Source of the DNA: a virus | Virus record (IMG/VR): IMGVR_UViG_3300030329_000049 | Location: 1-29,929 of that record | Length of the DNA: 29,929 nucleotides | Direction: 5' to 3' (one strand) | In this document: positions 1 through 29,929 of the stretch, piece after piece | Layout: each line of letters opens with the position of its first letter | Position numbering within the stretch: the first letter of the stretch is position 1 | Made by a program: the position numbers and the translations under genes | Notes under the pieces: model-generated | What the model was told of the DNA's origin: nothing | Databases searched by the model: none | What the model saw: the letters and a program-made list of their open reading frames with translations, nothing else

Positions 1-66
1 AATAAAATTTTAGAAGTAAAGTTAGAGAAACAATTAAAGGAATTTAGAAATAAGGGAGATCTTTAA
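1..66 (+). CDS. 3' end of an unidentified gene (partial)
   Basis: The first reading frame is open from base 1 and ends at TAA 64-66, leaving 21 residues of a lysine- and glutamate-rich, probably helical C-terminus (ending EFRNKGDL). The stop lies directly against the TTG start of the next gene at 67, the tight packing seen throughout the window. Too little remains to identify the product. It belongs to the early module, so a replication or nuclease gene is plausible, but nothing in the sequence shows that. Confidence 0.55.
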   Translation, partial: NKILEVKLEKQLKEFRNKGDL

Positions 67-453
67 TTGGCTAGAGATATTTATTATAAGGATGTAAAGT
101 TTACAGCTTATTCTTTATGGCATAGAGCATTACCTCAAAAGCTCGGAATGATAGATATTGATGCAACGGGTATTTGTTTAAAATGTAAAACTCCTTTGTA
201 TCTAGCTGAAACTGCTTTTGATGTGGGTCAACCTTGGAAGGCAACTACAACTACAAAGAAATTAGCCGAATTAGCTGGTCTGCCAAGTTTCCTGGTTTTT
301 TATAAGGTGGATGGGGAGAGTATTACATCCTTTAGAATTAAGCAACTAACACCATGGAGATCTGATGAGATGTATATGTTGCCAGATGGTTGGTTGCAAG
401 TGATGCAATTACTCCAGGAACGGCACGATTTAATTTGTGAGGGGAAGAGATGA
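67..453 (+). CDS. Hypothetical early-region protein, TTG start
   Basis: This 128-residue protein is of unknown function. It starts at TTG, preceded by AAGGGAG at 53-59, and no upstream ATG exists because the previous gene stops at 66. Visible features are one CxxC pair (ICLKCK, residues about 36-41) and an alternating hydrophobic strand FLVFYKV (about residues 95-101) after a lysine-rich helix. A strand-helix-strand order of this kind with E/K residues can occur in PD-(D/E)XK nucleases, but a full motif is not clear and I do not assign it. The end overlaps the next gene by four bases (ATGA at 450-453), so translation is probably coupled to the DNA-binding protein downstream. Confidence 0.75.
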   Translation: MARDIYYKDVKFTAYSLWHRALPQKLGMIDIDATGICLKCKTPLYLAETAFDVGQPWKATTTTKKLAELAGLPSFLVFYKVDGESITSFRIKQLTPWRSDEMYMLPDGWLQVMQLLQERHDLICEGKR

Positions 454-1061
454 GTTTATTCTTTGTAGGCGATAGAAATATCATATTTAATAAAAAGCTA
501 TCAGCTATTGATAAGATAGTTTATTTTGCGCTGGTTTGTTATATGGGTAAAAAGGATGGGAAAGCCTATCCTCGATATGCGACATTGAAGAAGGAAACGG
601 GGTTATCTCGTAGTAGTATTCATCGAGCCATTCACAACCTTGCCAAGCACAAATTGATAACAATAAAACGCTTAACTTCGACTAATTTGTATTTATTAAC
701 ACAACAGTTGGAGTTAGAGAAATTAAGGCTAAATAGAGTGAAGTCTCTCACAGAGACCAGTGAGGTGTCTAAAAGAGACTTATTAATAAAACCATTAGTA
801 TATAACCAGTATAGATCTAATAATAGGAATACCTATGATAGAGCATTCTCGAACAGGGGGGTTGCTAAACAATCTATAGAATATGAAGGGGAAACATATA
901 TAGAATGTGGTCGTGAGGGTCATTATGTCGAATATAGAAGTAAAAAAGGGAATTTAATCCGCAAACATACATTTAAGAAGGATGAACCTATTAAAATAGT
1001 TTCATCACCTAACGGGGATAAACCTATAAAAAAGTTTAATGCCATCGAAGAGGTGGCATGA
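450..1061 (+). CDS. Winged helix-turn-helix DNA-binding protein
   Basis: This 203-residue protein has an N-terminal DNA-binding domain of the HTH_36 / replication-protein-O type. Residues about 17-75 run as a helix (LSAIDKIVYFALVCY), then AYPRYATLKKETGLSRSSIHRAIHNL as helix-turn-helix, then a wing (KHKLITIKRL). The same domain is found in phage replication initiators and in regulators. The middle is low-complexity and basic, and the C-terminal 50 residues hold a small beta-rich segment (YIECGREGHYVEYRSKKGN). It overlaps the genes on both sides by four bases, so it sits in an operon running toward the small terminase. The position before packaging genes fits either a late-gene regulator or a leftover of a replication module; the sequence does not decide between them. 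Confidence 0.8.
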   Translation: MSLFFVGDRNIIFNKKLSAIDKIVYFALVCYMGKKDGKAYPRYATLKKETGLSRSSIHRAIHNLAKHKLITIKRLTSTNLYLLTQQLELEKLRLNRVKSLTETSEVSKRDLLIKPLVYNQYRSNNRNTYDRAFSNRGVAKQSIEYEGETYIECGREGHYVEYRSKKGNLIRKHTFKKDEPIKIVSSPNGDKPIKKFNAIEEVA

Positions 1062-1465
1062 AATTAAGAGCTGCTAAAATAATTGATATTTTAGATACTG
1101 CTGGCACGGCAGAACGGTTTATGCCAGGTTTACCAAGACCCACAAATCCCTCAATGTATAAAATATTACGAGATATTACTTATGAGCCAAAGGATTATGG
1201 CTACTGGAATACGACTAAAAAGCTAAAATTACGAGCTAATAGTAAACAAATTGATTGCTGGCTATTAGCCATTGATTTACTGCCTAAAGTTGAATTAAAG
1301 GATAGAAAGCTAGTTTGGTCCAGAGCAAGAAAGTATTCCTGGGTAGATTTGGCTAAAATGTATTCTTGTCATCGAGTTACGATTAAGAGGAGATATATAA
1401 AAGCAATAATTAATTTAGAATTTAGTTTGGATAAATCTATACTAGACAGAATCGATAAAATTTAA
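1058..1465 (+). CDS. DUF6362-like helix-turn-helix protein
   Basis: This 135-residue protein matches from memory the DUF6362 pattern of alphaproteobacterial phages and prophages. It opens with a helix (AAKIIDILDTAGTAERFMPG), followed by a proline-rich turn, an IDCWLLAIDLLPKV helix and an RKLVWSRARK segment. It ends in a sigma-like helix-turn-helix (YSWVDLAKMYSCHRVTIKRRY, residues about 94-115). The last part resembles sigma region 4, so sequence-specific DNA binding is likely; the target is unknown. The start overlaps the previous stop (ATGA at 1058-1061). In related phages such proteins lie close to the terminase genes, which fits here. Confidence 0.8.
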   Translation: MKLRAAKIIDILDTAGTAERFMPGLPRPTNPSMYKILRDITYEPKDYGYWNTTKKLKLRANSKQIDCWLLAIDLLPKVELKDRKLVWSRARKYSWVDLAKMYSCHRVTIKRRYIKAIINLEFSLDKSILDRIDKI

Positions 1466-1483
1466 TAATAGGAACTATATACT

Positions 1484-1744
1484 GTGGTTGGTAGACCGTT
1501 ACAGAAAATCCCTTGCGAAAGTTATACTAGATCAAGCAATTATACTGTTCAATGTAAGTGTAAAGGCAAGCTAATGAAGTCTGGTAAGTTCCGTTGCAAG
1601 TTCCATGGAGGAGCTTCTACCGGAGCAACATCGCTTGAAGGAAAGATAAAAGCATATAAGAATTTAAGACAGTTTAAAAATTATACAGACGAACAATTAT
1701 TACAATGGATCAAAAACAAATTAGAGAAATCATCAAGCAGCTAG
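1484..1744 (+). CDS. Small HGGxSTG-motif protein, GTG start
   Basis: This 86-residue protein starts at GTG 1484, preceded by AGGAA at 1470-1474. It has four cysteines and a histidine (C at about residues 11, 24, 26, 38 and H40) in an arrangement that could bind one metal ion. The motif KFHGGASTGATSLEGKIKA (about residues 39-57) matches the HGGxSTG family of small phage proteins found near small terminase genes. The function of that family is not established. Its last 40 bases overlap the small terminase gene in another reading frame, so the two are co-translated or compete for ribosomes. I know of no catalytic activity for it. Confidence 0.75.
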   Translation: MVGRPLQKIPCESYTRSSNYTVQCKCKGKLMKSGKFRCKFHGGASTGATSLEGKIKAYKNLRQFKNYTDEQLLQWIKNKLEKSSSS

Positions 1745-2145
1745 AACTTGGCAAACCATTATCAACCATTTGTAAATCAAAAAATATGCCAGATGTATCA
1801 ACAGTTTATAAATGGTGTAGAACTGATGATGAAGTACAAAAGAAAGTTATGGATGCAAGACAAATGGGTGTCTGGACTTTATTAGATAAAATTGCAGAGG
1901 ATATGGATGTACCTAAAACACCGCAAGAAGTTCATTGGATGCGTGAGAGGTATAATCATATTAGATGGTTAGCGAGTAGATTATTGTCGACAACATTTGG
2001 CGACAAACAAAAGATTGAACAAAAGACAGATACAACATTAACTATTAGTTGGGGTAGACCAGATGATAAGAAGGATTTGTTACCAGCTCAGAAGATTGTT
2101 GAGAGCATATCAAGCGAGACTGTTAAAGAGTTACCGACAACTTAA
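1705..2145 (+). CDS. Terminase small subunit (Sf6 gp1-like)
   Basis: This 146-residue protein follows the layout of the Sf6-type small terminase, the DNA-recognition ring that selects the packaging site and regulates the large terminase. An N-terminal helix-turn-helix (GKPLSTICKSKNMPDVSTVYKWC, residues about 17-40) corresponds to the Sf6 segment with CKRPGMPDKSTVFRW. A helical oligomerisation core follows (DEVQKKVMDARQMG... DKIAEDM), then RHIRWLASRLLSTTFGDK-like residues (about 88-108) matching the RKW...YGDK ending of the family core. The last 40 residues are polar and probably flexible. The ATG lies inside the end of the previous gene, with no strong ribosome-binding site, so translational coupling is likely. 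Its large partner is at 2729, separated by a gap and two tiny genes. Confidence 0.85.
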   Translation: MDQKQIREIIKQLELGKPLSTICKSKNMPDVSTVYKWCRTDDEVQKKVMDARQMGVWTLLDKIAEDMDVPKTPQEVHWMRERYNHIRWLASRLLSTTFGDKQKIEQKTDTTLTISWGRPDDKKDLLPAQKIVESISSETVKELPTT

Positions 2146-2177
2146 CAACTGAATGGCTGGTTAAACTCCGTTCTTTC

Positions 2178-2324
2178 ATGCCAGCGCCAGAGCTGGAGGC
2201 TCGCACATTATGGAGTTCGATTGTGGTTCTACTCCCGACTTACTCCCGTTTGGTTAAATTAATATTGAAAAATGTAGTAAGAGCGACAGGTTATCAACCT
2301 AAAGCCTACTTAATCTGCATATAA
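2178..2324 (+). CDS. Possible 48-residue cryptic ORF
   Basis: The frame beginning ATG CCA GCG CCA GAG encodes MPAPELEARTLWSS followed by a hydrophobic stretch (IVVLLPTYSRLVKLIL) and a polar end, stopping at TAA 2322-2324. The frame stays open upstream to base 2127, giving about 66 sense codons. That is longer than expected by chance in AT-rich DNA, though the local G+C is raised. There is no convincing ribosome-binding site before 2178. It could be a small membrane-associated protein, a relic of a longer gene, or non-coding. I do not recognise it. Confidence 0.25.
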   Translation: MPAPELEARTLWSSIVVLLPTYSRLVKLILKNVVRATGYQPKAYLICI

Positions 2325-2406
2325 AAAGCTAGATTTTGAAAGAACAAACCAGGGGTATAGACCAAAAACAAGCCGCAACTTTTAAGAATATATAAATCGG
2401 GACTTT

Positions 2407-2432
2407 GACACACAGACACAGACAGACACACT
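2407..2432 (+). repeat. GACA/CA short tandem tract
   Basis: The tract is built from the units GACA and CACA (GACACACAGACACAGACAG followed by ACACAC). It is purine-pyrimidine alternating and strand-biased, with no T in it. It directly precedes the ATG at 2433 and replaces the purine-rich ribosome-binding site that most genes here have. It may be a protein-binding or packaging-recognition tract, or simple slippage; the sequence alone cannot tell. Confidence 0.5.
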
Positions 2433-2439
2433 ATGGATA
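2419..2439 (+). promoter_or_regulatory. Promoter-like CACTATGGATA element
   Basis: The 11-mer CACTATGGATA at 2429-2439 occurs again, identically, in the non-coding leader of the tail fibre gene (20822-20832). CACTAT is also the specificity core of T7-class phage promoters (CACTATAGG). Here the element overlaps the ATG at 2433, so a transcript starting at the T7-equivalent +1 (2436) would lose that start codon. That conflict weakens the promoter reading at this site, and there is no TAAT at the expected upstream spacing. Confidence 0.3.
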
Positions 2440-2621
2440 TAAAAAACAAATTAATAACAGCAATGGTATTTACTGCCGAAGATACGGGGGGTTTAATTAT
2501 TCACTTAAACGGTTTTGAAGATCAAACCCATGCTAACAAATTTTTAAAAAGATTAATGAAGAACAGCGGCATTGAATACAAGTCGGTTAAAGAGTTATTT
2601 GATTTACCAACAATTCACTAG
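2433..2621 (+). CDS. Small hypothetical protein upstream of the large terminase
   Basis: This 62-residue soluble protein is of unknown function. It looks like a compact alpha/beta fold: strand KLITAMVFTAED, strand GGLIIHLNGFED, helix THANKFLKRLMKNSG, then IEYKSVKELFDLPTIH. Small proteins of this shape are common beside terminase genes in marine podoviruses, but I know no role for them. The ATG at 2433 has no ribosome-binding site and is fused to a GACA tract and a promoter-like element. An in-frame ATG at 2463 is an alternative start. A strong GGGAGGG follows its stop and serves the next gene. Confidence 0.7.
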   Translation: MDIKNKLITAMVFTAEDTGGLIIHLNGFEDQTHANKFLKRLMKNSGIEYKSVKELFDLPTIH

Positions 2622-2630
2622 GGAGGGATT

Positions 2631-2729
2631 ATGGATTTATTTATTCACGAAGTGAAACACTACTGGAACGACCATAAAAAAGTTGTACTTGGTGTTGCAG
2701 CTTTGATTATTATATTAGCGATTTTATAA
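2631..2729 (+). CDS. 32-residue single-span membrane microprotein
   Basis: The ATG at 2631 is preceded by GGGAGGG at 2621-2627. The 32 codons end at TAA 2727-2729, sharing one base with the ATG of the large terminase (TAATG). The product has a polar, basic N-terminal half (MDLFIHEVKHYWNDHKK) and then a continuous hydrophobic segment VVLGVAALIIILAIL to the end, so it should insert once in the inner membrane with its C-terminus buried. The good ribosome-binding site and exact coupling to the terminase argue that it is translated. Its job is unknown; a role in lysis timing or as a translation-coupling leader for the terminase are both possible. Confidence 0.75.
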   Translation: MDLFIHEVKHYWNDHKKVVLGVAALIIILAIL

Positions 2730-4006
2730 TGCACATACAAATACCTTATGTTCCAAGACCCCTACAGGCAAAACTGCATAATGATTTAGATAATCATAGA
2801 TTTGCGGTGTTAAACTGCCACAGGAGGTTTGGCAAGACTATACTGATTATTTTACATTTGATTAAGAAAGCTCTTACAAATGATAAAAAGAACCCAAGGT
2901 ATTATCTTATTGGACCAACATTCGTATCTATTAAAAGGGTATGCTGGGATTATTTAAAACAGTACGCAAGCTGTATACCAGGAACTACTTTTAACGAAAC
3001 TGAATTAAGGTGCGATTTACCTAATGGTGCTAGGATAACTTTACTGTCAAGTGAAGATCCAGATAAGATTAGAGGAATTTATGCTGACGGGGTTTGTATT
3101 GACGAATGCAGCCAAATGAACCCGATATTGTGGAATGAAATTATTAGACCCGCTCTATCAGATAGAAAAGGTTTTTGTTACTTCATTTCAACACCAGCTG
3201 GAATGAGTAATATATTTTATGATTTATACCAGCACGCACAATCTGATCCAACCTGGTTAGCCTACACGGCAAAAGCCAGCGAGACAGGAATTATCGACCA
3301 AGAGGAATTAGATGCTGCTAAAGCTCAAATGGGAGATGCAAAGTATAAGCAAGAATTTGAGTGCGATTGGATTGCAAATATCGAAGGAGCAGTATATGGA
3401 GAAATTATAAAATCTTTAGAAGAAAAAAAACAAATAACTAGAATTGCATACGACCCAGCTTTAGAAGTTCATACAGCCTGGGATCTTGGAGTTGACGATA
3501 GTACAGCAATAGTTTTCTATCAATTACTGGGGAACCAGATTTTAATAATTGATTATTATGAAAACAACCGAGAAGGGTTGCCGCATTATGTTCAAGTCGT
3601 AAAAGATAAAGATTATGTCTATGGGGAACACTTTGCGCCACATGACATAGAAGTAACAGAATTTTCAACTGGTAAGACCAGAAGAGAGGTAGCTTACCAA
3701 TTAGGAATAAGGTTTAAGATTTTACCTAAAATAAATTTAGAAGATGGTATCCACAGCTTAAAGATGGTTTTACCTAAGTGTTGGTTTGACGGAGAAAACA
3801 CAAAACCATTAGTAGATGCTTTAAGACACCATCATCGAAAATATAACGAGAAGATGAAAATGTTTAGTAATAAACCAGTAAAGGATTGGAGTAGTCATGC
3901 AGCAGATGCCGCAAGATATATGGCTCTGTCGATTACTGATTTACCTAGACAAAAAGCAACAGCACAAAGTTTAGCAGTAAACGAATATAGAATACACGGA
4001 GAATAA
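2729..4006 (+). CDS. Terminase large subunit (ATPase-nuclease)
   Basis: This is the DNA-packaging motor, which cuts the concatemer and pumps DNA into the prohead through the portal. The 425-residue length is normal for the family. The ATPase half shows the adenine/entry motif VPRPLQ (residues 8-13), Walker A CHRRFGKT (30-37), Walker B VCIDE with Asp125-Glu126, and the coupling motif STPAG (154-158). The RNase H-like nuclease half shows TAWDLGVDD with Asp252 as first metal ligand, and SSHAADAARYMA with Asp393 as the late acidic ligand. Start ATG 2729 overlaps the stop of the membrane microprotein upstream. An ORF on the opposite strand at about 3438-3668 is a shadow. The portal follows after two small genes. 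Confidence 0.95.
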   Translation: MHIQIPYVPRPLQAKLHNDLDNHRFAVLNCHRRFGKTILIILHLIKKALTNDKKNPRYYLIGPTFVSIKRVCWDYLKQYASCIPGTTFNETELRCDLPNGARITLLSSEDPDKIRGIYADGVCIDECSQMNPILWNEIIRPALSDRKGFCYFISTPAGMSNIFYDLYQHAQSDPTWLAYTAKASETGIIDQEELDAAKAQMGDAKYKQEFECDWIANIEGAVYGEIIKSLEEKKQITRIAYDPALEVHTAWDLGVDDSTAIVFYQLLGNQILIIDYYENNREGLPHYVQVVKDKDYVYGEHFAPHDIEVTEFSTGKTRREVAYQLGIRFKILPKINLEDGIHSLKMVLPKCWFDGENTKPLVDALRHHHRKYNEKMKMFSNKPVKDWSSHAADAARYMALSITDLPRQKATAQSLAVNEYRIHGE

Positions 4007-4008
4007 TT

Positions 4009-4233
4009 ATGGGAGCAATATTTAGAACACCAAAAATGCCAGCTATACCAGAGCCGAAACCTTTACCAGAGCCACCAAGCTACGATGATGAGGCAAGAAG
4101 AAAAGAGATTGAAGAAAAAAGAGCCAAAGTAAGAAGAAATAGAAAAGGCAGAAAACAAACAATATTAACTGGAGCTGACGGTTTAGAAGATGACGATAGC
4201 TTATTAGTTAAAAAGAAAAAGTTAGGAGGATAA
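4009..4233 (+). CDS. Small basic protein with C-terminal GR-x-xILT motif
   Basis: This 74-residue protein has a proline-rich N-terminus (PKMPAIPEPKPLPEPPSYDD) and a long charged helix (EARRKEIEEKRAKVRRNR). Its C-terminal motif is RKGRKQTILTGADGLEDD followed by a basic LVKKKKLGG end. The same C-terminal pattern (basic GR, then xxILT, then GLxD, then a basic LG end) closes the next protein too. Proteins with this tail sit between the large terminase and portal in many podoviruses. I know of no proven function; a head-assembly or portal-adaptor role is an inference from position. GGAG before the ATG acts as ribosome-binding site. Confidence 0.75.
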   Translation: MGAIFRTPKMPAIPEPKPLPEPPSYDDEARRKEIEEKRAKVRRNRKGRKQTILTGADGLEDDDSLLVKKKKLGG

Positions 4234-4917
4234 ATGGGAGGAGCAAGTAGTAGTGGCGGAAATGATAATGATGTATCTGGAGCAGAAGCAGTAGTTACTG
4301 GTGGAACAACTTATTCATCAAGAAAAATAAATACTAAAAAAAAACCAGCAGACTATAATCCAGAAAAAGACGATACAGAAGCTAAACTATCTTTATTTCA
4401 TAATCAAGGTGCAACTGATATAAAAAATAAAGCAAGCAAAGTTCCATCTCCAGCATTAGCAATTTTATCTGGACCATTACAAGCGGGTTCTAAAATGACT
4501 AGAGAATTTTTTACTAATAAAGTTTTAACTTCAGAAAGAGGAATGAAAAATCTTGGTTATACTAAAGATGAATTTTCAAGATTAAGCAGAACAAAACAAG
4601 AAGAAGTTTATAAAAGTTATTTAACTGGTAGACAAAGTGGCACAACAGATGCTTATGGAAATGTTAAACCTGGTGGTGGAAATGATAACCAGCCTATTTT
4701 ATCAAAACCAAAAACTACTTATGTTGAAGGAGTGGGTGCATCTGCGGTTACAGCATCTCCAACAAAAGCAGAAATGGATCAAGCAACAGCTACCACAATG
4801 TCTGCTGATGAAACTTTACTTGCAACAAATAAAAAAGGTAGATCGGAAAATATTTTAACTTCTGCAAAAGGGTTAGGAGATACAAATTTAACAATTAAAA
4901 GAAAAACATTAGGATAA
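4234..4917 (+). CDS. Low-complexity protein sharing the GR-x-xILT tail
   Basis: This 227-residue, glycine/serine/lysine-rich, mostly disordered-looking protein starts right after the TAA of its neighbour, with TTAGGAGG as ribosome-binding site. A short helical segment lies at about residues 75-140 (PALAILSGPLQAGSKMTREFF, then LGYTKDEFSRLSRTKQEEVYKSYLTGRQ). Its end, KKGRSENILTSAKGLGD then LTIKRKTLG, repeats the C-terminal motif of the preceding gene. The two may bind the same partner through that tail. Function unknown; placement just before the portal suggests a head-assembly protein. Codon use is as AT-rich as its neighbours. Confidence 0.75.
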   Translation: MGGASSSGGNDNDVSGAEAVVTGGTTYSSRKINTKKKPADYNPEKDDTEAKLSLFHNQGATDIKNKASKVPSPALAILSGPLQAGSKMTREFFTNKVLTSERGMKNLGYTKDEFSRLSRTKQEEVYKSYLTGRQSGTTDAYGNVKPGGGNDNQPILSKPKTTYVEGVGASAVTASPTKAEMDQATATTMSADETLLATNKKGRSENILTSAKGLGDTNLTIKRKTLG

Positions 4918-4920
4918 AAA

Positions 4921-6516
4921 ATGGCAGTAGAAAAAAAAGCACAAAAAATTATTGACAAATATAATACTTTAAAAAATCAAAGAGTTACTTGGGAAGAACA
5001 TTGGCAAGAGATTGCAGATTATTTTTTACCAAGAAAATCTAATATAACTATTAAAAGAACTAAAGGCGATAAACGACACGACCAGATATATGATGGTACG
5101 GCTACTCACGCATTAGAATTATTATCCGCTAGCTTAAATGGTATGCTAACCAATACGATTTCTCCGTGGTTCGTTTTAAAATTTAGAAATGAGGCAACTA
5201 ACCAAGATGATACAGCAGTAGAATGGTTAGAGAGCTGCGCTAAAATTATGCAGCAAGTATTTGCTCGTTCAAATTTTCAACAAGAAGTTTTTGAACTTTA
5301 CCATGAACTATTAGCTTTTGGAACATCGGCTATGTTTATTACTGACGATGTTAAAGATGATTTACGTTTTAAAACTTTACATATTTCAGAAATATTTATT
5401 ACTGAAAATGAAAAAGGTTTTGTTGACAGCTTATTAAGAAGATTTCATCTTAAAAATAAAAATATTCCTTTAATGTATCCAGATGTGGTGTTACCAAAAT
5501 CTTTACAGGATGCAGTTAAAAATAAACCTTTTGAAGATAGTGTTATACTTCATTCAGTACATAAATCTGATACTCCAATGGGTTATCAGAATAAAGATAA
5601 TATGGATTATATATCATGCCATATTCATCAAGAGACAGGAGCCATTTTAAGAGAAAGTGGATTTAGAGAATTTCCTTATGTAGTACCAAGATATTTAAAA
5701 TCTTCATCTAATGAAATCTATGGCAGATCGCCAGCGATGAATGCTTTACCAGATACTAAGATGTTAAACACAATGTCTAAAACATCTATTAAAGCTGCAC
5801 AAAAACAAATTGACCCACCTTTAATGGTTCCCGATGATGGTTTTATTTTACCAATTAGAACTGTACCAGGTGGATTAAATTTCTATAGATCTGGAACCAG
5901 AGATAGAATTGAACCATTGCAAATTGGATCGAATGCGCCTGTGGGTATTCAAATGGAAGAGCAAAGAAGAAAAGCAATTAGAGAAAATTTCTTTGTCGAC
6001 CAACTAATGATGATACAGGGTCAAAACATGACAGCAACAGAAGTCATGCAAAGAACTGAAGAGAAGATGAGATTGTTGGGTCCAGTATTAGGAAGATTAC
6101 AAAGTGAATTACTACAACCATTAATTACAAGAGCTTTTAATTTATTATTAAAAAATAATAAACTTCCACCAATACCAGAAGAGATTGGCGACCAAGATGT
6201 TGAGATAGAATATGTATCTCCATTAGCCAAAGCTCAAAAGACACAAGAGCTATCATCTGTTATGAGAGGAATAGAAATATTTGGCTCAATGCAAAATATT
6301 GCACCGGTATTTGATTATATAGATATAGATGGTTTAGTCGATCACATTAAAAATGTTTTAGGTTTACCAGCTAAAATTATGAGATCAAAAGCAGAGGTTC
6401 AACAAATCCAACAACAAAAACAACAAGCCGAAATGCAGATGCAACAATTACAACAAGCGCAAGCAGTTGCAGAGAGTGCTGGTAAAATAGCACCAGCTTT
6501 AAAGGCGGTTGAGTAA
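4921..6516 (+). CDS. Portal protein (head-tail connector)
   Basis: This 531-residue protein is the portal of T7-like podoviruses (head-tail connector family). Twelve copies form the ring at one vertex through which DNA enters and leaves. Characteristic stretches are the N-terminal WEEHWQEIADYFLPRK (about residues 24-39), DGTATHALELLSASLNGMLTN with W-F (about 57-82), GRSPAMNALPDTKMLN (about 273-288) and MTATEVMQRTEEK (about 368-380), which precedes the long wing/stem helix. The C-terminal 50 residues are a glutamine-rich coiled coil (QQIQQQKQQAEMQMQQLQQ), which in this family can extend into the barrel. It ends in TAATG, shared with the next gene. Confidence 0.95.
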   Translation: MAVEKKAQKIIDKYNTLKNQRVTWEEHWQEIADYFLPRKSNITIKRTKGDKRHDQIYDGTATHALELLSASLNGMLTNTISPWFVLKFRNEATNQDDTAVEWLESCAKIMQQVFARSNFQQEVFELYHELLAFGTSAMFITDDVKDDLRFKTLHISEIFITENEKGFVDSLLRRFHLKNKNIPLMYPDVVLPKSLQDAVKNKPFEDSVILHSVHKSDTPMGYQNKDNMDYISCHIHQETGAILRESGFREFPYVVPRYLKSSSNEIYGRSPAMNALPDTKMLNTMSKTSIKAAQKQIDPPLMVPDDGFILPIRTVPGGLNFYRSGTRDRIEPLQIGSNAPVGIQMEEQRRKAIRENFFVDQLMMIQGQNMTATEVMQRTEEKMRLLGPVLGRLQSELLQPLITRAFNLLLKNNKLPPIPEEIGDQDVEIEYVSPLAKAQKTQELSSVMRGIEIFGSMQNIAPVFDYIDIDGLVDHIKNVLGLPAKIMRSKAEVQQIQQQKQQAEMQMQQLQQAQAVAESAGKIAPALKAVE

Positions 6517-6728
6517 TGGATCAAAAAGAACTTAAACAATTAGGAATAGATTATAAAACAGTTTTTAAATCGGAAGCGGGAGAACGAGTGCTTTCTGATT
6601 TGGAAAAAAGATGCAGCTTTCACGCAACTACTCACGTTAAAGGAGACAGCCACGAAAGCGCATTTTTAGAAGGTTCAAGAGCAGTAGTCTTGTTCATTAA
6701 AAATATGCTTAACAAAAAAGGAGAATAA
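6516..6728 (+). CDS. Bbp19-like small phage protein
   Basis: This 70-residue protein fits the Bbp19-like phage family from memory: YKTVFKSEAGERVLSDLEKRC near the N-terminus, then HATTHVKGDSHESAFLEGSRAVVLFI. The spacing of Phe/Tyr, GxRVLxDL, Phe-His, and G(D)xxxxAFxEGxRxVVLxI is the family's signature. These proteins are encoded between the portal and the scaffold in many podoviruses and are thought to belong to head assembly, but a mechanism is not established. The start codon overlaps the portal stop by one base, so translation is coupled. Confidence 0.8.
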   Translation: MDQKELKQLGIDYKTVFKSEAGERVLSDLEKRCSFHATTHVKGDSHESAFLEGSRAVVLFIKNMLNKKGE

Positions 6729-6730
6729 AA

Positions 6731-7570
6731 ATGTCAAGCGAAAATCAAGAGGTAGTAACACCAGAAGTTCAAACTGAAAATTCTGTGTTATCTGGAGATC
6801 CTAAAACAGAAACTCCAACAAGTACAGATTGGAAAGCAAATCTTTCCGATGAAATAAAAGCAGATAAATCTTTAGAAAATATTAAAGATATTGAAAGCCT
6901 AGCAAAAAGTTATGTCCACGCACAAAAGCTAGTAGGTGCAGATAAAATTCCTGTACCTAATAAATTTGCAACAGAAAAAGATTGGGATGCAGTTTATGAA
7001 AAACTAGGTAGACCAAAGGATGCAACTGGATATAAATATGAGTTAGGAGAAAATACCAAAATTAATGAAGAGGCTTTAAAAACTTTTTCAGACCAAGCGC
7101 ATAAGTTGGGACTATTACCAACACAAGCTAATGGTGTTGTAAAATGGTATAATGATATGGCAGCTCAACAACAACAAGATGCAGACACAGTAGCCATGGG
7201 TGCTAGAGAGCAAAGCGAAACAGCTCTTAAAAAAGAGTGGGGTCAAGCATACGACCAGCAAATTAATAAAGCGGCAACTGTTGCTAAACAAGTTTTAGAT
7301 GCTGATTTTTTAAATTCAAATTTAGCAGATGGAACTAAAATTGGCGACCATCCAAGTTTTATTAAAGCATTTGCAAATTTAGCAGATAAGATGGGAGAAG
7401 ATACTATAACACAAGCATCTGGACCAGCTTATCAAACGCCAGCTCAAATAGAAAAACAAATTGGAGAATTAACACAACAAGGTTCAGCTTATTGGGATAA
7501 AAGACATCCTAACCATGAACTAGCTGTTAAAGAAGTTTTGGCTTTACGAGAACAAAAAAATCAAGTATAG
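6731..7570 (+). CDS. Capsid assembly scaffold protein
   Basis: This 279-residue, acidic, helical, glutamine-rich protein sits between the portal and the capsid gene, the usual place of the T7 gp9-like scaffold. The N-terminal 40 residues are disordered (rich in T, E, P). A conserved-looking core (SLAKSYVHAQKLVGADKIPVPN, residues about 57-78, then WDAVYEKLGRPKDATGYKY) is typical of scaffolds in this class. The helical C-terminus AYWDKRHPNHELAVKEVLALRE probably contacts the shell. It would be lost during head maturation. AAAGGAG lies before the ATG. Confidence 0.88.
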   Translation: MSSENQEVVTPEVQTENSVLSGDPKTETPTSTDWKANLSDEIKADKSLENIKDIESLAKSYVHAQKLVGADKIPVPNKFATEKDWDAVYEKLGRPKDATGYKYELGENTKINEEALKTFSDQAHKLGLLPTQANGVVKWYNDMAAQQQQDADTVAMGAREQSETALKKEWGQAYDQQINKAATVAKQVLDADFLNSNLADGTKIGDHPSFIKAFANLADKMGEDTITQASGPAYQTPAQIEKQIGELTQQGSAYWDKRHPNHELAVKEVLALREQKNQV

Positions 7571-7708
7571 CCGAAATATATTGGGATAATCGAAAGACCC
7601 TAGTTGACACTATGAAAGTATAGGTTCCAGGAGAACTAAAATCGAGGTTTCGACCCGTAAGGATAATCAGCCGCTTAACATTAACAACAACCCAAGGAGG
7701 AACTTATT
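7571..7708 (+). ncRNA. Structured leader of the major capsid gene (candidate)
   Basis: These 138 bases between scaffold and capsid encode no gene but hold a run of small inverted repeats. They are GGG/CCC (7583-7585 with 7598-7600), CTAT/ATAG (7610-7613 with 7620-7623), GTTC/GAAC (7624-7627 with 7633-7636) and GGT-TTCG-ACC (7646-7655, a UUCG tetraloop). The last 30 bases are unpaired, A/C-rich, and lead to a very strong ribosome-binding site AAGGAGG (7694-7700), eight bases before the ATG. A row of hairpins before the most highly expressed structural gene suggests a 5' stabilising or processing element. I cannot assign a known RNA family. Confidence 0.4.
7598..7618 (+). promoter_or_regulatory. 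Promoter-like GACACTATGAAAG element before the capsid gene
   Basis: GACACTATG at 7606-7614 recurs exactly at 20820-20828 before the tail fibre gene, and CACTATG recurs at 2429 and 26692. The core CACTAT equals the T7-class promoter core. A non-coding position 95 bases before the capsid start fits a promoter for head genes. There is no TAAT at the upstream T7 spacing here (CCCT instead). TTGACA at 7604-7609 overlaps the element, but no sigma70 -10 box lies at 17 bases. Confidence 0.35.
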
Positions 7709-8584
7709 ATGAGTTCACAAATAACTACTTCTTTCGTTGAACAGTATAGCTCTAATGTTGCTATGCTTTCTCAACAAATGGGAAGTAAACTTAGAGGTTC
7801 TGTTGATGTGGAAACTGTTAGAGGTAAAAACGCATTCTTCGATCAAGTCGGAGTAACAGCTGCTCAATTAAGAACGAGCAGACATGGCGATACACCTCAA
7901 ATAGACACGCCTCACAGCAGAAGAAGATTGAGCTTGGCTGACTACGAATGGGCTGACTTAGTTGACGATGTCGACAAAGTTAGAATGCTTGTAGACCCGA
8001 CAAGTTCATACGCAAGAGCAGCGGCAGCAGCTATGAACAGAGCAATGGATGATGTTATTATAACAGCGTTCAACGCATCTGCGAATACTGGTGTTGCTGG
8101 TGGTACATCTACGGCTCTACCTTCTGGACAAAAAACAGCAACTTCAGACCAATCAGATGGTTTGACGATTGCTAAACTTTTGGCTGCGAAGAAAATCCTA
8201 GATAACAACGATGTTGACCCTTCATTGAAGAGATATATCGTTTGTGGACCACAACAGATCTCGGATCTATTAGGAACTACACAAGTAACTAGCTCTGACT
8301 ATAACACAGTTAAAGCTCTTGCTGAAGGTAGTATCAATTCCTACTTAGGATTTGAGTTTATAATGTCAACAAGATTGAACAAGGATGCAACTAACACTAC
8401 TGACAGATTAGTTTTTGCATATACTGAAGATGCTATCAAGTTAGGTATCGGTAAGGATATTTCTGCAAAAATTTCTGAAAGAGCTGATAAAAGCTACAGT
8501 ACACAAGTATATTACTGTATGTCGCTTGGAGCAGTTCGTATGGAAGAAGAGAAAGTTGTTCAAATTCCTTGTCATGAAGCATAA
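7709..8584 (+). CDS. Major capsid protein
   Basis: This 291-residue protein builds the icosahedral shell (HK97-like fold, the Phage_capsid_2-type group found in marine podoviruses). The family look is clear. There is an N-terminal helix region (ITTSFVEQYSSNVAMLSQQMGSKL), then RTSRHGDTPQIDTPHSRRRLSLADYEWADLVDDVDK (about residues 55-90), a long spine helix SYARAAAAAMNRAMDDVI, a glycine-rich variable loop (TGVAGGTSTALPSG), and a C-terminal domain with VCGPQQISDLLG and GFEFIMSTRL. Its ribosome-binding site AAGGAGG is the best in the window and the codons are less extreme in AT than in the neighbours, as expected for a highly expressed protein. An opposite-strand ORF at 7942-8208 is a shadow. Confidence 0.95.
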   Translation: MSSQITTSFVEQYSSNVAMLSQQMGSKLRGSVDVETVRGKNAFFDQVGVTAAQLRTSRHGDTPQIDTPHSRRRLSLADYEWADLVDDVDKVRMLVDPTSSYARAAAAAMNRAMDDVIITAFNASANTGVAGGTSTALPSGQKTATSDQSDGLTIAKLLAAKKILDNNDVDPSLKRYIVCGPQQISDLLGTTQVTSSDYNTVKALAEGSINSYLGFEFIMSTRLNKDATNTTDRLVFAYTEDAIKLGIGKDISAKISERADKSYSTQVYYCMSLGAVRMEEEKVVQIPCHEA

Positions 8585-8608
8585 TCAATAGAATAGGAGA
8601 AAATCACA

Positions 8609-9088
8609 ATGGGAACTAAAAACTCAGACTTAGTAGCAAATTTTGAAGCTACGCCACCAGTTCTTACAGATAGCAGCCTTCTTCACGGAGTAGTTCGTGT
8701 TGCACAAGGTACTATAGTTGTAGCAGCTGGCGATAGTGATGATGACGATATTGTTATGCTTGCACCTATACCAAGTAATGCTGTCGTTCCACAAATTTGG
8801 ATCGGTTCAGATACACTTGGAGGTTCATGTACTTTCAATGTTGGAATTTATCAAAGTGATGGAACAGTAGTAGACGAAGATTACTTCGCAACTGCGGTGG
8901 CTGATGCTGGCGCAATGGCTGATGTAAGACACGAAGCTGCTGACATCAATACTGCTGGAAAAGCAATGTGGGAAATGGCTGGAGCGTCAAGCGATCCTGG
9001 AGGTTACTACTACATAGCGGCTACTATGGCTGCTGCGGGTGGAACTGAAGGTGATATGTCGTTCTGCATTAACTATGTTTGTAACTAG
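8609..9088 (+). CDS. Putative head decoration / minor structural protein
   Basis: This 159-residue, acidic, alanine- and glycine-rich protein immediately follows the capsid gene and has its own ribosome-binding site (ATAGGAG). The middle is a predicted beta-rich body: GVVRVAQGTIVVAAGDSDDDDIVMLAPIPSNAVVPQIWIG and CTFNVGIYQSDGTVV. The composition and less AT-biased codons resemble the capsid gene, suggesting high expression. In related phages the gene after the capsid often encodes a head decoration or head-fibre protein. I infer that role from position and style; I do not recognise a named domain. Confidence 0.65.
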   Translation: MGTKNSDLVANFEATPPVLTDSSLLHGVVRVAQGTIVVAAGDSDDDDIVMLAPIPSNAVVPQIWIGSDTLGGSCTFNVGIYQSDGTVVDEDYFATAVADAGAMADVRHEAADINTAGKAMWEMAGASSDPGGYYYIAATMAAAGGTEGDMSFCINYVCN

Positions 9089-9099
9089 CAAATAGAATT

Positions 9100-9133
9100 T
9101 TAGGCGGGGGAAGCGAGAGTGGAACCCGCCTAA
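9100..9133 (+). promoter_or_regulatory. Hairpin with GGAA/GGAA internal loop after the capsid genes
   Basis: TTAGGCGGG (9100-9108) pairs perfectly with CCCGCCTAA (9125-9133). Inside, GGAA (9109-9112) faces GGAA (9121-9124), which can form four consecutive G-A pairs. These are capped by G-U/C-G pairs and a GAGA tetraloop of the GNRA class (9115-9118). No T-tract follows, so it is not a standard intrinsic terminator. It may stop exonucleases at the 3' end of capsid mRNA, attenuate transcription, or be a processing or protein-binding site. The next ATG is at 9140, so the hairpin could also hinder its translation. Confidence 0.6.
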
Positions 9134-9139
9134 GATGCA

Positions 9140-9346
9140 ATGATAAAAAAGTTAGATAAACCAAAACTTGTCTTACATTTTAAAAGTGGAAATTATATTT
9201 ACCGATATGTTTTGGTAGACAGATTTAAAAACGATAACAAGTATCATTATGGTTTTGATACTAAAGAAGAATTAACTGAAGCTGAAATATTTGCTTTGGT
9301 AAAACCAAGAACATTAAGAAGAAAATATATAATTAAAAAGGAATAG
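9140..9346 (+). CDS. Small protein with YRYxLVDxF motif
   Basis: This 68-residue basic protein starts six bases after the hairpin, with no clear ribosome-binding site. Its N-terminal half reads KPKLVLHFKSGNYIYRYVLVDRFK; the segment YIYRYVLVDRF is shared with the protein encoded at 28217 (YVYRYILVDKF). Its end is strongly basic (RTLRRKYIIKKE). Function unknown; it is probably a small nucleic-acid- or virion-associated protein. Confidence 0.65.
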   Translation: MIKKLDKPKLVLHFKSGNYIYRYVLVDRFKNDNKYHYGFDTKEELTEAEIFALVKPRTLRRKYIIKKE

Positions 9347-9347
9347 T

Positions 9348-9416
9348 ATGTACGGAAGTAAAAAAAGTAGACCACCAAAAAAACCTAAAACAAAACCAAA
9401 ACCAAAAAATAGATAA
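9348..9416 (+). CDS. 22-residue lysine/proline-rich microprotein
   Basis: The ATG at 9348 follows AAGGA (9338-9342) and opens a 22-codon frame, MYGSKKSRPPKKPKTKPKPK then NR, stopping at 9416. The next gene's ribosome-binding site AAAGGA lies at its stop. About half the residues are Lys/Arg and a quarter are Pro. Tiny basic ORFs at this place, between head and tail-tube genes, are common in marine podoviruses. It could bind DNA or RNA, but that is inference from charge. Confidence 0.5.
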   Translation: MYGSKKSRPPKKPKTKPKPKNR

Positions 9417-9424
9417 AGGATAAC

Positions 9425-10006
9425 ATGGCATCAGTAGTTCAAATTTGTAATTCAGCATTAAATCAATTAGGCGCAAGTTCAATTACAGCTCTTACAGATG
9501 ATAGTAAAAATGCTAGATTATGTAATGAAAGATATACAACAATTAGAGATGCAGTATTTAGAACGCATCCTTGGAATTGTTTAATTAAAAGAGTTCAATT
9601 AGCACAAGATAGCGATACTCCAGCTTGGGGTTTTGATTATCAATATACTTTACCCGCAGATTGTTTAAGAATTTTAGGAATTAAAGATTACAACGCAGAT
9701 TACAAAGTTGAAGGTAGAAAATTATTAATTAGTGAAAGTGAAGTATATTTAATTTATTTAGCACAAATAACTGATGTTAATCAATTAGATGTTTTATTAA
9801 GAGAAACTATCTCTGCACATTTAGCGCAAGATATTGCTTATGCTATAACTGCTAATATGCAAGTTGCAAATCTAATGGCAGAAAAATATCAAGCTAAATT
9901 ATCAGAGGCAAGACACGCAGACGCTAGCGAAGGTTACAATACTAATCCAGAGTTAGCTCCAACAGATCAAATCATAACTGAAGATTTTTTAAACAGTAGA
10001 TATTAA
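9425..10006 (+). CDS. Tail tubular protein A (T7 gp11-like adaptor)
   Basis: This 193-residue protein matches the T7 gp11 pattern. Its conserved N-terminus is VVQICNSALNQLGASSITALTDDSKNARLCNERY (residues 4-37), with the following helix RDAVFRTHPWNCLIKR. The strand region WGFDYQYTLPADCLRILGI and a C-terminal helix bundle (LRETISAHLAQDIAYAIT... MAEKYQAKLSEAR) complete it. Twelve copies join the portal to the nozzle. It has an AAAGGA ribosome-binding site and lies directly before its partner gp12-like gene. Confidence 0.92.
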   Translation: MASVVQICNSALNQLGASSITALTDDSKNARLCNERYTTIRDAVFRTHPWNCLIKRVQLAQDSDTPAWGFDYQYTLPADCLRILGIKDYNADYKVEGRKLLISESEVYLIYLAQITDVNQLDVLLRETISAHLAQDIAYAITANMQVANLMAEKYQAKLSEARHADASEGYNTNPELAPTDQIITEDFLNSRY

Positions 10007-10008
10007 AT

Positions 10009-12774
10009 ATGGGAAAACAACTTTTAAGTATCCCTAGCTTTACCGCTGGGGAGCTTTCCTCTTCTATGGAGGGAAGAACAGATTTTGCAAAATACTTTAA
10101 TGGTGCAACTAATATTGAAAACTTTGTGGTTATGCCACATGGACCAATAACAAGACGACCAGGAACTTATTTTGTATCTGAAATAAAAACATCTGCAAAT
10201 AAAACAAGACTTATTCCTTTTACATTTTCAACTGAACAAACTTACATTTTAGAATTTGGCGATCAATACATTCGTTTCTTTAAAGATAACGGTCAAATTG
10301 TGGAGGCTAATAAAACTATTACTGGAATTACGCAAGCTAATCCAGCTGTAGTTACATCTAGCTCACATGGTTATAATAATGGAGATTTTGTAACTATTTC
10401 ATCTGTTGTAGGAATGACAGAAGTAAATGGTAAAACTTTTAAAGTAGCAGATAAAACTACTAATACTTTTGAATTACAAGATGTTGATGGTAACGATATA
10501 AACTCTTCTGGTTATACTGCTTATTCATCTGCTGGTGTAGCCAATAGAATTTATCAAATCACAACTAACTATACGACAGCACAACTATTTGATTTAAAAT
10601 TTGCACAGTCTGCTGACGTTATGTATATAACGCATCCTAGCCATGAAGCCTCAAAACTATCCAGAACGGGTCATACTTCCTGGACACTTTCAGAAGTAGA
10701 CTTTGGCGAAACTGGACCCTACATGGATGCTAATACTACAGCGACAACTTTAACTCCAGCATCATCTGGAACTGGAACGGGTGTTAATATAACTGCTAGC
10801 TCAACTACAGGAATAAATGGTGGTAATGGTTGGCAAACAACAGATGTTGGAAGAATTTTAAAATTTAATAGTGGCGAGGCTGTAATTACAGCAAGAACAA
10901 ATACCACAGTTGTAGTCTGCACAATTACTAAAGCATTTGCTAATACTGATGCAACAGCAGCTTTTCAACTTGGTTCTTTTTCAGATACCACGGGTCATCC
11001 ATCGGTAGTTACTTTCTTTGAACAAAGATTAGTATTTGCTGGAACATCCGATCAACCACAAACTATGTTTTTCTCAAAGTCTGGAGATTATGAGAATATG
11101 ACAGCTGGAACTGATGCTGACGATGCTATGATTTATACCATTGCATCTAACCAGGTTAATGCAATTAAAGCTATGAAGGCAACAAGAACTTTAATTGTAA
11201 TGACAACGGGTGGGGAATATGCTGTATCCGCTGGAACCGCATCTGCAATTACACCAACAAATATTTCAATCGTTAAACAATCTAATTATGGTTCAGCTGG
11301 AGTAGATGCTTTATCTATTGGAAACGCAACTATCTTTTTACAAAGAGCAAAAAGAAAAATGAGAGAACTTGCTTATAATTTTGACACCGATGGTTATGTT
11401 GCTCCAGATTTAACTATTCTTGCAGAACATATAACTGATAGTGGTATTACCCAAATGGATTACCAACAAGAACCATACTCAATAGTTTGGGGAGCAAGAA
11501 CAGATGGCGTATTAGCTGGTTTAACTTATAACAGATTAGAAAATGTTGTTGCTTGGCATAGACACATTATAGGCGGTAAGTCTGACACTACAAAAAATAT
11601 TATTCAACAATCAATTAGTTTCACTTCAAACTCTTCAAATGTAAATACCACAGCTAATACAATTACTATTTCATCACACGGATTATCAACTGCTGATCCA
11701 GTTTATTATTATGCAGCTAGCAATGCGATTGGTGGATTAAATAATTCAACATTATATTATGCTATCGCAACCGATAGTAATACCATAAAATTAGCGACAA
11801 CAGCATCAAATGCTACTGCGGGAACAGCTATATCATTTAATTCAGCTCCTAGTTCAGACACAACTCAATACATTTATCAAGGTGTAAATATATCATCTAA
11901 TTTTATTTATTCTGCCTCTCATGGTTTTACAACAGGCGATATTTTTTATTATGATAACACAGGAACATCTATTGGTGGTTTGTCTGAAAATACAAAATAT
12001 TATATTGAAAAAATTGATAACAACCAATTTAAACTTTATTCAGATAAAACTTTATCTACTGTTGTTAGTTTAACTTCAGCACATACATCAGAGCAAACTG
12101 ATAATATTTTAACTCATGCTAAAGTGGAAAGTGTTGCTGTTATTGATGGCGATGCAGACGAAGATCAAGTTTGGGTTATAGTTCAAAGATGGGTTAATGG
12201 AGCTGTAAGAAGGCACGTTGAATATTTTACTCCATTTGATTTTAATAGAGATGTTACTGCATTTCATTATTTAGATAGTGGATTAAGTTATGTTGGCGAT
12301 GAAACGACTACTCTTACCGGATTAGATCATTTAGAAGGAGAAGTTGTAGATGTTATTGGCGAAGGTGCTGCACAAACTAATAAAACAGTTTCAAGCGGCA
12401 GTATAACAATAGATAGCGCAACTGAACAAGCTAAAGTTGGTTTACTGTATACATCTGATTTACAAACAATGAGATTAGATGAAGGTTATACAGAAACAAC
12501 TCAAACTAAAACAAAAAGAATTTATGATTTATCTGTTAGGTTTCAAGATACCGTTGGAGCTAAAGTTGGACCCAACGCAGCAAACTTAACATCAATAAAT
12601 TTTAGAGCTAGTGGATCTCCAATGAACTTACCTATTCCATTATTTACAGGAGATAAATCTGTTGAATTTGACACAGGCTATGGCACGGAAGGTTTAGTTT
12701 ATGTTCAACAACCACAGGCTCTACCAATGACTATCCTTGGTATTTATCCAAGATTGGAGACAGAGAGTGTCTAA
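10009..12774 (+). CDS. Tail tubular protein B / nozzle (T7 gp12-like) with inserted domains
   Basis: This 921-residue protein forms the hexameric tail nozzle. The N-terminus (SIPSFTAGELSSSMEGRTDFAKYFNG, ...GPITRRPGTYFV..., FTFSTEQTYILEFG) is typical of gp12. It is longer than T7 gp12 (about 790 residues) because of inserted beta domains. Residues about 103-177 hold one (SSSHGYNNGDFVTISSV, NGKTFKVADKTTNTFEL), of a type often labelled FCCH-like. Residues about 537-620 and 626-704 hold two more with the same SxHGxxTxDxxYY and NxLYYxI / NTKYYI core. The core resumes with VESVAVIDGDADEDQVWVIVQR and DHLEGEVVDVIGEG. The start has no strong ribosome-binding site and is probably coupled to gp11. Confidence 0.92.
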   Translation: MGKQLLSIPSFTAGELSSSMEGRTDFAKYFNGATNIENFVVMPHGPITRRPGTYFVSEIKTSANKTRLIPFTFSTEQTYILEFGDQYIRFFKDNGQIVEANKTITGITQANPAVVTSSSHGYNNGDFVTISSVVGMTEVNGKTFKVADKTTNTFELQDVDGNDINSSGYTAYSSAGVANRIYQITTNYTTAQLFDLKFAQSADVMYITHPSHEASKLSRTGHTSWTLSEVDFGETGPYMDANTTATTLTPASSGTGTGVNITASSTTGINGGNGWQTTDVGRILKFNSGEAVITARTNTTVVVCTITKAFANTDATAAFQLGSFSDTTGHPSVVTFFEQRLVFAGTSDQPQTMFFSKSGDYENMTAGTDADDAMIYTIASNQVNAIKAMKATRTLIVMTTGGEYAVSAGTASAITPTNISIVKQSNYGSAGVDALSIGNATIFLQRAKRKMRELAYNFDTDGYVAPDLTILAEHITDSGITQMDYQQEPYSIVWGARTDGVLAGLTYNRLENVVAWHRHIIGGKSDTTKNIIQQSISFTSNSSNVNTTANTITISSHGLSTADPVYYYAASNAIGGLNNSTLYYAIATDSNTIKLATTASNATAGTAISFNSAPSSDTTQYIYQGVNISSNFIYSASHGFTTGDIFYYDNTGTSIGGLSENTKYYIEKIDNNQFKLYSDKTLSTVVSLTSAHTSEQTDNILTHAKVESVAVIDGDADEDQVWVIVQRWVNGAVRRHVEYFTPFDFNRDVTAFHYLDSGLSYVGDETTTLTGLDHLEGEVVDVIGEGAAQTNKTVSSGSITIDSATEQAKVGLLYTSDLQTMRLDEGYTETTQTKTKRIYDLSVRFQDTVGAKVGPNAANLTSINFRASGSPMNLPIPLFTGDKSVEFDTGYGTEGLVYVQQPQALPMTILGIYPRLETESV

Positions 12775-13219
12775 TATAAAATTTGTACCTTTTGAAAACG
12801 AACACGCACATTATATTTTAGATCAAGGTTTAAATAGTGAATTATTAGAAATGAAACCAGAGCATAGAAAATATGCTTATTATCTAAAAGAAGTTGGAAT
12901 GTCGTTTACAGGGTTATTGAATAACAAACCTATAGCGGCTGGAGGGATCTTTCCCCTCTGGGATGGCTGTGCCGAGGGGTGGGTCTTGGCTACAAAAGAA
13001 ATAAATAACTATCCAATAACATTTGCAAAGGTTATTAAGCAAAGAACTGACATGATGTTAAAAAATAATTTTATTAGAAGATTACAAACATCAGTCAAAG
13101 CCGATTGTTTAGTTGCATTAAGATTTGCAAAATTTTTAGGATTGAAAGAAGAAGGTTTAATGAAGGGTTATGGACCAGACGGTTCTGACTTTTATAGATT
13201 TGCGAGGATTATAAAATGA
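12767..13219 (+). CDS. T7 gp13-like internal virion protein (GNAT-like)
   Basis: I place the start at GTG 12767 (150 residues) because GGAGA at 12756-12760 sits six bases before it; an in-frame ATG at 12737 would lie deep in the nozzle gene. The protein is the gp13-like / DUF2833 type: IKFVPFENEHAHYIL, a strand IAAGGIFPLWDGCAEGWVLAT (residues about 56-77), and a helix LRFAKFLGLKEEGLMKGYGPDGSDFYRFARI. The body resembles an acetyltransferase fold with the final gly-phe-tyr strands, but an acetyl-CoA loop is not clear. In T7 the counterpart is needed for virion assembly. It overlaps the nozzle stop by eight bases and the next gene by four. Confidence 0.8.
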   Translation: MSNIKFVPFENEHAHYILDQGLNSELLEMKPEHRKYAYYLKEVGMSFTGLLNNKPIAAGGIFPLWDGCAEGWVLATKEINNYPITFAKVIKQRTDMMLKNNFIRRLQTSVKADCLVALRFAKFLGLKEEGLMKGYGPDGSDFYRFARIIK

Positions 13220-13668
13220 GTTTTTTTGGAGATATATTTGCTGGAAGAGCTGAAAAAAAAGCATCTGAATATAATGCAAGGATTATAGAAAATAATAAAA
13301 AAATTAAAGAGCAAGAGGCAGTTCAGATTATGTCTGTTCATAATAATTTTACTCTTCCAAAATTTGATAAGACAGTTGAACAAATACAAGGCGAAACTAG
13401 AGTTGCGTATCTTTCTAGTGGAGCTGCCTTAGAAGGTACTGTGCTTGATACTCTTTATGCACAAGCATTAGAATTAGAAACAGATAGAGATATTTTAACT
13501 TTTAATGCAGAAAATGCAAAAGCAACAAAAGAAAATGAGGCAATTATGATGCAAGCAGACGCAGATCTTCAAAGATGGAGAGGTAAAGTTGCTAAGAAAG
13601 CATCTTACTATGCAGCGGGTGCAAGTCTATTAGACACAGCAGCAACAGTACAAAGTATGAGAGGATAA
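13216..13668 (+). CDS. Internal virion protein B (T7 gp14-like)
   Basis: This 150-residue helical, alanine-rich protein begins MSFFGDIFAGRAEKKASEYNA and ends KASYYAAGASLLDTAATVQSM. This is the layout of gp14-type proteins, which enter the outer membrane on infection and start the ejection channel. The central part (ALEGTVLDTLYAQALELETDRDI) is a long amphipathic helix. It lies between the gp13-like gene and the large internal proteins, as in T7. GCGAGGA before the ATG is a fair ribosome-binding site; the gp13-like stop overlaps by four bases. An opposite-strand ORF at 13192-13389 is a shadow. Confidence 0.82.
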   Translation: MSFFGDIFAGRAEKKASEYNARIIENNKKIKEQEAVQIMSVHNNFTLPKFDKTVEQIQGETRVAYLSSGAALEGTVLDTLYAQALELETDRDILTFNAENAKATKENEAIMMQADADLQRWRGKVAKKASYYAAGASLLDTAATVQSMRG

Positions 13669-13670
13669 AT

Positions 13671-15767
13671 ATGTCAATTAAATTATACAAATCACAATTA
13701 GAACCAACAACTAAATCTTCAAATGTAGAAAATAGAGCTTTTGCTAGCATGAGTGAGGCTGGTTCTATTGGTAGAGCTTTTAAAGGTATGGTTCAATCTG
13801 GAGAAAAACTTTATGTAAAACACCAAGATTATAAAACCGATAATGAAATTTTAGAAAAATCTAAAGAGGTTATGAATGGTACTGATAGTTACGAAGGTTT
13901 AAGTTCAATAGAATTAAAAGCTAAACAAATGAGCGACCCAGATAAAGCTCTTCAATACTACAATACAGAATGGCAAAAAATATTTGATAGTGTCAATGGA
14001 TCTTTGTCTAACAAAATGGCGCAAAGAAAATTTAAAGATTTTATGACTAAACAAAATATTAAAGATGGTAATTCAATTAAATTATCAGCAACAAGTAATA
14101 TGATTGAAAATCTCCGTGCCAATAAATTAGATGAAATAAATACCAAAGTTAAATCTATAATTTGGGGTAATGAATTAGAAAGTAAAATAGCAACGAATGA
14201 ATTAGAGGCAATATATAAAGATGCAAAAACAGTAGAAATTTTTGGTGATAAATTAGATGATATGATTAGATCTACTCAAACAGATATTGCTTTTTATGGA
14301 TATAAAAATGTACCGCTAGATCAAAGAGACAAAGCATTAGAAGAAGCAAAAAAAGATCCAAGATTACAACCAGATGATGTTCAAAAATTAATAACTTCTT
14401 TTAATGTTAAAAAAACATCCATAGATCATAAGAATAGATCTAATGTTACTACTATGGTAGAAAATGTTAAAAAAGGATTTCCTTTAAGTCAAGCTGATTA
14501 TGAGAATGCTGTTAATATTGCAATCAATACAGAAGATCAAATAACTTTAAATAAATTAGAACAACTTGCAAAAGATGCAAATATTTACGCTCAGTTAGCA
14601 ACCATGAGTGTTGGCGAAATTGAAAATAGAAAAAATATTTTACTTGAATTTCAAAAAACAAAGGGATCTTTAAGTTTAGATGATACAAATAATTTAAGAA
14701 TTACAACTGAATATTTATCAAAATTAACAAGTGATTTAAACAAAGATCAACTAATGACAGCCAATGAAAGAAATATTGGTGTATCTATTCAAGATATTGG
14801 ATTTGAAAAATTATTAACAGGAGAATTAAAGCCAGAAGATTTTACAGAAAAAGTAAAACAAAGAATTGGAAATGCTTATGCCGTAGCAAATCATTATAAA
14901 AGGGATGTTGTTTTTTTTACTAATAATGAAAAAAAAGCAATCCAAGCAGCATATCAACAAGCAGATACACCAGGTCAAATCATTAAATTAACAACGGCAT
15001 TAGTTCAATCTTTTGGTATGGAAAGCGATAAGGCTTTTGCACAATTTAGTAAAGAAGATAGTTTTTTTGCACATATTGGAGGATTGGTTATGCAAACAGG
15101 CGGAGCTGGAGATAATGTTAAGTTAGCTGTTGAAGGATTTTTATTAATGCAAGGTGAAGAAAATAAAAAAATATATTCTGTTAAAAACGAAGATAGAGCA
15201 AGTGTTGTCGATGAATACAGCTCTGCTTTTTTAATGAACCGAGATACTCAAAATTCAACAATAGAGGCTGCAAATTATATTTATGCAGCTCAATTAAAAA
15301 ATGCTGGTAAATCTGGTTTTGATAGTTTTGACAAATTTGCTTATGAGAAAGCATTTAAAATGGCAGCGGGTGCAACTTATGTAGCTGGAGTTATGGGATC
15401 TAAAAATTTTGATGCTTTTTACGGTGGCTTTGATGAACATAACGATAATAAAGTTTATATTCCAGGATGGTTACAAGAAGGTAAATTTGATGATGTTGTT
15501 AAAACATTAAAAGATCATCCAGAATTAATAGATATGGGTTCAACCAATGGTAAGGCTCCTGTTGCTATTAATGGAGAACTAATAGATGTATTTGCGGGTG
15601 ATGCTCCATATTTTATTAGTGTAGGTGATGGAGTTTATTTAATAGGTGTTGGTGATAATCCCAAAGATGTTACTGGTGAACCAAAGTATTTATTAAATAG
15701 TGATGGTGGATATTTCAAACTTGATCTCAATAAAATTAAAGGGGATCTACAACCTTATATACAATAA
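13671..15767 (+). CDS. Large internal virion protein (T7 gp15 position)
   Basis: This 698-residue protein is mostly helical and charged. It starts with SIKLYKSQLEPTTKSSNVENRAFASMSEAG, common in gp15-like internal proteins, followed by long helices (about residues 50-400). The last third is less charged and ends in beta-like strands (LINGELIDVFAG-type, then YFISVGDGVYLIGVGDNP, then KYLLNSDGGYFKLDL). In T7, gp15 and gp16 line the periplasmic channel during DNA ejection. I see no lytic transglycosylase motif here. The gene ends in TAATGAG, sharing a base with the next gene. Function is inferred mainly from order and composition. Confidence 0.75.
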   Translation: MSIKLYKSQLEPTTKSSNVENRAFASMSEAGSIGRAFKGMVQSGEKLYVKHQDYKTDNEILEKSKEVMNGTDSYEGLSSIELKAKQMSDPDKALQYYNTEWQKIFDSVNGSLSNKMAQRKFKDFMTKQNIKDGNSIKLSATSNMIENLRANKLDEINTKVKSIIWGNELESKIATNELEAIYKDAKTVEIFGDKLDDMIRSTQTDIAFYGYKNVPLDQRDKALEEAKKDPRLQPDDVQKLITSFNVKKTSIDHKNRSNVTTMVENVKKGFPLSQADYENAVNIAINTEDQITLNKLEQLAKDANIYAQLATMSVGEIENRKNILLEFQKTKGSLSLDDTNNLRITTEYLSKLTSDLNKDQLMTANERNIGVSIQDIGFEKLLTGELKPEDFTEKVKQRIGNAYAVANHYKRDVVFFTNNEKKAIQAAYQQADTPGQIIKLTTALVQSFGMESDKAFAQFSKEDSFFAHIGGLVMQTGGAGDNVKLAVEGFLLMQGEENKKIYSVKNEDRASVVDEYSSAFLMNRDTQNSTIEAANYIYAAQLKNAGKSGFDSFDKFAYEKAFKMAAGATYVAGVMGSKNFDAFYGGFDEHNDNKVYIPGWLQEGKFDDVVKTLKDHPELIDMGSTNGKAPVAINGELIDVFAGDAPYFISVGDGVYLIGVGDNPKDVTGEPKYLLNSDGGYFKLDLNKIKGDLQPYIQ

Positions 15768-18280
15768 TGAGTATATTTTACGATACAAAAAACACAGAAA
15801 CAATACAACCATACGAAAGTTTAGCCAAAGGCAAAAGAACAGATTTTAGAGATAACTTTTCATCTGCTTGGGATGCTTTTACAAAAACTGAAATGATCTT
15901 ATCTGAAATAAACAATTTAGATGAGGCTTATGGTAATATGAATGAAATATTAACTAAAGCGGGTCATACTAATTTTATATCTCCAACTGATCCAGATAAT
16001 TATATGGTGGATGATACAGAAGTACCACCTTCAAGAAGATCTTTAGAAGAAGCATATTGGAAACAAATTGCTGAAGTTATTGCACAAGATGAAAATTTAA
16101 AAAATCTTTTAGTTGAAGCTGGTTTAGATACCCAAGAAAATATGCACAAACTTATTGCAGAACAAAGTCATAGTGCTTGGAAAAATTTTGCAGATATTTC
16201 TGAAAGAGCTACAACAATGGGTAAAGTCGGTGGATTTACTGGTATAGCCTCTGGAGCATTTACAGATCCAGTAATGCTTGCAACGCTACCAATATCTATG
16301 ATGTATTCTGTTCCAGCTAATTTTAGTAAAGCTGCTTGGAAAGTTGCAAAAATAGAAACAGTATTAGCTGGTATTGCCGAGACTGCTATACAATTAAAAT
16401 CTCAACCTTATAGAAAAGAACTTGGTTTTGAAGATGCTGGTTTAGAAACTGGATTAAAAAATATTGCAATGGTTTCTCTTGCAGCTGGTACAATTTCACC
16501 AGCTTTGTTAGGAGTATTTAAAGCATTTGGTAAAGGTATTGAGGTTGGTAAAAAACATTTATTTAAACTATCTGATGAAGAGTTAAATACTGTTTCAAAA
16601 GAAATGGGAGAAATTAATCCTAAATTTAAAGATGAAACTTTAGATAATCATAAATTACCAGAAAAAGATAATCCTTTTCCAGACAATAGAGCTGGCAGAA
16701 CAGAACATAACGAAAGATTAAACGATACTTTAAAAGCAATTCAAAATGGAGAAGATGTAAATTTAGCAGCTCCTAGAAACCAAACAGTTCCAGATAATTT
16801 AGTTCCTCCAGGAAAAATTAAACCTGGAGAATTTTTTGATATTTTTGATAATGATGGAAATATTGTTAATGTTCAAGCTGTTGCAATAAGTAAAAAAACA
16901 GGAAGTATTAAAATAAAATTAGCCGATGGTTCTGAAAGAGTTATATCTATAGATCCAAAATCTTCTGCTTTTCAAAGTATAAGAAATCCTAATTATGTAA
17001 TTAGATCTGCTGGTTTAAATGCACAAGGTAAGACAGTTTCTCAATTAAAAAAAAAAGAATTAACACAATTAAGAAAAAAATTACAAGATAGAAAAAATCA
17101 AATGGAAACTGAAGGCACGACTAATCAAGGTGCTTATAGAGATACATTGGAAGATTTAAACTCTATAGATTTTAACATCAATAAAGCTACAAACGAAACA
17201 AACTCTCCAAATATTAATAAAGCTAATTTTAATAAAAATGAAAGTAAGTTAGCTGAAGATTTAGAAAATGTTAAAGATTTTGATGTACCAAGTGAAGCAG
17301 CTTACAGAAATCAAGCCTTAAATAATGAAGTATCTATGTTTGACACATCTACTTCTTCTTCCATTAAAAGTGGAGCCGAGGCTGGTGCTGCTGCCAAAAC
17401 ATCGCCAACAGTATTATCTGATAAACTCCAAGATTTAACTAAAGGATCCCAAAAAACAGACGCAACTCCAGTATCAGTTTTAGCCAAAGCTAATACTGTT
17501 CCACCACTATTTCGTGGTTCTAAAACTAATAAAGTTGGTGATAAAAGTGCCATAACTAAAAAGGTAATATATCATAAATCCGATGATTTCAATACGATCT
17601 ACAATACATTATCTAAAAAAATTGAGGATGTTAAGAAAGAATTACAACCTATAGCAACAAAATATAATGGCGATTTAAAGGCAAGAGTAAAAGAGTTAAA
17701 AGAGTTAAATAAAAAAACAAATAAAGGAATAAAAGCAGAGCATATTTCTGATTATTTGGGTGCTAGAATATCAACAGATACAATATTAGAGGCTAAACTA
17801 GCAGTAGCAGAAATTAATAAAAAATATAAAATTATTGGTGGTATTGATGATTTTTTAACTGATGCTGGCAGAGCTGGTAGTGAGTATAGAGCTATTCATA
17901 TCCAGGCTTTAACTAATGATGGTTTTACATTTGAAATACAAATTAGAGTAAAAGATTTAGACCCATTAACAGAACAATCTCACACTATTTATAAAAAGAA
18001 AACATGGGCGGAAAAAGAATACACAGACGCAGAATATAATAAAATTGTAAAAGAAGAGGCGGAAATAAATAAAAAATTAAAAGCTAAATATTTTGAAATA
18101 AAAGATAAAGAATTTATTAAATTAAATAGCGATGATCCTTTAGATTTTCCAATACCTATCGGTCAAAGAGTAGATGAGGCTACAGGCGAAAAAGTAGCTC
18201 TAACTAAAACAGCAAGAGAATTATTTGAAGAAGAAGGCAAAACTAAAACAATGTTAGAAAGATTGAAAGATTGCGTATGA
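15767..18280 (+). CDS. Internal virion protein with C-terminal RelA/SpoT-like domain
   Basis: This 837-residue protein is probably ejected with the DNA. Residues about 150-275 are glycine/alanine-rich and hydrophobic (TDPVMLATLPISMMYSVPAN, IAMVSLAAGTISPALLGVF), as expected for a membrane-associating ejection protein. A small beta domain (FDIFDNDGNIVNVQAVAI, then KIKLADGSERVISID) and a long disordered linker follow. Residues about 600-780 read as a RelA/SpoT nucleotidyltransferase domain: Arg640-Lys642 (ARVKELK), Asp662 in ISDYLGARI, Tyr707/His711 in EYRAIHI, Glu723-Gln725-Arg727 in FEIQIR, then EQSHTIYKKK. These match the synthetase residues for nucleotide and metal binding in (p)ppGpp synthetases. 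The last 45 residues (LDFPIPIGQRVDEATGEKVAL) resemble tails of large phage polyvalent proteins. Domain call is by motif only. Confidence 0.8.
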   Translation: MSIFYDTKNTETIQPYESLAKGKRTDFRDNFSSAWDAFTKTEMILSEINNLDEAYGNMNEILTKAGHTNFISPTDPDNYMVDDTEVPPSRRSLEEAYWKQIAEVIAQDENLKNLLVEAGLDTQENMHKLIAEQSHSAWKNFADISERATTMGKVGGFTGIASGAFTDPVMLATLPISMMYSVPANFSKAAWKVAKIETVLAGIAETAIQLKSQPYRKELGFEDAGLETGLKNIAMVSLAAGTISPALLGVFKAFGKGIEVGKKHLFKLSDEELNTVSKEMGEINPKFKDETLDNHKLPEKDNPFPDNRAGRTEHNERLNDTLKAIQNGEDVNLAAPRNQTVPDNLVPPGKIKPGEFFDIFDNDGNIVNVQAVAISKKTGSIKIKLADGSERVISIDPKSSAFQSIRNPNYVIRSAGLNAQGKTVSQLKKKELTQLRKKLQDRKNQMETEGTTNQGAYRDTLEDLNSIDFNINKATNETNSPNINKANFNKNESKLAEDLENVKDFDVPSEAAYRNQALNNEVSMFDTSTSSSIKSGAEAGAAAKTSPTVLSDKLQDLTKGSQKTDATPVSVLAKANTVPPLFRGSKTNKVGDKSAITKKVIYHKSDDFNTIYNTLSKKIEDVKKELQPIATKYNGDLKARVKELKELNKKTNKGIKAEHISDYLGARISTDTILEAKLAVAEINKKYKIIGGIDDFLTDAGRAGSEYRAIHIQALTNDGFTFEIQIRVKDLDPLTEQSHTIYKKKTWAEKEYTDAEYNKIVKEEAEINKKLKAKYFEIKDKEFIKLNSDDPLDFPIPIGQRVDEATGEKVALTKTARELFEEEGKTKTMLERLKDCV

Positions 18281-20814
18281 GTAGTTTTAAACAATGTATT
18301 ATTAATGGTTTTAAAGAAGGTTTAATTAGTGCTGAACAAGCTGATAAATTAAATAAAAATTTAGACGAAGTTACCGAATTTTATCAATTTAGAAAAGGGT
18401 TAAGCAAATCAGAGGCGGAAAGAGCAGCTGCTAAAAAAACATACGATGAATTAAAAATAGAAGAAGCTAACAAATTAAGAATTACCTTATTACAAAAAGC
18501 AAAGATTGATGAAATAACTACTTTATTTGCAACCTATAGAAATGCAAATGGTGAAATAGACATGGCTAATGCTTATAGATCTCTTTATGCCGTAGATCAA
18601 CACGCTTTAACTCCAAATATAGAAAATCAAATTATTAATGAGGGAAATAAAGCAAATAAATTTATGGTAAATGTTTTAGAGCAAATGAGATATAAATTAG
18701 GTGGTAGGCAAACCAAACTTCAAAAAGCTACTTTAAGATTAGTGGTTAAAGAGCTAATGGGAGAAAATACTGGAAATGTAAATGCTAAACAATTAGCGGA
18801 TGCCTGGAGACAAACAGCTGAACATTTAAGAAAAAGAGCCAATAGTTTTGGTATGAAAATATTATCAAGAAAAGATTGGGGATTACCACAATTACACGAC
18901 ACATTATTAGTTAAATCCGTTTCTAAAGAAGATTGGATTGATTTTATTTTACCTAAATTAGATTTAGATAAAATGGTTAATGAAACAACTGGTTTACCTT
19001 TTAATGATAAAACAATTAGACAAGCATTAAGTGGAGTTTATGATAATATTTCAACAGAAGGAATGGCAACCTTTAAACCAGGAACATCTGCTTATGGTAG
19101 AGCTTTACATAATAGAAGATTAGATCATAGATTTTTAGCTTTTAAAAGTGCTGACGATTGGATGGAATACCAAACAAGATTTGGTTCTCCAGATCCATTT
19201 AAAACAATGCTAGAGCATATCAACGGTATGTCGAGAGATATTGCTATGCTTAAAATACTTGGACCAAACCCAGACGCAACGCATACTTGGGCGTTAGGTA
19301 TGATTAAAAAACAAATGAAAATTGATGCAGCTGCGGAGGCACAAGGTAAATTTAAAAGAAAAAAATTAAATAAATTTAGAAATGAAGAAGATAGAACTAA
19401 TTGGATTATAGAAAATATAAATAATTTATACGCACACCATAAAGGAACTTTACACAAACCTATTGATGGATTTTTTGGAAGAACTTTTGCGGCTTTAAGG
19501 CAGTTATTAACTTCTGCACAATTAGGAGGTGCTGCAATTATGGCAATTACTGATTTTCATTGGTCGAGAATGACTGCTAAATTTAACGGTTTACCAGCAA
19601 CTAAAGCTAATGCAACAGCCGTAAAATTACTAGCTGAAGGGATTAAAAAAGATAAAGCTCTAGCAAGAACAGCAATTAGACTTGGATTAATAACTGAAAG
19701 TTGGAATACTATTGCTGGTGTTCAAACTAGATACTTAAATGATGTAGAGGCTCCAGTTTGGTCTAAAAGAGTTTCTGATTTTGTATTAAGAGGATCTGGA
19801 TTATCACACATAACTCAATCTGGTAAATGGGCGTTTGGTATGACAGTAATGGGAGAGCTTGCAGAACAAAGCGGAAAATCATTTAATAAATTAGATCCAA
19901 AATTATCAGCACAATTAAAAAAATATGGCATAGGAGCTGATGAATGGGAAATTATTAGAACAACAAAATTATATGATGCTGGTGCAGATGAACCAACAAT
20001 GATTGGTAAAGGTGCTACTTTTTTAAGACCAGACGATATTCATGCTAGAGCTGATTTAGATGAGGCAACAAGAGAATTTTTAACTACAAGGTTAATGACT
20101 TATGTTACTAATGAAACTAACTTTGCTGTACCATCATCATCTGCAAAAGGTAGAGTAACTTTAGCTGGATCTTCTCAACCAGGTACATTTAAAGGGGAAT
20201 TAATGAACTCTGTTTTAATGTATAAAAACTTTCCAATAACATTAGGAATGACACATTTGAATAGAGGGTTTCAACAAAAAGGATTAATTGGTAAAGCCAA
20301 ATATTTAGTACCTATGATTATTGGTGGTACTGTAATGGGATCTTTAGCTTATGAAATAAAACAAGTTGCAGCTGGTAAAAAACCAACTTCTCCAGAAAAT
20401 ATGAATACTAGATATTGGATGAATGCTATGGTTTATGGTGGTGGATTAGGAATATTTGGTGATTTCTTATTTTCAGATCAAAATAGATATGGTGGATCTT
20501 TTAGTAAAACATTAGCTGGACCAGTAGCATCTTTTATTGGGGATGCTATCATGTTAACATTTGGTAATCTTCAACAAGCATTAACTGGAGAAAAAACTAA
20601 TGCTGGTAAAGAGCTTGCAGCATTTATTCAAAGATATACTCCTGGATCATCCCTTTGGTATACAAGATTAGCTTATGAAAGACTTATAATGGATACACTT
20701 GAAAAGTTAATAAATCCTAATTTTGACAAAGATAATAGAAGAAATATTAAAAAATTAAAGTCTCGAACTGGACAAGAATATTGGTGGAAACCAGGAGAAA
20801 TAACACCAAATTAA
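18277..20814 (+). CDS. Large internal virion protein (T7 gp16 position)
   Basis: I use ATG 18277 (845 residues) because it forms an ATGA overlap with the previous stop; a TTG two codons earlier is less likely. The N-terminal 150 residues are helical and charged. A well-conserved-looking middle follows (RALHNRRLDHRFLAFKSADD, WMEYQTRFGSPDPFKTMLEH, MSRDIAMLKILGPNP; residues about 270-350). This signature is shared by large ejected proteins of many podoviruses. The C-terminal third has weakly hydrophobic helices (LTSAQLGGAAIMAITDFHW, YLVPMIIGGTVMGSLAYEI, FGDFLF) that may enter the inner membrane. No enzyme domain is visible, so the peptidoglycan-cutting activity found in T7 gp16 is not evident. 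Opposite-strand ORFs here are shadows. Confidence 0.78.
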   Translation: MSSFKQCIINGFKEGLISAEQADKLNKNLDEVTEFYQFRKGLSKSEAERAAAKKTYDELKIEEANKLRITLLQKAKIDEITTLFATYRNANGEIDMANAYRSLYAVDQHALTPNIENQIINEGNKANKFMVNVLEQMRYKLGGRQTKLQKATLRLVVKELMGENTGNVNAKQLADAWRQTAEHLRKRANSFGMKILSRKDWGLPQLHDTLLVKSVSKEDWIDFILPKLDLDKMVNETTGLPFNDKTIRQALSGVYDNISTEGMATFKPGTSAYGRALHNRRLDHRFLAFKSADDWMEYQTRFGSPDPFKTMLEHINGMSRDIAMLKILGPNPDATHTWALGMIKKQMKIDAAAEAQGKFKRKKLNKFRNEEDRTNWIIENINNLYAHHKGTLHKPIDGFFGRTFAALRQLLTSAQLGGAAIMAITDFHWSRMTAKFNGLPATKANATAVKLLAEGIKKDKALARTAIRLGLITESWNTIAGVQTRYLNDVEAPVWSKRVSDFVLRGSGLSHITQSGKWAFGMTVMGELAEQSGKSFNKLDPKLSAQLKKYGIGADEWEIIRTTKLYDAGADEPTMIGKGATFLRPDDIHARADLDEATREFLTTRLMTYVTNETNFAVPSSSAKGRVTLAGSSQPGTFKGELMNSVLMYKNFPITLGMTHLNRGFQQKGLIGKAKYLVPMIIGGTVMGSLAYEIKQVAAGKKPTSPENMNTRYWMNAMVYGGGLGIFGDFLFSDQNRYGGSFSKTLAGPVASFIGDAIMLTFGNLQQALTGEKTNAGKELAAFIQRYTPGSSLWYTRLAYERLIMDTLEKLINPNFDKDNRRNIKKLKSRTGQEYWWKPGEITPN

Positions 20815-20832
20815 TTATAGACACTATGGATA
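20812..20832 (+). promoter_or_regulatory. T7-class promoter-like element before the tail fibre gene
   Basis: TAAT (20812-20815) is followed at exactly the T7 spacing by CACTAT (20822-20827), then G, then GATA. In T7 the consensus has TAAT at -17 and CACTAT at -7 before A and GGGA. The 11-mer CACTATGGATA is identical to the one at 2429. The site lies in the leader of the tail fibre gene, a natural module start. Against it, TAAT overlaps the stop codon region of the preceding gene, and no phage RNA polymerase gene is visible in the window. Confidence 0.45.
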
Positions 20833-20876
20833 AATTTTAATAAAGAGAAACATAGTGTAGGATTTTAATGCCTACA
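20821..20876 (+). promoter_or_regulatory. Two mutually exclusive hairpins in the tail fibre leader
   Basis: ACACTATG (20821-20828) pairs with CATAGTGT (20851-20858) across a 22-base loop. TGTAGG (20856-20861) pairs with CCTACA (20871-20876) across a 9-base loop. Both stems need bases 20856-20858, so only one can form fully at a time. The fibre ATG follows at 20909, without a ribosome-binding site. Alternatives are a palindromic operator around the CACTATG element or a weak attenuator; no T-tract follows either stem. Confidence 0.4.
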
Positions 20877-20908
20877 AATCACTTTCTCACAACCTAAATA
20901 TAAAAATT

Positions 20909-23503
20909 ATGACAATATCAAGTACAACTTTACGTAACTCATATAGTGGTAACGGATCCACGACTGAGTTTTCGTACACATTTCCGATTAATTCAACTTC
21001 AGAAATTTCTGTAATTGAAAGATCGGCTACTGGAACAGAAACAGTTAAATCAGAAGGATCTGGTTCTACTAACTATTCAATAGTTGACAATGGAGCTAGC
21101 GGTGGAACGGTAACTATGGTTACAGCTCCCGCATCGGGAACTACTTTGGTTCTTTTAAGAAACACAACTTTAACGCAAGAAACAGATTATGTTGCAAATG
21201 ATCCTTTTGGAGCTGAAACGCATGAAGATGCTTTGGATAAACTCCAAATGCAAAACCAAGAATTACAAGAAGAATTAGATAGATCATTTAAAGTTTCAAA
21301 AACAAATACTATTACTTCAGCTGAATTTACAACATCTGCAACAGACAGAGCTAGTAAAACTTTAGGATTTGATAGTTCAGGAAACTTAACAACTGTTGCT
21401 GATTTCCTTCCAGCTGGAGGAGACAGCGCACAATTTACTTATTCAACAACTACAACAGATAGTGATCCGGGTTCAGGATATATTCGTTTTAACAACGCAA
21501 CTCTTTCTTCTGCGACTATTGCTTATGTGGATGACAATGAAGCAAATGGAACTGATGTTTCAGCTTGGGTTCAAAGTTTTGATGATGTAACTGGTAATGC
21601 GACTAACAGAGGAAGAATTAGATTATCAAAAGCAAATACCTTAGATGTATGGCATGTTTGGAAAGTTTCAGGAGCTGTTACAGATGCTAGTGGTTATACA
21701 AAATTAGCTTTAACTTATATTGATGGAGCTGGTGCTTTAGCAGCAGATGATAAAGTATTTTTATCATTTACTGCATCTGGAGAAGATGGAGCAATTCCGG
21801 GTTACTATTATAAATTTGATACTGGAACAAGTGATGCTGATCCGGGAGCTGGAGAGATTTCTTTTAACAACGGAACCTACGCATCTGTAACCGCAATTTA
21901 TATTGACGATGCTGATGCAAATGGAGTTACTACTCAAACCGATACGATTACTTGGGATGATAGCACTTCAACAATTAAAGGCTATATTCATATAGTTGAT
22001 ATTAACGACAGCACTACATACGCAAGATTTTCTATAACTGGTAGTTCAACCGATGCTTCTGGCTATAATAAATTAGCTGTTACTCATTTGGTTTCAAATA
22101 ATACTTTTTCTGCTGACGATGAGCTTTCAGTTCACTTTACAAGACAAGGAGATAAAGGAGATACTGGTGCAACTGGTTCTACTGGAAGCACAGGATCAAC
22201 TGGCTCAACTGGAGCAAGTGGAACTAACTCACAACTTTCAATGACTTGGAGTAGCTCAACTTCTGATGCTGATCCAGGTAGTGGTAAAATAGCTTTTAAT
22301 CATGCAACACTTTCAAGCGTTTCAATTTTATATGTAGATGATGCAGACGATGCCTCTGCTGATATTTCTGGTTATGTTCAATCTTGGGATGATGTTTCAA
22401 ACTCAACAGCAAGAGGAATTGTAACTATAACTAAAGAAGGAACTGCATCAACTTATGCAATCTTTAAAGTAAGTGGTGCTGTAACCGATGCTTCTGGTTA
22501 TACAAAAGTTCCAGTAACTCATGTTGTATCCAATGGTTCATTTTCTAATACAGATGGAGTTGGAGTTCATTTTGGTTTTTCTGGTGCTGATACTTCTTTA
22601 GCTTATAAATTAGAAGGTACTAATTTTAGTAATTCTTTATTAATTGGTCATTCAACAACAGGAACTTTAAGCTCTGCTGAAAAAAATACAGGAGTTGGTC
22701 TAGCCGCTTTAGATGCAATAACACAAGGTGATAAAAATGTAGCAGTTGGTTATTCATCTGGTTCATCCATAACTACAGGTAATAGAAATATGGTGTTTGG
22801 TAATGAAGCTGGTGATGGTTTAACAACTGGTAGTGATAATGTTAATATTGGAGATAGTGCTGCTTATTATAATGTTTCTGGTAGCGAAAATGTTGCTATA
22901 GGTAAAAGTGCTATGCAAGGTGCATCTGGTCAAAGTAATTCTTATAATATTGCTTTAGGAGTAGATGCTTTAAAAAATATAACTACTGGTGGTCGTAATA
23001 TTGGAATTGGTTATCAATCTGGAGATAATATAACTTCTGGTTCTGGTAATGTAATGATTGGTGCTGGTATAGATTTAGGTTCTGCAACAGGAGCAAGACA
23101 ATTAAAAATTGCTGGTAATGATGGTTCAACAACTACGACTTGGATTGAAGGCAGTAGTGCTGGAGTAGTAACTTTTAATGCTGCTAATGTAACTCAACAA
23201 GCAATTACATCTTCATCAAATGCTGTAGCTTGGGATGCTTCTGCTAAACCAAATGCTTATCATCAAACAACTGAAAATACGACTTTTTCTGCACCAAGTA
23301 ATGCAGTTGAAGGTGCATTTATTTGTTTAGAAATTAATTACAACGGATCGCATACGATTGGCTGGAATACAGTTTTTGAATTTGCAGCAAGTACAGAACC
23401 AACTGAAACTGCAACAGATGGTAAAACCGATCTTCATGTCTTTAGATATAATGGCGCTGTTTGGCAAGAAGTAGGAAGAACATTAAATTTAAGTGAAAGT
23501 TAA
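20909..23503 (+). CDS. Tail fibre protein with tandem domains, collagen-like and YadA-like parts
   Basis: This 864-residue trimeric fibre is the probable receptor-binding protein. The N-terminus (residues 1-140; STTLRNSYSGNGSTTEFSYTF, then DPFGAETHEDALDKLQMQNQ) is the T7 gp17-type attachment domain. Three tandem beta domains follow at about 175-294, 300-413 and 445-560, each opening with D(S/A)DPGxGxIxFN and closing with TDASGYxKLxxTxxVxN. Between the second and third lies a Gly-X-Y collagen-like run. Residues about 588-730 are a YadA-like beta-roll (NVAVGYSSG, NVAIGKSAMQG, NIALGVDAL, NIGIGYQSG repeats). The end (DLHVFRYNGAVWQEVG) resembles fibre tips. There is no clear ribosome-binding site before the ATG; the N-terminus matches other fibres, so the start is probably right. 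Confidence 0.9.
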   Translation: MTISSTTLRNSYSGNGSTTEFSYTFPINSTSEISVIERSATGTETVKSEGSGSTNYSIVDNGASGGTVTMVTAPASGTTLVLLRNTTLTQETDYVANDPFGAETHEDALDKLQMQNQELQEELDRSFKVSKTNTITSAEFTTSATDRASKTLGFDSSGNLTTVADFLPAGGDSAQFTYSTTTTDSDPGSGYIRFNNATLSSATIAYVDDNEANGTDVSAWVQSFDDVTGNATNRGRIRLSKANTLDVWHVWKVSGAVTDASGYTKLALTYIDGAGALAADDKVFLSFTASGEDGAIPGYYYKFDTGTSDADPGAGEISFNNGTYASVTAIYIDDADANGVTTQTDTITWDDSTSTIKGYIHIVDINDSTTYARFSITGSSTDASGYNKLAVTHLVSNNTFSADDELSVHFTRQGDKGDTGATGSTGSTGSTGSTGASGTNSQLSMTWSSSTSDADPGSGKIAFNHATLSSVSILYVDDADDASADISGYVQSWDDVSNSTARGIVTITKEGTASTYAIFKVSGAVTDASGYTKVPVTHVVSNGSFSNTDGVGVHFGFSGADTSLAYKLEGTNFSNSLLIGHSTTGTLSSAEKNTGVGLAALDAITQGDKNVAVGYSSGSSITTGNRNMVFGNEAGDGLTTGSDNVNIGDSAAYYNVSGSENVAIGKSAMQGASGQSNSYNIALGVDALKNITTGGRNIGIGYQSGDNITSGSGNVMIGAGIDLGSATGARQLKIAGNDGSTTTTWIEGSSAGVVTFNAANVTQQAITSSSNAVAWDASAKPNAYHQTTENTTFSAPSNAVEGAFICLEINYNGSHTIGWNTVFEFAASTEPTETATDGKTDLHVFRYNGAVWQEVGRTLNLSES
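22147..22227 (+). repeat. Collagen-like Gly-X-Y coding repeat inside the tail fibre
   Basis: The encoded residues run GDKGDTGATGSTGSTGSTG and continue with STGASG, about nine Gly-X-Y triplets in register, with Thr and Ser in place of proline. Such runs form short triple-helical or linker rods in trimeric phage fibres. The DNA is a degenerate 9-base repeat (ACTGG and TCAACT units), so copy number could vary between strains. Confidence 0.75.
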
Positions 23504-23518
23504 TAGGAGTTAAAATAT

Positions 23519-24139
23519 ATGTGGGGATTAGTACAAGATGGATCAATTACAAAATTTATAAATAAACCAAAAGGTTTAGTTATTGGCGATGTTCGTCATT
23601 CAAGAAAAATATTTGAATTATGGAGTAAAGCAGAACTAGAAGCTATTGGAATTTATGAAGTAGAATTTGATAATTCTAATAAAAAAGATGAGCAATGGTA
23701 TATTAACACCAATCAATCTTTTGCTTTTGCTGATGGAAAAATTACAGCAAGTTATGGTTCAGCTACAGCTAAAGCTCATGCTGATATTTTATGGACAGAA
23801 CAAGACAAAACAGATGGTTTAATACCAGATGATAAAGATGTAGGCGATGTTGCTGTCAAAGGATTAAAAACAGTTTTAATTGAAAATATAAAAAAACAAG
23901 CTGCTGGAATATTACAAGATACAGATTGGTACATAACTAGAAAAGCAGATGCTGGAACAGCAGTACCAAGTTCAATCACTACTCATAGAGCAGCGGTTAG
24001 AACAAAAGCCGCTGAACAAGAAACTCAAATTACAAACGCAGCAGATACACCAGCTCTTGAAACTTTATATACTTATACAAGACAAGAAGATGGATCAGTT
24101 ACTAGACCATTAGGCGAACTACCAACATTGGAGAGTTAA
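23519..24139 (+). CDS. Putative tail fibre accessory / assembly protein
   Basis: This 206-residue protein directly follows the fibre and has the ribosome-binding site ATAGGAG. The N-terminus (MWGLVQDGSITKFINKPKGL, then IGDVRHSRKIFELWSKAELEAIGIYEV) is typical of proteins next to marine podovirus fibres. The middle (YINTNQSFAFADGKITASYG) is beta-like. The C-terminal half resembles DUF4376-type tails (IKKQAAGILQDTDWYITRKADAG, then AAVRTKAAEQETQI), helical and common in fibre-assembly proteins. It may be a chaperone or a small tail appendage. Assignment rests on neighbourhood and style. Confidence 0.65.
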   Translation: MWGLVQDGSITKFINKPKGLVIGDVRHSRKIFELWSKAELEAIGIYEVEFDNSNKKDEQWYINTNQSFAFADGKITASYGSATAKAHADILWTEQDKTDGLIPDDKDVGDVAVKGLKTVLIENIKKQAAGILQDTDWYITRKADAGTAVPSSITTHRAAVRTKAAEQETQITNAADTPALETLYTYTRQEDGSVTRPLGELPTLES

Positions 24140-25590
24140 TGCCTTTAATTATACCAGCTAATACTTTATCTGGCGGATATGAAGTAGCCAACTCATGTAG
24201 GTTTAATGATGGTGATAGTGCCAGTATGACTAAAACACCTGGCTCAAATGGTAGTCAAACAACATTTACATTTAGTTGTTGGGTAAAAAGAAGTGCTTTA
24301 GGATCAGCTCAAAATATTATAACAGCTAGATATTCTGGTGGAACATCAGGTAGTAGATATTCTTATCTGCAATTTGATGGAGATGATAAAATAGTTGTTT
24401 TTGGTGGAGTTTATTCAACAAGTTCCACATCTCAATCTTTTCAAAAGCAATCTCCTGGTGTTTATAGAGATTGTTCTGCCTGGTATAACATTTGTTGGAT
24501 TCATGATACAACAGAAGATTCTGCTATTAATAGAGATAAACTTTTTGTAAATGGAACCCAAGTTACTTGGAATACTGGTTATACTTATGATGGAGATGCC
24601 GCAGAAGATGCTGCAACATTTTTTAATGTAACAACCTCTCCAATATATATTGGTCAATATGATAGCTCTAATTATTTTGATGGATATATGGCAGAAGTTT
24701 GTTTCATTGATGGTTCAGCTTTAGCTGCAACTTCTTTTGGAGAATTTGACGAAGATAGTCCGACAATTTGGAAACCGAAAGATGTATCAGGATTAACTTT
24801 TGGTACTAATGGTTTTTATTTAGATTTTGAAGATAGTAGTAATTTAGGTAATGATGCAAATGGTGGAACAGATTTTACAGAATCTAATCTAGCAGCAACA
24901 GATCAAGCTACAGATACACCGACTAATAATTTTGCAACTTGGAATCCTTTAGCACAAACACCACAAAAAGGAACAATAGCAGAAGGAAATTTAGAATATG
25001 ATAGATCAGGATCAAGTGATAATTGGGTAACCATTGCTTCAACAATAGCTGCTACAGCTGGAAAATGGTATTATGAATATAAAATTATTGATGGTGGAAG
25101 TAGCACTGGTAATGGTTCATTAGTAGGATTTTTAGATTACAATACATCTGCTTTTCAACATACAGCTAATGATGCTATAACAAATGCAGGAGAATATGCT
25201 TGGTATGGTGCTTCTGGAAATCTTTACATAAATGGCACAGATGTTGCACAAGTAGATAGTTACACCGATGATGATATAGTTATGGTAGCAATGGATTTAG
25301 ATAATTCAAAGGCGTATTGGGGTAAAAATGGCACATGGATAGATTCAGGAGATCCAACATCAGGAGCAACAGGAACTGGTGCTAGGGATATTGCAAATGT
25401 TTCTTCTGGTACTTTTGCTTTTGCAGTTTCACATAGAGAAGGTGGTAATGGTCAAGCAAACTTTGGCAATCCACCATTTAGTATCTCATCAGGAAACGCA
25501 GATGATAATGGATATGGAAATTTTGAATATGATGTTCCTACTGGTTATCTTGCGTTATGTACGAAGAATTTAGGAAGTGATGGAGGATAA
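24139..25590 (+). CDS. LamG plus SPRY-like lectin-type tail protein
   Basis: This 483-residue protein has two beta-sandwich domains. Residues about 20-205 look like a LamG/concanavalin-like domain: FTFSCWVKRSALGSAQNII, YLQFDGDDKIVVFGG, WYNICWIHDTT, DKLFVNGTQVTW, IYIGQYDSSNYFDGYMAEV. Residues about 300-470 look SPRY-like: GKWYYEYKIIDGG, YAWYGASGNLYINGT, VMVAMDLDNSKAYWGKNGTW. Both folds often bind sugars or proteins, so a host-surface adhesin on the tail is likely. The ATG overlaps the previous stop (TAATG). The protein ends close to the next gene, which has GGAGG before its ATG. Confidence 0.78.
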   Translation: MPLIIPANTLSGGYEVANSCRFNDGDSASMTKTPGSNGSQTTFTFSCWVKRSALGSAQNIITARYSGGTSGSRYSYLQFDGDDKIVVFGGVYSTSSTSQSFQKQSPGVYRDCSAWYNICWIHDTTEDSAINRDKLFVNGTQVTWNTGYTYDGDAAEDAATFFNVTTSPIYIGQYDSSNYFDGYMAEVCFIDGSALAATSFGEFDEDSPTIWKPKDVSGLTFGTNGFYLDFEDSSNLGNDANGGTDFTESNLAATDQATDTPTNNFATWNPLAQTPQKGTIAEGNLEYDRSGSSDNWVTIASTIAATAGKWYYEYKIIDGGSSTGNGSLVGFLDYNTSAFQHTANDAITNAGEYAWYGASGNLYINGTDVAQVDSYTDDDIVMVAMDLDNSKAYWGKNGTWIDSGDPTSGATGTGARDIANVSSGTFAFAVSHREGGNGQANFGNPPFSISSGNADDNGYGNFEYDVPTGYLALCTKNLGSDGG

Positions 25591-26655
25591 ATGGCAGTTT
25601 ATACATCAATAGACAATCCAGAATTATATTTTCAGTGTAAGCTCTATACTGGAAATGGAAGCACAAATGCTATTACTTTAGATGGCGATGAAAATATGCA
25701 ACCAGATTTAGTTTGGGTTAAACGAAGAAATGGTGCTACTAAATCAATGTTATTTGATAATGCAAGATCAGCTAATTTTTTACAAACAGAATCAAGTGAT
25801 GCTGAACAAGATGGTGCAGATTATTTTGTTTCATTAGATAGTGATGGTTTTACTTTTGAGGGTTCAGATAACTCTAATAATGCAAGTTCACAAACGTATG
25901 TAGCTTGGTGCTGGAAAATGGCTAATGGAACAGCTTCAAATTCTAATGGAACAAATATTACTTCAACTGTTTCTGCCAATACAACTGCTGGACAATCTAT
26001 CGTTTCTTATAGTGGATCTGGAACAACATCAGATACAGTTGGACATGGTTTAAGTTCATTGGATTTTTTAATTGTAAAAAGTAGAGGTGAAAATGATAGT
26101 TGGTTTGTAAAACATAAAGATTTAGCTTCAAGTAAAAATTTGAATTTAAACCAAACTGTAGCAGAAACAGATGTTACTTCAGCTTATAGCGAAGGTGGTT
26201 TATCTAATTTATCTGGTAATACTTTTGGATTTTTAGATGGAACTTCAGATGCAAATGCTGTTAATGAAAGTTCCGAAGCGCATATCGCATATTGCTTTAA
26301 AAGTGTTCAAGGTTATTCAAAATTTGGCTCATTCACAGGAAATGGAAATGCTTCAGGAACATTTGTTTTCTGTGGCTTTCGACCAGCTTGGATACTTATA
26401 AAAAATTCGTCAAGTGTTACTTCATGGACTTTGTACGATAATAAAAGACCAGGCTTTAATGAAGATAATGCTTATTTATTGCCTGATGCTAGTGATAATG
26501 AATTAAGTGATAAAGATATTGATTTACTTTCTAATGGTTTTAAACCAAGAACAAGTAATAGTGCTTTGAACACATCAGGAGATACATATATCTTTATGGC
26601 GTTTGCAGAAGCACCATTTGTCAACTCTAAAGGCGTTCCAGCCAATTCTCGTTGA
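25591..26655 (+). CDS. DUF7483-like tail / adhesin protein
   Basis: This 354-residue protein shows the pattern of a domain frequent in marine phage tail proteins (DUF7483, recalled from memory): KLYTGNGSTNAITLDGDEN, QPDLVWVKRRNGATKSMLFD, SDGFTFEGSDNSNN, TYVAWCWKMANGT. A second, related half repeats it (VGHGLSSLDFLIVKSRGEND, then AHIAYCFKSVQGYSKFGSFT, then FVFCGFRPAWILIKNSSSV). The internal duplication of GNGS/ASG..W(I/V)xxK units suggests two copies of the domain. Together with the two preceding genes it forms a receptor-recognition cassette. Exact ligand unknown. Confidence 0.75.
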   Translation: MAVYTSIDNPELYFQCKLYTGNGSTNAITLDGDENMQPDLVWVKRRNGATKSMLFDNARSANFLQTESSDAEQDGADYFVSLDSDGFTFEGSDNSNNASSQTYVAWCWKMANGTASNSNGTNITSTVSANTTAGQSIVSYSGSGTTSDTVGHGLSSLDFLIVKSRGENDSWFVKHKDLASSKNLNLNQTVAETDVTSAYSEGGLSNLSGNTFGFLDGTSDANAVNESSEAHIAYCFKSVQGYSKFGSFTGNGNASGTFVFCGFRPAWILIKNSSSVTSWTLYDNKRPGFNEDNAYLLPDASDNELSDKDIDLLSNGFKPRTSNSALNTSGDTYIFMAFAEAPFVNSKGVPANSR

Positions 26656-26695
26656 TTAAATAAAATAACAAAATTAATAAGAGGAGAAGTACACT

Positions 26696-26908
26696 ATGAA
26701 GGTGCTACTAATTATGATTATGTGTAGCGCAGTTCAGAATGAGTGTCTACCTCCACATCAAATGCCAACAACTTATGACAGCTACTATGATTGTTTACAA
26801 GCTGGCTACCAGGAGGCAATTTTAAAACAAACTGAAATAGGAAAAGCGGATACTAATGAACATAAAATATTCATTAGGTTCACTTGTAAGGGAACTTATG
26901 AAACGTAA
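26696..26908 (+). CDS. Small secreted-looking cysteine protein, start of the lysis module
   Basis: This 70-residue protein has GAGGAG at 26681-26686 as ribosome-binding site, nine bases before the ATG. The N-terminus MKVLLIMIMCSAV is hydrophobic and may act as a signal or membrane anchor; it is not a clean lipobox. Three further cysteines follow (NECLPP, YDCLQAGY, FTCKGT), and the exported look suggests disulfides. Proteins with the layout CLPP...YDxYxDCxxAGY...KIxIxFxC recur next to marine phage lysis genes; their role is unknown. The 3' end overlaps the next gene. Confidence 0.7.
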   Translation: MKVLLIMIMCSAVQNECLPPHQMPTTYDSYYDCLQAGYQEAILKQTEIGKADTNEHKIFIRFTCKGTYET

Positions 26909-27134
26909 AAAAAAATCAATTTTATCTAATCTTGAAGAAACAAATGGAATAAGAATATCTTATCATGAAAAGGTTTGTGCAGAGAGGATGAAAACTTTGT
27001 TTAAAGCAATAGATGAAATGAGAAAAGATATTAAAGAATTAAAAACTTTTATGAATGTAGGAAAAGGTGCTGCCGCAATAATAATCTTTATTGGGGGTTT
27101 ACTTGGCTCGATTTTCTACTTCTTCACGAAATAG
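26898..27134 (+). CDS. XhlA-like membrane protein (holin/lysis accessory)
   Basis: I choose ATG 26898 (78 residues), which has AAGGGA just before it; a longer frame from 26856 lies mostly inside the previous gene. The protein has a basic N-terminus (MKRKKKS), a coiled-coil helix (ERMKTLFKAIDEMRKDIKEL) and a C-terminal transmembrane segment (GAAAIIIFIGGLLGSIFYFF). This is the order of XhlA-type haemolysin/holin-partner proteins. It lies four genes ahead of a 3TM holin-like gene, with a lysozyme between, so it probably assists membrane permeabilisation or controls its timing. Its end overlaps the nuclease-like gene. Confidence 0.65.
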   Translation: MKRKKKSILSNLEETNGIRISYHEKVCAERMKTLFKAIDEMRKDIKELKTFMNVGKGAAAIIIFIGGLLGSIFYFFTK

Positions 27135-27396
27135 AACTACAGCTGCTAAAGGTTTAAGTAGTGAACTATTAGCTGCCGCAAAGTTTGCCAAAGATCCAAA
27201 CTTAATTGTGTTCACACCAGTTGGTGCTGGACCCATAGATATATTAACTTTGAATATTAAAACGGGGGAGTACCAAGGTTATGATGTCAAGACAAGAAAT
27301 TACCGTAAAGATGGTTCTAAAATTAATAGACCAAGAACCAGGGAACAAAAAAGACTAGGTGTTAAAATTTTTAATTTTGACCCAGAAAAGGATTGA
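27103..27396 (+). CDS. Putative PD-(D/E)XK nuclease-like protein, TTG start
   Basis: The likely start is TTG 27103 (97 residues, MARFSTSSRNR) with GGGGG at 27092-27096; a TTG four codons earlier is also in frame. The region TPVGAGPIDILTLNIKTGEYQGYDVKTRNYR has PID (Asp ligand), then a strand and DVK (D-x-K). This spacing fits the PD-(D/E)XK nuclease core, and an earlier glutamate (SSELLAAAKF) fits the N-terminal helix. A basic tail with RTREQKRLGVKIF follows. The function could be DNA cleavage or repair, or Holliday-junction processing. The first 32 bases overlap the XhlA-like gene in another frame, an unusual place for a nuclease. Confidence 0.6.
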   Translation: MARFSTSSRNRTTAAKGLSSELLAAAKFAKDPNLIVFTPVGAGPIDILTLNIKTGEYQGYDVKTRNYRKDGSKINRPRTREQKRLGVKIFNFDPEKD

Positions 27397-27402
27397 AGAG
27401 TT

Positions 27403-27840
27403 ATGGATACATATAACGAGCTTAAACAAGACATTAAAACCCACGAAGGTTACAGAGATCATATATACAAAGATAGCCTGGGTATTCCTACTATCTTTTG
27501 GGGTCATATGGTTTTACCTACCGATGATTATGTTGAAGGTGTTAATTACAGTATTGAAGATGCTGAGAAGTGTTTTAATAAAGATTTTAATATTGCTCTA
27601 CAAGCTGCTGAGAAGTTAATTGGCGATATAGAAGTTAATCATATTCAGAAATGCGTAATCATTGAATGCGTGTATCAACTTGGTGGACCAAGGTTTTCAA
27701 AATTTAAAAAGTTTTGGCAAGCTATGAAAGATGGTGATATGGAAAAAGCTGCCGATGAAATGATAGATAGCAGATGGCACAAACAAACACCTAGTAGATG
27801 TGAGAAAGCTGCTGCTAAAATGAGGAGCAGTAATAAATGA
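27403..27840 (+). CDS. T4-type lysozyme (GH24 endolysin)
   Basis: This 145-residue muramidase cleaves the beta-1,4 bond of peptidoglycan at the end of infection. The catalytic triad Glu15, Asp24 and Thr30 (HEGYRDHIYKDSLGIPT) has the same spacing as T4 lysozyme Glu11, Asp20 and Thr26. The C-terminal lobe has the family-like CVIIECVYQLGGPRFSKFKKF and DSRWHKQTPSR. There is no N-terminal signal sequence, so it needs a holin to reach the wall. GAAGAG precedes the ATG weakly. The last four bases overlap the holin gene. Confidence 0.93.
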   Translation: MDTYNELKQDIKTHEGYRDHIYKDSLGIPTIFWGHMVLPTDDYVEGVNYSIEDAEKCFNKDFNIALQAAEKLIGDIEVNHIQKCVIIECVYQLGGPRFSKFKKFWQAMKDGDMEKAADEMIDSRWHKQTPSRCEKAAAKMRSSNK

Positions 27841-28220
27841 TACAATTTTTAGGTTTCTTAAAAAATCCTCTGGTTAAATTTGTAGCAAATAAAACCATGG
27901 GTGCAATTACTCATAAGCTAGAAAAAGATAAAATTATTAAAGCCAAAGAATTAGAAGCTGCTAATAACCTGGATGTTAAAAAGGTTGAGGTGCAGCTTGA
28001 ACAAGTAAGACAACAACAAAATTCGTGGAAAGACGAATGGCTCGTATTATTTTTTTCCATAATCTTTGGATTACATTTTACACCTTGGACAGTCTCCTGG
28101 TGTGATAGAGCTTGGGATGCTCTTCAAAAAGCAGATCCAATGTTTTGGTATATAATTTTAACAATGGTAGGAGCGAGCTTTGGTGTAACTACCATGAACA
28201 AGTTAGGTAAAAAGAAATGA
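27837..28220 (+). CDS. Holin of the 3TM (GTA_holin_3TM) type
   Basis: This 127-residue membrane protein has a basic amphipathic N-terminal part (NPLVKFVANKTMGAITHKLEKDKI), a helical linker, then SWKDEWLVLFFSIIFGLHF and a final hydrophobic segment PMFWYIILTMVGASFGVTTM ending in LGKKK. The SWKDEWL...F.P...W..L...P.W(F)... fingerprint is that of the GTA_holin_3TM family. It would form pores that let the lysozyme out. It overlaps the lysozyme stop (ATGA) and the next gene (ATGA), so the three are translated together. Confidence 0.85.
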   Translation: MIQFLGFLKNPLVKFVANKTMGAITHKLEKDKIIKAKELEAANNLDVKKVEVQLEQVRQQQNSWKDEWLVLFFSIIFGLHFTPWTVSWCDRAWDALQKADPMFWYIILTMVGASFGVTTMNKLGKKK

Positions 28221-28504
28221 CAATAACTAAATCAGACTTTGATCCGCATTGCTTTGGCGGTCATTATCAAGAACCACCAGATACTTTACACTTTCAGTTT
28301 GAAGGTGCTAGATGCGATAACTATGTTTACAGATACATATTAGTTGACAAGTTTAGACCCAATAAGATTGATGCAAGAAGTAAAAAGACAGAGGAAGAAA
28401 AAGATAAATCTGGAAAAGAGATAGCTGCTAGTTACTTACCTTTGGTTTTAACAGAGGAAGTAAAACCAACTTTAATAGATAAGATAAAAAATATTTTTTT
28501 TTAA
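28217..28504 (+). CDS. Small protein with YRYxLVDxF motif
   Basis: This 95-residue protein has an N-terminal half (FDPHCFGGHYQEPPDTLHFQFEG) rich in His/Cys and the segment YVYRYILVDKFRP, which repeats the motif of the protein encoded at 9140. Its second half is charged and helical (KKTEEEKDKSGKEIAASYLP). The function is unknown. Overlapping ATGA with the holin and TAATG with the cupin gene tie it into the lysis operon. Confidence 0.65.
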   Translation: MTITKSDFDPHCFGGHYQEPPDTLHFQFEGARCDNYVYRYILVDKFRPNKIDARSKKTEEEKDKSGKEIAASYLPLVLTEEVKPTLIDKIKNIFF

Positions 28505-29004
28505 TGATTGACCCAAAAGAAGATGAGTTATCTCATTTTGCACATTGGTATTTAAACTCTGGAGAAGTTGATAAAGTTTATACACCTATAAAAAATGGTT
28601 TATTATTTATAGAAGGTGTAAGTGGAATTGTTTTATATAGAAATAAACCTTTTCAAGTTGAGCTTTTTATTTGTCAACCTAATCTGGTTATACCAGAACA
28701 TACACATCCAGACGTAGATAGTTACGAATGTTTTTTGTATGGAATGAAATTTACTCATTCTGGTAATACAGCTATTGATATTGAACAAGCATTAGAGGAA
28801 CAAAATGGTTATCCAATTAATGCTTATCAAACCATAAGAGTTAAACCAAACGATCTTCATGGTGGAACTGCATCAAAATATGGTGGAGCTTTTATATCAA
28901 TTCAGCATTGGTTAAATGACGTAGATCCAACTCATGTTAGTTCAAATTGGGATGGAAAATCTATGGGTAAAAATCATTCGGAACAAGCGGGATTGAATGG
29001 CTAG
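28504..29004 (+). CDS. Cupin-fold small protein
   Basis: This 166-residue protein shows a cupin-like core. The strand VELFICQPNLVIPEHTHPDVDSYECFLYG carries the HxH...E metal-ligand motif (two His in EHTHP and Glu in YEC). Later IRVKPNDLHGGTASKYGGAFISIQHW supplies a distal His in DLHGG. Cupins bind a divalent metal and often a small sugar or acid. No specific substrate can be read. Being in a phage lysis module and having no signal peptide, it acts in the cytoplasm or on the virion. The end overlaps the microprotein gene at 28997. Confidence 0.65.
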   Translation: MIDPKEDELSHFAHWYLNSGEVDKVYTPIKNGLLFIEGVSGIVLYRNKPFQVELFICQPNLVIPEHTHPDVDSYECFLYGMKFTHSGNTAIDIEQALEEQNGYPINAYQTIRVKPNDLHGGTASKYGGAFISIQHWLNDVDPTHVSSNWDGKSMGKNHSEQAGLNG

Positions 29005-29131
29005 AGTTAAGTTTACTCACTTTGTACCAAGGGATAAACCACCTAAAAGACCAGGGGTACATAAAAAAAATTTAAACAAATCTGAAAAGAGAAACAAAAA
29101 ACTTACTAGATATAAGGGTCAAGGCAGATGA
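28997..29131 (+). CDS. 44-residue basic conserved microprotein
   Basis: The ATG at 28997 overlaps the cupin stop, and the TGA at 29129-29131 overlaps the next ATG, so both ends are coupled. The product reads MARVKFTHFVPRDKPPKRPG and then VHKKNLNKSEKRNKKLTRYK with GQGR at the end: about 40% Lys/Arg, with a small HF/VP patch. The KRPGxHKKxxNKSxKR and YKGQGR pattern is, from memory, seen in other marine phages. It is probably a nucleic-acid-binding protein; function unproven. Confidence 0.7.
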   Translation: MARVKFTHFVPRDKPPKRPGVHKKNLNKSEKRNKKLTRYKGQGR

Positions 29132-29490
29132 AGATAAACGAGAATACAAATATTTCTTTACCAGTTAGAAATCTTTTAGCTTTGTGTGCGGCTGTAGCTT
29201 TGGGAATTTTCGCATATACAGAAATAACAGCCAGGATTACGAGCTTAGAAACATCAAGAGAATTACACCAAGCAGATTTATTAAAGAAGAGCGAGCAGTT
29301 ACCAACAGATCAAGAACAGTTTATGCTGCTTGAACACATAGCGGGTCAAGTAGAAAATATAGAAAAAGAGATGGAGGGTATGAGAAACAATACTGTAAAT
29401 CTTAATAGAGCTATGGAAGATATAAAACAAATTGAACAAACTTTAGAAATTTTAAAAGACAAAGTAAGAGATAATGGTAACCACCAATGA
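29128..29490 (+). CDS. Membrane-anchored coiled-coil protein
   Basis: This 120-residue protein has an N-terminal single transmembrane segment (NLLALCAAVALGIFAYTEI) followed by a long coiled coil (ITARITSLETSRELHQADLL; MLLEHIAGQVENIEKEMEGM; LEILKDKVRD). This arrangement fits a spanin-like or holin-regulating protein on the periplasmic side. No lipobox partner is seen, so a two-component spanin is not proven. It overlaps its neighbours by four bases on each side. Confidence 0.6.
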   Translation: MKINENTNISLPVRNLLALCAAVALGIFAYTEITARITSLETSRELHQADLLKKSEQLPTDQEQFMLLEHIAGQVENIEKEMEGMRNNTVNLNRAMEDIKQIEQTLEILKDKVRDNGNHQ

Positions 29491-29738
29491 TGGAAAAAAT
29501 ATTAACATTATTGGTTGGATTATTAATTGCTTTAGGAGGCTGGTCGCTTTCCAGAACATTTGAACTATCTACGGGTCAAGCAGTTCTTGAAGATAAAGTT
29601 GAAAGATTAGAAATGCAGCTAACATTAATAGATCAGAAGATGGATGAAATGTTTGATATGGATGAAGAAATTATGAAACAACACGAACAATTATTTAAAA
29701 AATTAGAAAATTCAAACACAGGGTATAGTTATAACTAA
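29487..29738 (+). CDS. Second membrane-anchored coiled-coil protein
   Basis: This 83-residue protein has transmembrane helix ILTLLVGLLIALGGWSLSRTF (residues about 5-25) and then a coiled coil (QAVLEDKVERLEMQLTLIDQ). It is a shorter paralog-like companion of the preceding protein, with the same anchor-then-coil order. It may act together with it at the membrane. Starts with ATGATGG; the second ATG is also possible. Overlaps the previous stop by four bases and the next ATG by one. Confidence 0.6.
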   Translation: MMEKILTLLVGLLIALGGWSLSRTFELSTGQAVLEDKVERLEMQLTLIDQKMDEMFDMDEEIMKQHEQLFKKLENSNTGYSYN

Positions 29739-29929
29739 TGATAGAAACAGTAATAGCTCTTTTATTAATTGTAGATCACGAAATAAAAGAACACAGAATA
29801 CAAGATAGTTTAAGCAAATGCTTAAAAGGAAAGAGGGTAGCCGAGAGGCAATTAAAATCTGGAGATAGAGTTCAATATAAATGTATTAAATCTAAAGCAG
29901 AGATAGAAGTTTATATGGGAGAAAAAAAA
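29738..29929 (+). CDS. Small hydrophobic-start protein, runs off the window (partial)
   Basis: From ATG 29738 (TAATG with the preceding gene) the frame is open for 64 codons to the window end. The N-terminus MIETVIALLLIVDHEIKEHR is hydrophobic then charged, followed by a basic, cysteine-containing part (CLKGKRVAERQLKSGDRVQY and KCIKSKAEIE). It resembles small conserved proteins at the end of marine phage lysis modules, whose function is not known. The true stop lies outside. Confidence 0.65.
   Translation, partial: MIETVIALLLIVDHEIKEHRIQDSLSKCLKGKRVAERQLKSGDRVQYKCIKSKAEIEVYMGEKK

What the first reader, a model, noticed from the sequence alone, without database searches (positions are those of the whole stretch)
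9100..9133. Hairpin with a palindromic GGAA/GGAA internal loop and GNRA cap
A perfect 9-bp stem encloses GGAA facing GGAA, able to form four tandem G-A pairs, then a 2-bp stem and a GAGA tetraloop. This is far more ordered than a chance inverted repeat and lacks the U-tract of a terminator. It sits just after the highly expressed head genes, so a 3'-end stabiliser, processing site or protein-binding RNA is plausible.
Basis: seen in the sequence. Interest (0 to 1): 0.55.

Follow-up and report, generated by a model that had tools for sequence, protein, structure and literature searches.

The report
Shared hairpin after SAR11-phage capsid genes
Viruses that infect the ocean's most abundant bacteria place a small RNA hairpin with a nearly fixed tip right after the genes for their most abundant head proteins, where it probably marks and protects the end of that message; unrelated viruses of the same host share the tip, and it has no entry in the RNA-family library.

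Summary
The hairpin at 9097-9136 is real, and it is an RNA feature of the coding strand. The window is an HTVC010P-type pelagiphage fragment. The hairpin starts 8 nt after the stop of a cement-protein gene that follows the major capsid gene, and ends 3 nt before the next start codon. Of 65 capsid-anchored sequences, 65 carry a strong hairpin at the end of the head-gene block, 9 nt (median) after the stop. Thirty-two have this cap, (R)AAGCGAGAGUGGA. The stem covaries strongly (covariation score 0.63 against 0.17 shuffled, 0 of 500 shuffles). The inner C-G pair swaps to G-C in cap-blind sets. The same cap on different stems recurs in other SAR11-phage lineages: HTVC023P-type, HTVC103P-type, and contigs related to HTVC011P/025P and HTVC008M. 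It has no Rfam match and was not found in 385 alphaproteobacterial or 297 presumed SAR11 genomes. I read it as a 3'-boundary element that stabilises the messages of abundant proteins and separates them from the next gene (about 0.45). Partial termination, nuclease processing and protein recognition remain open. Two corrections: only the inner part of the GGAA/GGAA loop is conserved, and some homologous sites carry U-tract terminators instead.

The parts
9097..9136 (+). whole hairpin: 12-bp stem (one U.G) closed by a 16-nt cap
   Evidence: R1 match at 9101-9132, E 1.6e-9
9109..9124 (+). cap GGAA-GC-GAGA-GU-GGAA: near-fixed module AAGCGAGAGUGGA with GNRA loop, C-G and G.U pairs, and a symmetric A/G internal loop
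   Evidence: same cap on many different stems; conserved in cap-blind anchored sets
9097..9108 (+). 5' arm ATTTTAGGCGGG
   Evidence: covaries with the 3' arm
9125..9136 (+). 3' arm CCCGCCTAAGAT; not followed by a U-tract
7709..8584 (+). major capsid protein gene (291 aa), phrog_3437
   Evidence: E 2.1e-93
8609..9088 (+). upstream gene, 159 aa, predicted capsid cement protein; its stop is 8 nt before the stem
   Evidence: AlphaFold2 mean pLDDT 73.9; Foldseek best hit cyanophage Pam1 capsid chain 7eel_H, E 2.9e-4; also chains of phages GP4, KHP30, BPP-1
9140..9346 (+). downstream gene, 68 aa, unknown function; ATG 3 nt after the stem
   Evidence: annotated as hypothetical in HTVC035P, Lederberg, HTVC203P
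9425..10006 (+). tail protein (tail tubular A type), phrog_394
   Evidence: E 1.5e-53

Best explanation
It is an intercistronic RNA boundary element at the 3' end of the head-protein message of SAR11 phages. Shown: the RNA folds as a covarying stem on the coding strand, stays about 9 nt behind the last head-gene stop, and carries a near-fixed cap. Inferred: the late operon is transcribed through it by host polymerase. The hairpin then blocks 3'-to-5' exonucleases once the transcript is cut or ends downstream, so the capsid and cement part outlives the tail part, and it screens the next start codon. Both effects would raise the ratio of head proteins to downstream products. The cap (GNRA loop, C-G, G.U, sheared A-G pairs) acts as a robust, exchangeable lid and may also be read by a host factor.
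For: Position: 64 of the 80 capsid-anchored loci plus the window reach 760 nt downstream; all 65 have a stem of 8 bp or more. Stop-to-stem distance is median 9, SD 3.4 (65 of 65); stem-to-ATG is median 4, SD 23 (61 of 65). The element therefore tracks the upstream gene. When the cement gene is absent it sits right after the capsid gene (16 of 65; Greip, HTVC024P, HTVC100P). It persists over 2 upstream and 5 downstream gene clusters. RNA: covariation score 0.630 vs 0.166 shuffled, 0 of 500 (A1, 90 sequences); cap-blind A5, 48 sequences, 0.572 vs 0.146, inner pair CG 42 / GC 6. Strand: G.U 56 vs A.C 5 in a strand-neutral set of 115. Upstream products expected to be abundant: capsid, cement, Hsp20 in HTVC103P. 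U-tract terminators and GNRA hairpins replace it at the same site, as interchangeable 3'-end structures would. Context: 102 of 117 dereplicated hairpins lie between a stop and a start on the same strand.
Against: No RNA data: neither a 3' end nor a half-life was seen. Near-invariance of the cap is not explained by predicted stability: 1712 of 5000 random 16-mers fold as well on the same stem and 28 of 48 single changes are neutral or better by ViennaRNA (the model is poor for sheared G-A). In the HTVC023P-type set the upstream gene (Pam3_Gp34/phrog_2402) is of unknown abundance and fold. In that set 40 of 80 tails have at least 5 T in 8, which suits termination. One host strain supports phages with and without the cap.
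Confidence: 0.45

Rival explanations
1. A partial transcription terminator or pause site that lowers transcription of the tail genes after the head genes, like T7 T-phi (recalled), here acting without a proper U-tract or with a host factor.
For: Homologous sites carry U-tract terminators: at least 5 T of 8 in 5 of 7 'other' and 3 of 15 GNRA4 hairpins. 40 of 80 HTVC023P-type tails are T-rich. GC-rich stem.
Against: 0 of 32 capsid-site hairpins with this cap, 0 of 6 type B and 0 of 5 type C have the U-tract; only 5 of 80 HTVC023P-type tails start with TTTT. A fixed cap is not needed for intrinsic termination. The next start codon follows at once.
Confidence: 0.2
2. A protein-binding RNA whose cap is read by a SAR11 protein (or a shared phage protein), repressing or timing translation of the next gene or recruiting a factor to the upstream message.
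For: Near-fixed 13-nt cap on many unrelated stems, shared by several unrelated pelagiphage lineages; invariance beyond predicted stability. The start codon is often 2-10 nt after the stem.
Against: Phages of the same host HTCC1062 use other caps at the same site, e.g. HTVC010P and HTVC028P. Downstream genes and distances vary, so the next start is not a constant target. CsrA, an obvious GGA reader, was found in 0 of 31 presumed host-family genomes. R1 has no match in 297 such genomes.
Confidence: 0.2
3. An endonuclease processing site (RNase III or similar), as in T7 late mRNA (recalled), cutting the polycistronic message between head and tail genes.
For: Intercistronic position; RNase III family found in 25 of 31 presumed host-family genomes; the stacked helix with A-G pairs is longer than the Watson-Crick stem.
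Against: The stem is short (12 bp plus cap) for classic RNase III substrates (recalled rule). Cutting would not need a fixed GNRA-capped tip. No cleavage data.
Confidence: 0.1

Closest known systems
Phage intercistronic stabilising hairpins such as the C(UUCG)G hairpins of T4 (recalled; not in the passages seen of PMC3014915)
   Same: stable hairpin with a special loop between co-directional phage genes, without a clear terminator tail
   Different: different cap (GAGA plus A-G internal loop); one site, usually after abundant-protein genes; shared across unrelated phages of one host group
T7 T-phi terminator after gene 10 (recalled)
   Same: hairpin directly after the capsid gene, before tail genes
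   Different: no U-tract here (0 of 32); HTVC010P-type Skadi encodes no RNA polymerase (PMC10504331, passages)
Three consecutive sheared G-A pairs, 3x3 loop 5'GGA/3'AAG (Chen et al. 2005, seen only as a reference entry in PMC5393185)
   Same: the window's inner loop GAA/GGA has the sequence I recall for this loop
   Different: that is a building block, not a functional family; the third position is variable here
Cand. P. ubique 'single bulged hairpin' near rhtB (Meyer et al. 2009, PMC2704228, section 10 read)
   Same: SAR11-associated covarying hairpin with conserved loop; about half followed by poly-U
   Different: host chromosomal; figure and alignment not seen. My phage model has no match in 297 presumed SAR11 genomes

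Membership tests
Intrinsic (Rho-independent) terminator | GC-rich stem followed by a U-tract | tested here: not met
   window tail gcaatgat has 2 T of 8; 0 of 32 sequences with this cap at the capsid site; one search lists no terminator here. In HTVC023P-type relatives 40 of 80 tails are T-rich
Any Rfam 15 family | match at gathering score | tested here: not met
   0 matches in the window; at E up to 10 only sub-threshold snoRNA and lncRNA matches
T4-type C(UUCG)G intercistronic hairpins | UUCG tetraloop closed by C-G | tested here: not met
   loop is GAGA; variants UAGC, GCAA, GAAA, GUAA
Phage intercistronic stabilising hairpin (functional kind) | lies between stop and start of co-directional genes | tested here: met
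   102 of 117 dereplicated hairpins
Phage intercistronic stabilising hairpin (functional kind) | raises half-life of the upstream message | not testable with these tools
   needs RNA from infected cells
CsrA/RsmA binding hairpin | host encodes CsrA | tested here: not met
   PF02599 in 0 of 31 presumed host-family genomes; control rang in 3 of 14 genomes
Kink-turn | asymmetric 3-nt bulge next to tandem G-A pairs (recalled) | tested here: not met
   the internal loop is symmetric, 3x3 or 4x4
RNase III processing site | cleavage in the stem | not testable with these tools
   RNase III family present in 25 of 31 presumed host-family genomes; no cleavage data

The most novel reading that the evidence does not exclude
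The cap is a host-specific RNA recognition element. Unrelated SAR11 phage lineages have converged on, or exchange, one 13-nt module that a SAR11 factor reads to protect or route phage messages of abundant proteins. In the HTVC023P- and HTVC103P-type phages it comes as a cassette with an upstream self-complementary six-mer.
Probability: 0.25. Interest if true: 0.8.

Novelty: new variant of a known kind. Interest (0 to 1): 0.58.

Why it matters
HTVC023P-type and HTVC010P-type are named the two most abundant pelagiphage groups in the ocean (PMC12753301, passage), and members of both carry this element. The Skadi paper reports finding no terminators or RNA switches (PMC10504331, passage), while nine Skadi records (1-8 and 10) match this site at 93% identity (Skadi-5 also by R1). 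It gives a concrete, testable RNA signal for how streamlined phages using host polymerase set protein ratios. If the cap is read by a host factor, it opens RNA-level host adaptation in SAR11 phages.

Tried and rejected
DNA-level element: disfavoured, because G.U (56) far exceeds A.C (5) mismatches in a strand-neutral set. Chance inverted repeat: rejected by covariation and by context. The pattern's stem lengths are bimodal: 199 of 278 viral hits have 6 bp or more, against 0 of 119 genome hits. Dropped rows: the 79 viral hits with shorter stems are treated as chance; 66 of 79 lie in open frames of at least 100 codons, but so do 62 of 199 of the others. In the capsid set 16 of 80 loci were left out (too short downstream, or the capsid match incomplete; 64 loci and the window were used). 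From the cap-blind set 33 of 145 were left out (27 loops under 10 nt, 6 odd loops). Conditioned data: A1 was selected for the cap and for 6 or more pairs, so its inner helix is fixed by construction and its pairing percentage is inflated; A5 was selected only for a best hairpin with a long even loop.

Stability-only explanation of the cap: weak. Host origin of the module: no match, but these searches used strict filters, scored 18-24 candidates per genome, and the host family is inferred from size and G+C (0.31-0.32), not from names; no positive control existed inside those genome sets. Rfam ffh as a SAR11 marker was useless because it is widespread in the class. Upstream protein of the HTVC023P-type group as an SSB: inconclusive, no PDB fold hit at E<=0.001 (weak OB-fold hits only). 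Literature: searches found no description of this hairpin; only open-licence PMC papers are searched. The main HTVC010P-type genomics paper was not held.

Full report
What is there. The window is a virus record of the HTVC010P pelagiphage type: a blastn of 7709-9430 finds 22 phage records, all Pelagibacter phages. The reported hairpin is exactly as described and extends to 12 pairs, 9097-9136. It lies between an ORF ending at 9088 and an ATG at 9140. The gene before that ORF is the major capsid protein (phrog_3437). The ORF itself (159 aa) has no clear sequence family. Its AlphaFold2 model (mean pLDDT 73.9) is closest to a chain of the cyanophage Pam1 capsid (7eel_H, E 2.9e-4), with weaker hits to capsid chains of phages GP4, KHP30/KHP40 (titled trimeric cement) and BPP-1; I take it as a capsid cement protein, at moderate confidence.

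Chance. The local fold has z -5.5, with 0 of 200 shuffles as good. By stem score alone it is the best hairpin in the window, but 3 of 20 dinucleotide shuffles of the whole window contain one at least as good. Stem strength alone would not prove function.

Homologous positions. From 80 capsid-gene relatives (best 80 of 595), 64 plus the window were used, each with 760 nt or more downstream. All 65 have a best hairpin of 8 bp or more at the end of the head block: this cap 32, cap B (GCGGGAGACUUAA) 6, cap C (UGAAAUA..) 5, GNRA tetraloops 15, other 7. A U-tract (at least 5 T in 8) follows 0 of 32, 0 of 6, 0 of 5, 3 of 15 and 5 of 7. The upstream neighbour is a cement-type gene in 49 and the capsid gene itself in 16; downstream neighbours fall in five clusters. 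The stem starts 4-21 nt after the upstream stop (median 9, SD 3.4, 65 of 65), whereas the distance to the next ATG varies widely (median 4, SD 23, 61 of 65). The element belongs to the end of the upstream block.

Covariation. On 90 distinct hairpins all nine stem pairs change on both sides; covariation 0.630 vs 0.166 in shuffles (0 of 500) and at most 0.147 when slid. That set was selected for cap and stem. A cap-blind set, anchored on the capsid gene or on the phrog_2402 gene, gave 48 distinct hairpins from 112 of 145 loci: covariation 0.572 vs 0.146, and the inner pair itself is CG in 42 and GC in 6. In a strand-neutral set of 115, G.U pairs number 56 and A.C only 5, so the structure is in RNA of the coding strand.

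The cap. Anchored on phrog_2402 (best 80 of 597), 80 of 80 loci have a hairpin after the stop, with cores GCGAGAGU 58, GCUAGCGU 18, GGGAGACU 2 and GCGAGAGG 2. So the architecture is: GNRA or UAGC loop, C-G or G-C, G.U, then a symmetric A/G loop. The inner loop of the window, GAA facing GGA, fits the 3x3 loop with three consecutive sheared G-A pairs that I recall from Chen et al. 2005 (seen only as a reference); no structure was tested here. ViennaRNA gives no special stability.

Spread. Whole-record searches with the covariance model ring in 8 of 20 named pelagiphages: HTVC035P, HTVC203P, Skadi-5, Greip, HTVC024P, HTVC100P (all HTVC010P-type), HTVC027P (HTVC023P-type, cap variant) and HTVC103P. 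They are silent in 12: Lederberg, HTVC010P, HTVC028P, HTVC023P, HTVC008M, HTVC011P, HTVC019P, HTVC025P, HTVC041P, Gjalp, Mosig and HTVC115P. They are silent in 6 of 6 records of other or unknown hosts (023Pt_psg01, DSL-LC04, ZP6, Melnitz-3, HMO-2011, P-SSP7) (E limits 0.01, 0.1, 1). Contigs extend the list: L221, whose capsid protein is 81.5% identical to HTVC025P (an autographivirus), and L213, whose gp5-like protein is 92.9% identical to HTVC008M; L246 has an Hsp20 identical to HTVC103P. A blastn of 9085-9150 over 50,697 phage records finds 15, all pelagiphages. No match in 385 alphaproteobacterial genomes or in 297 genomes of a family I take for the hosts by size and G+C. Several silent pelagiphages still have some other hairpin at the same kind of site; HTVC023P has essentially no gap at the phrog_2402-primase boundary.

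Mechanism. Constant distance to the stop of a head gene, replacement by terminators or GNRA hairpins at the same site, and location after products expected to be needed in bulk (capsid, cement, Hsp20) fit a 3' boundary of a stable message. Shown: RNA fold, position, conservation. Inferred: high expression, exonuclease blocking, weaker expression of the next gene. The near-fixed cap in several phage lineages of one host is the part this does not explain, and it keeps protein recognition alive. Against strict recognition, HTCC1062 phages without the cap exist. Against excluding termination, half of the HTVC023P-type tails are T-rich.

Known things. No Rfam family. The Skadi paper reports no terminators or switches (passages). 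Meyer et al. 2009 describe a host hairpin near rhtB, half with poly-U (section read); I could not see its figure, and my model does not match presumed host genomes. T4 and T7 parallels are recalled.

Verdict. A real, covarying RNA element with no Rfam entry and no description in the papers that I could search; new variant of a known kind (phage intercistronic hairpin). Interest is raised by its presence in several lineages of the most abundant ocean phages.

Noticed in passing
upstream of type-A hairpins in non-capsid families, e.g. L209 1039-1044, L576 1669-1674: A 6-nt or longer self-complementary sequence (CCTAGG, GTGCAC, TTGCAA, GGTACC, GGCGCC, CCTGCAGG) sits just before the hairpin in 74 of 90 dereplicated non-capsid hairpins, against 20% of shuffled flanks; 80 of 80 in the phrog_2402 set (78 CCTAGG, 2 CCTGCAGG). 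Related sequences are not independent. Its sequence varies while self-complementarity stays.
   Followed up: partly
L020, L025, L026, L038, L044, L074; L031, L036, L041, L050, L065; L578 2176-2255, L579 2173-2250: Other fixed caps at the same post-capsid site: GCGGGAGACUUAA (B), UGAAAUA.. (C), and AUUAACACAGACAA in HTVC041P and Gjalp.
   Followed up: partly
L452-L531 and Lederberg L447 3366: A recurrent C(UAGC)G tetraloop replaces GAGA in 18 of 80 phrog_2402 loci and seems present in a different cap of Lederberg; I know no name for it.
   Followed up: no
L233 1290-1420: Two tandem copies of the AAGCGAGAGTGGA module in a 47 kb contig, about 35-40 nt apart.
   Followed up: no
window 7571-7708: 138-nt gap upstream of the capsid gene with a promoter-like match ending at 7710; possible late promoter.
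   Followed up: no
L449 2886-3332 (Skadi-5 gene 7): The post-capsid protein annotated as a 'TonB-dependent receptor domain protein' in Skadi sits at the position of the cement-like protein of the window; the annotation may be wrong.
   Followed up: no
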